Shown: piece after piece, positions 1-64,000 of the stretch
Layout of the letters: every line of letters begins with the position of its first letter
How positions within the stretch are numbered: the first letter of the stretch is position 1
Source of the DNA: Planctomicrobium piriforme
GTDB lineage: Bacteria; Planctomycetota; Planctomycetia; Planctomycetales; Planctomycetaceae
Direction: 5' to 3'
Assembly (NCBI GenBank): GCA_945860955.1
Contig: CAMATH010000007.1
Span: 1 to 64,000, forward strand
DNA length: 64,000 nucleotides
The notes under the pieces: generated by a model
Seen by the model: only the letters and a program-made list of their open reading frames with translations
Databases searched by the model: none
What the model was told of the DNA's origin: nothing
Position numbers and translations under genes: made by a program

Positions 1-1263
1 AATCTTTAGCGTGATTGTCACCGGATCAGACGCAGATTCCGATGACAAAGTCCGAGTCGGTCCCGCATCCGAGTCGACCAAATTCGACGGCGGGAGTTCC
101 ACCCGCGACCAGTCTCCAAACGACAATTCCCGGACGGCGAACTCCCAAACGACCACTTTCAAATCTGCAAAACGTTCCGGGTTTCTCCGCCAGGCCCGCG
201 CGAATTCCCGCCGCGACGCGACCGCCCCACCCGCGTTCAACGCGATCGAATCGACCGGCTCTTGCGAATGAAACAACAACCGCTCGGCTAACCCGGCATT
301 CTCACCAAAATTCAACCCAGAATCGGAATAGATGTTCGTGTAACTGTCTCCCAGCAGCACAATGGGTGCCCCCCGGCTCTCCCGCCGAGAGTCACTCTCA
401 GGCGCGCTCCACTTCCACAGCGGCGTGACCGGCTGGATTTCTACTGATTCCCGCCAAAATCCCCCAGGATCCAGTCGTCGCGCCAGATCCCCCACCCCCT
501 CAATTCTCATGACCGATTCCTGAAACGCTCCCACGGGCGAGTCCCAACCAAGCCGGCCCGCGAGATGCCGGGCGACCAGGTCGACTGCAGACGGATTCCA
601 ATGCGAATCGGTCGCGAGAAAACGGGGAACGTACGCCTTGCGGTCGTCCGTATCCAACAGAGACGCGACATCCACCGTTTCCACGTCGGCGCCGGCGAGT
701 CGGGCCAGAATCTCGCGAAACGAACCGTTCTCCGGCAACACCGCGATCTCTTGATTGGCGAGTAAGGGCTGGCGGTCAATCGTCCCTTTCGACGGGACCG
801 GCACGACAATCAGCCGAATCCCCCGGCGGCTCAACTGCTGATGCAGGTCGATGATCGCGGGAAGCGGATCTGGCTCAATTCCCGGTTCAGCAAGTCTGCG
901 ATGGTCAAGCCGCGTGGAATCGAGTACAGCGGGACCAGTCAGATGCGCCAGATCGCGATCGAAGTACAACCAGCCTCCCTCTCCCGGAACGACGCCTGCG
1001 GATGTCATCCCCACGGATCGCGAGAGCCACCGCTGAACCGGCCGGCACAGCTTCGAGAGAGTGCCCCGCTGCTCAAGCTGGTCGGCGCGCGCCTTGTCGA
1101 TCGCTCCGTCGACCTTGGCCCGCCACAATTCCAACAGCCCCACGAGGACGATCGCCAGCAGAAACCCGAAACACAAACCCCGGGCCAGTCTTGGAGAAAT
1201 CTGGGTGGCCCCTAAATCCCGCCGGGCCTCTTCCTCGCGCGTGGTGACAGGGATCGCCGACAT
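1..1263 (-). CDS. AlgJ/AlgX-like SGNH O-acyltransferase, partial at the window edge
   Basis: The reading frame stays open for 421 codons from the ATG at 1263 to base 1, so the C-terminus lies outside the window. Residues 28-46 form one hydrophobic segment, giving a membrane-anchored protein facing the periplasm. The region after it resembles the AlgJ/AlgX/AlgV family, SGNH-fold enzymes that move acetyl groups onto exopolysaccharides. The D-S-H-W motif at 219-222 gives the Asp-x-His pair, and G-D-S-Y-T-N at 305-310 carries the nucleophile Ser307. V-V-W-E-F at 371-375 also fits the family. The stop codon of the decarboxylase gene is three bases upstream, so the two are co-transcribed. No MBOAT partner is visible; it may lie beyond the left edge. 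The acetyl-acceptor polymer is unknown. Confidence 0.8.
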   Translation of the reverse strand, partial: MSAIPVTTREEEARRDLGATQISPRLARGLCFGFLLAIVLVGLLELWRAKVDGAIDKARADQLEQRGTLSKLCRPVQRWLSRSVGMTSAGVVPGEGGWLYFDRDLAHLTGPAVLDSTRLDHRRLAEPGIEPDPLPAIIDLHQQLSRRGIRLIVVPVPSKGTIDRQPLLANQEIAVLPENGSFREILARLAGADVETVDVASLLDTDDRKAYVPRFLATDSHWNPSAVDLVARHLAGRLGWDSPVGAFQESVMRIEGVGDLARRLDPGGFWRESVEIQPVTPLWKWSAPESDSRRESRGAPIVLLGDSYTNIYSDSGLNFGENAGLAERLLFHSQEPVDSIALNAGGAVASRREFARAWRRNPERFADLKVVVWEFAVRELSFGDWSRVELPPSNLVDSDAGPTRTLSSESASDPVTITLKI

Positions 1264-1266
1264 GGG

Positions 1267-2964
1267 CTACAGCCGTTTCGAGAGCGATTTCGCCAGGCGT
1301 TCCAGCGCCGGGCTGATGTCGGCGGGGTCGAGATGAATGTTGAGCAGGCTGAACTTGTCGCTGTTGGCGAGTCCCGCGTTGAGCGCCTTGTCGAGATCTC
1401 CTTCGGTAAAGACCTCGAACCCCCAGCCCCCTCCCAAGAGGTCGGGCAGCCGGTGGTACTCCCAGTTCAGAATGTCGTTGAACTCCCCTTCATGCAGAAA
1501 GCGTTCCGTGGTGTACCCTTTGTTGTTCAACACCAGGACAATGGGGTTGAAATCGTGCCGAACCGCCGTCGACAGCTCCAGACAGGTCATCTGAAACGCG
1601 CCATCCCCCACCAGCACAATCGGCCGCAATTTACGATTCGCGAACTGCGCCCCGACCGCTGCCGGGATCGCGAAACCCATGGACGTGTAATACGCCGGGC
1701 TGATGAACTCGGTGTGCCGGTAAATCGTGAGATCCGCCGCCCCGAACAGACAGTCCCCCACGTCGGCGACCACTACCATGTTCTCATCCAGCAGCTCATT
1801 GATCCGCTGAAACAGTCTGCGGGTCGTCACCGGGGCGTCGGAATCCAGGACGAACTCGGTCTCTTCCCGTCGGCAGGTCGCGGGGATCTTGCGTTTGGGG
1901 GGCGACAATTCCGCCTTCAGCAGACCTTTCACAAAATCGGGGAGCAGCACGTCGTGGTAATGATGATGCCGAATCTGCAGTGTTTCGCTCGTCACCAGAA
2001 TCCGTTTGGCGAAATCGAGGTTCGCCGTATAAATCCCCAGGTCGATGTCGGTCATGAACGTGCCGAGCAGAACCAGGCAATCGCTCTCTTCGACAAACTT
2101 GCGGATCGGCTCCCGGCACATCGCCCCTTCATAGATGCCGACGTACAGAGGATGTTTCTCGCTGACGACCGACTTGCCCAACAGGGTGGCGCACATGGGA
2201 ATGTCGTGCTTCTCAGCGAGCTTGACCACCTCGTTTCCCAGACCGAACCGGTGCATTTCCACGCCAGCGATCAGAATCGGCCGTTGCGACTCGTTGATCA
2301 TCTCGGCCGCCTCGGCGAGCGCCTCGCGAAGCGCCCCCTTGTTGCTCACCGGGCGCTCCTCGACCGGTGTGTGTGCATAGATTCCCCGGGTATTGACCCG
2401 ATCGCGCGGCAGCTCAAGATAGACCGGTCGCTTGTATCGTTTGCACGCCGCCAGACAGCGGTCGATTTCACGAAACGCCGTCAGCGGATCGTCGAGCGCC
2501 GCCGAGGCGACCGTGATCTTTTCAAACACTTCGCGCTGAGTGTTGAAGTCGCGCACCCGGTGGTGCAGCAGCGGATCGCTCCGCCGTTCGTCGACCCCCG
2601 GTGCGCCGCTGATGACCACAACGGGCGACTTCTCGGCATACGCGCCGGCGATCGAGTTGCAGGTACTCAATCCACCGACGCTAAACGTCACACAGACCGC
2701 CCCCATCCCATGCACGCGGGCATAACCGTCGGCGGCGTAGCCGGCGTTGTCCTCCCGGGTGCAGCCCACCACCTGAATCGGGCTTTCGCACAGTTGCGCG
2801 TAGAACTGCAGAATGAAATCGCCCGGGATCCCGAAGACGTGTTCCAGCCCATAGTCCTGCAGTCGCTGGATGAGGTACTGACCGATCGTGGGGATCGCTG
2901 AGTCGCCCGGTTGCGGGCCATTCGGGGTGACTGGCTTCCGCGACTTCGCTGGACGAACGGCCAT
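1267..2964 (-). CDS. ThDP-dependent 2-oxoacid decarboxylase (pyruvate/indolepyruvate decarboxylase type)
   Basis: A 565-residue protein, the usual length for pyruvate or indolepyruvate decarboxylases, which convert a 2-keto acid to an aldehyde and CO2 in the cytoplasm. The cofactor glutamate is E71 in [12 protein letters not shown]. The paired histidines 134-135 are typical of true decarboxylases and are not expected in acetolactate synthases. G-D-G-A-F-Q followed by N-N further on is the ThDP/Mg motif. The frame extends upstream to 3198, but that extension runs over the preceding gene and reads as low-quality basic sequence, so the ATG at 2964 is preferred. It sits 19 bases after the zinc-ribbon gene and 3 bases before the acyltransferase gene. 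The substrate cannot be read from sequence; phenylpyruvate and branched-chain keto acids are alternatives. Confidence 0.85.
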
Positions 2965-2983
2965 TTGCGGGATCCCTACAGAC

Positions 2984-3697
2984 TCAAGCCTCTTCCGGCT
3001 TGGCGAACAGCAGTCTGCCGCACGTTCGGCAGAACATGATGGTCCCCGACAGAATGGAGACCGCGTTTTGTGACGTGAGGCGAACATAGCACGAGGTGCA
3101 GGTCGCGTTCTCGACGGCGGCCAAAGCCCCGGCTCCGTGCGCCTGAACCAGTCGCCTGTACGCCGGGAGAATTTCGGGGGGAATGTCGTTTTCGACAACG
3201 AGCAGCTCGGCCTGCAACGCCTTCAGCTTTTCGTCCAGCCCACCCCGTTTGCGGTCGACTTCGGCGGAGAATTTGCTTTCGTCGGCCTGGGCGGCGACCA
3301 CTTCCGCTTCGAGCTTCTTGATATCGACCTGCACACCGTCGATTTTCTCGAGGGCTTCGAGGATTTCATCCTCCAGGACGCTGTTGGCGACCTTGTCGGC
3401 TTCGATCTGTCCCTTGAAAATGTCGAACTCGCGATTCGAGGCGGCCTGATTCAGCTTCCCTTTCAGGTCGACAATTTTCGCTTCGTTGGTTTTCAACTGG
3501 AGCGACTTCTGGTCGGCGGCGAGCCGAAGTTGTTTCAGCTTCAGCTTCTGGCTTTCCAGATCTTCCTGCTTGCCCAACGTCACGTTATGGCGTGCCTTGA
3601 GCAGCCGGGGGCCCCGGTCGATCTCTTCCTGCACTTCCTGAATCGCCACGTGCAGGCGGTTCAACTCGGGGAGTGTGTTTGACGGTGGATTGGACAT
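2984..3697 (-). CDS. C4-type zinc ribbon protein with long coiled coil (COG1579 type)
   Basis: A 237-residue soluble protein. About residues 10-175 are charged heptad-like sequence predicted to form a long coiled-coil hairpin. The C-terminus carries C-T-S-C and C-R-T-C pairs about 20 residues apart, a treble-clef-like zinc ribbon. This is the arrangement of the COG1579 family, proposed to bind nucleic acid but without a settled function. It is the first gene of the leftward cluster with the decarboxylase and acyltransferase. It is divergent from recO, with about 150 bases between them. Confidence 0.75.
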
Positions 3698-3850
3698 GCG
3701 TGCTTCAGGTTCCCCTCTAGGATTCTGGGGATTCTAGCGGCGGGTCGGCGGGAATGGTAGTCGCAGTCAAGCTGGACTTGTCCGACAACTCCAGCTTGAT
3801 ATCCTGCCACTTCCAGCCAGCGCGACTCCGCGACGAAAGGGCTCAGCCGC

Positions 3851-4597
3851 TTGTCCAGCGACAAAACGACGGCGATTCTCATCCGCCAGGCCGACTTCAG
3901 CGAATCGAGCAAGGTGATCACCTGGTTCACCCAGGCATTTGGCAAGCAGGCGACGATCGCGAAAGGGGCCAAACGTCTGAAAGGACCGTTCGAGGCTGCT
4001 CTTGACCTCTTGACCACTTGTGAGGTAGTAATCCTCCGCAAATCGTCCGCCGGCCTCGACATTCTGACGGAAGCCAAACTGGTGAAACGATTTACGCCCG
4101 CAACTGGCCAGTTGATCAGTCTCTACGGCGGATACTACGTGGCGGAATTGCTCGACGCGCTGTGCGAAGAGGACGATCCGCATCCGGAACTTTTTGAGTC
4201 GGTACGAATGACGCTGGACCGCCTTGCTGCGGGAGACGACGTCGTGCTGAACCTGTCGTGGTTTGAGTTGAGTTTGTTGCGGGAACTGGGTCACCTTCCC
4301 ACTTTCGATGCGTGCGTGGCCTGCGGACAGCCGTTAGAAGAGGCGGCGGTTTACGGATTTCAAACGGAAGCGGGGGGGATCACCTGCCCCGCCTGTCTGG
4401 AGTCACCGGAACCGAAGCGTCTTCTTTCAGCCGCCACCTTGGCCGTCTTCAACCAACTGACGACCGAAGGTGAAAACACCTGGCAGCGTCTGCTGCTGAC
4501 ATCGCGTCAGACAAAAGAGCTGCGCGGGATCCTGACACCTCTGGTGATACAACTTCTCGGTCGACGTCCGAAAACCCTCCGCTACCTTCCCCTGTAG
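3851..4597 (+). CDS. recO: DNA repair protein RecO
   Basis: A 248-residue protein matching RecO, the recombination mediator that helps load RecA on SSB-coated gaps together with RecR. The N-terminus has the OB-fold start seen in the family (T-A-I-L-I-R then S-E-S-S-K-V). A helical domain follows, and a zinc site is seen at C-V-A-C and C-P-A-C. Translation must start at TTG 3851 because no ATG precedes the conserved N-terminus in this frame. GAAAGGG nine bases upstream is a plausible ribosome binding site. The next gene starts about 90 bases after the stop. Confidence 0.9.
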   Translation: MSSDKTTAILIRQADFSESSKVITWFTQAFGKQATIAKGAKRLKGPFEAALDLLTTCEVVILRKSSAGLDILTEAKLVKRFTPATGQLISLYGGYYVAELLDALCEEDDPHPELFESVRMTLDRLAAGDDVVLNLSWFELSLLRELGHLPTFDACVACGQPLEEAAVYGFQTEAGGITCPACLESPEPKRLLSAATLAVFNQLTTEGENTWQRLLLTSRQTKELRGILTPLVIQLLGRRPKTLRYLPL

Positions 4598-4690
4598 CAC
4601 TCGCGTTGACCGCACTCGCGTCCTGCCTGAATTCCTTCCCCCCCAAGACATCCGACTGACTGGCCACGCCCCAGCGCGTGGTGAACTTTC

Positions 4691-6019
4691 ATGCGCATCC
4701 GCATTACCGGTTCGATTTTGCCGACTGGGCGACCACCGACAGGCTGGCTCCCTGTCCGCCTCCAGTCGAAGCCCACTCGCCTCGCATCGCCGCGCTTCGC
4801 GCGTGTCGTGGGCTGCCTGCTGCTGGCTGGCCTGGCACTCGGATTGGCGGGTTGCAAGTCGACGCTCGACAACCTCGACGTGGGGAATATGCTCGGCCCG
4901 ACCGGCCGCAAAGCCCGCGACGCCGCCGAGGCGGCCCAGGGGGGCCGAAAGATGGCCGAGCTGGAAGGGCACGAACAATTCGAGGAAGCCAAAGCGCTGT
5001 ACACCGAGGGGAAGTTCAAAGACGCCCGCAAGAAATTCCACAAGGTGGCCAAGAAATATAAGGATAAGCCGATCGAGGAAGACGCGATGTTCCATCGCGC
5101 CGAGTGCGACTTTCAGATGGAGAAACTCGCCGACGCGCAGGACGGCTACGACGAACTGCTGAAAAAGTATCCCTCATCGCGATACCTCGAAAAATCGACA
5201 CAGCGTCTGTACGACATCGCCCTCGACTGGCTGGGACACCCCAAGAGCGCGACCGAGGTGGAAATGGCCCACTTTGCCAAAGTGGGGAGTGAAAATGGAA
5301 TCGACGCCAATCCAGACACCCAAATTCCCGCCAACATCTGGTTTCCTGTCAACGTCGTGAACCGGAAAAAACCGATCTTCGATCCCGACGGCCGCGCACT
5401 GGAGGCGCTCCGCTCGGTCTGGATGCACGACCCGACCGGACCGCTCGCCGACGACGCGCTCCTGGCCCACGCGGTCTACAGGCTCCGCAGTGGCGACTAC
5501 ATCGAAGCCGACCGCGACTTTGCCACCATCCGCGAACAATACGCCGACCGCGAGGTTGCCGCCCAGGCTTACGTTCTCGGCGCACACGCCAGTCTGCTGG
5601 CGTACCAGGGTTCGAATTACGACGGCAAACAGCTCGAAGAAGCCCGGCAACTGACCCAAAGCGCGGTCCGGCTGTTTCCCAACATCCCCCAGAAGAAGAA
5701 ACTCGAAAACGACCTCGTCCGCATCAACACCGAGGCGGCCAACCGCGACTGGCAGATCGCCCAGTATCACCTGAAACGGGGCGAGAAACACGCGAGCGCG
5801 TTCTACCTCGAGTCGATGGTGCAACACTCGCCCGAGAGTCCCCACGTCGAAGAGGCTCGCGAACTGCTCGTGCAGCTTGGTCCCGACCACGCCGCCGGCC
5901 TGCTTCCCAAGCCGATCTACAAAACAGAAGTCGTAACAGTCAGCGGCGAAGATGCCGACTCTCCACCGGCCAGCGATTCGGGAAGTTCCCGAGTTTCGCG
6001 TAAGCCACCGAAGCAGTAA
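4691..6019 (+). CDS. BamD-like outer membrane assembly lipoprotein with TPR repeats
   Basis: A 442-residue protein. A hydrophobic stretch ends in L-A-G-C, with Cys55 as the likely lipidation site. Helical repeats follow, with Y-x-x-G-K-F-x-D-A and similar TPR signatures at about 100-200, as in BamD/YfiO and related cell-envelope TPR proteins. BamD is part of the complex that inserts beta-barrels in the outer membrane. At 442 residues it is longer than the roughly 245 of E. coli BamD; the extra C-terminal part contains further TPR-like helices and a Ser/Pro-rich tail. The 36 residues before the hydrophobic core are long for a signal peptide, so a start further in is possible. The lptE-like gene begins 34 bases after the stop, so the pair looks like an outer-membrane biogenesis operon. 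Confidence 0.75.
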   Translation: MRIRITGSILPTGRPPTGWLPVRLQSKPTRLASPRFARVVGCLLLAGLALGLAGCKSTLDNLDVGNMLGPTGRKARDAAEAAQGGRKMAELEGHEQFEEAKALYTEGKFKDARKKFHKVAKKYKDKPIEEDAMFHRAECDFQMEKLADAQDGYDELLKKYPSSRYLEKSTQRLYDIALDWLGHPKSATEVEMAHFAKVGSENGIDANPDTQIPANIWFPVNVVNRKKPIFDPDGRALEALRSVWMHDPTGPLADDALLAHAVYRLRSGDYIEADRDFATIREQYADREVAAQAYVLGAHASLLAYQGSNYDGKQLEEARQLTQSAVRLFPNIPQKKKLENDLVRINTEAANRDWQIAQYHLKRGEKHASAFYLESMVQHSPESPHVEEARELLVQLGPDHAAGLLPKPIYKTEVVTVSGEDADSPPASDSGSSRVSRKPPKQ

Positions 6020-6053
6020 CCGCCCGCCGATTCCTCCCCATCCAGGTGCCTCC

Positions 6054-6626
6054 GTGAACGCGAACCGCGCTCTCGCCGACGAGTCGATCGACCGACGCGT
6101 ATCACGTCGCGCCGCCACCCTGTCGCTCGCCGCTTCGCTGTTCGGGGCGCTCGCATTGCCCGGTTGTGGCTACAACGTCGGATCCTCCTTCAGCCAGGAA
6201 GTCCGCTCGGTCGCGGTGAGCATTCCCCGCTCGGATTCCAACCGCCGATTCATCGAGAATCAGGTCGCCGAGGCGGTGCAGAAACAAATCCAACAGCGCT
6301 CGCACTTTCGCATCGCTCACGAGTCCGACGCCGACACGACCCTGGTGCTGCGGTTCAATAACCTGCAAAAGGGAGCGCTGGGCCAGACCGAAAACAGTGA
6401 CGCGCGCGAACTGCAAATCACACTGAAAGTGACCGCCGAGTGGGTCGATCGCCGGACGGGGGATGTCCTCCGCGAGCAGGGGTTCGATCTTCCCAACATG
6501 CCGAGGCAACTGACGGCTCAGGCCGAATACGCTCCCGAAGTGGGGCAATCGCTGGCGAGTGCGGAGCGAGAGGCGGTCGACCGCCTCGCACGGAACGTCG
6601 TCAATATGATGGAAACTCCCTGGTAA
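6054..6626 (+). CDS. lptE: LptE-like LPS assembly lipoprotein
   Basis: A 190-residue lipoprotein from GTG 6054, preferred to an earlier in-frame ATG that would overlap the upstream gene. The N-terminus has an R-R pair, a hydrophobic core and L-P-G-C with Cys38 as lipidation site. G-Y-N-V directly after the cysteine is typical of LptE. The following sequence (S-V-A-V-S-I-P, E-N-Q-V-A-E-A-V) fits the LptE alpha/beta fold. LptE plugs the LptD barrel that delivers LPS to the outer leaflet. A palindromic repeat lies downstream. Confidence 0.8.
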   Translation: MNANRALADESIDRRVSRRAATLSLAASLFGALALPGCGYNVGSSFSQEVRSVAVSIPRSDSNRRFIENQVAEAVQKQIQQRSHFRIAHESDADTTLVLRFNNLQKGALGQTENSDARELQITLKVTAEWVDRRTGDVLREQGFDLPNMPRQLTAQAEYAPEVGQSLASAEREAVDRLARNVVNMMETPW

Positions 6627-6684
6627 GCGGGCGGTTGGAGTCGGGGCCGGGCGCTGTCGATTTCGAGTCGGTTGCACGAATGAT

Positions 6685-6833
6685 CTCGTTCCCAAGGTCT
6701 CCTTGGGAACGCACCCTTCCGAAGCTCTGCTTCGGGTGGCAAACAATGAAGTGGCGGCGTCAGCACTCTTTGCGATGCGCTCAGGAAGCAGAGCTTCGGA
6801 CGATGCGTTCCCAAGCAGAGCTTGGGAACGAGG
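6685..6833. repeat. REP-like palindromic repeat, two inverted units
   Basis: The spacer between lptE and the ceramidase gene holds four hairpins. Near-perfect palindromes at 6687-6711 and 6806-6830 share the arm CGTTCCCAAG with TTGGGAACG. The inner palindromes at 6719-6735 and 6785-6797 share GAAGC and GCTTC arms. The right unit is roughly the reverse complement of the left, so the whole forms a larger inverted repeat. This is the layout of REP/BIME elements mobilised in trans by a transposase. No transposase gene is seen here. Confidence 0.75.
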
Positions 6834-6949
6834 ATCCGAGGACCAAGTCAGTTGCACGAACTGGCGTTTTTTCGACAATGGGTTGAATCAAGCGGGACTG
6901 ATGCTTGATCTGACATCCACACTGCCGCCCATTCTTTAGGGAGCGCCCG

Positions 6950-8392
6950 ATGCGATTTCCGTTGCGTTCACTCTGTTCGCGGTTCACCGGGGTTGGCGGC
7001 AGATTGTTGGGGTTGTGGCTTCTCGGCCTGGTTCTCTGCGTGACCGGGTCCGTCTCCGCCGCCGACTGGCAGGCGGGCGTCGCCCGCAAGAAGATCACGC
7101 CACAGCGCACGATGTGGATGTCGGGCTATGCGGGTCGCGACCGGCCGGCGGATGGCACGCTGATTGATCTGTGGGCCAAGGCGGCGGTCATTCAGGATCC
7201 GCAAGGGAAGAAGGTCGTGCTGGTCGGTCTGGACCTGGTCGGAATCGACCGCGACCTCTACCTGGCGGTTTGTGCCGAACTCAAAAGCAAATTCGGCTTG
7301 GAGCGCGACGCGATCGCGCTCTGCTGTTCGCACACGCACACAGGCCCCGTCGTCGGCCGCAATCTGATGACGATGTACACACTGGATGCGACCCAGGCCC
7401 AATTGGTTTCCGACTACACCCGGGAACTCGAAGGGAACATCGTCGCGGTCGTGGGAGACGCTTTGGCCGACGTGGCGCCGGCGAACCTGGCCTGGGGATC
7501 GGGACACAACACCCTCGCCGTCAATCGGCGGACCAACGTCGAGGCCGACGTCCCGAAACTGCGCGAGCAGGGGGTCTTGAAAGGCCCCAACGATTACGAC
7601 GTCCCTGTGCTGTCGATTCGTCGTCCCGACGGAAAGCTGGCTGGAGTGATCTTCGGCTACGCGTGTCATGCCACCGTCCTGCCGATTTTCCGATGGTCGG
7701 GAGACTGGCCGGGCTACGCGCAACTGGCGGTGGAAGAAACCCATCCCGGTGTGACGGCGATCTTCTTCGCGGGGTGTGGTGCCGACCAGAATCCACTGCC
7801 ACGCCGTCTCGCCGCCCCCCCCACACCCCAAGCGGGTGAAGAGTACGGCATCGAGCGGGTTCAGGAATATGGGAAATCGATCGCTCGGTCGGTGTCGCAG
7901 GTGATCCAGGGAAGCATGTCGGCGATCACCGGAAATCTGACGACTTCGTACAAGGAGATACCCCTACCGTTCGACAAATTGCCGACGCGGGAAGAGATCG
8001 AAAAAGAGGCGCAGTCGAGCAATAAGTACGCCGTCGCGCGGGCGAAGGGCCTGTTGTCGAAGCTCGACGCGGGACAAACACTGAGTCCGACCTACCCGTA
8101 TCCGATCCAGCTCTGGAAGTTTGGCTCCGACGTCAAACTGGTCACGCTGGGAGGCGAAGTCGTGATCGACTACGCCGTCCGGATCAAGAAGGAACTCGGG
8201 CGGGAAGGAACGTTTGTCGCCGGCTACACCAACGACGTCATGGCGTACATTCCGTCGCTACGGGTGCTGAAAGAGGGGGGTTATGAAGGTGGGGGGGCGA
8301 TGCTCTACTACGGACAGCCCACCGTGTGGGGTCCAGCGGTCGAAGAGTCGATTCTGGCCACCGTTCACGAACTCGTGGGGCCACGTCCTTGA
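6950..8392 (+). CDS. Neutral/alkaline non-lysosomal ceramidase-like exported hydrolase
   Basis: A 480-residue protein with a signal peptide: basic start, hydrophobic core at about 20-36, cleavage near V-S-A-A-D. The mature start G-V-A-R-K-K-I-T-P and the S-H-T-H-T-G-P motif match the N-terminal domain of the ceramidase family (PF04734), zinc amidases that release fatty acid from N-acyl sphingosines. H-A-T at about residue 240 supports the metal site. It is shorter than characterised ceramidases (over 600 residues) and appears to lack the C-terminal immunoglobulin-like domain. Planctomycetes often carry such truncated forms with unknown substrates. It has no obvious operon partner. Confidence 0.75.
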   Translation: MRFPLRSLCSRFTGVGGRLLGLWLLGLVLCVTGSVSAADWQAGVARKKITPQRTMWMSGYAGRDRPADGTLIDLWAKAAVIQDPQGKKVVLVGLDLVGIDRDLYLAVCAELKSKFGLERDAIALCCSHTHTGPVVGRNLMTMYTLDATQAQLVSDYTRELEGNIVAVVGDALADVAPANLAWGSGHNTLAVNRRTNVEADVPKLREQGVLKGPNDYDVPVLSIRRPDGKLAGVIFGYACHATVLPIFRWSGDWPGYAQLAVEETHPGVTAIFFAGCGADQNPLPRRLAAPPTPQAGEEYGIERVQEYGKSIARSVSQVIQGSMSAITGNLTTSYKEIPLPFDKLPTREEIEKEAQSSNKYAVARAKGLLSKLDAGQTLSPTYPYPIQLWKFGSDVKLVTLGGEVVIDYAVRIKKELGREGTFVAGYTNDVMAYIPSLRVLKEGGYEGGGAMLYYGQPTVWGPAVEESILATVHELVGPRP

Positions 8393-8513
8393 TAAGTGGG
8401 TGGATGGTGAATCAGATCTTCGCTCTGTCGAACAAGTTTGACAGATGTTGATCAACGCGTGAAAAACGCCGATCAATGAAGAAGGCTTACCAATTGCCAC
8501 AGAACAAAATCGC

Positions 8514-9665
8514 GTGACCCCAACGACTCGTTTTCCAGACGAAACCGCCGTCATGCTGCGGGCGATCGAACTCGCCCGGCGCGGTGAGGGTGCGGTGGAA
8601 CCGAACCCCATGGTGGGTGCCGTGCTGGTTGATGCCGATCTGCGGTACATCGCCGAGGGATGGCACCAGCGGTTCGGCGGTCCCCACGCGGAAATCCACG
8701 CGCTCGCGTGCGCAGGGGAACGCGCCCGCGGGGCGACTCTGTTCGTCACGCTGGAGCCATGCGCGCATCACGGGAAGACCCCCCCATGCGCCGACGCCGT
8801 CATTCAGGCGGGGGTCGCGCGGGTGGTCGTCGGCTCGCTCGATCCGTTTCCGCAAGTCGACGGACGGGGGATCGCGAAGCTGCGGGCTGCGGGAATTCCT
8901 GTCGAGACGGGGTTGCTCGATGACGAAGTTCAACGTCTCAACGCGCCGTTTCGCAAACTGGTGCAAACCGGCCTCCCCTGGGTTCATGCCAAGTGGGCGA
9001 TGACGCTGGACGGACGGATCGCGAGCCGAACGGGGGAGTCGAAATGGATTTCGAATCCCAAGTCACGCAAGCTCACCCACGCGCTGCGTGGTCGCATGGA
9101 TGGGATCCTCGTGGGAATCGGGACAGCGCTCGCGGACGATCCCCTGTTGACCGCACGTCCCCCCGGACCGCGTACGGCGCTGCGAATTGTTGTTGACTCT
9201 CTGGCCCGGCTGCCGGTCGATTCTCAACTGGTTCGCACCGCGTGTGAGTCCCCCGTCCTCGTGGCGACAACAATCAATGCCCCCGCCGACCGCCGCTCCG
9301 CGCTGGAACAGGCGGGGGTTGAAGTTTTGACACTGCAGGCGACAAAGCCCTTCCATCAGGTGGGTGGCCCCTTTGCCACGTCCCCGCAAGTCGACTTGCG
9401 CGAACTGCTGTTGGAGCTGGGTCGCCGACGGTTGACCAACCTGTTTTGTGAAGGGGGCGGGTCGCTTTTGGGGGGCCTGCACGACGCGAACCTGCTGGAT
9501 GAACTGCACGTGTTCGTCGCTCCGAAACTGCTGGGTGGCGCGGGGGCGCTCTCGCCGATTCTGGGAACCGGACGATCCGCGCCGCCGGTACATTCCTCGC
9601 TGATCGATCTGAAGATCGAGTCACTCGACCAGGACGTCTACATCCACGGCCGGGTGCGACCTTGA
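8514..9665 (+). CDS. ribD: Bifunctional riboflavin biosynthesis deaminase/reductase RibD
   Basis: A 383-residue protein from a GTG start. The N-terminal cytidine-deaminase-like domain has the zinc site H58-A-E60, P-C83 and P-P-C92. The C-terminal reductase half (about 150-383) has A-K-W-A-M-T-L-D-G-R-I-A and V-G-I-G-T-A-L-A-D-D-P, diagnostic of RibD. The enzyme deaminates and reduces the pyrimidine product of GTP cyclohydrolase II in riboflavin synthesis. Length is normal. No other rib gene is nearby. Confidence 0.93.
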   Translation: MTPTTRFPDETAVMLRAIELARRGEGAVEPNPMVGAVLVDADLRYIAEGWHQRFGGPHAEIHALACAGERARGATLFVTLEPCAHHGKTPPCADAVIQAGVARVVVGSLDPFPQVDGRGIAKLRAAGIPVETGLLDDEVQRLNAPFRKLVQTGLPWVHAKWAMTLDGRIASRTGESKWISNPKSRKLTHALRGRMDGILVGIGTALADDPLLTARPPGPRTALRIVVDSLARLPVDSQLVRTACESPVLVATTINAPADRRSALEQAGVEVLTLQATKPFHQVGGPFATSPQVDLRELLLELGRRRLTNLFCEGGGSLLGGLHDANLLDELHVFVAPKLLGGAGALSPILGTGRSAPPVHSSLIDLKIESLDQDVYIHGRVRP

Positions 9666-9831
9666 TCGAAATGGCAGAAACGACGATGAGATTGTGGTCG
9701 AGCAACGATCGGTCCGACGAACACCAACCTCCAAGCCAGCAATCTCAAAAGTTGATATTCTGACGACCTGGATTCTCGTCGCTCGTTTCCACTGATCCCA
9801 TGCCTTCATGGGACACTCGAGGAGTTGTCAC

Positions 9832-11868
9832 ATGCGAGTTCTTGTCCTCATCGCATCGTTGTTCCTGATCACCGTGGCGGGTGATGCGTTCGCTCAACCT
9901 GCCGGCCAAAACAAAAAAGAGTCCGCTCGCCCCCGCCCGAACTACGATCCGCCAAAAGCCCAGCGGCCTGAGGTGGCGACGCTCACGCAGATCGCCGAAA
10001 AGACCGACGAACTGCGGGCGGCTCTGGCGTCACTTCGCACCCGGAACCTCCCCGATCCCGTGATGATTGATGTGGAGATTTACCTGAAGGCGGCGGAGAA
10101 TATCGTTCGGTTCGATGAGTGGTACACCGCCGAGAGTGGCAAGTGGGCGCTGACCACTCTCGACCAGGGACTGGCCCGGGCGAAACAGGCCGAAGGGGGA
10201 ACTCCGGTCTGGGCGAATACACCGGGGCAATGGGTGCTGCGGGCGTATCGGTCGGCGGTGGATGGTTCGATTCAACCGTTCGCGGTTCTCCTGCCGGCGG
10301 ACTATGACCCCAGCCGTCAATGGCGGCTTGATGTGGTGTTGCACGGTCGCGATTCATCACTGACGGAAGCGAAGTTCATCGCCACCCACATTGGCAACGC
10401 TCCCGAGGGACTGGGGCAGATTCAACTGGAGGTTTACGGCCGTGGTAACAACGCCTACCGCTGGGCCGGCGAGGCGGATGTGTTCGAGGCGGTCCACTGG
10501 TTCCGATTCGGCCCTCCGGGACTGGAAGGCAGGCCACGGGGACCGGTGGATCCCAATCGCATTGTGCTGCGCGGTTTTTCGATGGGGGGAGCGGGAACCT
10601 GGCACATCGGTTTGCACCATCCTGGAAACTTCTGCGTGATCGGCCCGGGAGCCGGATTCACCACGACCCATGGCTATGTCGCCGACCTGCCCGAGAAACT
10701 CCCCGACTACGTTGAGAAGTGCTTGCATATCTACGATGCGGTCGATTACGCCGAAAACGCGTTCAATGTCCCCGTGGTCGCTTACAGCGGTGAGAACGAC
10801 GCCCAGCGGATGGCGGCGACCAACATCGAAAACACACTAAAGGACTTCAAAGAATCACTTCGCTTCACGCACCTGATCGCGCCGGGGCTGGAACACGCGA
10901 TGCCCAAGGAATGGCAAGACAAGGCGGAGGTGGAGTATCGCAAATTCGCCGACCCGGGACGCACTCCACCGGAGCGGGTGCGTTTTGTCACTTACACTCC
11001 CAAGTACGGACGCTGCGACTGGGCGCAGATTGACTCGCTCGAAACGACTTTTGAAAAAGCGATTGTGGATGGCACCCGTAAAGGAAACCATTTCGACGTC
11101 GCCACGGACAACGTGCGGCGGATCACGATGTGGCTTGGTCCGCAAGGCGAGCCGCTCGTGGTCAAACTCGATGGCCAGACACTCGATACCGCTTCCGTAC
11201 GCACAGAATTCTCAATCCTGGTGCAAGCCGAACGGGTGGACGGGAAGTGGACGTTGATCGAAGACCCGCGCGACATCCGCAAACGATTACGGGATCGGCC
11301 GGAGAAACACACGGGGCTGCAAGGACCCATTGACGACGCGTTCACCTCCGCGTTTGTGGTCATCCAACCGACGGAAGCGGGCTTCCATCGCGCGCATGAC
11401 AGTTTCCTGAATGCGACGGCTAAGCAGTTCGCGGGAATCTGGGACAAATACTTTCGGGGAACTCTCCCCGTCGTCCCAGCATCCGCCCCGCGCGAAGAAC
11501 TCCGGGCGAAGAACCTGGTGTTATTTGGCGATCCCGCGAGCAATCCGCTGATCGCCGACATTCTCCCGCAACTTCCCATCACCTGGACCAAAGACCGTCT
11601 GATGATGAATGGAGTCGAGTACGACGCGAAATCACACATCCCGGTGTTGATCTACCCCAATCCCAAGAATCGCCGGCAGTACGTGGTTCTCAACAGCGGG
11701 CATACCTTCCGAGAATCGGACCTGAAGGGAACGAACGCGCTCCTCTACCCGCGTCTGGGAGACTGGGCCGTCATCAAGCCGACCCCGACCGCCGCCAACC
11801 CCACGGCATACGAGGTCGTCGCGGCTGGTCTGTTCGACGAAGACTGGAAATTCGTCCCGTCGAAGTGA
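9832..11868 (+). CDS. Exported serine hydrolase, prolyl-oligopeptidase/esterase type
   Basis: 678 residues from ATG 9832, preceded by GAGGAG; an in-frame ATG at 9808 would give a poor signal sequence. The signal peptide is M-R-V-L-V-L-I-A-S-L with cleavage near A-F-A-Q. G-F-S-M-G-G-A-G at about residue 247 is a nucleophile elbow. G-L-E-H-A-M-P at about 355 supplies the likely catalytic histidine. These features place it among planctomycete peptidase/esterase proteins of the prolyl oligopeptidase superfamily. The C-terminal third (about 480-678) reads as a further unassigned domain. Substrate unknown; the neighbouring gene is another exported hydrolase. Confidence 0.7.
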   Translation: MRVLVLIASLFLITVAGDAFAQPAGQNKKESARPRPNYDPPKAQRPEVATLTQIAEKTDELRAALASLRTRNLPDPVMIDVEIYLKAAENIVRFDEWYTAESGKWALTTLDQGLARAKQAEGGTPVWANTPGQWVLRAYRSAVDGSIQPFAVLLPADYDPSRQWRLDVVLHGRDSSLTEAKFIATHIGNAPEGLGQIQLEVYGRGNNAYRWAGEADVFEAVHWFRFGPPGLEGRPRGPVDPNRIVLRGFSMGGAGTWHIGLHHPGNFCVIGPGAGFTTTHGYVADLPEKLPDYVEKCLHIYDAVDYAENAFNVPVVAYSGENDAQRMAATNIENTLKDFKESLRFTHLIAPGLEHAMPKEWQDKAEVEYRKFADPGRTPPERVRFVTYTPKYGRCDWAQIDSLETTFEKAIVDGTRKGNHFDVATDNVRRITMWLGPQGEPLVVKLDGQTLDTASVRTEFSILVQAERVDGKWTLIEDPRDIRKRLRDRPEKHTGLQGPIDDAFTSAFVVIQPTEAGFHRAHDSFLNATAKQFAGIWDKYFRGTLPVVPASAPREELRAKNLVLFGDPASNPLIADILPQLPITWTKDRLMMNGVEYDAKSHIPVLIYPNPKNRRQYVVLNSGHTFRESDLKGTNALLYPRLGDWAVIKPTPTAANPTAYEVVAAGLFDEDWKFVPSK

Positions 11869-11964
11869 GTTGCAATTCGGCCAATTCACTGACACGATGC
11901 GGATCACACGACTGCGGTGGCCCGCCGTCGGATTCGTCGCCGTTCATTCTGGAATTTCCCCTTC

Positions 11965-13251
11965 ATGACTTCGCCGCGACTCCTGCGTCTGTCGTTCCTT
12001 TTGGGCGTTTTCGCCGTGACACTCTCGATCTCCCCGGCCCGCGCCGCCGAGCCCTTCCCCCCCGTCAGCGAACTCAAACCGAATCCGGATCTTCCGAATC
12101 CGCTGGTGGCGTTTGACGGCTCCGCTGTCACATCCGCTGAGCAGTGGCGGAAGTCGCGCCGGGGTGAACTGATCCGGTTGTTTGAACATTACATGTACGG
12201 TGCCGCGCCGGCGGCCCCCACCAACCTCAAGGCGACTGTCGAATTCGAAGACAAACAGCTCTTCGGCGGAAAAGGAACCTTGCGGTCGGTGAAGCTGGAA
12301 TTCGGTCCGAAGGGGACGCCCCCCATGCACCTCCTGGTGGCGATCCCGAATCGCCGCGAGGGCAAGGTTCCCGCGTTTGTCGGCTTGAATTTCTGTGGCA
12401 ATCACGCGGTCCTTGACCATCCCAAGATTCCCTTGCCTGAGGTCTGGCTTCCGGGCAATTGCCCGGGATGCAAAGAGAATCGTGCGACCGACGCGGGACG
12501 TGGCAAAGACAAAGACGTCTGGGCGATTGAGCAGTCGATTGACCGTGGCTACGCGATCGCGACCTGCTACACCGGCGACATCGACCCCGACCAGCCCGAT
12601 TTCACTGATGGCGTGCATCCTCACTTTTTGAAAGAGGGGCAAAAGCAACCCGGGCCGCACGAATGGGGTTCAATCGCCGCCTGGGCCTGGGGATTGCATC
12701 GCGCGGTCGACTATCTGGTGAGCTCGCCGGAAATTGACGCGAAGCGGATCGCCGTCGTGGGACATTCCCGCCTGGGAAAGACCGCGTTGCTTGCCGGCGC
12801 GCTCGATGAGCGGATCGCGCTGGTGATTCCGCATCAGGCGGGATGTGGCGGGACCGCACCGAGCCGGCACAAGGTGGGGGAGACGGTCAAGCAGATCAAC
12901 GACCGCTTCCCGCACTGGTTCTGCGACGAGTTTACCAAGTTCAACGACGCCGTCGATAAACTGCCGTTCGATCAGCATTGCCTGGTCGCGGTTTGCGCGC
13001 CCCGGCCTGTGTTGATCACCAACGCGGTCGAAGACAGTTGGGCCGATCCCGAAGGGCAGTTTCAAATGCTTGTCGCGGCCAGTCCAGTTTACAGGCTGCT
13101 GGGACTGGGAGGCATCGAAATGACCGAGTATCCCCCGCCGGGAAAACTTCTGAACACGCGGCTGGGATATCACCTGCGGGAAGGGAAGCACTCGATGACG
13201 ACTGGTGACTGGAAAGTCTTTCTCGAGTTCGCCGACCGCTGGATGAAGTAG
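11965..13251 (+). CDS. Exported glucuronoyl esterase-like protein (CE15 type)
   Basis: 428 residues from ATG 11965, chosen because it gives a clean signal peptide ending near A-R-A-A-E. G-H-S-R-L-G-K-T-A resembles the G-C-S-R-x-G-K nucleophile motif of CE15 glucuronoyl esterases, which cut ester links between lignin and glucuronoxylan. The paired-cysteine segment N-C-P-G-C and the late histidine in E-G-K-H-S-M-T fit bacterial members. Histidine replaces the cysteine before the nucleophile serine. Acetyl xylan esterase is the main alternative. Together with the preceding gene it suggests use of plant or algal polysaccharides, though that is inference. Confidence 0.72.
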   Translation: MTSPRLLRLSFLLGVFAVTLSISPARAAEPFPPVSELKPNPDLPNPLVAFDGSAVTSAEQWRKSRRGELIRLFEHYMYGAAPAAPTNLKATVEFEDKQLFGGKGTLRSVKLEFGPKGTPPMHLLVAIPNRREGKVPAFVGLNFCGNHAVLDHPKIPLPEVWLPGNCPGCKENRATDAGRGKDKDVWAIEQSIDRGYAIATCYTGDIDPDQPDFTDGVHPHFLKEGQKQPGPHEWGSIAAWAWGLHRAVDYLVSSPEIDAKRIAVVGHSRLGKTALLAGALDERIALVIPHQAGCGGTAPSRHKVGETVKQINDRFPHWFCDEFTKFNDAVDKLPFDQHCLVAVCAPRPVLITNAVEDSWADPEGQFQMLVAASPVYRLLGLGGIEMTEYPPPGKLLNTRLGYHLREGKHSMTTGDWKVFLEFADRWMK

Positions 13252-13303
13252 GTCCGCGCCCCGTCCCCGTGCGATTTCCAGTCTGGCGTGTCGAAAGGTC
13301 CCG

Positions 13304-14956
13304 ATGACGGCTCCCTACCAAAAGATCGTTCAGGATCTTCGCCAGGCGTTTCCGCAGCCGGTCTCCGACCGTGTTCACGACGCGTACTTCGCGTTCTCGG
13401 TGCTGCGGACGCTCGATCAGGTCGACTCGATGAAGTCGGCTGCCCCGGTTTTGGGGACACCCACGGAACCGAACTACGATTTCGCCCGCTCCCAGCGAAT
13501 GGCTGATGATCCCCAGCCTCTCGAACAGGTGACGCGGCAACTCGTCGACCATCTCTCGGGGATGTTCATCTGGGGACATCCCCGGGCCCAGATCAACGTC
13601 GTTCCCCCGCCTACGATCGCCAGCATCATTGGCGGGCTGATTCCCTCGATCTACAACCCCAATCTGGTCAGCGAAGAGTCCTCCCGGCAGGTCGCGGTTT
13701 CCGAGGTCGAGGCGTCGTCGATCGCCGCCGCTCTGGTGGGTTACGACCCGCTTTGCTCGGCGGGAATCTTCACGTTCGGCGGAACAGCCACCACCTTGTA
13801 CGGCGTGCGGATTGGGCTGGAAAAGGCGCTCCCCGGAACGATGCAGCACGGACTGCGATCACCGGCGGCTGTGGTCTGTTCCGAGCGGGCGCACTACGCG
13901 GCCCGCACCGTGAGTGGCTGGCTGGGACTTGGCTACGACCAGCTCGTGCAGGTACCGACCGACATCAAGAACGAAATGCAGGTCTGTGTCGCCGAGTCGA
14001 TGTGTCGGGATCTGCTGAAGGGAGGCAACCGCATCGCCGCGATCATCGCGACGATGGGCACGACCGATGCGTTTGGAGTGGACGATTTGCAGGCGATTCA
14101 CGACATGCGGAATCGGCTGGTCGACGAGTTCTCGCTCGACTACAAGCCGCACCTCCACGCCGATGCCGTGATTGGCTGGGCCTGGAGTGTCTTCAACGAC
14201 TACGACTTTGAATCGAATCCTCTCGGATTTCGCGGACGCACGGTCCGTGCGCTGGCCGGGGTCCGCCGCAAGATGCGGCACCTGAATCTGGCAGACTCGC
14301 TGGGAATCGACTTTCACAAAACGGGCTTCACGCCGTACACGTCCAGCCTGTTTCTGCTGAAAGACGCGACGGAACTCCAGTTGATCGCCCGCTCGGCCGA
14401 ATCGATGCCGTATCTCTTTCAGTCGGGTGAATATCATCCCGGTCAGTACACACTGGAAACATCGCGATCGGCCTCGGGACCGATGGCGGCGCTTGCCAAT
14501 CTGCTCCTGTTCGGCAAGAACGGGCTGCGATCACTGCTGGGGCATCTCGTGACGATGGCCGAAGCGCTGCGCGAACAGCTTGAATCGCACGCCGCCACGC
14601 ATGTCCTCAATGGCGGGAATCTGGGACCGGTCACGCTCTTCCGCGTTTATCCCGATGGCGTCGACACGTTCACATTTCCCGAGCGGGAACGAACCCTGGC
14701 CGACTGTCGGGCCCAACTGCTGGCCCACAACGAGTACAACCGTCGGATTTTTGAGATCGTCCAGGGGGAAGCGCTGCAAGGACGCGGAGTGGTCATCTCG
14801 CTGACGGACTGTTACCGCGAGACCGACTACGGCGAACCGATCGTGGCGCTCAAGTCGTACATTCTCAGTCCGTTCGCTGAGGAGCAAGCGGTGGAATATG
14901 TGTTGGAATCGATCTGGCAGGCCCGGGCGGAAGTGGCGGCCGCGTCGGCCGGATGA
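13304..14956 (+). CDS. PLP-dependent group II amino acid decarboxylase family protein
   Basis: A 550-residue fold-type I PLP enzyme. H-A-D-A at about residue 285 supplies the aspartate that contacts the PLP ring nitrogen. D-F-H-K-T-G-F at about 337-343 holds the Schiff-base lysine. G-T-A-T-T near 165 is the phosphate-binding region. The family (PF00282) includes glutamate, tyrosine, DOPA and diaminobutyrate decarboxylases; substrate cannot be assigned. Its stop lies three bases from the stop of the convergent epoxide-hydrolase-like gene, with no terminator between them. Confidence 0.82.
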   Translation: MTAPYQKIVQDLRQAFPQPVSDRVHDAYFAFSVLRTLDQVDSMKSAAPVLGTPTEPNYDFARSQRMADDPQPLEQVTRQLVDHLSGMFIWGHPRAQINVVPPPTIASIIGGLIPSIYNPNLVSEESSRQVAVSEVEASSIAAALVGYDPLCSAGIFTFGGTATTLYGVRIGLEKALPGTMQHGLRSPAAVVCSERAHYAARTVSGWLGLGYDQLVQVPTDIKNEMQVCVAESMCRDLLKGGNRIAAIIATMGTTDAFGVDDLQAIHDMRNRLVDEFSLDYKPHLHADAVIGWAWSVFNDYDFESNPLGFRGRTVRALAGVRRKMRHLNLADSLGIDFHKTGFTPYTSSLFLLKDATELQLIARSAESMPYLFQSGEYHPGQYTLETSRSASGPMAALANLLLFGKNGLRSLLGHLVTMAEALREQLESHAATHVLNGGNLGPVTLFRVYPDGVDTFTFPERERTLADCRAQLLAHNEYNRRIFEIVQGEALQGRGVVISLTDCYRETDYGEPIVALKSYILSPFAEEQAVEYVLESIWQARAEVAAASAG

Positions 14957-14959
14957 CGG

Positions 14960-15865
14960 TTACTCACGAGTCTTGACCGGATGTTCCGCCAACCAGCCGA
15001 CCATCGTTTTCGTCACCAGTTCCGGCCGGTCGCGATGGACCCAGTGCCCCGCCTTGGGTACGGTTACCAGGGTGAAATCCGAATCGATCCACTTCCAGGT
15101 GTCGTTGAGCGCGCCTGGCAACAACGCCGTGTCGTCGAGTCCGTGGATCATCAGCACTGGGCACTTGACTTGCGGAAACTCGGTCGTGGCGTCGTACGGC
15201 TCCCGGGGGTAGTTCGCCTTGTAGTAGTTCAGCATCCCTTCGATCGAACTGCGACGAAACGCTTCCAGATACTTCTCCCGCGCTTCCGGCTCTTTCACCC
15301 AGAACACCAGCGTTTCGGGAGAAATCGCCTCGGCCGCCTCGGGACGTTGAAACGCCTTGGCGTAGGCGCTGTTCTTATGCTGTTCGGGATTATTCTTCAG
15401 TTCGCGAAGCAACCCTCTCGGGTGGGGCAGATTGAGGATGATCAGCCGTTCGGTCAGCTCGGGCTGGTGCATCGCGAATGACCAGGCGATCGCCCCGCCC
15501 CAGTCGTGTCCCACAATGGTGGCCCGGTCTCGCCGCAGATGCTTCACGACGGCCGCCACATCTCCCACCAGTTTCTCCATGGCGTAGTTCTCGATCCCTT
15601 CGGGCTGGTCACTTTTGTTGTAACCCCGCAGGTCGAGAGCAACCACCTGATGATTCTTCGCTAGACTTGGCATCTGGTCGCGCCACGAGTAGGAGAAATC
15701 GGGAAAGCCATGCAACAGGACCACCAACGGCCCTTCTCCTGCCGTCACGTAGTGGATCTTCACACCGTTGGAGTCGGCGAACCCCTCTTCGCCCAACTCC
15801 GCAGCTCGGCAGGGGGTGAATGACAGCGACACCGCAATCAGCAGGGCACACAGGCAGGTTTTCAT
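14960..15865 (-). CDS. Exported alpha/beta hydrolase, epoxide hydrolase type
   Basis: 301 residues from ATG 15865; longer readings run into the next gene. An N-terminal signal peptide ([11 protein letters not shown]) ends near C-R-A-A-E. H-G-F-P-D-F is the HGxP oxyanion motif. G-H-D-W-G-G carries an aspartate nucleophile, as in soluble epoxide hydrolases and haloalkane dehalogenases. H-W-V-H near the C-terminus supplies the general-base histidine. Export is unusual for this mostly cytoplasmic family. The upstream subunit III-like gene ends its frame 17 bases before this start. Confidence 0.8.
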
Positions 15866-15882
15866 CGACTTCACTCCGGCGG

Positions 15883-16467
15883 CTACTGGAAATTCGCCGC
15901 GATCAGAAACACGGTCAACACAATCCCCCACACGATTCCCAGCACGTGCCAGAACCAGCCGCACGCCGAGACTCCCCAATGGAACTCGTGATCGTAACGA
16001 TCGTCGAGCGCACCGATCAGCACCCACAACAGCCACCACAGTGCGACCGTGAAGTGCATCGCATGCAGGCCGGAAACCACCGTCAGAAACGCGTTCGACT
16101 CGGTTTGCGTTTCCGCGACCCGCTGATGGGTGAAGAGAATCTTCAGTCCATACGCCTGGAGTCCCACGAACAGGACTCCCAGGGTCAGGGCGGCAAGAAG
16201 CGATTGCCGAAACTCCCGCTGCTTCTCCCGTTTCACAAACCCGACCGCGCGGTGCAGACAAACGCTCCCCGCGACCAACAGAGCCGACGTGACCGCGAAG
16301 ACCGGCGGAAACATCGCTTCGCTCGCGCGACGCGACTCGGGGAGCCATCGCAAAGCGGCGGCCGCCACCAGTCCCGCGACCACGTACACTACCAGCGACG
16401 CGCCAATAAACCGCAGCGCCCGCCGCGTGCGGTTTTGAATCTGGCGTTCCGCGAGCGACAAGGTCAT
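15883..16467 (-). CDS. Cytochrome c oxidase subunit III-like membrane protein
   Basis: A 194-residue protein with about five hydrophobic helices. S-G-L-H-A-M-H-F in the fourth fits the conserved histidine region of heme-copper oxidase subunit III. Subunit III supports proton uptake and stability of the oxidase in the inner membrane. No subunit I, II or IV gene is near; it lies between purA and the epoxide-hydrolase-like gene, 19 bases downstream of purA. It may serve an oxidase encoded elsewhere or act with another membrane complex. Confidence 0.78.
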
Positions 16468-16486
16468 GGGCAGGGGTTACCGCGGG

Positions 16487-17767
16487 TCAGCAAAGAATCG
16501 TCTGTTCCCGATCGGGACCAATCGAAACCAGCCATACGGGAAGCTGCATCAGTTCCGACAATGTGTCGAGGTAGGCACGGGTCTCTTTGGGCAGGTCCGC
16601 GAGCCTGCGAACTCCCGAAATGTCCCGTTTCCAGCCAGGGAGCGTTTGGTATACCGGTTTCGCTTTCGCCAGTTGCTGGATGTGGCTGGGAAAATCGGTC
16701 GTCCGTTCGCCGTCGATTTCGTACGCCGTGCAGATCTTGAGTTCGTCAAGTTGCGCCAGTACGTCGAGCAACATCACCGACAGACAATCGATGCCGCTGA
16801 TCCGCGCGCCATAACCGGTCGCGACGCCGTCGAACCAGCCACACCGACGGGGGCGTCCCGTCACTGTGCCGTACTCGCGACCGACGTCCCGAATGTGCTG
16901 ACCGGTGGCGTCGAGCAATTCGGTGGGGAACGGTCCTCCACCGACCCGCGTGGTGTAGGCCTTGACCACACCAATCATCTTGCTGATCTGACGTTCGGGG
17001 ACACCGCTGCCGGAATGGATCCCGCAACCCGAGCTGCTTGACGACGTCACGAACGGATAACTTCCATGATCGACGTCCAGCAGGCTACCTTGAGCCCCTT
17101 CGAACAGCAGCCGCTTGTTCTGGGCGAGCGCCTTGTGGAGCCAGGCGGTCGTGTCAATGACATGGGGCCGCAGCCGCTCGGCGTAGCCCAGGTAATCTTC
17201 GGTAATCTTCGCGACATCCAGGGTGGGGGTCGCCGGGTTGAGCGCTCGCAGGACTGGGGTCTTCTGCTCGATCACTTCGGCGATGCGACTGCGGAGCAGA
17301 TCGGGATACATGAGATCGCCCACCCGAATCGCGTGCGTACGTCCCGCCTTGTCGCGATAGCAGGTGCCGATGCCCCGCATGGTCGTGCCGATCGCGTTTC
17401 CGCCGCGGGCTGCCTCAAAAGCGGCTTCCTCAGCCATATGCCACGGGAAGATCACGTGGGCACGGTCGCTGATCAGCAGATTGTCACCCAGCGGCACATT
17501 GCGGGCCCGCAGTTGATCAATCTCACCCAACAGAGCGGCCGGGTTGATCACCACGCCCGTCGCGATGACCGACGTGATCTCAGGCCTCAATACGCCCACA
17601 GGAAGCAGCGACAATTTGTAGGTATTGCCACCAAACACGACGGTATGCCCCGCGTTGTTCCCTCCCTGGTAGCGCACGACCACATCATGCTGATCGGTCA
17701 GCAGGTCGACGATTTTTCCCTTGGCTTCGTCTCCCCATTGGAGCCCGATGACGGCGGTGGCGGACAT
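16487..17767 (-). CDS. purA: Adenylosuccinate synthetase
   Basis: A 426-residue protein of normal length for PurA, which joins IMP and aspartate using GTP in AMP synthesis. The N-terminal [12 protein letters not shown] is the P-loop; alanine replaces the glycine of the common G-D-E-G-K-G-K form. [15 protein letters not shown] and V-G-G-G-P-F-P-T-E match the family. Upstream on the same strand are a small unknown gene and a metallo-hydrolase gene. Downstream is the subunit III-like gene. Confidence 0.95.
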
Positions 17768-17827
17768 TGTCAGTGAGTTTTCTCTGGCGAAATGGTACGG
17801 CCGGGAATTCCTGGCCGGAGGACGGGA

Positions 17828-18283
17828 TCAGTTTAGCGGCTCGGTGCGAGATTCTGAACGCCCCAGCAGGAGCAGGGCGTATTCTCCCGGTCGCAGATCG
17901 GCCGACAGCACCGGCGGGTCGGGAGTCAGATCGAGGCCAGCGAGCAGATGTTCGGCTTTTTCAAACGGGCATCCCCGTTCGATCTGGGCGTGAAGCCGCA
18001 GAAATTCGGTATCGATCGCCGCCTGCGCGAACGATTCAAACTTTCCGACCATGTGGTGCCGATTGTTGGTCAGGATCAATTCCCGACACCGCTCGGCGAC
18101 CTGGGGATAACCTGCCCGCAGCGCCTCGACCCCCGCCAACAACAGGAATCGGTCGCGCGGCGGCAACTGACCGCGGCTCTGGGAGAGGCCGGCGAGTTTG
18201 GCATATGCCAGCATCGCCGTGTCGTGGTCGCGCATGAGGAGGGTATTCGCCGGTCGGCGAGTGGAGCGGGACAGCAATCTCAC
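17828..18283 (-). CDS. Conserved-looking hypothetical protein, coupled to the metallo-hydrolase gene
   Basis: A 151-residue soluble, helical protein of no recognised family. It starts at GTG 18283, which overlaps the stop of the metallo-hydrolase gene in GTGA, a sign of translational coupling. Segments such as R-D-H-D-T-A-M-L-A-Y-A-K-L-A-G and R-A-G-Y-P-Q-V-A-E-R-C-R-E-L-I-L read as helix pairs and could be TPR-like. No cysteine cluster, signal peptide or membrane segment is present. The ORF lies between the metallo-hydrolase gene and purA, 60 bases before the latter. Confidence 0.6.
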   Translation of the reverse strand: MRLLSRSTRRPANTLLMRDHDTAMLAYAKLAGLSQSRGQLPPRDRFLLLAGVEALRAGYPQVAERCRELILTNNRHHMVGKFESFAQAAIDTEFLRLHAQIERGCPFEKAEHLLAGLDLTPDPPVLSADLRPGEYALLLLGRSESRTEPLN

Positions 18284-19077
18284 AATGGAATCTTCAATCC
18301 ATCGTAAGCGAGCTGTACCCCCGCAGGCAATCGGGCGTTGGTCGCGTGATAGTCGAGCAGATGCGACAAGTGGGTCAGGTAGGTCTGTTTCGGCCGGACC
18401 CGTTCGACAACTTCGAGCGCCTGCCCGATGCTGAAGTGGGTCGGGTGCGGTTTGTCGCGCAGAGCCCCAATGACCAGGGTGTCGAGATTTTCAAGGAGTT
18501 TCCAACTCTCATCCGGAACGAGACTGACATCGGTGCAGAACGCCAGGTTGCGGATCCGGTAGCCGAAAATGGGGAGCTTCCCGTGCCACAGTCGTATCGG
18601 AATGACTTCCGTCCCCAACACATCAAAGGGGGATTCGCTGATCGAGTGAATTTCAAACCGGGGGGTCGCACCGGCATGGGTATTGGGGAACGGCTCGGTG
18701 AAAGCGTATTCAAACGCCTGGCGGATCCGTTGTTCGACCCGTGGTTCACAGTACAGCGGAATCGCCCGATTCAGGTGGTAGCCGAACAGTCGGAGATCGT
18801 CGAGACCGAAGGTGTGGTCGGCGTGTTCGTGGGTAAAGGCGCAGGCTTCGACCAGGTCGATCTTCTCGCGGAGCAACTGCAACCGGAGCTCTGGCGAGGC
18901 GTCGATCAAAAAGTTCCCCCGCTCGACCTGAACCAGCACTCCCGTGCGGGTCCGATGGTTGCGGAGATCGGTCGACAAACAGACCGGGCAATGGCACCCC
19001 AGCATGGGAACCCCGGTGCTGGTGCCAGTGCCCAGCAGAATGATCTGGGGTTGCGGCGAGGAGAAAAGCGTGGACAT
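18280..19077 (-). CDS. MBL-fold metallo-hydrolase, PhnP-like
   Basis: 265 residues from ATG 19077; the frame extends to 19137 but the later ATG gives the standard N-terminus (I-I-L-L-G-T-G-T-S-T-G-V-P). T-H-E-H-A-D-H is the dinuclear metal motif. C-H-C-P-V-C near residue 30 is the extra cysteine site seen in PhnP-type phosphodiesterases. PhnP hydrolyses a cyclic ribose phosphate in phosphonate breakdown; the wider family (COG1235) includes other phosphodiesterases. No phn genes are near, so the substrate is open. The small unknown gene is coupled downstream. Confidence 0.8.
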   Translation of the reverse strand: MSTLFSSPQPQIILLGTGTSTGVPMLGCHCPVCLSTDLRNHRTRTGVLVQVERGNFLIDASPELRLQLLREKIDLVEACAFTHEHADHTFGLDDLRLFGYHLNRAIPLYCEPRVEQRIRQAFEYAFTEPFPNTHAGATPRFEIHSISESPFDVLGTEVIPIRLWHGKLPIFGYRIRNLAFCTDVSLVPDESWKLLENLDTLVIGALRDKPHPTHFSIGQALEVVERVRPKQTYLTHLSHLLDYHATNARLPAGVQLAYDGLKIPL

Positions 19078-19139
19078 GTCCTCAAAGGTAGAAGATGCCA
19101 CGCAGGCTGGAAAGGCAAGCCTCAATGTAGCCCGCACTC

Positions 19140-19265
19140 TCCGAGTGCGCGGCCCGCTGTGCGATCTCCGTCGGTCGACGCACTCGGGGCTGGTGCAATC
19201 TCACAAGTGAGCCGTCCGTCGCGAAATGAGTTGGACGCCGCACGGTCCCTGCGGGGGAGTGAACG
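19140..19265. repeat. Direct repeat, copy 1 of 2 (126 bp)
   Basis: This segment aligns without gaps to 19381-19506, with 22 differences in 126 positions by eye (about 83 percent identity). It begins TCCGAGTGCGCGGCCCGCT and ends GGGAGTGAACG. The bases just before it (GCACTCTCCGAGTGC, from 19134) form a short hairpin. It is non-coding and sits in the 600-base gap between the metallo-hydrolase gene and the secreted protein gene. Confidence 0.85.
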
Positions 19266-19380
19266 GTTGGTCGAAAACGGATGCGAGGGACTCTGTTGTG
19301 AGTCCTGGGGCAGCCCCCAGTGCGGTTTCTTGACGGATCGGCCGCAGCGGGGGCAGTCTTTCGGAGAAAGACGCCTACGT

Positions 19381-19506
19381 TCCGAGTGCGCGGCCCGCTT
19401 TGCACTATCCGGCGCTCGACCAACTCGGGGCTGGCGCAACCCCGCAAGTGAGCCGTCAGTCGCGAAGTGAGTTGGATGCGGCAGGGGTCCAGCCTGGGAG
19501 TGAACG
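19381..19506. repeat. Direct repeat, copy 2 of 2 (126 bp)
   Basis: Second copy of the 126-bp element at 19140-19265, in the same orientation and separated from it by 115 bases. The flanks share little similarity, so the duplicated unit has defined ends. The bases between the copies hold a small hairpin (GGACTCTGTTGTGAGTCC) and G/C-rich sequence. No open frame across the region looks like a gene. Confidence 0.85.
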
Positions 19507-19679
19507 CATGTTGTGTTAAACCTTTCCGCTGAGGTCGATATTCCGCCTGGATCCGATTCTGTCGGCGAAATCGCCGATTCTGATTAGAACTGTCTGGAGG
19601 GTCGATTTCTCTCGTACGCGTTGGAAGTGGTTGTGCGCTCGGTCTGCCATGCGGAATTCCCGCTGTCATTGAGGTCGTC

Positions 19680-20432
19680 ATGGAAAGCCTGTCCGTCGCA
19701 CCGCTCGCGAGCCTTGTCCACCGCTGTGCCCCATGGTTTCGGTGGGTGGGAATGGCATCTGCCGGGTTGCTGATGGTGGGAATGGCTCATGCCGGAGAGC
19801 GATCGGTGCTGCCTCGGGCGGGGCGGTCCCTGACAGCCATAAGGCCGTCAGTCACGCTCCCTGCGCCACCCGCGACTCCGACCGCCGCGGTTCCTACGCC
19901 GCACTCGACTCAGGCCAAAAGCCCCATCCGGCGAGTCTCCGCCGAAGATCTTCCACCGGCCCCCGCTGATGAGGGAATGAAGTATCGACCGGCCGACGAA
20001 TTCGCCAGCGATGGATTTCCCCCGTTGCGGGGCTATGTTCCCGGGCAATCCTCGCCGATTCGTCCTGCAGGCCGAACTCCAAACCGGGGAGCCACTGAGA
20101 CGTACGTTGCCTTCGGCCGACAGTCGGTTCCATTGATGGTCACCGACTCCAACGTCGTTGTCCCGCGGCTGATGCCGTGTCACCGCACACTCTATTTTGA
20201 AGACGCATTGCTGGAACGCCACGGCGTCGCGGCGAGCGACTGCGTCCAGCCCGGACTGTCAGCCGTCCACTTCTTCGGTTCCGTCGCGATCATCCCCTAC
20301 AAGCTGCTGCGCACCTCTCCTTGTGCCCACGTCTCCACCGCGAATCTGTGCGGCGAAGAGGGTGAACCGACCTGCTGGGAGAATTTCGTAGGGGACAACG
20401 ACCGTTGTGATGACGATGACTGTGACGAGTAG
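19680..20432 (+). CDS. Secreted hypothetical protein with cysteine-containing C-terminus
   Basis: 250 residues. GAGG lies just upstream of ATG 19680. Residues 20-38 form a hydrophobic core ending in A-H-A-G, a likely signal peptide cleavage site; a later ATG in that core is possible. Residues 45-140 are rich in Pro, Ala and Ser, probably unstructured. The C-terminal 90 residues hold several cysteines (M-P-C-H, S-D-C, S-P-C, N-L-C, T-C-W, D-R-C, D-D-C) and an acidic tail, compatible with a small disulfide-stabilised exported domain. No family is recognised. It is convergent with queE, 36 bases apart. Confidence 0.65.
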   Translation: MESLSVAPLASLVHRCAPWFRWVGMASAGLLMVGMAHAGERSVLPRAGRSLTAIRPSVTLPAPPATPTAAVPTPHSTQAKSPIRRVSAEDLPPAPADEGMKYRPADEFASDGFPPLRGYVPGQSSPIRPAGRTPNRGATETYVAFGRQSVPLMVTDSNVVVPRLMPCHRTLYFEDALLERHGVAASDCVQPGLSAVHFFGSVAIIPYKLLRTSPCAHVSTANLCGEEGEPTCWENFVGDNDRCDDDDCDE

Positions 20433-20468
20433 TCGCGATTGAACAATTCGGTTTCGCGGCTGTTGCAA

Positions 20469-21110
20469 TCAGGGGATCGCCAGAATCTTGTGAGTCTGCA
20501 GACTCACCCGCCATTGGGGATGTTTGAGACAGTAATCGACGACCAGTCGCTGATTCTCGGCCAGATTGGGGCCATCCATCGGTTGCAGGTAGAAGAACTC
20601 GAAGTCGAGGTCGGTGAAATTCCCGGGCTCTGCACCAGCCTGCGGATAGATCAGTTTCAGCTCCGAACCTTCGATCTGACTGAGCGCCGCTCCCGCTTTT
20701 GGACTGACACAGATCCAATGCACGCCGCGCGGCACCCGGCGTGTCCCGTTGGTTTCCACCGCCACCTCGAAACCGGCACTGACCGCGGCCATCGCAAGAG
20801 TTTCGTCGAGCTGCAGCAGCGGTTCCCCCCCGGTGAACACCACATACGGCTCGAATCGTGGATGTTCCATCTCGCCCCACAGTCGAACCAGTTCCGCGAC
20901 CAGTGCGTCGGCGGTCGCAAATTTACCTCCGTTGATGCCATCCGTCCCAACGAATTCCGTATCGCAGAACTGGCAGATCGCGGTCGCGCGATCGGCTTCG
21001 AGGCCGCTCCACAAGTTGCAGCCGGCGAATCGGCAAAAGACCGCCGCCCGTCCCGCTTGCGCCCCTTCCCCTTGCAGGGTGTAGAACATCTCTTTGACGG
21101 CGTAAGGCAT
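20469..21110 (-). CDS. queE: 7-carboxy-7-deazaguanine synthase QueE
   Basis: A 213-residue radical SAM protein of QueE length. The cluster motif has the expanded QueE form: C-R-F-A-G-C, then a 14-residue-type insertion, then C-Q-F-C. F-T-G-G-E-P-L-L-Q is the SAM-binding GGE motif. The enzyme converts carboxytetrahydropterin to 7-carboxy-7-deazaguanine, the precursor of queuosine and related 7-deazaguanines. It lies 79 bases downstream of queC on the same strand. The queD and queF partners are not in the window. Confidence 0.9.
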   Translation of the reverse strand: MPYAVKEMFYTLQGEGAQAGRAAVFCRFAGCNLWSGLEADRATAICQFCDTEFVGTDGINGGKFATADALVAELVRLWGEMEHPRFEPYVVFTGGEPLLQLDETLAMAAVSAGFEVAVETNGTRRVPRGVHWICVSPKAGAALSQIEGSELKLIYPQAGAEPGNFTDLDFEFFYLQPMDGPNLAENQRLVVDYCLKHPQWRVSLQTHKILAIP

Positions 21111-21189
21111 GGGATGATACGAACTCAGGGGAAGCGGTTTGAATGCGAAGACGTGACAGATTGATTGGAATGGACGCGGATTGGCGGGC

Positions 21190-21906
21190 TTAAGGTCGCT
21201 TCCGGTACCGCGCCGGGTCGGGGACGCCGTTGTCCTGAAATCCCTTCAGTCGCAACTGGCACGAATCGCATTCGCCGCACGCCTCCCCGGTGCTGATGTC
21301 GGGATCGTAACACGACAGTGTCTCGCTGAAATCCACTCCTAGCGCGAGCCCCTGCCGGATGATCTCGGCTTTCGACCAGGTGATCAACGGGGTGTGAATT
21401 TTCAACCGCATCGCCCCTTCGACTCCCGCTTTGGTGGCAAGATTCGCCATCTGTTCAAACGCCGCCAGGTACTCGGGTCGACAGTCGGGATAGCCGCTGT
21501 AATCGACCGCGTTCATGCCGGCGAAGATATCGGTCGCGCCCAACACCTCGGCCCAAGCGAGCGCGAACGAGAGAAAGATGGTATTTCGGGCGGGGACATA
21601 CGTGATCGGAATGCCGGTTGACATGTCGGCCGGATTGCGCCCCTTGGGAACGGGCAAGTCCGACGTCAGTGCCGATCCGCCGAAAGCGCGTAAATCGATA
21701 TCCACGACAATTTGCGTCGTCACCCCGGCCCGTTGGGCGACGCGACGGGCGGCGTCGATTTCAATTCCGTGGCGCTGGCCGTACCGAAACGTCATGGCAC
21801 ACGGGGTGAATCCCCGTTGCCTGGCGATCGCCAGAACGGTGGCGGAGTCGAGACCACCGGAAAGCAGTACGACGGCGTTGGGTGAGTTCACGAGGTCCGG
21901 CCCCAT
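21190..21906 (-). CDS. queC: 7-cyano-7-deazaguanine synthase QueC
   Basis: 238 residues from ATG 21906; an upstream in-frame extension to 22101 lacks family similarity. [10 protein letters not shown] is the PP-loop ATP pyrophosphatase motif. The C-terminal C-Y-D-P plus C-G-E-C-D-S-C is the QueC zinc site. The enzyme converts 7-carboxy-7-deazaguanine to preQ0 with ATP and ammonia. It is upstream of queE in a two-gene unit. The products could feed tRNA queuosine or DNA 7-deazaguanine; no DNA-modification genes are nearby. Confidence 0.92.
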
Positions 21907-22356
21907 CAGGTGGGCGTGAAATGTGTGACGACCGGTGAAGTCGCCGGGTGGACTGGGATCGAGACAGTTACCAATTGTCGCGGGTAAGTCGGTTTCGGCA
22001 AGCGTCAGCCGGTTTTCGGTGGCGGCTCGAAAAAAATCAACGGACCGCTTCGGGGCGAAGAGCGCCCGAACGCCAACAAAAATGCCCGTTGACGCGCGCA
22101 CGGCCGACTCACTGCGCCCTCCCGACGAAAATGATTCCCAACTCAGTGCAATTGGATTTTATCCCGAGAGCAGGAATGGCGAGCGACTCCATCCCTTTCA
22201 TCCTCTTCATCCTGTCAAATTCTTTCCGTCGGTCGTACGCACTCTCAGAGAGGTATCCAATTTAGCCACCAAGCGGGCGGTTGATAGAAAATGGATGACC
22301 ATCCGCCTGCTATACTCGACGCGATCCCGACTCGCCCCCTCAATCCACCCACCGCA
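21907..22356. other. Divergent intergenic region between queC and trmB
   Basis: About 450 bases without a convincing gene. It contains a pyrimidine-rich stretch with a TTCATCCT direct repeat at about 22199-22214. TATACT at 22311-22316 is a good minus-10 element pointing at trmB. Its position inside the longest trmB reading frame argues that trmB starts downstream of it. I see no clear minus-35 box and no RNA structure. Confidence 0.45.
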
Positions 22357-23133
22357 ATGCCCCCCGCTCCCGCCCCGTATCCCGGCCTCGTCGAAATGGA
22401 ATTCGGAGTCCCGATTCCAGGGGTGATTGTCGAGGAGAGTCGCTGGGCCCGCACCGCGCTCAAAAAGATCCCCGCTGGAATACTGGACTGGCCCGCGCTG
22501 TTCGGACGAACCGCTCCTGTCATCATCGACATGGGGTGTGGTAATGGCCGTTCGACGTTGCACAGCGCGGTCGCCCGTCCTGAATTCGACCATTTGGGAG
22601 TTGACATCCTTCCTGTGGTGATTCGGTATGCGACGCGTCGCGGGAATCAGCGGGGGTTGACCAACGTTCGCTTCGCGGTGATCGGCGGCCGAGAACTGCT
22701 CGCCGACCATGTCGCGCCACATTCCGTCGCCGAGATCCATTGCTACCACCCGCAGCCGTTCTACGACCCGCGGGAATTCAACCGGCGGTTGATCACTCCG
22801 GAATTCTTGGTGACAGCGCATCGCGCCCTGCTGCCTGGGGGTCGGTTCTACCTGCAGACCGACAACCCCGGATACTGGGCTTACATGCGATCGATCATGC
22901 CCGAGTTCTTCGAATGGAGCGAACTGTCCGGACCGTGGCCCGATGCGCCCCTGGGAAAAACGCGACGTGAGATCATGGCGACATCCAAGAAACTCCCGAT
23001 CTTTCGGGGAGTGGGAGCGGCTCGGATTGAACTGAGCCTGGAAGATGCGCTGGCGAAAGCCGCCCGACTTCCTCCGCCAGTCTTCAACGCCGACCGGCGA
23101 TTGCGCGAACTGGACCGTGAAGAACGTGAGTGA
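22357..23133 (+). CDS. trmB: tRNA (guanine-N7)-methyltransferase-like protein, divergent TrmB
   Basis: 258 residues from ATG 22357; an earlier in-frame ATG at 22291 lies upstream of a TATACT box and is less likely. I-D-M-G-C-G-N-G-R is the SAM motif I of the TrmB family. L-G-V-D-I, G-G-R-E-L-L and N-R-R-L-I match later motifs. The usual P-D-P-W-x-K signature is replaced by H-P-Q-P-F-Y-D. TrmB makes m7G46 in tRNA. The catalytic-region change means function is likely but not certain. Confidence 0.75.
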   Translation: MPPAPAPYPGLVEMEFGVPIPGVIVEESRWARTALKKIPAGILDWPALFGRTAPVIIDMGCGNGRSTLHSAVARPEFDHLGVDILPVVIRYATRRGNQRGLTNVRFAVIGGRELLADHVAPHSVAEIHCYHPQPFYDPREFNRRLITPEFLVTAHRALLPGGRFYLQTDNPGYWAYMRSIMPEFFEWSELSGPWPDAPLGKTRREIMATSKKLPIFRGVGAARIELSLEDALAKAARLPPPVFNADRRLRELDREERE

Positions 23134-23225
23134 GTCTTTGTCCCGATTGATTTCGGGCTTATGAGGTCGCTGTGGCCCCCGTTAGTCTCTGAAGCAGTCG
23201 GTCGGAAAGAACCTGAGGAGTTGAG

Positions 23226-24776
23226 CTACTTCGCCGCCGGGGCTGGCGGGGATTCAATTGTCGGACCCATGTCATAGATCCGCAAAGTCTTGTCGAACAT
23301 CGCGACCGCCAGCCGAAGGCCGTCGGGGTGCAGTGTCATGTCGTAGGCGACGCCGGGGAGCTTCACGTCGGCGAACGACTTCTCTTCTTCAAACTTCCAG
23401 AACCACAGGCTCGCTCCATTGCCACCTCCGGCCGCCACGATGAATGGTTCGGTCGGATGGAACCGCAAGGAATAGACGCTTCCCTGGAAGTTGTCTTTGG
23501 GCTTCATCACCCGCAGTTGCTTTCCCGTTTCGAAATCGAACAGCACGACGGCGGGAACACCGACGCCGGCGAACGCGTTGCTCACTTCCGTGATTCCCCC
23601 GACCGCCAGCAATTTGCCGTCCGGTGAAAAATCGATCGCGCGAATGCCACCGACATCCGCCTGAAAACCAGCGTCAAACTTCCAGAGAACCTTCGCATCC
23701 AGGTCACGAACCAGCGTCCACGGGCCGACTTCCCACTGTTTCAACACACCGATCAAGTCGCCGGAAATCAGAAACTTTCCGGAGGGATGAAACGCCACGT
23801 TGTAAACATGGCGTTCGTGACCGGGGAGTTCCTTCACTAGACTTCCGTCGACGGCGGACCAGATTCGGACCATGCTGTCGTTGCCCCCGGTCGCGACGAG
23901 CGTGCCATCCGGGCTGACCGCGATCGCCCGCAGATAGCCTTTGTGCGCGTCAACGATTCGAACCACTTTAGGAGTTGAATCGAGATCGCTCCACCAGGTC
24001 AGTTTCCCTTCATGCCCCCCTGTGACCGCCTGATTCAGTTTGGGTAACAATTGAATCGCGCCCACCCAACTCCCGTGCCCCGGCTGGTGGACCATCGGGC
24101 CGGAGAAAATATCCCAGCGGTGGAAGCTGTTGTCTTGAGCACCCGCGAATAACGAGTTCCCGAGAGAATCAAATCGGCACGCAATCACAGGTCGATCATG
24201 CGTCAGCGTGTTCAACAACCGCGTGGCCGCGGGTTCCGGTTTGATTGGCCCCTTCTCGATCGCCGCGACCCGCTCCTGTGCGATTTTGAGTTGCTGTTGG
24301 ACCAGGGCGGCTGCATTCTCGGCGGCCGCCTTAGCGTCGGTGGCAGGCTTCACACCCTGCTCGGTGACGGGAACCTTGGCGTCAGCCGCAGTCTTCGCGG
24401 CGTCGGCGGCTTTTTTCTTTTCCACGGCGTCGGCCAGTGCCTTTTCCGCAGCCGCTTTCGCTTGCTCGGCGGCGGTGATCGCGGCAGCGGCGTCGACAAC
24501 CGCGTTATCCGCCGCTTGCTGCGCCGCCTTAGCGTCTGCAACCGCTTTGGTCGCCGCGTCGAGTGCCGCCTGTCGGTCAACAACCGTCTTCACGCTCACT
24601 TCAACCTGCGCGGTCCAGCGGGTCAGGTCCCGGCGGGCAAACGACAACGCCGGATGCTCGACGGACGCCGCGGGTGCCGCCGGCTGCTCTTGCGAGAAAA
24701 TCGCGCCGGGCAAACCGAACGACACGGCCACCAGGAACAGCAGGGAGAACATCACAGAAAATGCGTGTCGTTTCAC
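23226..24776 (-). CDS. Exported WD40 protein with alanine-rich coiled coil
   Basis: 516 residues from GTG 24776, which gives a basic n-region and a hydrophobic signal core; ATG 24752 is the alternative. About residues 60-185 are an Ala/Lys/Glu-rich coiled coil with repeated A-A-D-A-K and A-A-A-E-K patterns. About residues 195-505 are WD40 repeats (I-R-A-I-A-V-S-P-D-G-T-L-V-A-T-G-G is one), forming a beta-propeller. It directly follows DUF1501 and DUF1549/1553 genes on the same strand, a grouping common in planctomycetes. A scaffold role in an envelope complex is inferred. Confidence 0.78.
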   Translation of the reverse strand: MKRHAFSVMFSLLFLVAVSFGLPGAIFSQEQPAAPAASVEHPALSFARRDLTRWTAQVEVSVKTVVDRQAALDAATKAVADAKAAQQAADNAVVDAAAAITAAEQAKAAAEKALADAVEKKKAADAAKTAADAKVPVTEQGVKPATDAKAAAENAAALVQQQLKIAQERVAAIEKGPIKPEPAATRLLNTLTHDRPVIACRFDSLGNSLFAGAQDNSFHRWDIFSGPMVHQPGHGSWVGAIQLLPKLNQAVTGGHEGKLTWWSDLDSTPKVVRIVDAHKGYLRAIAVSPDGTLVATGGNDSMVRIWSAVDGSLVKELPGHERHVYNVAFHPSGKFLISGDLIGVLKQWEVGPWTLVRDLDAKVLWKFDAGFQADVGGIRAIDFSPDGKLLAVGGITEVSNAFAGVGVPAVVLFDFETGKQLRVMKPKDNFQGSVYSLRFHPTEPFIVAAGGGNGASLWFWKFEEEKSFADVKLPGVAYDMTLHPDGLRLAVAMFDKTLRIYDMGPTIESPPAPAAK

Positions 24777-24849
24777 GTCGAAACTCTTCGGTGAAAGAAC
24801 CGTTGGAATCCGCCGGGCACTGGATACCGGTAGACTGTCGGGGCGTCGC

Positions 24850-26121
24850 TCAGGCCAGAATCTCGTGGATCGAGTCGGTCTTCGGGTCGGCCTTGTTGAA
24901 CGGCCGCCCTTCATGCCAGAACGCCTTGGTCGGATCCAGCCCCACAGCGCGGTAATAGGTGTGGAACAGGTGGCCTCCGTTCACTTCGCGATCGATCACT
25001 TCCGTTCCGTTCGCGTTCGTCTTGCCGACCACCGTCCCTCCCTTGATTCCGCAGCCCGCGACCGCGATCGACCACGCTTTGCTCCAGTGGTCGCGGCCAA
25101 CCAGATGATTGATTCGCGGCGTGCGGCCGAACTCGCACATCACAATCACCAGGGTATGCGCGAGCCGACCACGGTCGGCCAGATCCTGAATGAACGCCGC
25201 GAACGGCCGGTCGAACTCCCCGAGTTGTTCAATATGGAAATTGAAGTTCTCGGAGTGGGTGTCGTAATTGGTGTGGGTCACCTTGGTGAACGTCACGCCG
25301 TTTTCGACCAGTTGCCGGGCCATCAGACAGTGCTGGGCGAATTCGTGTTTGCCATATCGCTCGCGGTCGGCGTCGGTGATCTTCGAGAAATCGAAGACAT
25401 CCTTCCGCGCCAAAAGAGACGCCGCCTGATCGTACGACGCGTTGTACGCTTCGGTCTCCGATTGTCGACGCCCGGTCGCGAATCGGCCCGAGAGTTTCGC
25501 CCGCAGCTCGCGACGCCGACGATCATTATCCACAGTGATGCCATCGGGAAGCGCCAGATTCGCCGGCGGCTTTCCTCCCGCCAGACCGATCGGCGCGAAC
25601 TGGGGTCCCAGAAACGATGCTTCGCTGGGGCTACCGCCGCCATTCACGTGAATATACCCCGGCAGCGGGTTCTCGGGAGCGGTCAGCAGCGAGGCGAACG
25701 CCGACCCAAGCTGCGGATACTCGAATCCCGGCGTCTGCCGGTGCCCGTGCAGCATGATGTACGCCCCCTTGCCATGATCATCCTCGGCGGTGTTCACCCC
25801 GCGCACGAGAGAGAGATGATGCGCCTGCTTCGCCGTGTGGGGCAGCAGTTCGCAAATCTCGATCCCCGGCACGGAAGTTGGAATCGAGAGGAATGGCCCC
25901 CCCGTATCCGTTCCCGGCTTAGGATCCCAGGTTTCCAACTGACTGACCCCCCCGGACAGCCAGAAGACGACCACCTGCTTCTGCTGAGAGGCAAGTTGCT
26001 CGGCCCCCGAAACAGCGGTCATTCCCGAAAAGCCGAGCGCTCCCAAGGCTCCCGCCCCGGTCTGCAGAAATCCCCGCCGGGAAAAGTGGGCATCCGAACC
26101 GCACGCGTATTGGCAGCGCAT
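24850..26121 (-). CDS. Tat-exported DUF1501 protein
   Basis: 423 residues from ATG 26121. The N-terminus S-R-R-G-F-L-Q-T-G-A-G-A-L is a twin-arginine signal. The body matches DUF1501 (PF07394), related to alkaline-phosphatase-superfamily sulfatases: W-L-S-G-G-V-S-Q-L-E-T-W-D, L-V-R-G-V and C-E-F-G-R-T-P-R-I with G-R-D-H-W. No enzymatic role is proven for DUF1501. It lies 41 bases downstream of the DUF1549/1553 gene, its usual partner, and 73 bases upstream of the WD40 gene. Confidence 0.88.
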   Translation of the reverse strand: MRCQYACGSDAHFSRRGFLQTGAGALGALGFSGMTAVSGAEQLASQQKQVVVFWLSGGVSQLETWDPKPGTDTGGPFLSIPTSVPGIEICELLPHTAKQAHHLSLVRGVNTAEDDHGKGAYIMLHGHRQTPGFEYPQLGSAFASLLTAPENPLPGYIHVNGGGSPSEASFLGPQFAPIGLAGGKPPANLALPDGITVDNDRRRRELRAKLSGRFATGRRQSETEAYNASYDQAASLLARKDVFDFSKITDADRERYGKHEFAQHCLMARQLVENGVTFTKVTHTNYDTHSENFNFHIEQLGEFDRPFAAFIQDLADRGRLAHTLVIVMCEFGRTPRINHLVGRDHWSKAWSIAVAGCGIKGGTVVGKTNANGTEVIDREVNGGHLFHTYYRAVGLDPTKAFWHEGRPFNKADPKTDSIHEILA

Positions 26122-26162
26122 GGGGTGATCTCCTGAATGTCTGAAGGGAGGGGGGGAAGGAA

Positions 26163-27866
26163 TCAGTGATTGAACCGGAACTCGGCCGACGAAATCGCCG
26201 CCCAAACCAGTTCGTACAAAATCGCGGTACGGGTCTCACCCGTCGCGCCGGCGAGCGCCGATTGGACGTCGGCGACATCGTCGGCGGTTGGCAGACGTGT
26301 CAGCGTGCTAAGGAACAACTCCTCGGCGATCGCGGGGATATTGTCCGGCGGGAGTTTTTGCAACCGGTCGGCGGTGTTCCCCGATTTCGGCTTCACCATG
26401 AAGGTGATCGCCGGGTCGTTGGACAGAAACAAGGTTTGGTCGGCGGTCGCTTCGAACGTAATGGGAGGTTTGCCCGGTTCGCCGCCAAACAACTGCACGA
26501 ATCGATTTTCGTAGCCAATCAGCTTGTCATACAGCGCCTGCTCGGTTGCCTGGTCCCCCATGCCGATCCGGTGTGCGTCGACTTCGCCCGACGCCTGCAT
26601 CACGGTCCAGGCAAACTGCGCGGGACTCAACGGCTTGAGCAATGCCCTCGCGAATGTGGCATCGGAAGGATTGATCTCGGCATTCGCCGACCGGCTGGAA
26701 CGCTGGTATGTCTGGCTCAGGGTGATTTCCTTGAGCAGCCACTTCAGATCGAGCTTGTGAGCCGCGAACTGGTCGGCGAGATGGGCGAGCAGCAACGGGT
26801 GCGACGGCGGATTCTCGGCGTGGTCGAGATCGAGGGGATGAATCAATCCCCGTCCCAGCAGCAGCGCCCAGACACGGTTGACCGACGACCGGCAGAACCG
26901 CCGATTCTCAGCCGACGCCAGAAATTCCGCGAATTTCGCCCGGCGGCTGAATCGCGGAATCGGTCGAAGTTCTTTGTCCTTATCATCCGGCTTGACGACA
27001 TATCCCTCTTCGGGCTTGTTGAACTTCGGCTCAGTGATCGCGCTTGCTTCGATGAACTTGGGTAGCGTGCTTTTCGGCCCCTTCGAAATCTTGTCCCGAA
27101 TCTCAAAGACCGACTCGTAGGTCACTTCGCCATCCGCTTTCTCGGCGAAGACGACCCGTTTTTCCTTGTCGGTCATCACAAAGCTGCGAACGAAGAATGC
27201 CGAGACCCCGTAGTAGTGTTCCTGGCGATAGTCTTCGATCTGGGGATGGTCGTGGCACTGCGTGCATTCGAAATTGACCCCCAGAAACAGCTTGGCGACG
27301 TCTTTGGTGATCACATGCGGGTCGCCATCGCGGTCGAGGTAGAAGCGGGCCGGGCCACGATTGGCGGGGTCGGAACCATCGCTGGAAAGAATCGCGCGGA
27401 CGATAAGATCCCAGGGCTTATTGGCGGCGAACGACTCGCGCAGGAACTTCTCCCACTCGGCGACCGGAACGTGCTTTTGAGGCAGTCGACGCATGAGCGC
27501 CACATCGAATTGCCGCTGCATGTGGCGGGCGTATTCGGGACTGGCGAGCAGTTTGTCGACCAGTTGTTCGCGCTTCTGGGGATTCTGGTCGGCAAGAAAC
27601 GCGCGGGCGACGGTCGAGGTGGGAATCGTACCGGTGAGGTCGAGAGTCACCCGTCGCAAAAACTCGGCGTCGTCGGCGACTGGCGCGGCCAGCTTGTCGA
27701 AGTCGGCCGTTTGCATCGCGATCAGACGGTCGATCTGCGTGCGAAGCGCTGGCTCTTCAGCCCCTGCGTGGGCGACGTGGAGGAAACTCGCCAGCATCGC
27801 CATCGAGAGAATGAACCCGGGCATCAACCGTCCGGAGGAAGGCTGGTGAAGGGGGTTGTCGGCCAT
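26163..27866 (-). CDS. Exported DUF1549/DUF1553 protein with CxxCH-type motif
   Basis: 567 residues from ATG 27866; the frame extends further upstream without a plausible signal. The signal peptide ends near A-H-A-G-A-E. DUF1549 (about 45-245) ends in F-E-C-T-Q-C-H-D-H-P, a C-x-x-C-H that could bind heme or metal. DUF1553 (about 335-560) contains N-R-V-W-A-L-L-L-G-R-G-L and L-S-Q-T-Y-Q-R-S. The insert between the domains is shorter than in large planctomycete homologues and lacks an extra cytochrome c domain. It is the first gene of the DUF1549/1553-DUF1501-WD40 unit. Confidence 0.88.
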   Translation of the reverse strand: MADNPLHQPSSGRLMPGFILSMAMLASFLHVAHAGAEEPALRTQIDRLIAMQTADFDKLAAPVADDAEFLRRVTLDLTGTIPTSTVARAFLADQNPQKREQLVDKLLASPEYARHMQRQFDVALMRRLPQKHVPVAEWEKFLRESFAANKPWDLIVRAILSSDGSDPANRGPARFYLDRDGDPHVITKDVAKLFLGVNFECTQCHDHPQIEDYRQEHYYGVSAFFVRSFVMTDKEKRVVFAEKADGEVTYESVFEIRDKISKGPKSTLPKFIEASAITEPKFNKPEEGYVVKPDDKDKELRPIPRFSRRAKFAEFLASAENRRFCRSSVNRVWALLLGRGLIHPLDLDHAENPPSHPLLLAHLADQFAAHKLDLKWLLKEITLSQTYQRSSRSANAEINPSDATFARALLKPLSPAQFAWTVMQASGEVDAHRIGMGDQATEQALYDKLIGYENRFVQLFGGEPGKPPITFEATADQTLFLSNDPAITFMVKPKSGNTADRLQKLPPDNIPAIAEELFLSTLTRLPTADDVADVQSALAGATGETRTAILYELVWAAISSAEFRFNH

Positions 27867-28154
27867 GGGGGGGACTCCAGATGGCGGTGGAAGTCGTCGG
27901 GAGACGAACTGTCGTGTCAGGGATCGCTCGCGAAGGGGGGCAGGGCGAGGATTCCCCGGGGAAGGCGTTGAATCAGAACGGACTCGGCCAGTCGAACGCG
28001 GGGAGCGTTCGAGTAGGCATTCGTTGATGCAACCACCGATTGTTGCCGATGGGGGAGGGGGAGTCAAGCCGGGCTGTTTTGGGGGGCAGGCTGGTTTCAC
28101 CACGTACACGTTGCTACGCTGGAGATCGGCGTGCAGCCAACCTGTGCATGGTCT

Positions 28155-28192
28155 CGCGGTCGTGACAAAAGGTCGCGACCGCGTTTGTTTTT
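28155..28192 (+). terminator. Terminator-like hairpin in the hisI leader
   Basis: CGCGGTCG at 28155-28162 pairs perfectly with CGACCGCG at 28176-28183 across a 13-base loop. The T-rich run TTTGTTTTT follows at once. The hisI ATG is 16 bases after the T run. The upstream gene points the other way, so the hairpin cannot end a preceding plus-strand gene. An attenuator or protein-controlled switch is a reasonable inference. No histidine-rich leader peptide is visible. Confidence 0.55.
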
Positions 28193-28207
28193 CCCAACGG
28201 TTCCCGA

Positions 28208-28591
28208 ATGGTCGGCCCCAATTTTCAGAAGACCCCGCTAATCCCCGTCATTGCCCAGGATGTCGCCACGGGGGACGTCCTGATGATGGCGTGGATGAAC
28301 GAAGAGTCGTACCGCGAAACGCTGGCGACCCGGCGCGTCTGTTACTACAGCCGCAGTCGGCAGAAGTTGTGGCGCAAGGGCGAAGAAAGCGGCAACGTGC
28401 AGGAGTTGCACGAGCTGTATTTCGACTGCGACGCCGACACGCTGCTGGCGAAGGTGAACCAGATTGGGGGAGCGGCGTGTCACGAGGGTTACAAGAGTTG
28501 CTTCTTTCGGCGATTGTCGGCCGATGGGCAGTCGTATGAGACGGTGGGAGAGCGCGTGTTCGACCCGGCCGTGGTGTATGGAAAGTCGTGA
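28208..28591 (+). CDS. hisI: Phosphoribosyl-AMP cyclohydrolase
   Basis: 127 residues, the length of a stand-alone HisI without the HisE domain. R[12 protein letters not shown], F-D-C-D-A-D-T and C-H-E-G-Y-K-S-C-F are the family signatures; the Asp and Cys residues bind Mg and Zn. The enzyme opens the adenine ring of phosphoribosyl-AMP in step three of histidine synthesis. hisG follows after three bases. Confidence 0.95.
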
Positions 28592-28594
28592 GCG

Positions 28595-29473
28595 ATGTCT
28601 GAACAGAGGCTGAAACTGGGCATTCCCGCGGGAAGCCTGCAAGAAGCGACGGGCGAGTTGTTTCGTCGCGCGGGATACAACATCAAGTTTTCGTCTCGGT
28701 CGTACTACCCCGAGATCGACGACGCCGAGATCGACTGTCTGCTGATTCGCGCCCAGGAAATGGCGCGGTACGTGGAGCAGGGAGTGCTGGACGCGGGGAT
28801 CACGGGGCACGACTGGATTGTCGAAAACAACGCCAGCGTGCATGAAGTGTGCGAGCTGATGTTTTCGAAAGTGAGCCGGCGGCCCGTGCGGTGGGTGCTG
28901 TGCGTTCCCAACGATTCTCCCGTGCAGTCGGTGAAAGATCTGCAAGGGAAACGGATCGCGACCGAGGTGGTGGGGCTGACGAAAGCGTTTTTCGCGCAGC
29001 ACGGAGTGACGGCGCAGATTGAGTTTTCGTGGGGTGCGACCGAGGTCAAGCCGCCGAAACTCGCCGACGCGATCGTCGAAGTGACCGAGACCGGCAGCTC
29101 GCTGCGAGCCAACAATCTGCGGATTGTCGCCGAGGTGTTGCGAAGCACCACCCGCTTCATCGCGAACAAGTCGGCCTGGGCCGACGAGTGGAAGCGGGCG
29201 AAGATCGAAAACGTCGCGCTGATGCTCCAGTCGTGTCTGGCCGCCGAGGGCAAAGTCGGGCTGATGATGAATGTCCGCCGGTCGGATCTGGCGAAGGTGC
29301 TGGAACAGTTGCCGGCGCTCCAGAAGCCGACGGTTTCGTCGCTGTCGGATCCGGACTGGGTCGATGTGAACACGATTGTCGAAGAGTCGTTTGTGCGAGT
29401 GGTTGTTCCCCGGTTGAAGGGGGCGGGGGCCCGGGGCATCGTCGAATACCAGATCAACAAAATCATCGATTGA
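28595..29473 (+). CDS. hisG: ATP phosphoribosyltransferase, long form
   Basis: 292 residues. The long HisG form has two catalytic domains plus a C-terminal ACT-like regulatory domain (about 215-292, ending in [14 protein letters not shown]) for histidine feedback. L-G-I-P-A-G-S-L at the N-terminus and D-A-G-I-T-G-H-D-W match the family. It starts histidine synthesis by joining ATP and PRPP. The start is three bases after hisI. No HisZ is needed for this form. Confidence 0.94.
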
Positions 29474-29482
29474 GACTCTCCC

Positions 29483-30022
29483 GTGTTTGATTCACCCGAC
29501 TACGAGGACTTCAGGCAGTTCCGCGACGCCTGGCAGTCGGTGCGGATCGAGCGGGAATCGACCTACTCGCTGTTCACATTCGGCGAATCGGAACTCCCGT
29601 ACTTCCTGGTGACTACCCCGCCTAAGCTTGGTGATCCGGTGACCATTATCCGGGGAGATGTTCGGATCACCCGTCCACTGATCATCACTCCCGACAACGC
29701 CGGTCCGGAATTCAGCAATTTCTTTGACGATCCCGATGAAGAAGGGCTGGTTCAACGGTTTATCATGTCGCGGTCGGCGGCGTTTTCGCACATGCGGTTC
29801 ACAAATCGCCAGGGAGAACCCCGGATTGTGACCGACAGTGCCGAGGAGGCGGTCGATCGGCTGAAAAAGCAACTGGACGATGCCGAGGAGGATCGGGTGG
29901 CCATTTTGGTCGCCCCTACGCAGATGGCGGGGTTCGCCGTCTTTCGGTACACGGCACAACGGGTGATCGCCAGTGCGCCCGACAATATCCAGGAATTGCG
30001 TGAACGGGGGTTTCTGCCGTAG
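29483..30022 (+). CDS. Hypothetical protein in the his unit
   Basis: 179 residues from GTG 29483, nine bases after hisG, so probably co-transcribed. The protein is acidic and soluble, with no signal peptide or membrane segment. No family or catalytic motif is recognised. Mixed beta and helix content and a lone D-D-P-D-E-E-G acidic loop at about 74-80 are the only visible features. No link to histidine synthesis is evident. Confidence 0.7.
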   Translation: MFDSPDYEDFRQFRDAWQSVRIERESTYSLFTFGESELPYFLVTTPPKLGDPVTIIRGDVRITRPLIITPDNAGPEFSNFFDDPDEEGLVQRFIMSRSAAFSHMRFTNRQGEPRIVTDSAEEAVDRLKKQLDDAEEDRVAILVAPTQMAGFAVFRYTAQRVIASAPDNIQELRERGFLP

Positions 30023-30061
30023 CCGATACAGGGCAGACTTCCATCAACCGTCGGCACCACC

Positions 30062-30067
30062 TATAAT
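30062..30067 (+). promoter_or_regulatory. Minus-10 box TATAAT for the 32-residue protein gene
   Basis: A perfect TATAAT lies 115 bases upstream of the small ORF at 30183. The minus-35 region 17 bases upstream (TTCCAT) is weak. The implied leader of about 110 bases contains a 7-bp hairpin (AGTGGCC at 30113-30119 with GGCCACT at 30123-30129). Confidence 0.5.
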
Positions 30068-30182
30068 CTCCCGCTTCCCAAGTTTTTGAGACCAACCAGA
30101 CCAGCCCAAACCAGTGGCCAACGGCCACTTGAGCCGGCTGTCTGATTTCATCAGTCAGCTCATTCGTTGAGGAGACCCGTCC

Positions 30183-30281
30183 ATGGCCAAGCCCCACCGC
30201 CTGATTAAGAAAGCGAACCACGGTTCGCGTCCCGCGAACGCCAAAGCCCGCCGCGCGAAGCGGCGCAAGCTGCGCACATGA
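30183..30281 (+). CDS. 32-residue highly basic small protein
   Basis: A 33-codon frame from ATG 30183 to TGA 30281, with GAGGAG eight bases before the start. About 14 of 32 residues are Lys, Arg or His; the N-terminus is M-A-K-P-H-R-L-I-K-K and the C-terminus A-K-R-R-K-L-R-T. There are no acidic residues. Size and composition resemble tiny ribosomal or ribosome-associated proteins such as bL34, bTHX or bS22, but I cannot match it to any. It has its own TATAAT box and is followed about 120 bases later by a strong terminator, so it is probably expressed alone. Confidence 0.75.
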   Translation: MAKPHRLIKKANHGSRPANAKARRAKRRKLRT

Positions 30282-30398
30282 TTCGAGGGTTCGCCATCGC
30301 GTGAATTTCGATTTTCGATCTCGGACCACCAGCTCCTGGGATTTGAAATCCGGAAGTCTCAGTGCCTGAGGTTCCAGAATTCGCTCTGCAAAACGTTT

Positions 30399-30434
30399 CG
30401 GGGACGGCCAAGTGGCCGTCCCCGAGTCGTTTTT
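30399..30434 (+). terminator. Strong rho-independent terminator
   Basis: CGGGGACGGCC at 30399-30409 pairs perfectly with GGCCGTCCCCG at 30414-30424 around a four-base loop. AGTCG and a T run (TTTTT from 30430) follow. It ends the transcript of the 32-residue protein. Confidence 0.88.
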
Positions 30435-30435
30435 G

Positions 30436-30693
30436 TGGCAGATCGTTATTCGGCGCTGTCTACGAACGACTCAAGATTTGGAGTGTCTCCGATGAATCGG
30501 AGCTTTTCTTTCGTCCTCCATCGACAATCTGCGGGCACACCAACCCCCCTGCACAGGGAGCTACCGGTTTTGTTGCGACGTCGCTCCCGCTGTGGCCAAC
30601 GCTCAACCGAATCACTCGGTACCGGTCCACGGACATTTTCGTGCCGTGCTGAATTGGAGCGCATCTCATTCGGGGCGAGAAGGCGGTTGTCGC
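30436..30693. other. Spacer between convergent units
   Basis: No gene is supported here. A second small hairpin, CTCCGAT at 30487-30493 with ATCGGAG at 30496-30502, is followed by CTTTTCTTT and may be a backup terminator for the plus strand. The rest shows no repeat or RNA signature. Confidence 0.4.
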
Positions 30694-32946
30694 TCAGCGA
30701 TCGCCCCGCAGAATCGCCTGCCGCAGATCTTCCACCTGGTTGAGGTTGATCCCGTCGGGCTTCTTTTCCAACAGCCAGTTCGCGTCGGCGAGTGCGTCAT
30801 CGCGACGCCCGAGCATGAAACGGACAATCGCCCTACGGACGCGGGGATCGGCGGAATCGGGGTCGAGTGCGATGATGGCGTCGAGGTAGCGGACGTGCGA
30901 TTCATGATCGCGCTGCCGTTCCGCCAAGCCGCGGAGGTTGGTCAGCATACGGATGATCATCGCCCGTTTTGTCGTCGATTCCAGGTCCGAAGCCTGTAAC
31001 GGTCGACCGAGGTTCGCCTTCACCATCGCGTCGGCCTCCTCGCGCGACAGGTTGGCCGCCCGCTCATACACGTCGATCAGTTGACTCGGCCCCTCGGCTG
31101 GCTCGTGTCGCACGACGAAGTGCGATGGCAGACCGACCCCCACCACGTTCACTCCGATCTTGCGCGCCATTTCTATGTAGATCACCGAAAGCGTTATCGG
31201 CAATCCTTCCCGGTCATCCAGCACCTCGTTCACGTAACTGTTGGAACGATGGTCGTAATGATCACCTCGCGTTCCGTGAAATCCGCACTCCGAGAACAGA
31301 TATTTGTTGAGGGCGGCCAGTCGAACGGGATCGGTCGCGTCGGCGGGGAGCTCCTTTGCCGTCTCGCGTACCATGCGATCGAGTTCACTGAGGTAAGATT
31401 CCAAATCGACTTCCTCGTTGTCGAGTTGCGCCACCAGTAGCGCCGCCCGAAATAGCTCAATCTCCGCCTCGGGACGTGAAAACAAGCCGGCCAACTGTTC
31501 GATTACCGCTTGTTCGTGTACCGATTGCGCCGCCTGCCGAAGCTGCGCCGCCTGCCGATCCAATTCGCGGGCCCGCTCCCGCAGCGCGGTCTGGCTTCCC
31601 TTTGCCTGTTCTCCCAGTCGACTTGCCAGTTCGCGTCCGCCCGAAGGACGCGCCCCGATCTCCGCGGTCAATTCGTTCAGACGAGCCAGCAGTTCCGGAG
31701 CGACGGAGTCGCTCGGCAGTTCTTTCCCCACACGAAACCCTTTGAATTCGGCGATCGTATTGCGGAACTTCGCGAGTCCGACCCTGCCCGCCGTCAGTCG
31801 TTCGTCGGCCGACTCGATCACGAGTTTGCCATTCACGAAGCACTCGATCTTTTTGGGCTGGAATCGCACCTTGAGGTGGTTCCACTCCCCCGGGCGATAA
31901 TGTTCCGAACGCACGTCTGCCAGCACGGGCCAGGAATTGACATCCGGACCCATGAAACAGGTCAACCGGAGCTTCCCGCCGGAGGGATAAAAGCCGTAGT
32001 GCTTGTCGCCGCCGTCACTACAGAAAGCGAGGCCGGCCGCCCCTTCTTCGTTATCGAGCTTCACGCTGACCGCGATTTCAAACGGCGCGTCGGGGACGGG
32101 GGCTGTCGACAGACAGACGGTCCGTCCGCCAAATCCGTTGCCGGTCCCTTCCGCGAGGATACGTCCCGCCCGCTGTTTCCAGCGGCCCCCCATCAGCGCG
32201 GTCCACTCCTGGGGATCGAGCGCGCCGATCGTCAGCCAACGGGCCATCAGCGTCGGATTGGGTTTCTCCTGCAAGTTCTTGAGTTCGTTGACGGGCATCG
32301 CGAATCCCAGGTTGTCAGTCACCAGGGATTTCATCGTCACCACTCCCAGCACACGGCCCTGCCGATCGAGAACCGGCCCGCCACTGTTGCCCGGTTCGAT
32401 CGGAATCGCGAGCTGCAGCATCGTTTTGCGATCGATCTCCTGCACGCCGGAGATCACCCCCGCGACGACGCTGTATTTGAGGCCGCGGGGGTTGCCCAGC
32501 ACGATCACCGATTGCCCCTGGCGGATCGCGTCAGAATCACCCAACGGGAGCGCGGGGAGGTCGGTGGCGTCGACGCGAATCAGCGCCAGATCGACGTGGC
32601 GGTCGAACGCCTCAACGCTCTTCACCTCGAAATTGCGACCGTCGCTCGTCTGCACGTTCAGCGGGCGGCCCTCACCGATGACGTGCAGATTGGTCGCGAT
32701 CAGCCCGTCCGCCGAGATGACGAAGCCTGTCCCCAGTCCCGAATTCCGCCCGTCGCGCCCGGTGAACGAGATCACCACGATCGACTTCTTCGCCGACTCG
32801 GTCAACTGCTCGACCGACTGTTCCGGTTCCAGCGGCGCGGGAGGCCGGGGAGGTGGCGGAGGTTCATCGCCCCAGGCCACCGCGTGACCGACGAACGACA
32901 GGCAACCGAACAGACAGATTTTGAGAAACGTCAGACGGTCGAACAT
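30694..32946 (-). CDS. Exported HtrA-type protease fused to jelly-roll, SirB1-like and TPR domains
   Basis: 750 residues from ATG 32946; the frame runs to 33078 but lacks a signal there. Residues 4-26 form a signal peptide and 27-42 a proline-rich linker. Residues 45-225 are a trypsin-like HtrA domain with triad His88 (T-N-L-H-V), Asp119 (H-V-D-L-A) and Ser188 (P-G-N-S-G-G-P). Residues about 240-410 resemble the DUF1080/LamG jelly-roll fold. Residues about 420-515 are charged coiled coil. Residues about 530-690 match the SirB1 transglutaminase-like domain (R-E-G-L-P-I-T-L-S-V-I-Y), and the end holds TPR-like helices. No PDZ domain is seen. Periplasmic protein quality control or cell-surface processing is plausible. 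Confidence 0.82.
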   Translation of the reverse strand: MFDRLTFLKICLFGCLSFVGHAVAWGDEPPPPPRPPAPLEPEQSVEQLTESAKKSIVVISFTGRDGRNSGLGTGFVISADGLIATNLHVIGEGRPLNVQTSDGRNFEVKSVEAFDRHVDLALIRVDATDLPALPLGDSDAIRQGQSVIVLGNPRGLKYSVVAGVISGVQEIDRKTMLQLAIPIEPGNSGGPVLDRQGRVLGVVTMKSLVTDNLGFAMPVNELKNLQEKPNPTLMARWLTIGALDPQEWTALMGGRWKQRAGRILAEGTGNGFGGRTVCLSTAPVPDAPFEIAVSVKLDNEEGAAGLAFCSDGGDKHYGFYPSGGKLRLTCFMGPDVNSWPVLADVRSEHYRPGEWNHLKVRFQPKKIECFVNGKLVIESADERLTAGRVGLAKFRNTIAEFKGFRVGKELPSDSVAPELLARLNELTAEIGARPSGGRELASRLGEQAKGSQTALRERARELDRQAAQLRQAAQSVHEQAVIEQLAGLFSRPEAEIELFRAALLVAQLDNEEVDLESYLSELDRMVRETAKELPADATDPVRLAALNKYLFSECGFHGTRGDHYDHRSNSYVNEVLDDREGLPITLSVIYIEMARKIGVNVVGVGLPSHFVVRHEPAEGPSQLIDVYERAANLSREEADAMVKANLGRPLQASDLESTTKRAMIIRMLTNLRGLAERQRDHESHVRYLDAIIALDPDSADPRVRRAIVRFMLGRRDDALADANWLLEKKPDGINLNQVEDLRQAILRGDR

Positions 32947-33127
32947 GCGACGGCTCCGTGGCAGACCGGGGCGAGATGGAAAGTTGTGAAACCGCGGCGG
33001 CACAAGTCTGGGTAGCACCCTTCGCGGACTCCGGGGGACCAAGACGTGGCATCCGATTGTCCGAAAGGGGCCACCCATGATCGCCCCTCGTCATCGACTT
33101 GAGAGCGGGCGGCGACTCCCGGGGGTG

Positions 33128-33937
33128 TTACAGTTCTTTGATGCGCACATTGCGGAACCGGACCTTCGCCCCCTTGGGCCAGGCACCGACACCGCCATGC
33201 ACCTGAAACGCGATGTGTCCCTTGTCTCCCATCACGTTTTCAAACTTCTTGTCACTGGTATACTCGGTGATCAGCGCGCCGTTGATCCAGGTGGTGATCG
33301 AGGGGGGGTTCCCCTTCACCCGGCAGCGGACGGTGTTCCAGTCGTTGAGCTTCCAGATCCGGCTCCAGTCGACAAGCGGAAACCGCGATTCGCCGATCTT
33401 CTCTTCCGGCTTGGCCGACTTCCGCGGTCGCGCGACGATCTCTTTCAGGGTCTTGTGGTCGGGATCCGCATAGACACCGAACAGGTCAAACGTCCGGTTC
33501 GACGCGCCGTCGAGTCCTTCCCGATAGATCTCTCCCACGTTTCCATCTTCGTGGTAGTCGATCATCATCTGGTAGCAATTCCCTTTGGGGGTGCTGCGCA
33601 TGAAGAAGCCGGAATCGGGACCCCAGTCGGGCTTGGTCTCGAACACAACTTCAAAATCGCCAAACACCTCGTCGCTCAGGATGATGCCACCGTTGCCGCT
33701 TCCGGGGGGATCCTGCTCCCCTTCAATCGCGCCGTCCACCACAACCCACTGGCCACCGGTTCCATGGCCGATCTTCTCCGGGTTTTTGTGCCACCCCTTC
33801 AGGTCTTTGCCATTGAACAGTGGGCGAAAGCCCGCTTCCTTCGCGTCGTCGGCGGTGAGCCGACTGAGTGAGACTCCGGTCGCCAGGACTGCCAGCAGCA
33901 ATCCTGAGGTGAGAACCGAAAAACGGGAAGCGGTCAT
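33128..33937 (-). CDS. Exported DUF1080 (3-keto-disaccharide hydrolase family) protein
   Basis: 269 residues from ATG 33937 with a signal peptide ending near R-L-T-A-D-D. F-R-P-L-F-N-G-K-D-L-K-G-W is the characteristic start of the DUF1080 domain, followed by G-I-I-L-S-D-E and F-E-T-K-P-D-W. The fold is a concanavalin-like jelly roll. Some members hydrolyse 3-keto glycosides; others may only bind sugars. A related fold sits inside the protease encoded just downstream, 181 bases away. Confidence 0.85.
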   Translation of the reverse strand: MTASRFSVLTSGLLLAVLATGVSLSRLTADDAKEAGFRPLFNGKDLKGWHKNPEKIGHGTGGQWVVVDGAIEGEQDPPGSGNGGIILSDEVFGDFEVVFETKPDWGPDSGFFMRSTPKGNCYQMMIDYHEDGNVGEIYREGLDGASNRTFDLFGVYADPDHKTLKEIVARPRKSAKPEEKIGESRFPLVDWSRIWKLNDWNTVRCRVKGNPPSITTWINGALITEYTSDKKFENVMGDKGHIAFQVHGGVGAWPKGAKVRFRNVRIKEL

Positions 33938-34135
33938 CTGTGGCCATCCTTTCAAGGAGCGTCGTCGTGTCGGACCAGATCGCAAGCGATTATGGAATTC
34001 CCCCACCGTACCGGCAAGTCGACCTCCGTCGGGCGGTTTTTGAATTCAAAAGCTCAGCCGACAGAAACGACCTCCACTCGCCCTGTTACGGAACCATCAA
34101 AAAAAGGTTTGTGTGCATTGTCCCCTCGAAGATCG

Positions 34136-35338
34136 CTACGTCGTCCCGACGAATTCCACTGTGACCGTATCCGCCAGAAACCGCCCCGCGCGTGTCAGTC
34201 GGTAACCACCCTCCGTCGCCTCAATCAACCCTCGCTGGCAGAGTCGGTCCCACGCCGATCGGCCCAATTCGTCCAGATTGAAACCGTGGTCGCGGGCGAA
34301 TTCGTCGCGAGACACCCCTCGAGTGCGGCGCAGGCCGACGATCAGCGCTTCGCGGGCCCGGTCTTCCGCAGTCAGCTCCTCGCGATATCCGACGGGGGAT
34401 TCGCCCGCCTCCACCTTCGCCAGCCAACTCGTGGTGCTGCGATGCCCGATCTCCCGGACTCCCGCGATGTATCGCGCCGCCCCCGGTCCGAACGCGAAAC
34501 AGGGGCGGCCCGCCCAGTAGGTTTCGTTATGCCGGCAGTCGCGTCCTGGTCGCGCGAAGTTAGAGAGTTCGTAATGCCCGTAGCCGGCCGCCGGAAGCCG
34601 GTCCATCGCCAGCGCATACATCTCGTATTCCAGATCTTCCGGGGCGGGAGACAACTCCCCTTTGGATCGGCGTGTCCAAAACGTCGTCCCTTTTTCGAAG
34701 GTCAGGCCGTACGTGGAGACGTGAGCCGGTCGCAACGCGATCGCCCGTTCCAGCGTCGCGCGCCAGCTCTCCAGAGTCTGTCCTGGCACACCAAAAATCA
34801 GGTCGAGGGCCACATTCGGGATCAAACGCGACAGGTGTTCGACCACGCGTTCGACTTCGTCCGCCTGGTGATCACGCTCCAGTCGCTTGAGGACCGTGTC
34901 ATCGAACGACTGCACCCCCAGGCTGATCCGATTCACGCCGAGCCGGGCGAGAACGTTCACGCGGTCGCTCTCCAATAGATCCCGCGGATTCGCCTCCACC
35001 GAGAACTCGGCATCGCGCGCGAGGTCAAACCACGTTCGCAACAATTCCAGAAAACGCTCGAGTTGAGCGGGGGCCAGATGTGTGGGTGTCCCCCCACCCA
35101 GAAACAGCGTGTCGACCGAACGGGGTGTTTGCAGTGTCGCCAGTTCCCGTTCCATCGCCGACAGATAGCGCTCGATCAGATCGTCCCGCCCCGCGACCAG
35201 CGTGAAATCGCAGTATCCGCACCGATGCCGGCAAAACGGGACGTGAATGTAAGCCGACCGCGGCACTCGAAACGGGGCAAGGGTCTCGACAAACGCGGTA
35301 TCGCCGGTCGCTGGGAAAACGCCGGTTCGCTCAGTCAT
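34136..35338 (-). CDS. hemW: HemW-like radical SAM protein
   Basis: A 400-residue protein. C-R-H-R-C-G-Y-C-D-F is the CxxxCxxC cluster motif in the HemW form. L-G-G-G-T-P-T and E-A-N-P match HemN/HemW family sites, and a winged-helix HemN C-terminal domain occupies about 300-400. HemW is a heme chaperone, often misannotated as coproporphyrinogen oxidase. The first eight bases overlap the end of the spermidine-synthase-like gene, so the two are translationally linked. Confidence 0.87.
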   Translation of the reverse strand: MTERTGVFPATGDTAFVETLAPFRVPRSAYIHVPFCRHRCGYCDFTLVAGRDDLIERYLSAMERELATLQTPRSVDTLFLGGGTPTHLAPAQLERFLELLRTWFDLARDAEFSVEANPRDLLESDRVNVLARLGVNRISLGVQSFDDTVLKRLERDHQADEVERVVEHLSRLIPNVALDLIFGVPGQTLESWRATLERAIALRPAHVSTYGLTFEKGTTFWTRRSKGELSPAPEDLEYEMYALAMDRLPAAGYGHYELSNFARPGRDCRHNETYWAGRPCFAFGPGAARYIAGVREIGHRSTTSWLAKVEAGESPVGYREELTAEDRAREALIVGLRRTRGVSRDEFARDHGFNLDELGRSAWDRLCQRGLIEATEGGYRLTRAGRFLADTVTVEFVGTT

Positions 35339-38144
35339 CCTCGGCGTTTCGGCTGGCGAAGACGGGAGCCAGCAGATTGTCGACGGGGGCGAAATCGTCC
35401 GTCAGTTCAATCCCTCGCGAAAGTTGCAGCAGCGCGGGCATTTCTCCCGAATCGACCAGAGTCTCGCCGTCGGCCGATTTCTCGGTCGACGCGAACGGCT
35501 TGTTGTGCCAGTACGAACCGCTCTCAAACAACCCGTCAAACGAGAGGCGTTTGAGCGAACAGGCGACGACAAAAGTGTCTCGCAATTCGCCCGGCTCATT
35601 CTCGTTGTCATTGCTGGTGAAGACATAGACATAAGGAAACACGCTGCGCGCGGTTCGCACATACCGCCCCAAAAACCGCCCCAGCGGTTCGTTGTTGGTG
35701 AGCGTGTGCAACGACCGGACCGCGTGCGCGAACGGGTTGTTCCCTGGGACCGACTGGATCAGTTTGTCGCGCGTCGCGTCGTCCATTACGCCCCGATACC
35801 CCAGGGTGTATTCGTGGTCGTCCCGGCGGCGGATCTGCAACTGAGGGTTGAGACTCGAGGAATACCACAGTTCGGGGTCGAGGATTTCGGGAAAGATTCC
35901 CTCGGGCAGCGGATCGAGCAGTCCGATCCCCGCGGTGCCGGCGAGCCGCGCCTTGGTTCCCGGAAATTTCGCCCGGGGATACACGTCGATGATGTTGACG
36001 AGGTACACCCCTTCATCCGGGGTCAGCAGACCCCGCACGTTTTCGCTGAATTCCCGCGTCGTCAGGTGCCACGGGACCGACAGATCGTTGAACGCGTCGC
36101 CATAGACGAAATCGTAAGTGACCGGACTCTGGTTATTTGCCGACAGCGAGCGATTGTCACGCAAACGGTCGTCGACGTACTTCCGCGCGTCGCCGATGTG
36201 CGTTCGCACCCACGTCCCCCCCTCGGCGGGTGAGCCATACTTAGAGGACAGTCCCATCTCACGCTGCACGGCCGTCAGGACGGCGGGGTCGATCTCGGCG
36301 ACGTCGATCCGGGGAAAATACGGGAACTCGGCCTCGACCCACCGCGGGAAAATGAAGCCCCCCCCGCCAATGAAGAGTGTGCTGGCCTGGCGCGATCTCA
36401 GGTACAAATCGCGGACTGCCTCGACGTAGCCTTTGGACTCACCAATCGCGAGCGCCCGGAACGCGTCTTCCAACGAAAACGGCGCGACGAACACGAGTGC
36501 CCGCAACGCCCGATCGTACGACACCGCCCCCTCCATCTGGTCGACGACCAGCAAAGTTTCCGGTTTCAAATCCACGGGAACAGTGAGTGTCCCCCGAGTG
36601 AAGCGCGTCGCGGCTTTCCAGTTGTCGCTGGTCGTTCGCCAGGTTTTGGTGATTGCACGGGTCAGCGGGGCATCGGGCAGAATCGAGAGCATTTGAATCG
36701 CCTGCTCGACCGACAACGCCCCCAGGGCGGAGAGGCGTTTGGACTCGGCATCGAACTTGACCCGCGCCGGCAGGGAATTCGCGGGGTCGGAAAGTTCGGG
36801 GAGCGGTTCCACGGGGGACGAGCGGGTTCGGTTCCAGGTCTCGGCGGCCCGTTCGGTGATCGCCGCGTAGACCTCTTCGTAATCGTAATGCAGTCGATTC
36901 GGGGCGGCAGGGTTGTAATAGCTGTGAATCAGGTAATCGAGTCGCAGGACTTTGACCGGCTCTCCATCCTCATGAGCCGGGTAGATATTGATGGCGTAGT
37001 AATCGCTTTCGTCGTTGTATTCATTGAGCTGATCTTTGCGCAGTCCCAATTGCAACCCGACATCGTGCAGCTTGCCCCCCAGTCCAGACGCCCAGTCGGC
37101 CCACGAATCCTCGTACTTGCGTTGCCGATGCCTGGAGGCTTGTTTCTTCTCCGCCAGTTCCAGCCGACCGGCGTCCTCCGATTTTCGCGACTCCAAAACC
37201 TCGGCGTCGTCGGCTTCGAATTTTGCGGGGGCGGTGTGAAAGCCTGCCGCCGCCTCGGCGAGAAAGCGGGCGGTCGCCTCGCTTTGCGACGCCGTCACCG
37301 AGGCGAGAACCCCCACCAATAGCACGAACTGCATCGCGCCGAACAGCAAGAACATCCGCAACGCCCGTTGTCCGCCGGCGACAATCGCCCCCAGTCCCAG
37401 GAGAACGCACGCCGTGATCCAGATGATGTTGTGCGTTCCCAGTTTGTCGATCAGCCAGAATCCCGCCAGGAATGTTCCGACGATCGAACCCATCGCTCCC
37501 CAGGCGTAGATGTTCCCCACAGTGACGCCGGTTCGTTGCGAGCGTTTGAGCGCGATGCTGGCGGTGACGGGGGAGATCGTCCCCAGCGCGACCGCCGGCG
37601 CCAGAAACGCCAGCGCCACATGCGCCATCACCCAGAATTGCCAGGGAACTTCCTCGGGCTTCTGGCTCGCGTTGGCCGCCCCAATCCGATTCAGGATCAG
37701 CACACTCGCAGTGGACAACCCCGCGACCAGAAACAGCCACCCCAGCGCCTTTTGCGGCGTGAACTTCTCCGAGATCCAGCCGCCGAGGTAGTTGCCGATC
37801 GAAATCCCAGCCAGCACGATGCCGATGACCGATGTCCAGGTATAGAGCGAACTCCCCAGATAGGGCGCGATCAGTCGCGACGCGCACAATTCCACCACCA
37901 TGATGCAGATGCTGGAACAGAAAACGACCAGATTGCAGCCGATCAGGGCCCAGAAGTCCGACCGCTTCGATCGCTGACGGTCGGATTGGGACCGGACTTC
38001 GGACGTGGGGGAAGGGACATCGGCGGCCATGGCTCGCAACTCCGCGTCGGTGAATTTGTCGGACGCCTGGGACCGGTTCGCCTGGGAGATGGCGTATTGA
38101 TCATCAGGAGGGGTTGGAGGATTGGCCGGCTGAGAGTCGGGCAC
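35331..38144 (-). CDS. Membrane transporter-like/spermidine-synthase-like fusion protein
   Basis: About 937 residues if GTG 38144 is the start; ATG 38222 in the same frame is possible, and neither has a clear ribosome site. After a polar N-terminus, eight or so hydrophobic helices span about 65-310. The region from about 310-590 is a soluble insert without recognised domain. The C-terminal part is a SAM-dependent spermidine-synthase-like fold with F-I-G-G-G-G-F-I-F-P, A-E-I-D-P, I-G-D-A-R and Y-G-D-A-F-N-D. Such fused proteins are widespread, but their amine or other acceptor is unknown. The gene overlaps hemW by eight bases. Confidence 0.8.
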   Translation of the reverse strand: MPDSQPANPPTPPDDQYAISQANRSQASDKFTDAELRAMAADVPSPTSEVRSQSDRQRSKRSDFWALIGCNLVVFCSSICIMVVELCASRLIAPYLGSSLYTWTSVIGIVLAGISIGNYLGGWISEKFTPQKALGWLFLVAGLSTASVLILNRIGAANASQKPEEVPWQFWVMAHVALAFLAPAVALGTISPVTASIALKRSQRTGVTVGNIYAWGAMGSIVGTFLAGFWLIDKLGTHNIIWITACVLLGLGAIVAGGQRALRMFLLFGAMQFVLLVGVLASVTASQSEATARFLAEAAAGFHTAPAKFEADDAEVLESRKSEDAGRLELAEKKQASRHRQRKYEDSWADWASGLGGKLHDVGLQLGLRKDQLNEYNDESDYYAINIYPAHEDGEPVKVLRLDYLIHSYYNPAAPNRLHYDYEEVYAAITERAAETWNRTRSSPVEPLPELSDPANSLPARVKFDAESKRLSALGALSVEQAIQMLSILPDAPLTRAITKTWRTTSDNWKAATRFTRGTLTVPVDLKPETLLVVDQMEGAVSYDRALRALVFVAPFSLEDAFRALAIGESKGYVEAVRDLYLRSRQASTLFIGGGGFIFPRWVEAEFPYFPRIDVAEIDPAVLTAVQREMGLSSKYGSPAEGGTWVRTHIGDARKYVDDRLRDNRSLSANNQSPVTYDFVYGDAFNDLSVPWHLTTREFSENVRGLLTPDEGVYLVNIIDVYPRAKFPGTKARLAGTAGIGLLDPLPEGIFPEILDPELWYSSSLNPQLQIRRRDDHEYTLGYRGVMDDATRDKLIQSVPGNNPFAHAVRSLHTLTNNEPLGRFLGRYVRTARSVFPYVYVFTSNDNENEPGELRDTFVVACSLKRLSFDGLFESGSYWHNKPFASTEKSADGETLVDSGEMPALLQLSRGIELTDDFAPVDNLLAPVFASRNAEDD

Positions 38145-38360
38145 GATGGAACACCGCTGGATGGGACCAGTTCGGACGCGGGAATTCGGGCCACTATAAC
38201 CGTGTGCGTGGTCGGGTGCCATTTCAGCGGTCCCGATGGCGAGGGATTGGGCGAAGGTGGCATCTCGTCTCTTCCCGGCAGAACCTCGAGTCGTCCCCCA
38301 TCGACCGAAATCCGTTTACGGAACCGGGCATGCCGTTCAACAACAACAAGCGAATTGTCT

Positions 38361-39143
38361 TCAGTGACTTTGGCTCCACTCCCGGATCCGTTCGCTCGCC
38401 CAGCCCGTGTCGGATTTCGACAAACGCGGAACGGGCGGGCTGCTGTAATCGGTTTGGTGGTATCGCCCCTTCCGATAGATCTCGTCAAAAACCGGTTGCA
38501 ATTCAAGCATCAGGTCGGGATCCTCCGGGCGCAGGGGAATCCGAACCGTCGGCAAGCCCTCTCGCAGAGGCGCACCGTAGACTTCGGCACCCTGGTATGT
38601 ATTCCGCCGGACGCAAACCAGTCCCTGACCGCGAATTCGGGGCGGAAGTCTGTCAAACGGGACGGCGACGATGTGCCGACCGGCACGAATCAGGTCAATC
38701 TCAACGAGATTCACCCCAGACGTCAGGTACTCCGTTTGCTTCTTGACATACGAATCTCGCCCGAGTTTTCCCACCTTGTTTGCCGGGCTGAGGAGTTCAA
38801 TGGCGGTCACGACCCGTTCACCCGACGTTCGATCAATGATCTCGATGTGGCGATGGGTCGAGGGTTCATCGGAAAGGGGAATGAGACACGGCTCAGCAGC
38901 GCTCACCGTAACCGTTGTCGGCGAAATCCGGTGAGTCATCGGTTGCTTGACAACCCGGATATCCGGGGAAATGGTTCGCCACGCATCGTCGTATTCGACC
39001 GCCAACTGCTCATCAATGCGCGCCTGCAGATCAGCGGGCAAGCGGTCGGCGATCTGGTCGCACGCGTAAACCATGAACCGCGCATGCACGTCGCGCCAAT
39101 GCGCTTCCAGCCACGGGTCAATTCCAGGAAACGGTCCGGTCAT
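38361..39143 (-). CDS. DUF4058 family protein
   Basis: 260 residues from ATG 39143. The N-terminus F-P-G-I-D-P-W-L-E and the central T-A-I-E-L-L-S-P-A-N-K are hallmarks of DUF4058 (PF13267). V-N-L-V-E-I-D-L-I-R-A-G in the middle resembles the PD-(D/E)xK nuclease core: an acidic residue, then E-x-D with a later basic residue. Function is not established. The family is frequent in planctomycetes and cyanobacteria. It sits 18 bases downstream of a DUF1501 gene. Confidence 0.85.
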   Translation of the reverse strand: MTGPFPGIDPWLEAHWRDVHARFMVYACDQIADRLPADLQARIDEQLAVEYDDAWRTISPDIRVVKQPMTHRISPTTVTVSAAEPCLIPLSDEPSTHRHIEIIDRTSGERVVTAIELLSPANKVGKLGRDSYVKKQTEYLTSGVNLVEIDLIRAGRHIVAVPFDRLPPRIRGQGLVCVRRNTYQGAEVYGAPLREGLPTVRIPLRPEDPDLMLELQPVFDEIYRKGRYHQTDYSSPPVPRLSKSDTGWASERIREWSQSH

Positions 39144-39161
39144 GGTCGGCAAATCCACCCT

Positions 39162-40625
39162 TTAGAAAATCGCCGTCACTGGCGTCCCGGTGGTGATCCG
39201 CGTCGGGCGCCCCGTGGGAGTGTGGACCGCGGTTTCCGGGGAGAGTCCGAAGGCGTGGAGAATTGTCGCGGCGAAGTCATCTGGTGTGACCGGATTGTCT
39301 TTCACATAGGCCCCCTGGCGATCGCTCGCACCATAGACTTGGCCGCCGCGCACTCCCCCGCCGGCGAGCAATTGCGTATAGCAGTGCGCCCAGTGATCGC
39401 GGCCGTTGTAGGCGTTGATCTTCGGCGTCCGCCCGAATTCACCCGCGACGGCGACCAGGGTCTCATCGAGCAAACCGCGCTCGTGCAGATCTTCGAGCAT
39501 TGCTGAAAAACTGCGGTCGAACGACGGCGTGCAGTATTGATGGGTCAATTGCTGCACGCCGGTGATTTGTCCATCAATCCCGCAGACGTCATTCGCCACG
39601 CCGTGGTTGTCCCACAAATTGAACTGACATCCTTTGGTGTCGAAAAACGTCCAGAAGATATTGACCGTCCGAACGCCGGCTTCAATCAGTCGTCGTGCCA
39701 GCAGGAAGCTCTGGCCATATTCATTCCGACCGTAACGGTCACGAATACGATCCGGTTCGCGGTCGAGGTCAAACGCGAGTCGTGCCGCGCTGGTCGTGAT
39801 CAGATCGACAGCATCGGAATAGGCCGACTCCATCCGCAGGATTGGTGCCGACGCGGAGGAAATGCCTGGCAATTTGGCATCTGGGCCGGGGAAACCGTCC
39901 CCTCCCACGGATCGAGCCAGTCGCATCCGCTGCGCCAATCGAGTTCCATCCACTCCCTCGGGCAGCCGGATGGAATCCAATTGAACGGGCGCTTCGGTCA
40001 ATGACCCTTTGGCTTCCTTGTTGAGCGTGATGGGATCCCAGGCGGGGCCGAGAAACCCTGCGGACTGTCCCTTGTATGGTGGCGAGTAGGTCGTGAACGG
40101 GCGCGGCAGGACGACCCAAGCGGGGGACTCGTTCAGCGGACCAAGGACTTTGTGCAATAGTCCTCCCAGGCCCGGGTGGTCGTCTCGGCTGGCGTGAACT
40201 TCCCCCGGACGTTCCGGCAACTGCCCCAACAACGAGCGAGCGATCGCAAAGTTGTGATCGTTGTTGTCATGAGTCAACGAACGGATGAGGGCCAACTTGT
40301 CCGCGTGCCGGGCGACTTGTGGAATCAACGAGCCAAACCGGATTCCCGGAGCCGTCGTATCAATCGCGTCGAACACAGACCGGACACCAGCGGGTGCTTC
40401 CGGCTTCAGATCCCAAAGATCGGGTTGCGATGGACCGCCGCACAGGAAGATGTAAATGCACTGCTTCGCGGTCGCCGGGTGCGACAACGGGGAATCGGCC
40501 ACGGCGTCAACCGCGTGCGATACCACCGGGGTCGCGGCGGCGAACGACGCGTACGCCGACCGACGCAACCACTCGCGACGGGACAATGAACCTGGTTGAC
40601 CGACGGCGGGAATCAGACTGAGCAT
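39162..40625 (-). CDS. Tat-exported DUF1501 protein
   Basis: 487 residues from ATG 40625, preferred to a TTG two codons upstream. S-R-R-E-W-L-R-R-S-A-Y-A begins a twin-arginine signal. F-L-C-G-G-P-S-Q-P-D-L-W-D and G-E-F-G-R-T-P-K-I followed by G-R-D-H-W are the DUF1501 landmarks. This copy has no DUF1549 gene beside it. Upstream, after 72 bases, is the aspartoacylase-like gene. Confidence 0.88.
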   Translation of the reverse strand: MLSLIPAVGQPGSLSRREWLRRSAYASFAAATPVVSHAVDAVADSPLSHPATAKQCIYIFLCGGPSQPDLWDLKPEAPAGVRSVFDAIDTTAPGIRFGSLIPQVARHADKLALIRSLTHDNNDHNFAIARSLLGQLPERPGEVHASRDDHPGLGGLLHKVLGPLNESPAWVVLPRPFTTYSPPYKGQSAGFLGPAWDPITLNKEAKGSLTEAPVQLDSIRLPEGVDGTRLAQRMRLARSVGGDGFPGPDAKLPGISSASAPILRMESAYSDAVDLITTSAARLAFDLDREPDRIRDRYGRNEYGQSFLLARRLIEAGVRTVNIFWTFFDTKGCQFNLWDNHGVANDVCGIDGQITGVQQLTHQYCTPSFDRSFSAMLEDLHERGLLDETLVAVAGEFGRTPKINAYNGRDHWAHCYTQLLAGGGVRGGQVYGASDRQGAYVKDNPVTPDDFAATILHAFGLSPETAVHTPTGRPTRITTGTPVTAIF

Positions 40626-40697
40626 CTTCAATCACCAGCGACCCGATCGAATTCCATGCGCGAGCCCAAGACACCGCAGACTCACGTCCATCCTATT

Positions 40698-41597
40698 CTA
40701 GCGATCCTCGAGAATGACGGCGACGCTGGTGTTGGCTTCGATGCGGGCATACGTGTGCAGGACGATGACCTGGCCGGCGTACTGCGCCCGGATCTCGGCT
40801 GGCGCGTCCCCCAGTGGATCGTAAACCGTCCCCAGGAGATCCCCCGCCGTCACGCGATCACCCAACCCCACGGCGGCTTCAAAAAAGCCGGCGTTTTGGG
40901 TGGGATGATTGATTTGCATGTGTCCCGCTGACGGGCGGTCGTCTTCCACGACCCGCTGGTCGGCTGGCGGTTGTGTCACCGGTCCATCGATCATTCCCAG
41001 GTCGGCAAGCAGGTTGACACAACCCGCGACATACGCCTCAACACCCGCGAAATCGAGTGTCCCACCCCCCAGGTATTCACAGTAAATCGCCGGGATGTTC
41101 GCGTCGCGGGCGACCGACAGCGAGCGTCCGTTCAGCCGCCAGTCAGTTCCCCAGACAAGGGGCAAGCCAAACAGCCTGGCCATCCGGCGGCTCTTTTCGT
41201 GGACATCTTGATCGGGGTGCAGCATATAGCCCGCCAGAGGCAGGACTTTCAGCCGGGTTCCCCCGGTATGCAGATCGACATAAAAGTCGGCACTGCGAAT
41301 CACCTGGGACAGCGCCCACGCGGTCTGCTCAGTGACCGATCCGTCGACGCGTCCCGGGCAGGTCCGGGCGAGATCGAGACCGTCGTCGGCAACTCGGGAA
41401 CCACGTGAAAAGGCGGCCTCGTTGACGATTGGGATCAGCGTAACACGGCCTCGTCGCAGTTTCGCCGCGAGTTCTTGACGTAGCCGACGAATCGCCCCCA
41501 TCGGCTCCCATTCGTCGCCATGAACCCCGCCCGTAATCAGAACGTGCGGCCCGGGCTGGTCACCGGTCAGCGAATGAGATGTGAGAGTGACCGGCAT
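40698..41597 (-). CDS. Succinylglutamate desuccinylase/aspartoacylase family zinc hydrolase
   Basis: A 299-residue protein. G-G-V-H-G-D-E-W-E-P carries the H-x-x-E zinc ligands and D-L-H-T-G-G the second histidine, as in the AstE/AspA carboxypeptidase-like family (PF04952). The C-terminal 90 residues form a beta-rich domain with A-G-D-L-L-G-T-V-Y, typical of the family. Substrate cannot be assigned; ast operon genes are absent. A short basic ORF lies upstream on the same strand. Confidence 0.83.
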   Translation of the reverse strand: MPVTLTSHSLTGDQPGPHVLITGGVHGDEWEPMGAIRRLRQELAAKLRRGRVTLIPIVNEAAFSRGSRVADDGLDLARTCPGRVDGSVTEQTAWALSQVIRSADFYVDLHTGGTRLKVLPLAGYMLHPDQDVHEKSRRMARLFGLPLVWGTDWRLNGRSLSVARDANIPAIYCEYLGGGTLDFAGVEAYVAGCVNLLADLGMIDGPVTQPPADQRVVEDDRPSAGHMQINHPTQNAGFFEAAVGLGDRVTAGDLLGTVYDPLGDAPAEIRAQYAGQVIVLHTYARIEANTSVAVILEDR

Positions 41598-41642
41598 GGC
41601 AAGGGATCCCGAGAACCGCAGAGGAAGGGGAGTATCGACAAA

Positions 41643-41819
41643 TCACGTGGCGATACGATCTGCGATTCGGAACGCCGAGGCAATGCCGAACCGGACCGAC
41701 ATCAGGTACAAACTCTGACGGGGAACCGCTTGGTCCAGGAACCCGACTCCCTGACTCGCGTTGTCCAACCGACCGGAAACCGTGGTGACTACAGAAGAGG
41801 GAGCGCGAACTGGCTTCAT
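41643..41819 (-). CDS. Possible 58-residue small protein upstream of the aspartoacylase-like gene
   Basis: An open frame from ATG 41819 to TGA 41643. GAGGATG close to the start is a fair ribosome site, and TAATAT (reverse of 41838-41843) could be a minus-10 box. The product is mildly basic, with no recognised motif or membrane segment. It ends 45 bases before the aspartoacylase-like start. It may instead be a non-coding leader. Confidence 0.35.
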   Translation of the reverse strand: MKPVRAPSSVVTTVSGRLDNASQGVGFLDQAVPRQSLYLMSVRFGIASAFRIADRIAT

Positions 41820-41912
41820 GTCATCCTCGCAACTTCTATATTACGAATTTTCGAACGATTTACGAATGCTCTCGTTTTGGTCGCTTCTCTGGCAATGGAC
41901 CCCGGCCAGCCG

Positions 41913-42476
41913 TCACTTCCTCGACAGACGCCAATCTTTCCCGTTTGCCAGATCTCGCTCCACAGCGGCGGCGATTTGCGTTGCGACCTGCTTCAGTCCC
42001 CGGAGCGTCAGATCACCATTCTGATAGAGCTTGAACCACTCTCGCCCGTAACGCACGACCACCTCGCCGTCGCGCAGACCGAGCCACTCCAATCCGTTCT
42101 GTCGGCACATCGTGTCGAAGGTCGCCGGTTCCGGTTTTGGTTTTGGTTTTGGTTTTGGTTTTGGTTTGACTCGAATCACTGCTCGGTCTCCACAATCGAC
42201 CTGGGCCAGAACAGAACGATATCTGGGAGGACTTTCTCCAAACCGGCTTGGATCTGCGTTTTCGTTTTTCATCCCGCTGGAAGATGCTTGCGCTCCCCCC
42301 CTTAAAAACGCCTCAGCCGCTTCAATCGCCTCTTCGGCCTCTTCGGCCTCTTCGGCCTCTTTCGAACGGGCTTGTTGCAAACCAAAGATCTCGGACGTGA
42401 GCCGACCGACGACGTCGCCTTGAATCGCCCAGGGGTAGTCCTGAAGCTCGACCTCGCCCTGGTTGAGATTGAGCAT
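41913..42476 (-). CDS. Hypothetical protein with Lys-Pro and Glu-Ala repeat tracts
   Basis: 187 residues. Residues about 38-56 are an acidic E-E-A-E-E-A tract; residues about 103-116 are an uninterrupted Lys-Pro alternation. The C-terminal 70 residues look folded (W-L-G-L-R-D-G-E-V-V-V-R-Y-G-R-E-W-F-K-L). Both tracts come from in-frame DNA repeats, so their copy number could vary without shifting the frame. The first 30 residues also look folded. No family is recognised. The gene starts nine bases after gcvH and is probably co-transcribed with it. Confidence 0.65.
   Translation of the reverse strand: MLNLNQGEVELQDYPWAIQGDVVGRLTSEIFGLQQARSKEAEEAEEAEEAIEAAEAFLRGGAQASSSGMKNENADPSRFGESPPRYRSVLAQVDCGDRAVIRVKPKPKPKPKPKPEPATFDTMCRQNGLEWLGLRDGEVVVRYGREWFKLYQNGDLTLRGLKQVATQIAAAVERDLANGKDWRLSRK
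42133..42167. repeat. Hexanucleotide tandem repeat (GGTTTT), 5 units plus partial
   Basis: Five perfect GGTTTT units followed by GGTTT. On the minus strand they encode alternating Lys-Pro in the unknown protein. Unit length is a multiple of three, so slippage changes linker length only. Confidence 0.95.
42328..42354. repeat. Nonanucleotide tandem repeat (GCCTCTTCG), 3 units
   Basis: Three perfect nine-base units and a degenerate fourth. On the minus strand they encode repeated Glu-Glu-Ala in the same unknown protein as the Lys-Pro tract. Confidence 0.9.
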
Positions 42477-42485
42477 GGAACGAAT

Positions 42486-42866
42486 TTAGTGCCGCTGGTC
42501 CCAGTTCGCTTCGTACCCGGCCCGGTCGAGCAATTCGGCCGAGAGAGGTTGCGACAGCCTGACCTTGATCAGCCACCCCTTGCCGAACGGATCTTTGGAC
42601 AGACTCTCCAGATCGTCGGCCAGACGCGTGTTCGATTCGATCACCTCACCCGCGACCGGACTGTACAGATCACTCGCCGCTTTGACGCTCTCGACAACGC
42701 CAAACACGTCGTCAACCTGAATCGTTTTGCCGACTTTGGGGAGGTCAATGTAGACCAGGTCGGTCAGCGCGTGAACCGCCAGTTCGGTGATTCCCACCGT
42801 GGCCACGCCTCCCTCCACGTGAATCCATTCGTCCGAGGGGGAATACTTCAGCGACTGGGGATCCAT
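42486..42866 (-). CDS. gcvH: Glycine cleavage system H protein (lipoyl carrier)
   Basis: 126 residues, normal GcvH length. V-V-E-S-V-K-A-A-S-D contains the lipoyl attachment lysine K62. D-E-W-I-H, G-I-T-E-L-A and L-V-Y-I-D-L-P are typical. H protein carries the aminomethyl group between the P and T proteins and can also serve as a lipoyl donor. No gcvT or gcvP is in the window. rpiB is upstream, 87 bases away. Confidence 0.93.
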   Translation of the reverse strand: MDPQSLKYSPSDEWIHVEGGVATVGITELAVHALTDLVYIDLPKVGKTIQVDDVFGVVESVKAASDLYSPVAGEVIESNTRLADDLESLSKDPFGKGWLIKVRLSQPLSAELLDRAGYEANWDQRH

Positions 42867-42953
42867 CCGATTCTCCGCGAATCTTGAGTGAGTGAGGGAC
42901 TCGGTTCCAAACGAAAGCGAAATGACGCACGTGACCGCGACGTGACCTGGGAA

Positions 42954-43409
42954 TCAGGGGCGCTGCGGATTCTCGGCTTCCAACTGGGTGATCTTGTCGA
43001 TCCGGCGGGAATGACGCCCCGCCTCAAAATCCGTGGACAGCCAGATTTCAATCAGTCGGTTCATCACCCGCTCGCTCAGCAGGTCGGCTGACAGGCAAAG
43101 GACGTTGGTGTCGTTGTGCTGGCGGCTCAGGCGGGCGGTCATTTCATCATGGCAGGTGCAGGCCCGAACCCCGGCGAATTTGTTGGCGACTATGCACATG
43201 CCGATTCCGGTGCCACACACCAGAATTCCCCTGTCGGCCTGTTTCGTTGCCACCAGCTTCGCCACTTTGGCGGCGAAGTCGGGATAATCGGCGCTCTCGC
43301 CCGAATCGGGGCCGCAATCGATTCCGCTATGCCCAAACTCGGCAAGCAGCGACATCAGGCGGGCTTTGGTCGCGAACCCGCGGTGGTCACTGCCAACGGC
43401 GATAATCAT
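42954..43409 (-). CDS. rpiB: Ribose-5-phosphate isomerase B
   Basis: 151 residues from ATG 43409; the longer frame to 43514 overlaps the next gene. I-A-V-G-S-D-H-R-G-F is the RpiB N-terminus. C-G-T-G-I-G-M carries the catalytic cysteine, and N-D-T-N-V-L-C-L matches the family. It interconverts ribose 5-phosphate and ribulose 5-phosphate. It lies 16 bases after the YrdC/phosphatase fusion, an arrangement like ywlC-ywlE-rpiB of Bacillus. Confidence 0.94.
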   Translation of the reverse strand: MIIAVGSDHRGFATKARLMSLLAEFGHSGIDCGPDSGESADYPDFAAKVAKLVATKQADRGILVCGTGIGMCIVANKFAGVRACTCHDEMTARLSRQHNDTNVLCLSADLLSERVMNRLIEIWLSTDFEAGRHSRRIDKITQLEAENPQRP

Positions 43410-43425
43410 GGTCTCTTCCAGTCGT

Positions 43426-44547
43426 TCAGACAGTGGGAATCTCTTCAAGCAGAACGCGCAGATCGCGTTCGATCTGTTCAGCGCACCGATGGTAATCCTC
43501 GTCGCCCCCGCCAATCGGGTCGACCAGGTCCGCCCCGGTTTTCGAAAGCAACTCCACCCGGCCAGCCGCCTCGGGGAAATCCCGCAACAGCACTTCGCGA
43601 TGTCCGCGGGTCATCGCCACAATTCGGTCAGCCTGGCTGACCAACTGCGACGAAACGGGCTGGCTCTCATGGCCCCGCAGGTCAATGCCGCGTTTTCGCA
43701 ATTGTTCGATCGATTCGTCGCTCGCGGGCATCCCCGGCCCGGCCGCCACTCCTGCTGACGCCACCACATAGCCCCGATCGACCAGTTCGTCATCGGTGCA
43801 ACCGAGTCGTTCCGACAGCAGTCGGCGAAACAACCCTTCCGCCATCGGACTCCGACAGGTGTTTCCCGTGCAAACAAACAAGTACAAGTTTCCCGCCAAT
43901 CGGTGAAGTGTTCTCGCGGGAACGACTGCCTCCCGCGCGATCGACCAGCTCTCGTCGACATGGACCATGCTGGTCGGCTGGTTGTAACGCAGCGGTCCCG
44001 CGTCCAGCAGCAGCGACATCTCGTCCCCGCAGCGCTCGGCCAAGTCACTTCCCGTCCGCGCCCCCCCCTCCGTCGATTGTTCGGGAGAGAGTACCAGCGG
44101 GGCGGGAAGCAGCCTCAGGATCGACTGCGTCAAATCATGCAGCGGCAATCGCATCGCCAACCCATCGCTCAATCGCAGGGCGTCCCCGGTGGTAGCGGGA
44201 AGCGACGCTGCCAGCCCGCCGACATGCTCGGCGCAGAACCGCAATGTGACGGGACCGGGCCAGAATCGCCGCAACAGCTTTCGGCCCGCGTCTGAAACGC
44301 GCGGAATGTAATCGAGCGCCTCGTGACTCGACTTGACCGCCAGCACTGGCGCGAGATCCGACCAGCGCGCTGACAGGGGGGGGAGTCGGGCGACCGACGG
44401 AGAGAGTGAGTACGCCGCGACGACGTATTGTGTTTCGGTGGGCAACCCCACCAGTTCCCCTTCCACCAGTCGTTGGACCGCCTCATGGACGACGTCGCGC
44501 GGATCGTCGGCACGCAGCAATTCGACAATGCGAGTCGGGCCAGTCAT
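43426..44547 (-). CDS. YrdC/Sua5-like domain fused to YwlE-like low-molecular-weight phosphatase
   Basis: A 373-residue protein with two domains. Residues 1-210 resemble the YrdC/Sua5 threonylcarbamoyl-AMP synthase fold: L-P-T-E-T at 35-39 and F-W-P-G-P-V-T-L at 95-102. The usual K-x-R and S-x-N catalytic motifs are degenerate (V-K-S-S-H and L-S-P-E-Q). Residues 220-373 are a low-molecular-weight phosphatase with V-C-T-G-N-T-C-R-S: nucleophile C226, R232, and general acid D343-P. T230 matches the threonine that gives Bacillus YwlE its phosphoarginine preference. The domain order and the adjacent rpiB mirror the separate ywlC, ywlE and rpiB genes. Activity of the first domain is doubtful. Confidence 0.85.
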   Translation of the reverse strand: MTGPTRIVELLRADDPRDVVHEAVQRLVEGELVGLPTETQYVVAAYSLSPSVARLPPLSARWSDLAPVLAVKSSHEALDYIPRVSDAGRKLLRRFWPGPVTLRFCAEHVGGLAASLPATTGDALRLSDGLAMRLPLHDLTQSILRLLPAPLVLSPEQSTEGGARTGSDLAERCGDEMSLLLDAGPLRYNQPTSMVHVDESWSIAREAVVPARTLHRLAGNLYLFVCTGNTCRSPMAEGLFRRLLSERLGCTDDELVDRGYVVASAGVAAGPGMPASDESIEQLRKRGIDLRGHESQPVSSQLVSQADRIVAMTRGHREVLLRDFPEAAGRVELLSKTGADLVDPIGGGDEDYHRCAEQIERDLRVLLEEIPTV

Positions 44548-44712
44548 GGGAACGGGGTGTGAAGGGGGTTATGGACGACGCGTGAAAACCGTCGGTAGAA
44601 ACCGTCCCCCGCCCCCGTTTGAATGGGAGAATCTCGGCGGAACGGATTGAGGAGGAGCCAAGCTCGCCACGGTGGGAGTGCCCCTCCTTGGTCGAAAAGT
44701 CTCGGATTTGAC

Positions 44713-44718
44713 TATACT
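44713..44718 (+). promoter_or_regulatory. Candidate minus-10 box for the LipM-like gene
   Basis: TATACT lies 41 bases upstream of the GTG start at 44760. TTGGTC at 44688-44693 may be a minus-35 box, but the 19-base spacing is long. Confidence 0.35.
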
Positions 44719-44759
44719 GGGGGCGTGGAAACCATTCAAGCACGCACCCCGGCACACCC

Positions 44760-45503
44760 GTGACCTCCCCCTCCTGCCGACTCCTGCGGGAACCGCATTC
44801 CTCCACCGGCCGACACCAGATGGCAGTCGACGAGCTGCTGCTTGAGTCGGCATCGGAACGGGCGATCAGTACACTGCGATGGTATCGCTGGTCTGAGCCG
44901 ACCGTTTCTTTGGGATACTTTCAACCGCGAGTTCCTGAAGAACTGGCCGACAGATTCCGTGGATTGCCGGTCGTCCGTCGCCTGTCGGGTGGTGGGGCGA
45001 TTCTGCACGATCAGGAATTGACCTACGCGATTGCCCTGGCGGGAAATCACCCCTTGGCCGCGAATCCCCGGGAATTGTACGACTTGGCTCACCACACCGC
45101 GATTTCCGTCCTGGGTGAATTTGGGATAACCGCAGCGCTCCGGGGCGACAGTCATCCCGAGCGGGGCGGGAATTTTCTTTGCTTTTCTCGCGGCGATTCG
45201 TTCGACGTGGTCTGTCAGGGGGAGAAAGTACTGGGGAGTGCCCAGCGGCGACGCAAACGAGCCGTTTTGCAGCATGGCAGCCTGTTGTTGCGTCGCTCAC
45301 AGCATGCTCCGGAATTTCGCGGTGTTTGTGATTTCGCCTCAGCGCCTGTCGACGTCGATCGCTTGGAAAGCCGGCTGAACGAGGCGTTCTCCCGGTTTTG
45401 CGGGGCAGGGGCTGGGAATTCGCCGATTTTCGACGGTTGGCGGGCCGGCGAGTTGGAGCGGTTGGCGGAACTCGAACAGGGAAAAGTGGTCGAACCTTGT
45501 TGA
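44760..45503 (+). CDS. LipM-like octanoyltransferase (lipoate-protein ligase A superfamily)
   Basis: 247 residues from GTG 44760. R-R-L-S-G-G-G-A-I-L-H at 73-83 is the ligand-binding signature of the LplA/LipB/LipM fold, and G-S-A-Q-R-R at 159-164 follows. Cys141, in N-F-L-C-F, sits where LipM enzymes have the acyl-carrying cysteine ahead of the G-S-A-Q and L-Q-H-G-S motifs. LplA ligases lack this cysteine. LipM moves octanoate from acyl carrier protein to GcvH; a gcvH gene is about 2 kb away on the other strand. A lipoate ligase is the main alternative. Confidence 0.78.
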   Translation: MTSPSCRLLREPHSSTGRHQMAVDELLLESASERAISTLRWYRWSEPTVSLGYFQPRVPEELADRFRGLPVVRRLSGGGAILHDQELTYAIALAGNHPLAANPRELYDLAHHTAISVLGEFGITAALRGDSHPERGGNFLCFSRGDSFDVVCQGEKVLGSAQRRRKRAVLQHGSLLLRRSQHAPEFRGVCDFASAPVDVDRLESRLNEAFSRFCGAGAGNSPIFDGWRAGELERLAELEQGKVVEPC

Positions 45504-45603
45504 GCGTGGGAAGGGCCACTACACTCACGGCTTGCGCCGGAAACGGCCCGGCGATCGCGTCCGGGGTCGCTGTCGGGCGCTGGCAGAGGTCGTACCCCCT
45601 ACA

Positions 45604-46143
45604 ATGAGACACGTTCTTTCGGCGCTGGTGATGAATCAGCCGGGTGTGCTGGCGCACATTTCCGGCATGTTGGCGTCGCGCGCATTCAATATCGAGAGCC
45701 TGGCGGTCGGAGCGACCGAAAACGCCGAATTGTCGCGCATGACATTCGTGCTGAACGGCGACGAAAAGACCCTCGACCAGGTGCGCAAGCAACTCGAGAA
45801 GATCCTCACCGTCGTGCGGGTGATCGATTTTTCCAACCAGAACTTCGTCGAACGGGATCTGATGCTGCTGAAAGTCAGCACCGACGGGGGTAAACGGGGA
45901 GAAGTTCACGAGTTGGTTGACATCTTCCGCGGGCGGATCGTCGACGTGGGGGCCACCCATGTGATGATCGAAATCGCCGGCCAGGAACGCAAGATCGACG
46001 CCTTCATCGATGTCATGCGTCCGTACGGGATCATTGAAATGGTCCGAACCGGCAGGATCGCCCTGCTGCGGTCGGCGGTCGCCTCGCACGAGGCCGACGA
46101 CGACCGCCTGACCCCCGAACCGCCCCCCGAAGCGACGGTTTGA
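45604..46143 (+). CDS. ilvN: Acetolactate synthase small (regulatory) subunit
   Basis: 179 residues from ATG 45604. M-N-Q-P-G-V-L-A-H-I-S-G-M and F-N-I-E-S-L mark the N-terminal ACT domain, which senses valine. The C-terminal half is the second ACT-like domain. It regulates the large subunit of acetolactate synthase in branched-chain amino acid synthesis. The large subunit gene is not in the window. ilvC follows after about 130 bases. Confidence 0.93.
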   Translation: MRHVLSALVMNQPGVLAHISGMLASRAFNIESLAVGATENAELSRMTFVLNGDEKTLDQVRKQLEKILTVVRVIDFSNQNFVERDLMLLKVSTDGGKRGEVHELVDIFRGRIVDVGATHVMIEIAGQERKIDAFIDVMRPYGIIEMVRTGRIALLRSAVASHEADDDRLTPEPPPEATV

Positions 46144-46271
46144 GGTCATTCGCAAACATCTGAGCGGCTGGTTTCCATACCACCGTCTCCCCTGTTCCGT
46201 TGTGTTCGCGTTGTGTTGTGGCGCGACACGTTTCGTTTCTCCCGAACTCTCAACTTTTCGCCCACCGCATC

Positions 46272-47279
46272 ATGCCCGCCAAAGTTTACTACGACGACGA
46301 CGCCGACCTGTCACTCCTCAAGGGAAAGACCATCGCCATTCTGGGATATGGCAGCCAGGGACACGCCCAGGCGCTGAACCTCCGCGACAGCGGCCTGAAT
46401 GTGATCATCGGTCAGCGGAAGGGCTCGCCCAACTACGACTTGGCAGTCAGCCACAAGTTCTCCCCGCTCCCTCTCGCCGACGCGACCAAAGCCGCCGACC
46501 TCGTCAATATTCTTCTCCCCGACGAAGTCCAGGGTGACCTGTACCGCGCCGAGATCCGCCCCAACCTCAAGCCGGGCAGCCTGCTGCTCTGCTCGCATGG
46601 TTTCAACCTGCACTTCGGACAGGTCGTCCCCCCCGCCGGTGTTGACGCCGCTCTGGTCGCGCCCAAAGGCCCCGGCCACCTCGTTCGCGCCGAGTATGAA
46701 AAAGGGGCGGGCGTCCCGTCGCTGGTCGCCTTCTGGCCCGGATGCTCCGATGCCGCTCGCAAACTCGCCCTGGCCTATGCCAAGGGGATCGGCGGTACTC
46801 GCGGCGGTGTGATCGAAACCACGTTCGCCGAGGAAACCGAAACCGATCTGTTCGGCGAACAGGTCGTTCTCTGCGGTGGTGTCTCGGCCCTGGTGAAAGC
46901 CGCGTTTGAGACTCTGGTCGAAGCGGGTTACCAGCCGGAAATGGCCTACTTCGAGTGCATGCACGAACTGAAGTTGATTGTCGACCTGTTGTACCAGGGG
47001 GGACTCAACTACATGCGGTACAGCATCTCGAACACCGCCGAGTACGGCGATTACACCCGCGGCCCCCGCATCGTCACCGACGCGACCCGAGCCGAGATGA
47101 AGAAGATTCTGCACGAGATCCGCTCGGGTCAGTTCGCGAAGGAATGGATCCTCGAAAACAAAGCCAACCAGCCGACGTTCCAGGCGACCCGTCGCAGCGA
47201 GCGGATTCATCCGGTCGAAGTGGTCGGTCGGCAATTGCGTAGCATGATGACCTGGATCAAGGCGAAGGAAATCCAGTAG
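46272..47279 (+). CDS. ilvC: Ketol-acid reductoisomerase
   Basis: 335 residues, the class I length, from ATG 46272. [10 protein letters not shown] is the NAD(P)H-binding motif. A-P-K-G-P-G-H, D-L-F-G-E-Q and [10 protein letters not shown] are the metal and substrate sites. It rearranges and reduces acetolactate in valine, leucine and isoleucine synthesis. It is the last gene of the ilvN-ilvC unit, followed by a strong terminator. Confidence 0.97.
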
Positions 47280-47322
47280 TCGACTTGTCACGCGTTCGCG
47301 TGACAATCGGAGTTGAATTTCG

Positions 47323-47362
47323 AACGACGGCGGGTGAACTCAATCATCCGCCGTCGTTTTTT
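47323..47362 (+). terminator. Rho-independent terminator after ilvC
   Basis: AACGACGGCGGGTGA at 47323-47337 pairs with TCATCCGCCGTCGTT at 47344-47358 (one wobble pair) around a six-base loop, followed by a T run. A smaller hairpin, GTCACGCGTTCGCGTGAC, lies just before it at 47287-47304. Confidence 0.9.
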
Positions 47363-47472
47363 ATTGCTGGGGAGACTTTATTCCCTCCAAGATCTTGTCC
47401 CACGACTGGACCATATTTCTGGTGGCGAAAGGCAAACCTCAATCGCCACCACAATCCAATTCGTTTTGCCCC

Positions 47473-48312
47473 TTACCGCTTCGCCTGCACCGTTCCCGAC
47501 TGCGTTCGCTGCAAGAACGTGTCAAAATCGACTTCCTTCATCTTCGGTTGAGCGAGTTCGTTTTCGGCCTTCGTGATCAGTTTGCGGTCAAATTCGTCGA
47601 GCTTCCAGACATACACATGCTCGGCCCGCAGATGGGGGCCGTTCTTCTGGCGGGACTGCAACACCACCTCGACCGGCAACCAACCGTGACGTCGCAGACT
47701 CTCGTCGAGTGCCAGTCGCGGGCCGGGCAGCGGTGCGTGGGCGTGTACCACGTAATTGAGCCGGGCCGCCCAGTCGGCGTATTCGAGGTACGACTTCACG
47801 TACTCTTCCGACTCCGGCTCCACGCACTTCACTTCATAGAGCGCTCCCGATCCGTTGAGTCGCATTGAGGGAACGCGATCGTCAACCGATTCCGTGAAAT
47901 CGGGAGCGAGCTGAAACTGCAACAACGGAACCCGTCCAATGTCTGACGATTTCCCTTTGCCGTCAATGTATTCCTGGGCACTTCGCTCGGCGGACCGGAT
48001 CAGTCCCGAAATCTCGGCGGTGGTGACCTCGGTCCGCAGTTGTCGAGAACCGTCCAGAATCAAAAAGCGGTTGTGTGCCGGCTCATAGACGGTCATCCGT
48101 TCGCCCGCGTCCAATGCGTCGTACACTTTGCCGGCGTGAAACAGCGTGGTGGTTCGGCTGACCGGGACCGACTGCTTGCGCGACCCCTTGGCGGCGGTCT
48201 CGGCACGCACATCATAAATCTTTGTGTAGACACGAAATTCCTGGGCCGATGCCTGCAAACCCAGGCAAACAACACACGCCAGAGACATTGAGCCGCGCAG
48301 TAGAGATCGCAT
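47473..48312 (-). CDS. Exported hypothetical protein
   Basis: 279 residues from ATG 48312; the much longer frame upstream lacks a plausible start. The signal peptide is M-R-S-L-L-R-G-S-M-S-L with cleavage near A-S-A-Q-E. The mature protein is mixed alpha/beta with no recognised motif. It could be a periplasmic LolA-like or unknown binding protein, but that is only a guess from size. It is divergent from the SH3 protein gene. A perfect inverted repeat lies in its 5-prime region. Confidence 0.65.
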   Translation of the reverse strand: MRSLLRGSMSLACVVCLGLQASAQEFRVYTKIYDVRAETAAKGSRKQSVPVSRTTTLFHAGKVYDALDAGERMTVYEPAHNRFLILDGSRQLRTEVTTAEISGLIRSAERSAQEYIDGKGKSSDIGRVPLLQFQLAPDFTESVDDRVPSMRLNGSGALYEVKCVEPESEEYVKSYLEYADWAARLNYVVHAHAPLPGPRLALDESLRRHGWLPVEVVLQSRQKNGPHLRAEHVYVWKLDEFDRKLITKAENELAQPKMKEVDFDTFLQRTQSGTVQAKR

Positions 48313-48355
48313 GGGACTTGGTCTCCTGACCGGAGGGGGCCGGTGTTGAGAAGAT

Positions 48356-48388
48356 CGTTCGAATCGTGCGCAACGCACGATTCGAACG
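48356..48388. repeat. Perfect 15-bp inverted repeat with 3-base loop
   Basis: CGTTCGAATCGTGCG at 48356-48370 is followed by CAA and then its exact complement at 48374-48388. It lies 44 bases upstream of the start of the minus-strand exported protein. It has no T run on either side, so it is not a simple terminator. Within the same 375-base spacer, TTGCAAATTTTGCAA at 48555-48569 is a second short palindrome near the SH3 gene. Confidence 0.85.
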
Positions 48389-48687
48389 ACGTCAACGACC
48401 GATTCCGGGTGACGATATCGAGGGGGGAGGGACGAAACGGGAGGGGGACGTGGACGAGACGGGTTTAGTCTGGGGGAGAGACTTGGAGGGAGCGGGACAA
48501 TAATCACCGCTTGGCAAACCTCGCAAGAGCGATCGCGCCCGGATTTACAATGGATTGCAAATTTTGCAACTCGGAACAGACCCGTCTTGAGCGCCCCGAC
48601 ATTATTGGGTAATAACCGGCTCCCTTCCCGCATTTCGTTCCCGTCTGTTTTGCCCCTTCCCCGACCCACCCACTGGGGGCCCCCGCC

Positions 48688-50163
48688 ATGCGTTCCATTC
48701 TGTCGTCGGCGCTCGTTCTGGTTCTCGCTGCCTCTGCTACCGCCGCTCCGCGCACCAAGTTCCCTTATTCCACGACTGTTCTCTCCGACGACGTCGAGGT
48801 CCGATCGGGGCCAGGGAGCAAGTATTATACGACCAGTAAACTCCGCCGGGGTCAGCGCGTGGTGGTCCATCGCCATGATCCGGGGGGCTGGCAGATGATC
48901 GCCCCGCCCGAGGGAAGCTATAGCTGGGTCAAGGCCGACGAAGTCCGCAAAACCTCCGCCGACGCCGGCGTGGTGATTGTGCCTCAGCTTGATGTGCGTG
49001 TCGGCGGTCGCGACTCCCGCCAGCGCGACGTCTTTCAATCGAGTCTTGCCGAGGGGGATGAAGTCCGAATCCTGGGTGAGCAGCGCCTCCCCGGCGACGC
49101 GGGTGAACCGCCGGCGAAATGGTTTCGCATTGTGCCCCCCCGTGGAGAATGGCGCTGGGTCGCCGCCCAGTCGCTGGCTCCTGCTCCGCAGCAGGGGAAA
49201 TCTCGGTCGATCATCCCGGCGGGTGGTTTTGCCGACGATGAAGAAGCCCCCGTCACTCCAGGGACGGAAGTGAACACCCCCGACTCTCCCGGCTTCGCGG
49301 GAGGGCCAACCGGTGCCGAACCATCGGCCCCGTTACGCACCACTCCCACGTTCGCCGACGAAGAGCCGGCGCATGCGCCGGCTGGCGAGCCGACCGGCGC
49401 CGCTCCTTCGTCTCCCACTGCTCCCTCGGAACGTCCCTATCTCGATCACGACACGTTGCGTGGCGTTCCGAAACGGCCTCAAGTGACCAAGCGGCGCTCG
49501 TCGGCCGGACCGACCCGGGACGACATGTTCGATCGCCATCTCGCCGAGATGGAGCAGATTGACGAACGCTTGCGCGCCGTCGTCGCCACCGAGCCATTGA
49601 CCTGGAATCTCGATCCGATCGAACAGGACTATCGGGTGCTGCAAGGTCAGGTTGTCAGTGAGGCGCTGTCCGAAATGATCGATGTCCGGCTCGGGAAACT
49701 GGGAGCGTTCCACCGGTTGCAGGCGCAAAGGTTCGAATTGCGACAAATCATGCTCGATACCGAACGGCGTGACGCCCAGATCGTCGCCGCCCGGCAGGCG
49801 GGAATTCCCCCCGACTCGATTATCACCCCCAGCAACGCCCCGCGCGCTCCCGAGTTTGCGCAAATTCCGGGAGGTCCGATTCCCGGGCGTGGCGTCGCAC
49901 CGGCCCCCCAGTCGGCCGGGGCTCCCTCGTTTGATGGAGCGGGAATTGTCCAGCGGGCGAATGTCCGCAGGGGCACCCCACCCTACGCACTCGTGGCCCC
50001 CAATGGCCAGCTCCTCGCGTACTTGGCCCCGACCCCGGGAGTTGATCTCAATACCTGGCAGCAGCGGGAAGCGGGGGTGATTGGCCGGCGGGTGTATGAT
50101 CCCCGGTTGCGGGCGGATGTCATCACGGTGACGGGGATGAATCCCGTGCGGCTGGCGCGTTGA
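48688..50163 (+). CDS. Exported protein with two bacterial SH3 domains
   Basis: 491 residues. The signal peptide ends near A-T-A-A-P. Residues about 30-95 form an SH3b domain (V-R-S-G-P-G-S-K-Y-Y-T-T then G-W-x-M-I-A-P-P). Residues about 100-170 are a second one (V-R-V-G-G-R then W-F-R-I-V-P-P-R-G). A long Pro/Ala/Ser-rich stretch follows to about 290. Residues about 290-375 are helical, and the end is compact. Bacterial SH3 domains bind peptidoglycan peptides or proteins in the envelope. No catalytic domain is present. Confidence 0.72.
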   Translation: MRSILSSALVLVLAASATAAPRTKFPYSTTVLSDDVEVRSGPGSKYYTTSKLRRGQRVVVHRHDPGGWQMIAPPEGSYSWVKADEVRKTSADAGVVIVPQLDVRVGGRDSRQRDVFQSSLAEGDEVRILGEQRLPGDAGEPPAKWFRIVPPRGEWRWVAAQSLAPAPQQGKSRSIIPAGGFADDEEAPVTPGTEVNTPDSPGFAGGPTGAEPSAPLRTTPTFADEEPAHAPAGEPTGAAPSSPTAPSERPYLDHDTLRGVPKRPQVTKRRSSAGPTRDDMFDRHLAEMEQIDERLRAVVATEPLTWNLDPIEQDYRVLQGQVVSEALSEMIDVRLGKLGAFHRLQAQRFELRQIMLDTERRDAQIVAARQAGIPPDSIITPSNAPRAPEFAQIPGGPIPGRGVAPAPQSAGAPSFDGAGIVQRANVRRGTPPYALVAPNGQLLAYLAPTPGVDLNTWQQREAGVIGRRVYDPRLRADVITVTGMNPVRLAR

Positions 50164-50273
50164 CTTCAAAAGCACAGCGGACGTTGCGACATGGACAGTG
50201 GACGCTGGCGGGGCGAGAATGACCCGGTCGGCGCCCTCTCGGTGTCGGCGGATGCCATTCCCTGACAGTCACA

Positions 50274-51836
50274 ATGTCCGACGACCCAAAGAACCACTCG
50301 CGTCAGATCTACCGGTGTGTGTGCGGAGCCGATTTTTCGGTGATTCCCGGGTCGACGGGTGAATGTCCCCAGTGCGCGCGAAGCTACACTCGGCAAGCGC
50401 TGGAGCGGGGAATGGCCGACACCGTGATGCTGCCGGCGGGTGTCGATGCGAACGCGTTCGCAGATTCGGTCCAGAAAGCATCGCAGGAGGTGTCACCGGT
50501 CGATCCTCCCGACCCGCTCATTGATACGCGTCGGGGGCACTTTTTGATCGAAACCTGCCTCGGGCGCGGGGGAATGGGGGCGGTTTATCAGGCGCTTGAT
50601 GAGTCGCTGCAACGGTATGTGGCGCTCAAGGTCATTCGACCCGACCGGACCGCGTCAAACGACGGATCGCACTTTCATCGACTAGTTCAAGAAGCCCGCG
50701 CACAGGCTCGGGTCAATCACCCGAATGTCGTGCAGATCTACTTCGTGGGGCTGGATGAGTCGGCCCCTTACCTGGCGATGGAGCTGATCCGCGGCCCCAA
50801 CCTCGCACAGCGACTGCAAGCTGGCCCGATCGCCTTCGCCGATGTGGTCGACATCGCGTTACAACTGACTTCCGCCCTCGAACGGGCCGCTCAGTTCGAC
50901 ATTGTGCATGGCGACATCAAGCCGGGCAATATCATGGTGGTGGAAGGAACGACGGTCAAAGTCGCCGACTTTGGACTCGCACGATCGGTCTCGAATGGCG
51001 AAGTGCGGGGCATCTCGGGAAGCCCAAAGTACCTCTCGCCGGAAGCGGCCCGCAGGGAACCGCTTGACCGCCGCAGTGATATGTATTCGCTGGGTGTCAC
51101 CCTTTTTGAATTGACGTTTGGGAGGTTGCCGTACGAAAACCCTTCGGGATTGATTCAGACCCAGATTCTCGCCCATCTGGAGCAGCCACCGAAGTTCCCG
51201 GAACCCTGGCCGGCCGAACTGCCCGAGCGCTGGCGCGATATTCTGCAGACATTACTCGCCAAAGACCCAGCGGATCGGTATTCGGAATACGCGGAACTGC
51301 GCCAGGCGCTGCTGGACGTGCGCCCCGTCGCCAATACGTCGGCGGCCGTGGTTCCCCGCGCACTTGCCTGGATGTTTGATCTGCTGAGTACGCTGTTATT
51401 GCAGTTCGTCGTGAGCGTCCCCCTCTGGCTCGCGCAGGCATTGAAGTGGATTCCTTCCACTCCGTCCGTCAACTTTGTGGTTTCCGTGACCAACGGAACG
51501 CTGGCGCTGATTGTGTTGTTGCTGGTGTGCTGGTTGCAGTCGGCTTCAGCGAGTCCGGGAAAATCGCTGTTTCAGTTGAAGGTGGTGGATCCCCACGGAT
51601 TGCCCCCGACACGCTGGGTGCGATGGATGCGGGTCTTCCTCCAGTTGCCCTTCTGTCTGGTTGAAACGCTTTCCAGTTACACCCAGGCGGTCGGTCTCGG
51701 GGAGTTTGGCGGTCTTTTGCTTGGACTGGCATCATTGTACGTCCTGGTCAATGCCGGCTTCATACTGTTCGATTCGGAACGCCGGGGACTCCATGATCGG
51801 CTACTCCGGACCCGCGTCGTGATCGACGCCAGGTAA
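50274..51836 (+). CDS. Ser/Thr protein kinase with zinc ribbon and RDD membrane domain
   Basis: 520 residues. An N-terminal zinc ribbon uses C15-x-C17 and C31-x-x-C34. The kinase domain spans about 88-345: glycine loop G-R-G-G-M-G at 97-102, K119, E140, catalytic loop H212-G-D214-I-K-P-G-N and D232-F-G. Glycine replaces the arginine of the usual H-R-D. Residues about 355-515 are an RDD domain with three or four hydrophobic segments. The kinase therefore sits on the cytoplasmic face of the inner membrane. No extracellular sensor is present. The DUF455 gene begins four bases after its stop. Confidence 0.87.
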   Translation: MSDDPKNHSRQIYRCVCGADFSVIPGSTGECPQCARSYTRQALERGMADTVMLPAGVDANAFADSVQKASQEVSPVDPPDPLIDTRRGHFLIETCLGRGGMGAVYQALDESLQRYVALKVIRPDRTASNDGSHFHRLVQEARAQARVNHPNVVQIYFVGLDESAPYLAMELIRGPNLAQRLQAGPIAFADVVDIALQLTSALERAAQFDIVHGDIKPGNIMVVEGTTVKVADFGLARSVSNGEVRGISGSPKYLSPEAARREPLDRRSDMYSLGVTLFELTFGRLPYENPSGLIQTQILAHLEQPPKFPEPWPAELPERWRDILQTLLAKDPADRYSEYAELRQALLDVRPVANTSAAVVPRALAWMFDLLSTLLLQFVVSVPLWLAQALKWIPSTPSVNFVVSVTNGTLALIVLLLVCWLQSASASPGKSLFQLKVVDPHGLPPTRWVRWMRVFLQLPFCLVETLSSYTQAVGLGEFGGLLLGLASLYVLVNAGFILFDSERRGLHDRLLRTRVVIDAR

Positions 51837-51840
51837 TACG

Positions 51841-52623
51841 ATGGAACTGAGAGATTTCGCCGACCAGGTGTTGCTCAACTCGGAAATCTCGGCCAAGTTG
51901 ATTCCGATTATCGAACCGGTAACCGACGACAATCCCGGTTCGGCTGAACGGATCCAAGTCCCGGCACGCGCAGAGGCGTTGAAGTTTTGTGGACGGCGCG
52001 AAGCACCGCCAATGCCGCATCCCGAGTCGTTCGGCGACCCGGCGAAACGGGCCATCGCGCATCACATCATGGCGAACCATGAACTGCAGGCGCTGGAGGT
52101 GATGGCATTTGTCCTGCGGGCGTTTCCCGACGCTTCGCCCGAATTTCGCCGAGGGCTGGCGGGGGTGATGGCTGACGAGCAGCGGCACACGCGAATGCAC
52201 ATCCTGCGAGCCGCCGACTTGGGGTTGGAATTCGGAGCATACAAGGTCAACGGCTATTTCTGGCTGAAGTCGCAGGAATTTACGTCGCTGCTCGACTACC
52301 TCGCTGGCCTGCCGTTGACGTTTGAAGGGGGGAATCTCGATCACACCCTGGAATTCGAACAGTGGTTTGAAGCAGCCGGTGATGGTAAGAGCGCCGGGAT
52401 CATGCGGGCGATTCATCGGGATGAAATCGAACATGTCGCGTTCGGCTGGCATTGGCTGCGCGCCTTGAAGCCGGCCGACCGGACGGAATGGGAGACGTAT
52501 GAAGCCCACCTGCACTGGCCGTTGCGACCGGAAAAGGCGCGGGGTAAGACTTTTCATCACGAGCCCCGCCGGGCGGCGGGGCTGTCGGATGAATTCATTG
52601 AACGTTTGGAAGGGCTGGGATGA
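51841..52623 (+). CDS. DUF455 ferritin-like di-iron family protein
   Basis: 260 residues of the DUF455 family (PF04305, COG2833). H-E-L-Q-A-L-E, D-E-Q-R-H-T and D-E-I-E-H-V are the E/ExxH-type ligands of a di-iron four-helix bundle. Some ferritin-like relatives are tRNA hydroxylases (MiaE), but this family is uncharacterised. It starts four bases after the kinase gene and is probably co-transcribed. Confidence 0.83.
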   Translation: MELRDFADQVLLNSEISAKLIPIIEPVTDDNPGSAERIQVPARAEALKFCGRREAPPMPHPESFGDPAKRAIAHHIMANHELQALEVMAFVLRAFPDASPEFRRGLAGVMADEQRHTRMHILRAADLGLEFGAYKVNGYFWLKSQEFTSLLDYLAGLPLTFEGGNLDHTLEFEQWFEAAGDGKSAGIMRAIHRDEIEHVAFGWHWLRALKPADRTEWETYEAHLHWPLRPEKARGKTFHHEPRRAAGLSDEFIERLEGLG

Positions 52624-52769
52624 CGACAAGCGTTCAGGCAACTCTGCGATTTGACATCGTGCGAAAACGCATTGTTTCGATCAGTCAACGAAAGCGTGAC
52701 TGGCAATCCGAAGAACTTGAGTTTGGAATAGGAATCTACAATCCGCTGTGGCGGGATTCTGGAGATTGA
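52620..52769 (+). CDS. Possible 49-residue ORF coupled to the DUF455 gene
   Basis: ATG 52620 overlaps the DUF455 stop in ATGA and the frame runs to TGA 52769. The product is basic in the middle (V-R-K-R-I-V-S-I-S-Q-R-K-R) with no recognised motif. The overlap suggests translation, but the frame is short and unsupported otherwise. Confidence 0.3.
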   Translation: MTTSVQATLRFDIVRKRIVSISQRKRDWQSEELEFGIGIYNPLWRDSGD

Positions 52770-52871
52770 ACCCCAGGGCTAGCCAGTACCCGCGACCATG
52801 ACCACCGGAACAACGACCATTTCGGTGGGAAGATGCTGGACCTGTCATTTCACACTGAGGAAAAAACAACC

Positions 52872-53387
52872 ATGGACCTCTGGCCAGACGACATACGGCT
52901 TGACGATCTCCGATCACCACGTGAAATCCTTGACGAAGCAGCAGTCGAACTCGAAGCGAAAAATCCGAGGCTGACGGCGGAAGTCGTCGAAGCCAACCTG
53001 TCTGACCGAATCAAGCTTTCCTTTCAGGTCAGCAACCGGGCCGTTCCACTGACCCTGAATCTGTTTGATGTCTTCCACCAGTTTGACGCGGGCTATCCGG
53101 CGGTGATTGATCCTCCCGATGATGAAATTCCGGGGTTCTTGCAGCGAAAAGTGTACGTTCCGGGTATGGCGGATTTGCTAGGAGTGACTCACGCGGTCAG
53201 CAAAATCATGACGGCTCCAGGTAGCGTTCAGGAAAACCCCTGGGTCTGCGGCACGCCCCGAGAGTTCACCACGAAACTGCGACAACTTCTCGCGGAAGAT
53301 CGCGTCAAGGTTCGGATCATCAACCTTTTGTCGGTGAAACCAAGTCGGTCACAGCTCGCGCCCACCGTGGAAACTCCCGCGTCCTGA
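52872..53387 (+). CDS. Hypothetical protein
   Basis: 171 residues from ATG 52872, with GAGGAAA upstream. It is soluble, acidic at the start, and has no recognised domain. A Pro/Asp loop (D-P-P-D-D-E-I-P) and hydrophobic core segments suggest a folded protein. It stands alone after a 100-base gap. Confidence 0.55.
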   Translation: MDLWPDDIRLDDLRSPREILDEAAVELEAKNPRLTAEVVEANLSDRIKLSFQVSNRAVPLTLNLFDVFHQFDAGYPAVIDPPDDEIPGFLQRKVYVPGMADLLGVTHAVSKIMTAPGSVQENPWVCGTPREFTTKLRQLLAEDRVKVRIINLLSVKPSRSQLAPTVETPAS

Positions 53388-53768
53388 GTCTCACCACGTT
53401 ACACCGTACACGCGACTACCCGACCGAACGTGCGGGCGCTTTCAGGCTCGGATCGAGTGGGCACAACGAAAACTGTTCCACTGTGGAACGGCTCCGTCGA
53501 TCCGGGGTTTCAAAGCCAATTGTCCAGTGGAACCGGTAAGGATCCGCGAAATAAAACGTGAGCAATTTGAGACAGCGTCGCCCCAGCGGGGGCGCCACAT
53601 GCCAGCCCAAGGCGGCGCTTCCCGCCCTTTGGACGTGGCGCTCTGCCCTGGACTGGCTTGGCTTGTCTGGCCCATTCAGGGCAAATCGCATTGGCGCACT
53701 GAACCCTGTAATCGCGGGAAATTGATCAAGTGATTTTTCGCGGACACTAAGTGAGGCGACGCGGTGTC
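53388..53768. repeat. Intergenic palindromic cluster
   Basis: No gene is supported. Several hairpins are present: GTTCCACTGTGGAAC near 53474; an outer pair GCGCCAC at 53592-53598 with GTGGCGC at 53635-53641, enclosing CCAAGGCGG with CCGCCCTTTGG; and GCCCTG at 53645 with CAGGGC at 53677. A 91-codon frame on the minus strand crosses it but looks like repeat read-through. Confidence 0.5.
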
Positions 53769-54689
53769 CTACGCCCCCCGCCCAATCAACTTCCGCAACG
53801 TCTCCAAGTGTTTGGGCACACCCGTCTTCGGGTCTTCTTCCGATTCGTATTCCAGCACGACGTAGCCCCGATAGCCGGCGTCGGCGAGGATCTTGATCAC
53901 CCGCGGAAAGTCGGTGTCTTCACGTTTTCCGTTCCGGAAAATGTCAGCCTTCAGTTGGACGTTGATCGCATACGGGGCGATCTTCGCCAAGTCCGCGTAA
54001 GGGTCTTCTGAGCGAAAGTTTCCACCGTCGAAATTCACCCCGAACCAGGGCGATTCCTGGACCTTATTGATGATCGCGATCATCTGCTCCGGCTTCGTGG
54101 TGATTCCGCCATGATTCTCCAGCGCCAGGCAGACTCCCTTCTTCGCCGCGTAGGTCAGTGACTCACTGATCCCGGCGGAACATCGTTCAATGGCCGTCGC
54201 GTCAGTGTCCCCCGCGGGAACTGTCCCGGCGAAGATGCGAATCACGGGTGCCCCCATCAGTGCCGCGTAATCGATCCACTTGCGGGTGTGGGCCAGCGAT
54301 TTGTCCCGGGCTTCTCCCGCAGGCAGGCAAAAGTCGTTCGCGATCGCCGTTCCGGAAATGTCCAGCCCCAGCCGAAACGTGTGCTGCTTTAAGTGGATCA
54401 GATAGTCTTCCCCGAAATTCTCGGGAAAGTAGTAACTGGTCAATTCCGTTCCGTCGAGATTGAAGTCGGCACACAGCGAGATGAACTGATCGAGAGTCAT
54501 CTTCGGTTCCCGCTTGCCCGTCAGGTAATCGCGATAGGAATACGCGGCGAGACTCAGTTTCATGTGAGGCTTTCCATTCCGCTTTACGGGTCCGGCGGCA
54601 TGAACGGGCGAGAGGGAAGCGCCCCAGGTGAGGGCGGCGGCCCCCAGAGCGGTCGATCGCAGAAAGGTCCGACGCGTGTGCTGAGTCAT
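53769..54689 (-). CDS. Tat-exported sugar isomerase/epimerase-like TIM-barrel protein
   Basis: 306 residues. T-R-R-T-F-L-R-S-T-A-L-G-A-A-A is a twin-arginine signal. The body matches the AP-endonuclease-2/sugar isomerase superfamily: L-A-A-Y-S-Y at the first strand, L-A-L-E-N-H-G-G with the metal glutamate, and F-D-G-G-N-F. Such secreted planctomycete proteins are thought to act on sugar derivatives; substrate unknown. It is convergent with the preceding unknown gene. Confidence 0.82.
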   Translation of the reverse strand: MTQHTRRTFLRSTALGAAALTWGASLSPVHAAGPVKRNGKPHMKLSLAAYSYRDYLTGKREPKMTLDQFISLCADFNLDGTELTSYYFPENFGEDYLIHLKQHTFRLGLDISGTAIANDFCLPAGEARDKSLAHTRKWIDYAALMGAPVIRIFAGTVPAGDTDATAIERCSAGISESLTYAAKKGVCLALENHGGITTKPEQMIAIINKVQESPWFGVNFDGGNFRSEDPYADLAKIAPYAINVQLKADIFRNGKREDTDFPRVIKILADAGYRGYVVLEYESEEDPKTGVPKHLETLRKLIGRGA

Positions 54690-54988
54690 GTTGAGTTCTT
54701 CGCGAGGCGGATGAGGGGTGGTTTCGAGGTGGGGACGTTTCCATGGTTTACATCAAATCGCACGAGATTGCATCCCGCGACGGTTCCACCGGAAATCGCG
54801 GCGTACGCATTGACGATTGCAGCAAATCGTACCGACGGAACGATTCCCGTCATTAAATGGGTCGCGCGGCCCGACACGAAATCTCGATGCCTGGCCGATT
54901 TCAATCGCCGATGTAATGGATCGAAGGCGGAGTTTCCGTCCGCATCGAAGTCCAACCGCATCCGCCATCGACACCACGCTGATTCCAC
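54690..54988. other. Divergent spacer, about 300 bases
   Basis: Separates the exported TIM-barrel gene from the small membrane protein gene. I see no gene, repeat or RNA fold. TGTAAT near 54912 is a weak minus-10 candidate for the rightward gene. Confidence 0.35.
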
Positions 54989-55276
54989 ATGATCCGTTCG
55001 TTCTTTCTCTCGCTGGGGCTGATTGTAGGTCTGCTGGGTGTAAGCTGCCTGGCGATTGACCGGATCGTGCTGAAGACACGGGCCGATCGACCCGCCCCGG
55101 TGGGGTTGCGGACGATCGTCACCGGTGTCAGCGCGGATCGCAAACAGGTGATTCAGCCCCCCGACTGGCTGGCCTACGCGATGATGTCGACCGGTTCGGT
55201 GCTGACGCTGTACACCGTGGCGCTCCCCGGCAAGGGGGGGGCGAAGAAGGCCGCAAGTAAGAAGAAGGACGACTAA
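54989..55276 (+). CDS. Small membrane protein of unknown function
   Basis: 95 residues. The first 24 form a hydrophobic segment (F-F-L-S-L-G-L-I-V-G-L-L-G-V); a second weaker one lies at about 62-80. The C-terminus is Lys-rich (K-K-A-A-S-K-K-K-D-D). No family is recognised. It is convergent with the short SecA gene. Confidence 0.6.
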   Translation: MIRSFFLSLGLIVGLLGVSCLAIDRIVLKTRADRPAPVGLRTIVTGVSADRKQVIQPPDWLAYAMMSTGSVLTLYTVALPGKGGAKKAASKKKDD

Positions 55277-55408
55277 AAGCGCGTCCCTTGGAGTGCTGTG
55301 CCTTCTCACCGCCTTCCCTTCATCCTCCTTCGACCCCCGGCAGGCACAGAATTCCCCCTGCCTGCCGGTGATCACAAGCGGGTCATTGTCTTCGGCAGGC
55401 GATCCCGC

Positions 55409-57334
55409 TTACTCCTCCGCCAGATCCAAAAACGGATCGTATCCCAGTGGAGCCAACTGCTCGCGCCGCGCTTTCGCGTGGTAGACCAGCAGTTGCCGCT
55501 CCTGGAATTGTTTTCGTTCCAGAGCCGCTTGCGCCTTGCGAAACAGCGGTTCCAGTTGGTTGATCTCGGTGGTCGAGCCTGCGTACCGGGTTAGCAATTT
55601 CTCGGTGGATTCCCTGCCGAACGCCTGTTCGAGAATGTCGTCCCCCAGCGACAGAAACTGCCGCACGCTTCCCGGGTCTCCCTGGCGCGCGCAGCGTCCA
55701 AACAATTGACGGTCGATGCGCGACGAGTCGTGCAACTCGGTCCCGATCACATGCAGGCCTCCCAGGTCGGCGACTCCCGGCCCCAGGACAATGTCAGTTC
55801 CGCGTCCCGCCATGTTTGTCGCGATTGTCACCCGCCCAAGGTGCCCCGCGCGTCCCACCAGGTCCGCCTCCTGGGCCAGGCGTCGGGCGTGCAACACCTC
55901 GTGCGTCAGTCCGGCGACGCGAAACAACTCTGAGAGTTGTTCCGACTTGTCGATCGATCGGGTGCCAATGAGAATCGGCCGTCCGATCGTGTGAAGATCC
56001 CGCGTTTCCGCTAGAATCGCCTGGGCTTTGGCTTCCTGTGAGGCGAACACACACGTCGGCTCGACCCGCCGCGCACAGGGGCGATGGGTGGGAATGGACG
56101 CGACCGGTCTCTGAAAGAACACCCGAAATTCTGACGCCGCGGAGAGCGCGGTCCCGGTCATCCCCGCCAGACTCTTGTAGCGGGTGAAAAACTCCTGAAC
56201 GGTGATGCGGGCCGCCGGCGATGTGGGAGGGGTCACTTTCAATCCCTCCCGCGACTCGACCGCCTGATGCAACCCGCCGCGCCATTGCCTTCCCTCGGCG
56301 AGCCGACCGGTGAATTCGTCGACAATCACAATCTGGTCGTCACGGACCACGTAGTGCCGGTCACGAATCAACTCGCGTTCGACCCGAACCGCGCGTTCGA
56401 GTGCGTCATAGATCTGGTCGCTGGTCAGCCGTGCGACGTCGGCCGATGCCAGCTCTCGCGCTTTCGCCCGTCCGGCCGACGTCAATTCCACGCGGTGTTC
56501 CCGCACATCGTGCGAAAAGTGTTCGGGAAATCGCAGTTCACGCGCCGTCGCCGTCGCCCAATGAAACGTGGCAATCTCCTGTTTCGCCGCGGGAGACGTG
56601 GCGGAAATCACCAGGGGAACGCGCGCCTCGTCGATCAGCAGGCTGTCCGCCTCGTCGACGATCGCGCAATGCAAACCACGTTGCACCGGTTCCACCGTTC
56701 CGCTCGATCCCAACGGGTCGCGGGCGTCGTACAGCATTTTCCGCTCTCGAGCGGCACGCTGCGCGAGGCGATCTCGCAAGAAGTCGAATCCCAGTTCTCG
56801 GGCCGTGGTGTACGTCACGTCGCTGCGATAGGCGGCGACCCGCGCGGCGCGTTCGGTTTCCTGCGTAATCGAAGTGACCGTCAGCCCCAGTCGCGCGAAT
56901 AACGGAGACGTCCAGTGCGCATCACGCGCCGCGAGGTAGTCATTCGCCGTGGCGACGTGCACCCCCAGCCCCGGCAACGCCGCCAGACACCCCGCCAAAG
57001 CGGCAGTGAGGGTCTTGCCCTCCCCCGTCTGCATCTCGGCGATCGCCCCGGCATGCAGCGCCACCGCACCCAGAATCTGGACGGGATACGCCCGAATCCC
57101 CAGCGCCCGCTCAGCGGCGACGCACGCCAGTCCGAGCGCTTCGGGCTGCAGCGCGTCCAGGTTCTCGCCACACCGCGATTTGTATCGCAACGAAAGCCAC
57201 TGCTGCCTCAACTCGTGGTCAGTCAGCGACGTCTGGCTCGCGACGCGCGCCTGCACACGATCCACACACTGCCGCCAGGAACGCATCTTCCAGGCGACCT
57301 GACCCCGCGCGACAAGATCGAACAGCGAGAGCAT
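55409..57334 (-). CDS. Short SecA paralogue (SecA2-like preprotein translocase ATPase)
   Basis: 641 residues from ATG 57334, against about 800-900 for housekeeping SecA. Q-T-G-E-G-K-T is Walker A, D-E-A-D-S-L-L-I-D-E-A the DEAD box, and A-T-N-M-A-G-R-G-T-D-I motif VI, so both nucleotide-binding domains and the preprotein cross-linking region are present. The helical wing and scaffold are shortened, and the C-terminal zinc/SecB-binding tail is missing. This fits an accessory SecA for specialised export. The upstream 187-residue gene, 46 bases before the start, is its likely operon partner. Confidence 0.87.
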   Translation of the reverse strand: MLSLFDLVARGQVAWKMRSWRQCVDRVQARVASQTSLTDHELRQQWLSLRYKSRCGENLDALQPEALGLACVAAERALGIRAYPVQILGAVALHAGAIAEMQTGEGKTLTAALAGCLAALPGLGVHVATANDYLAARDAHWTSPLFARLGLTVTSITQETERAARVAAYRSDVTYTTARELGFDFLRDRLAQRAARERKMLYDARDPLGSSGTVEPVQRGLHCAIVDEADSLLIDEARVPLVISATSPAAKQEIATFHWATATARELRFPEHFSHDVREHRVELTSAGRAKARELASADVARLTSDQIYDALERAVRVERELIRDRHYVVRDDQIVIVDEFTGRLAEGRQWRGGLHQAVESREGLKVTPPTSPAARITVQEFFTRYKSLAGMTGTALSAASEFRVFFQRPVASIPTHRPCARRVEPTCVFASQEAKAQAILAETRDLHTIGRPILIGTRSIDKSEQLSELFRVAGLTHEVLHARRLAQEADLVGRAGHLGRVTIATNMAGRGTDIVLGPGVADLGGLHVIGTELHDSSRIDRQLFGRCARQGDPGSVRQFLSLGDDILEQAFGRESTEKLLTRYAGSTTEINQLEPLFRKAQAALERKQFQERQLLVYHAKARREQLAPLGYDPFLDLAEE

Positions 57335-57380
57335 CTTTGGCGCTCCTTCGATTCCTGTCGCGCGACAGCCGAGGCGGGAA

Positions 57381-57944
57381 TCAGACTGGTTCCCACGATC
57401 CGTCGGTGAGCTGCCGCATCCCCGGCCCCGCATCTTCCGGCGGAGTTCCATGGATCTTCAGCCGCAGGTTCGACTCGGCGTATTCCCCGATGACACTGAG
57501 GAAGGACCACTCAATCGGATGATCTTCGTCGTCGGAGGCGCAGGCGGGAAAAGCGTTCCACTGCATGGAGTCGACGCGGGTGAACAACTGATTGAGCGCG
57601 AGCAGGTCGAACTGAAACGCGACGGCGCGTGTCTGACCATCGTTTCGGCCACCGATCAATTCGGTCTGGCCGAGGTACATGGCGATTTCCCAACGTTCTG
57701 GACCGGGTCGGCACTCAAAGCCAACACGGCCGACATCGACGAATGGCTCGAACAGCTCCGCGACTCGATCGACAAAGTCGGCGAGCCAGGTCGGACCAGC
57801 GGGGCGCGACTTGCGGTATTCGGGCGATTCGATCTTCCTGATCAAGTGCTGCAGGGCGAGATGCGAATGACTCACGTTGAACGCAGGCTCCAAAAGCGGG
57901 TGGTCTACGATGACAAGGCTGCCGGTAAAGCAAGTCTGCATCAT
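57381..57944 (-). CDS. Hypothetical protein upstream of the short SecA gene
   Basis: 187 residues from ATG 57944; the in-frame extension to 58127 looks like promoter-region read-through. The protein is soluble and acidic, with alternating strands and helices. No motif is recognised; the C-terminus is P-P-E-D-A-G-P-G-M. Its only clue is the 46-base spacing to the short SecA gene on the same strand. Confidence 0.6.
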   Translation of the reverse strand: MMQTCFTGSLVIVDHPLLEPAFNVSHSHLALQHLIRKIESPEYRKSRPAGPTWLADFVDRVAELFEPFVDVGRVGFECRPGPERWEIAMYLGQTELIGGRNDGQTRAVAFQFDLLALNQLFTRVDSMQWNAFPACASDDEDHPIEWSFLSVIGEYAESNLRLKIHGTPPEDAGPGMRQLTDGSWEPV

Positions 57945-58127
57945 GTATCGGAGAACGGCGGCGGTGCGCTGATCGCAATTGGGGTGGAGCGGGCGTCGGC
58001 CGGGTTCCCCTTCGCAGTCACGCGGGAAATGCCGCCGCTGCGCGTTCTGACCCATCGTGACGACGACGCGCGTGGCGACAGTCGTGACGATGACGACGCC
58101 CCCCCGAACCCCGGATCCCTGTTGCAA

Positions 58128-58155
58128 TTGACACCCCCGTCGCTCCCCCTAAAAT
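58128..58155 (+). promoter_or_regulatory. Sigma-70-type promoter of argB
   Basis: TTGACA at 58128-58133 and TAAAAT at 58150-58155 are separated by 16 bases. The implied leader to the argB GTG is about 45 bases. Confidence 0.7.
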
Positions 58156-58205
58156 CGCGCGTTTCCGCTTTCGCGGAACTCTTGTTTCCCCCCTCGGGTG
58201 CTGTG

Positions 58206-59087
58206 GTGAACGTCGAAGAAGCGACTCGGAAGGCCAATGTCCTCATTGAGGCGACCCGCTGGATCCGCCGGTTTCGCGACCGGCTGGTCGTGATCAAGCT
58301 GGGTGGCTCCGCCCTGGAGGATCCCGAAGTCGTGCGAAATCTGCTGGCCGACGTGGTTTTTATGGAAACCGTCGGGCTGCGCCTCGTGCTGATCCATGGC
58401 GGCGGCAAGTCGATCTCGGCCGCCATGAACAAGTCAGGAATCGAACCCCGCTGGGTTCAGGGCCGGCGGTACACCGACCCTGCGACGCTCGACATCGTCA
58501 CCCGCGTTCTGGCCGAGGAAATCTGTGGCGATTTGGTTCGTCAAATCAACGCCGCCGGTGGACAGGCGGTGGGACTGAGCTACCTCACCGAAAACGTGCT
58601 GCTGGGCGAAAAGCTGTTCCTCGCAGATGACCATGGCGTTCCCCTCGATCTCGGGTTCGTCGGACAGGTGGTCGAGGTGAACCGGGAACTGCTGCTCAAG
58701 ACGATTGATTCGGGGAAGATTCCGGTGATTCCCTCCGTCGCGGTCGATTGGGCCGGACAGCGGTACAACGTGAACGCCGACACGGCGGCGGCCGCGGTCG
58801 CCCGCAGTCTGGATGCCGAGAAGCTGATCTTCTTGAGCGATGTTTCCGGAATTCTCCGCGATCGAACCGACCCGACTTCGCTGGTGTCAAATCTGACCGA
58901 AGCCGAATGTCGGGGACTGATCGCCGACGGGACGATTCACTCGGGAATGGTTCCCAAGGTCGACGCCGCGCTCGACGCGTTGCGCGCGGGAGTGAAAAAA
59001 GTCCACATTGTCGACGGCCGGATGCCTCACTCCCTCCTCCTGGAGATCTTCTCTGACCAGGGGATTGGGACGGAGATTGTGCCGTAG
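58206..59087 (+). CDS. argB: Acetylglutamate kinase
   Basis: 293 residues from GTG 58206, placed just after a clear promoter. V-I-K-L-G-G-S-A, H-G-G-G-K-S-I and N-V-N-A-D-T-A-A are the amino-acid-kinase signatures; the N-terminal helix is typical of arginine-sensitive forms. It phosphorylates N-acetylglutamate in arginine synthesis. argD follows 75 bases later. Confidence 0.95.
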   Translation: MNVEEATRKANVLIEATRWIRRFRDRLVVIKLGGSALEDPEVVRNLLADVVFMETVGLRLVLIHGGGKSISAAMNKSGIEPRWVQGRRYTDPATLDIVTRVLAEEICGDLVRQINAAGGQAVGLSYLTENVLLGEKLFLADDHGVPLDLGFVGQVVEVNRELLLKTIDSGKIPVIPSVAVDWAGQRYNVNADTAAAAVARSLDAEKLIFLSDVSGILRDRTDPTSLVSNLTEAECRGLIADGTIHSGMVPKVDAALDALRAGVKKVHIVDGRMPHSLLLEIFSDQGIGTEIVP

Positions 59088-59162
59088 TTGTTGTTCCGTG
59101 AAGTGCCCAGTACGCTCCCCGGCCCCTTGAATCAGAAACCTCTCGACGGATCCTCCCGCTCC

Positions 59163-60371
59163 ATGCATCCTGCCGCCAAACGGTCCAGCCAGGCCACGAT
59201 CGACATCTTCCAGAAGTACGTCATCCCGAACTACACCCGCTACCCAATCAGCCTGGTGCACGGTGAGGGATCGTACATCTGGGATGCCGAGGGGAACCGC
59301 TATCTCGATCTGTTTCCCGGCTGGGGCTGCAACATTCTCGGGTATGCCCCTCCGCGACTGGTCAAGCGGATTCAGGAACAGGTGACCCACCTGATTCACG
59401 TCCCCAACTCCTGGTACACCGAGGCGCAGGGGGACTTCGCCGAGGCGCTGTGCAGTCGCAGCTTTGGCAAGGCGTTCTTCTGCAACAGCGGAACCGAGGC
59501 GAACGAAGGGGCGATCAAACTCGCCCGGCTGCACGGGCACGCGAAGGGGCGGTATAAGATCATTTCGTTCGAGAACAGTTTCCACGGGCGCACGTACGCC
59601 GCTGTAACCGCGACGGCCCAGCCCAAGTATCACGAAGGAATCGGGCCGCTGCTCCCCGGCTTCAATTACGCGCCACTCAACGACCTCGACGCCGTCCGCA
59701 AACTGGTCGACAAAGAGACCTGTGCGATCATCATCGAACCGGTGCAGGGAGAGGGCGGAGTCAACATCCCCGATGTCAACTTTCTGGCGGCCTTGAAAAA
59801 GATCGCCCACGAAAACGACATGCTGCTGATTTTCGATGAAGTGCAGACCGGCATGGCGCGACTGGGAACCTGGTTCGGCTATCAGCAGTGGCACGTGCAG
59901 CCCGACATTCTCACGATGGCGAAGGGCTTGGCGGGCGGCGTGCCGTGCGGTGCGATTATCGCCACCCATGAAGTCGCCCCCAGTATGAAGCCTGGTAAAC
60001 ACGCCAGCACGTTCGGCGGCAACCCGCTGGCGATGGCGGCGGGGCTGGCGACGGTCGAAACGATTATCGAGGATCGAATCCTCGAAAACGTAGCGACGCA
60101 GTCGGCACGGTTCCTCGAACATTTCCTGAAGCTGAAGCAGGAACTTCCGATCATCAAGGAAGTGCGGGTCCGGGGGATGATGATCGGCGTCGATCTGAAT
60201 ATTCCCGGAACGCCCGCCGTCGCCAAATGCATGCAGCGGGGCGTGTTGATCAACTGCACGCACGAAACCGTCATTCGCCTGCTCCCGGCGCTCAACATCA
60301 CCACGGCGCAAGTACTCGAAGGGATCACTGTCGTGAGTGACGTCCTCCGCGAGATGTCCAAAGCACCGTAG
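59163..60371 (+). CDS. argD: Acetylornithine aminotransferase
   Basis: 402 residues from ATG 59163. [10 protein letters not shown] is the PLP phosphate site, F-D-E-V-Q-T-G the ring contact, and M-A-K-G-L the Schiff-base lysine. Length and the L-F-P-G-W-G start match ArgD. It converts acetylglutamate semialdehyde to acetylornithine. Together with argB it forms a partial arginine operon. Confidence 0.92.
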
Positions 60372-60482
60372 CGTGGATTTCCGTCTACGCGCCGTTTCAT
60401 TGATCCCCAATTCGACCTCGAATCAATAATGAAGTCGTGTGGACTGAAGTCCACACGACGATTTCTCCAGACTCGATTCTCC

Positions 60483-61586
60483 ATGAAAATCCGCCGCATC
60501 TCCGCCTACCGCGTTGAACTCCCCCTGGTGGAGGGAAACTACCAATGGTCGGGAGGGAAGTCGGTCGCGGTCTTCGACAGCACTGTCGTGCGAATCGACA
60601 CCGACGACGGTCGCACCGGTTGGGGGGAAGTCTGTCCGCTGGGGCCGGCGTATTTGGCCGCCTATGCCAACGGCGTGCGAACGGGTCTGAAAGAACTCGC
60701 GCCGCAACTGTTGGGGTGCGACCCTCGCGAGTTGGAGAAGATCAACCGGCGGATGGACGCGGTTCTGAAAGGGCATCCGTACGTTAAGTCGGCGGTCGAC
60801 ATCGCCTGCTGGGACCTGCTTGGTCAATTCGCTGGCGTACCGGTCTGTACTCTGTTGGGTGGCCGGTATGGTGACGACATCACGCTCTATCGGGCGATTT
60901 CGCAGGAGTCTCCCGAAGGGATGGCGGCGAAAGTCGCCGGCTATCGGGCGGAAGGGTATCGACGGTTTCAGCTCAAAGTGGGAGCCGACGCGATCGATGA
61001 CATCGCGCGGATCAAAGCGGTGTCGGCGAAGTTGCAGCCTGGAGATCGGCTCGACGCCGACGCCAACACCGGCTGGCGGATGCACGACGCGATGCGTGTG
61101 GTGCGGGGCGTCGCCGACGTCGACGTCTACATCGAACAGCCGTGCCTGACGTATGAGGAGTGCCTGTCGATCCGTCGGCAGACGAATCACCCGTTCGTGC
61201 TGGACGAGGTGATCGACTCGGTCGACGTGATTCTGCGCGGCCGGGCCGATCTTGCGATGGACATGGTGAACATCAAGATCAGCAAGTTCGGGGGGATCAC
61301 CAAAGCCAAGCAGGCGCGCGATCTGTGCGCGTCGCTGGGGATCGCGATGATTGTTGAAGACAGTTGGGGGGGCGACATCGTGACGGCGGCGATCGCCCAC
61401 TTGGCGCACAGCACACCGACGGAATTCCTGTTCGCCGCCACCGATTTCAACAGCTACGTGACTCGCAGCATTGCTGACGGAGCGCCGCAGCGGGTGAACG
61501 GCCGGATGGCGGCGGGCACCGCTCCCGGGTTGGGGATTTCGCCGAAGCTGGACGTGCTGGGGGAACCGGTGGTTGTGGTCGAATAA
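60483..61586 (+). CDS. Mandelate racemase/muconate lactonizing enzyme family protein
   Basis: 367 residues from ATG 60483, preferred to an ATG 54 bases earlier. F-Q-L-K-V with K165, D193 in D-A-D-A-N-T-G-W, E218 in I-E-Q-P and D241 in D-E-V are the metal and base residues of the enolase superfamily. K268 in K-I-S-K-F-G-G is the second base. E-D-S-W-G-G-D-I near residue 300 resembles hydroxyproline-processing members such as cis-3-hydroxyproline dehydratase. Substrate unproven. Confidence 0.82.
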
Positions 61587-61640
61587 TCGGCAACCGTGCC
61601 ACTGACCGGATTTCGTCGCAAATTATTGACGAGGTCGAAA

Positions 61641-61880
61641 ATGAAGACGGCTGACCGCTACCACAAATGGGTCGAGTGGAGCGACGAAGACCAAGCGTAC
61701 CTGGGCAAATGCCCGGATCTGATTTCTGGGATCCACGGAGACGATCCGCGCCAAGTCTATGCCGAATTGTGCGAGGTGATTGACGATGTCGTGCGGCACT
61801 TCGAAGCCACTGGCAAACCGATGCCGGTTCCAAGGTTTCGCCCGATGTGCGCCGTCATTGAGAACGATCTTGGCGGGTAA
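61641..61880 (+). CDS. HicB-like protein without a HicA partner
   Basis: 79 residues from ATG 61641, with GAGG upstream. W-S-D-E-D-Q-A-Y-L-G-K-C-P-D-L and D-P-R-Q-V-Y-A-E-L resemble the HicB antitoxin fold. The usual C-terminal DNA-binding helix or ribbon is absent. No hicA-sized toxin gene lies beside it. It may be a solitary remnant or a protein with another job. Confidence 0.65.
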   Translation: MKTADRYHKWVEWSDEDQAYLGKCPDLISGIHGDDPRQVYAELCEVIDDVVRHFEATGKPMPVPRFRPMCAVIENDLGG

Positions 61881-61924
61881 CTCAAAAAAATCGACAGACT
61901 CTCATCGATTCGGCCGCGAGAGGT

Positions 61925-63397
61925 CTACGATCCTCTGGTTTCGCGCGCAATTGTTTCGCGAGGTCCGGCAACTTGCAGCAATTCCCGCACGGGTTCGCCA
62001 TCGCTGACTCGTTGACTGAAACCATCCGGGCCAAAACGCGTTTCCGGGGCGATCCCGAGGCGGTCGAATAGCGTCGCGCCGAACATCTCTGGTGAAACGG
62101 GGCGATCCTTCACATACGCCCCCTGCGCATCCGAAGCGCCGATCACTTGTCCTCCGTGAATTCCACCGCCGGCAAGAAACGCCGAGTAACAAGCGGGCCA
62201 GTGGTCCCGGCCGTTCAGGGAAATTCGGGGCGATCTGCCAAATTCGCCCACCATCGCGACCAGTGTCTCATCCAGCAGGCCGCGATCCTCCAGGTCTTCA
62301 AGCAGCGCCGACACCGCCAGATCAACACGTGGCAACGCCCAACTCAGGCCATACGAGGTGGTGCCAAAAATACTCCCCAAGCCGGGACCGTCACCGTGCA
62401 TGTCCCACGTCTGCACATTGCGAAACGTTTCCCCGGGAGGTGTTCCGGTCCAGGCGACCACCGTGACCAGTCGAACTCCCGCTTCAATCAGTCGCCGCGC
62501 GAGCAGCAGGTTCTGGCCCAACGGACCCCGACCGTAACGATCACGAACAGAAGCCGATTCCTGGTCGAGGTCAAACGCCCGGCGGGCGGTCGGAGCCGAG
62601 ACCAGATCGACGGCCTGCTCCTGAAAGCGGGTAAAGTCCCGATAAGGGGGGGCGGCCGCTCCAAAAACCGGATCGAGATCCGCGAGCAGTCGCTGACGAT
62701 CATCCAGGCGGTCCTGCGACACTCCGGCCGGGGGATCGAACGCGGTAAAGCGGAAACTTGAGGATGAAGGATTGTCGAGATCGGTGCCAACGCGCAGAGG
62801 GCCATGGGCCGCTCCCAGGTAACCCCCATTGAGATAACGAGGCTGTACATCTCCCGCGAGATTCTGCAGCCAGACGTACGACGGAACATTCGCCGTCGAC
62901 GGTCGCAGTCGTGAGACGACCGAGCCGAAATATGGGGTATTCTCGGCCGGCAGACTGTGTCCCGTCATGCAAACATGCATTCCTCCGTCATGGCCAGGGT
63001 TACCGTGAGTCATAGAGCGAATCAGGGCAAACCGGTCCGCCATTCCCGCCAGGCGGGGGAGCAGTTCGCAGATCCGCAGCCCCGGGACGGAAGTGTCTAT
63101 TGGACGATACGGTCCGCGAATCTCGGCAGGCGCGTCCGGCTTCAGGTCGAAGCTGTCGTGATGACTCGCTCCGCCATACTGCACGATGAAGAGACACGCC
63201 TTCGCGGGCGCTGTACGTTCCCCGGGGCTGGCCAAGAGTTGTGGCAAGCCCACCCCCAAAGGTGCCAAACCGACTCCCCCGCCGCCGGCGATACCCAGCG
63301 CGCCGACTCGCAAAAGATCGCGACGCCCCAGCGTCAGGGGACTGTGACGACGACTCGCGACGGAGGAAACCGAGAGCGATTGGCCGACTTCAGGCAT
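61925..63397 (-). CDS. Tat-exported DUF1501 protein
   Basis: 490 residues from ATG 63397. G-R-R-D-L-L-R-V-G-A-L-G-I-A is a twin-arginine signal after a polar start. F-I-V-Q-Y-G-G-A-S-H-H-D-S-F-D, I-R-S-M-T-H and G-E-F-G-R-S-P-R-I with G-R-D-H-W define DUF1501. No DUF1549 gene adjoins it; the neighbour is a membrane protein. It is convergent with the HicB-like gene. Confidence 0.88.
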   Translation of the reverse strand: MPEVGQSLSVSSVASRRHSPLTLGRRDLLRVGALGIAGGGGVGLAPLGVGLPQLLASPGERTAPAKACLFIVQYGGASHHDSFDLKPDAPAEIRGPYRPIDTSVPGLRICELLPRLAGMADRFALIRSMTHGNPGHDGGMHVCMTGHSLPAENTPYFGSVVSRLRPSTANVPSYVWLQNLAGDVQPRYLNGGYLGAAHGPLRVGTDLDNPSSSSFRFTAFDPPAGVSQDRLDDRQRLLADLDPVFGAAAPPYRDFTRFQEQAVDLVSAPTARRAFDLDQESASVRDRYGRGPLGQNLLLARRLIEAGVRLVTVVAWTGTPPGETFRNVQTWDMHGDGPGLGSIFGTTSYGLSWALPRVDLAVSALLEDLEDRGLLDETLVAMVGEFGRSPRISLNGRDHWPACYSAFLAGGGIHGGQVIGASDAQGAYVKDRPVSPEMFGATLFDRLGIAPETRFGPDGFSQRVSDGEPVRELLQVAGPRETIARETRGS

Positions 63398-63512
63398 GGT
63401 ACGACACCGTTCCAAAGGGGAAGACGACGACAGCATACCAGTCCAACAGAAACCCCACAGGCGACGTGTTAACCGAGCCGACACGCCACCACGGGAATCT
63501 GGTCCGTCAACG

Positions 63513-64000
63513 TCAAACCGACTTCGAAGTCGCGACCGACGGAGCGGTCTTTTCGACGTAGGCCAAGACGCCGAACAGCAGCGATCCCCAAACCCCCATT
63601 CCCACCAGCCCACGGATCAGGAAAGCGAGCCCCGCCGTGTAGCAGCCGAGCAAGCCGGCGGCCGTATGCGGGTACCAGTTGGTCATGGCCCAGACGCCAA
63701 AATTGGTGAGGACAAAGAAGGCGAGTTCCGCGACAAGCGCGGTCGTCGCAATCCGCCAGACCGGGGCTTTTTCCGGAATGGTCGCGCCGAGCGCCGCCGT
63801 CACCAGAAAGCCCAGCATCACGACGCCCTGATCGCGGAACATCGAATAGAACTCGAGATCCGACATGATCTGGCCAATCAGCAGATTGGTCGCGAACCAG
63901 GCCGCCGCCGGGATTCCCACGCCAATCCACCGATTGGAATGTCGCGCGCCGCCAAACAGACACATCGCACCAATTGGCGCGACCGAGAGCAGGCTCATCG
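63513..64000 (-). CDS. DUF6580-like membrane protein, partial at the window edge
   Basis: The frame continues to the right edge, so the true start may lie outside the window; the first ATG inside is at 63998. At least 161 residues with about five hydrophobic segments. The start A-P-I-G-A-M-C-L-F-G-G-A resembles the P-x-A-A-x-A-L-F-G-G-A motif of DUF6580 proteins, which may be related to small-molecule transporters. Function unknown. Confidence 0.6.
   Translation of the reverse strand, partial: MSLLSVAPIGAMCLFGGARHSNRWIGVGIPAAAWFATNLLIGQIMSDLEFYSMFRDQGVVMLGFLVTAALGATIPEKAPVWRIATTALVAELAFFVLTNFGVWAMTNWYPHTAAGLLGCYTAGLAFLIRGLVGMGVWGSLLFGVLAYVEKTAPSVATSKSV

Follow-up and report, generated by a model that had tools for sequence, protein, structure and literature searches.

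At positions 30183-30281 on the plus strand of the window, the whole stretch of 64,000 nucleotides that was analysed, lies an open reading frame that starts with ATG, stops with TGA and encodes the protein MAKPHRLIKKANHGSRPANAKARRAKRRKLRT. It is preceded by hisG (28595-29473; PF01634/PF08029) and then by a 179-aa ORF (29483-30022), and downstream of it, at 30694-33078 on the minus strand, a convergent gene encodes a trypsin/transglutaminase-like protein, in which a trypsin-like protease is joined to a LamG/3-keto-disaccharide hydrolase-like segment and to a transglutaminase-like core. The following features were recorded between these neighbours:

30062-30067, plus strand: TATAAT, possible -10 box, an exact hexamer for which a -35 partner was not found
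30113-30129, plus strand: leader inverted repeat AGTGGCC-AAC-GGCCACT (7-bp), in a leader of weak fold (z -1.9)
30169-30174, plus strand: Shine-Dalgarno sequence GAGGAG, well spaced at 8 nt upstream of the ATG
30183-30281, plus strand: bL37 gene (planctomycete 50S ribosomal protein, 32 aa), stop included, assigned by its NF047429 match and the signature of purifying selection
30397-30434, plus strand: intrinsic terminator with a 13-bp stem, a 4-nt loop and a T run

The frame is a real gene. The first-pass annotation had proposed a stand-alone gene for a small basic protein of ribosomal type, and both the profile match and the codon conservation described below bear this out. Its estimate of about 14 basic and no acidic residues is close to the count, which gives six lysines, seven arginines and two histidines (13 Lys/Arg, 15 with His) and neither Asp nor Glu. 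The accompanying statement that the protein matched nothing known does not hold, since the curated NCBIfam model NF047429 ('ribo_Plancto_bL37', an equivalog for 50S ribosomal protein bL37) scores it at 58 bits (E 8.7e-16; cut-off 40 bits) over its entire length (1-32 of 32). The model responds in one of 14 control genomes, that of Corynebacterium, and there below the cut-off. Within the NF047429 family, the window protein has the form MAKPHR...ANAKAR, whereas MAKTQR...ASAKAR is commoner in its own taxonomic family. Judged by these sequence comparisons, the protein is the planctomycete version of bL37, a family named previously, and the gene, present in a single copy in this genome, is an ordinary but real member of it.

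Similar size and charge are also found in other small basic ribosomal proteins, namely bL34, bS22/mS38-AURKAIP1, bTHX and bL36, and the failure to find bL34 in this genome might seem to invite such an assignment. However, a Pfam search of the 32-aa protein with a limit of E 10 matched no family, the L34 model being part of the library, and the only NCBIfam match is to bL37, so that a different ribosomal protein is very improbable. Both bL34 and bS22-mS38 were rejected as candidates, Pfam Ribosomal_L34 and AURKAIP1/COX24 being unmatched at that limit. The actinobacterial bL37 model, NF047428, is likewise not among the NCBIfam matches of the protein. As for bL34 itself (PF00468), no match above the cut-off was obtained in this genome and 12 related ones, the best reaching 23.4 bits (in genome G007), and bL34 may have been lost or have strongly diverged in the class.

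The pattern of substitution leaves little doubt that the product is a protein. Between the window's gene and its copy in a genome of the same genus (G003), 15 of 96 nucleotides differ. Third codon positions account for 13 of these differences, and all 15 together amount to 14 synonymous codon changes and not a single amino-acid change. When 15 substitutions were placed at random 20,000 times, the resulting amino-acid changes numbered 4 to 15 and never fewer than four, so the observed ORF lies far beyond chance. Across 125 distinct bL37 homologues the entropy at codon positions 1, 2 and 3 is 0.64, 0.46 and 1.39 bits, and residues A11, N12, G14, R16 and P17 are invariant in the aligned set. By this codon pattern, the ORF is under strong purifying selection. 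A small non-coding RNA in which the ORF is incidental would fit the intergenic position and the strong terminator, and a conserved RNA structure with frame disruptions had been named in advance as the finding that would favour it. What was found is the reverse: no Rfam family matches anywhere in the window, none of the 130 homologues used (29-35 aa) has a broken reading frame, and changes fall at synonymous sites. Moreover, when about 3 kb around both same-genus bL37 genes were compared by blastn, only the ORF plus 1-2 nt aligned (100 nt, 85% identity), the flanks being non-alignable apart from one 14-nt chance match. The small-RNA explanation was rejected on these grounds and is the least probable of those considered, with next to no likelihood.

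Translation and termination signals were read correctly in the first pass, which had pointed to a strong ribosome site and a strong downstream terminator. The GAGGAG motif corresponds to the former, and Shine-Dalgarno-like motifs precede 99 of the 130 bL37 homologues; the latter consists of a stem at 30397-30426 followed by TCGTTTTT, with a fold of -34.3 kcal/mol (z -7.3). The symmetric, A-rich left side of this terminator could also serve the convergent minus-strand gene. The perfect TATAAT reported upstream is indeed exact, but the hexamer occurs twice in the window, where chance alone would give 1.2, and a sigma-70 scan found no two-hexamer promoter for the ORF. Since the lone TATAAT lacks a -35 partner and occurs at chance-level frequency, the dedicated promoter and short transcript proposed for the bL37 gene are plausible but unproven. 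The arms of the leader inverted repeat resemble those of the downstream terminator. A conserved autoregulatory leader hairpin was considered and rejected, as the fold is weak, the repeat is not conserved in the same-genus relative, and by eye it is absent from loci L003, L005, L006 and L080.

The surroundings of the gene vary between planctomycetes. A conserved operon with hisG or the downstream protease was rejected: homologues of hisG and the 179-aa ORF lie beside bL37 in none of 129 loci, and homologues of the protease, with weak matches, in two of 129. In 77 of the 129 loci a gene for a FabA/FabZ-like dehydratase (PF07977) comes next, and a trmB-like methyltransferase gene (PF02390) often stands after it, an order found mostly in records titled Planctomycetaceae or Pirellulales (for example locus L151:3001-4327). 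The window's copy lies outside this setting.

A lack of conservation in related genomes had been named in the first pass as a finding that would refute the gene, but the peptide is well conserved among close relatives. Of 37 genomes sampled from the window's own family 33 carry it, and among the four without a match are two less complete drafts of the same genus. It was found in all genomes sampled from two sister families (4/4 and 1/1) and also in Pirellulales. In four other families of the same class (f2, f3, f4 and f6) no bL37 was detected at profile level in any of 17 genomes, and bL37 is therefore not universal in the class; the gap represents lineage-specific loss or extreme divergence. 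Across the phylum, 81 of 294 genomes have a match at E<=0.01 and 25 of the 294 a match above the curated NF047429 cut-off, from which it follows that the curated model probably misses divergent members.

Structural knowledge of bL37 comes from Actinobacteria, where the protein (NF047428; PDB 5o60, 7kgb, 8crx) has 24 aa and consists of an N-terminal helix of ~13 residues and a C-terminal loop (PMC5876184). In Mycobacterium smegmatis it occupies a pocket formed by H39, H40, the H41/H42 joint, H72 and H89 (PMC5876184), and in Cutibacterium it connects H39, H40, H72, H89 and the 5S rRNA tip (PMC10085706). The planctomycete and actinobacterial forms have in common the core R-x-x-x-K-A-N-H-G-x-R-P (ANHGxRP), the size class and the charge. 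Comparison of the two profiles with hhalign gave a probability of 95.6 with 57% identity over 14 columns, homology to the structurally proven bL37 depending on this core of ~14 residues, and an hmmsearch with the planctomycete profile reaches the M. tuberculosis-type protein (PDB chain 7kgb_v) at E 0.0055. The two differ on either side of the core. Ahead of it the planctomycete protein is shorter by about five residues, in the N-terminal half that in the actinobacterial protein forms the helix and touches H89, and it continues after the core in a basic C-terminal tail of 12-15 residues without an actinobacterial counterpart. AlphaFold, run on the window protein without RNA, places no N-terminal helix and, at modest confidence (mean pLDDT 73, pTM 0.31), a helix at residues 20-29 in the tail.

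Searches of the PDB sequence set and of a collection of papers found no planctomycete ribosome structure or proteomics, and the mechanism proposed here is modelled on the structures of the actinobacterial homologues. Very probably, the ORF is this planctomycete's single bL37 gene, encoding a 50S protein that fills an rRNA pocket and supports the peptidyl-transferase region. Once incorporated in the large ribosomal subunit, the protein would act as pure rRNA glue, the ANHGxRP core threading, like its actinobacterial counterpart, into the 23S pocket of H39-H42, H72 and H89 beside the tip of the 5S rRNA. There it would neutralise backbone charge behind H89, and this neutralisation would steady the region of the peptidyl transferase and the A-site tRNA. 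The C-terminal tail, basic and weakly predicted to be helical, would probably substitute for the actinobacterial N-terminal helix through additional contacts with rRNA, though this role is speculative. A non-ribosomal function as a small nucleic-acid-binding or antimicrobial peptide, resembling bL37 only because it is short and charged, is also very improbable, if somewhat less so than the other alternatives. Short, very basic peptides do yield convergent matches, and the bL37 of Cutibacterium, when free, inhibits the growth of Gram-positive bacteria (PMC10085706). The match, however, goes beyond mere charge to an invariant, non-repetitive core, no secretion features were seen in the protein sequence, and the single genome copy, near-constant length and strong purifying selection are all at odds with such a peptide.

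The needs of the pocket may be approached from another side. In Borrelia, uL30 has an N-terminal extension that occupies the bL37 pocket (PMC10618245). A similar substitution in the planctomycete families lacking bL37 was considered but proved inapplicable, as uL30 (PF00327) was undetected in all 24 planctomycete genomes searched, the source genome included, while 13 of 14 controls gave a match. Given this negative result and the role of the uL30 extension in Borrelia, planctomycete ribosomes are well suited to asking what the pocket requires.

A further lead comes from alveolate mitoribosomes. A planctomycete-only profile (A1) finds Tetrahymena mL102 (6z1p_AQ, residues 63-87, NARPPKKANHGARPCSSVMRRLKKK) with E 1e-4, a stronger match than the one to actinobacterial bL37. 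With the Tetrahymena fragment as query, phmmer found Toxoplasma mL184 (9g6k) at E 0.0086 and, weakly, Toxoplasma mL102 (9i05) at E 0.14. A second profile (A3) contains mL102/mL184 fragments in its query, and its matches to these proteins are not independent evidence. The bL37-like segments, each made up of core and basic tail, are:

6z1p_AQ, residues 63-87: Tetrahymena mL102
9g6k_UI, residues 7-30: Toxoplasma mL184
9i05_AH, residues 368-391: Toxoplasma mL102

In these proteins a core of the form KKANHGARP or KKGNKGCRP is followed by a basic stretch that aligns with the planctomycete tail; unlike planctomycete bL37, mL102 embeds the core in longer proteins (109 and 396 residues). Tetrahymena mL102 is situated between the central protuberance and the L7/L12 stalk, and the main text of the mitoribosome papers PMC7326499, PMC11652630 and PMC11742926 makes no mention of bL37; homology of these proteins to bL37 is inferred from sequence. 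The loop-plus-basic-tail arrangement of planctomycetes and mL102 may constitute an alternative architecture to the helix-plus-loop seen in Actinobacteria.

The recovery of a 32-residue gene from raw sequence as a conserved ribosomal protein makes the locus a clean positive control. bL37 was described in 2017 as restricted to Actinobacteria (PMC5876184), and the motif in mL102 and mL184 suggests that it is older or more widespread than the structural papers state. The chances stand about even that bL37 is both old and wide, with the planctomycete form and alveolate mL102/mL184 being homologous occupants of the same pocket behind H89, present in the ribosome of the mitochondrial ancestor or gained later, in which case the protein would not be an actinobacterial invention. 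The range of bL37 is widened beyond the Actinobacteria by its planctomycete family and possibly also by the mitoribosomes of alveolates.
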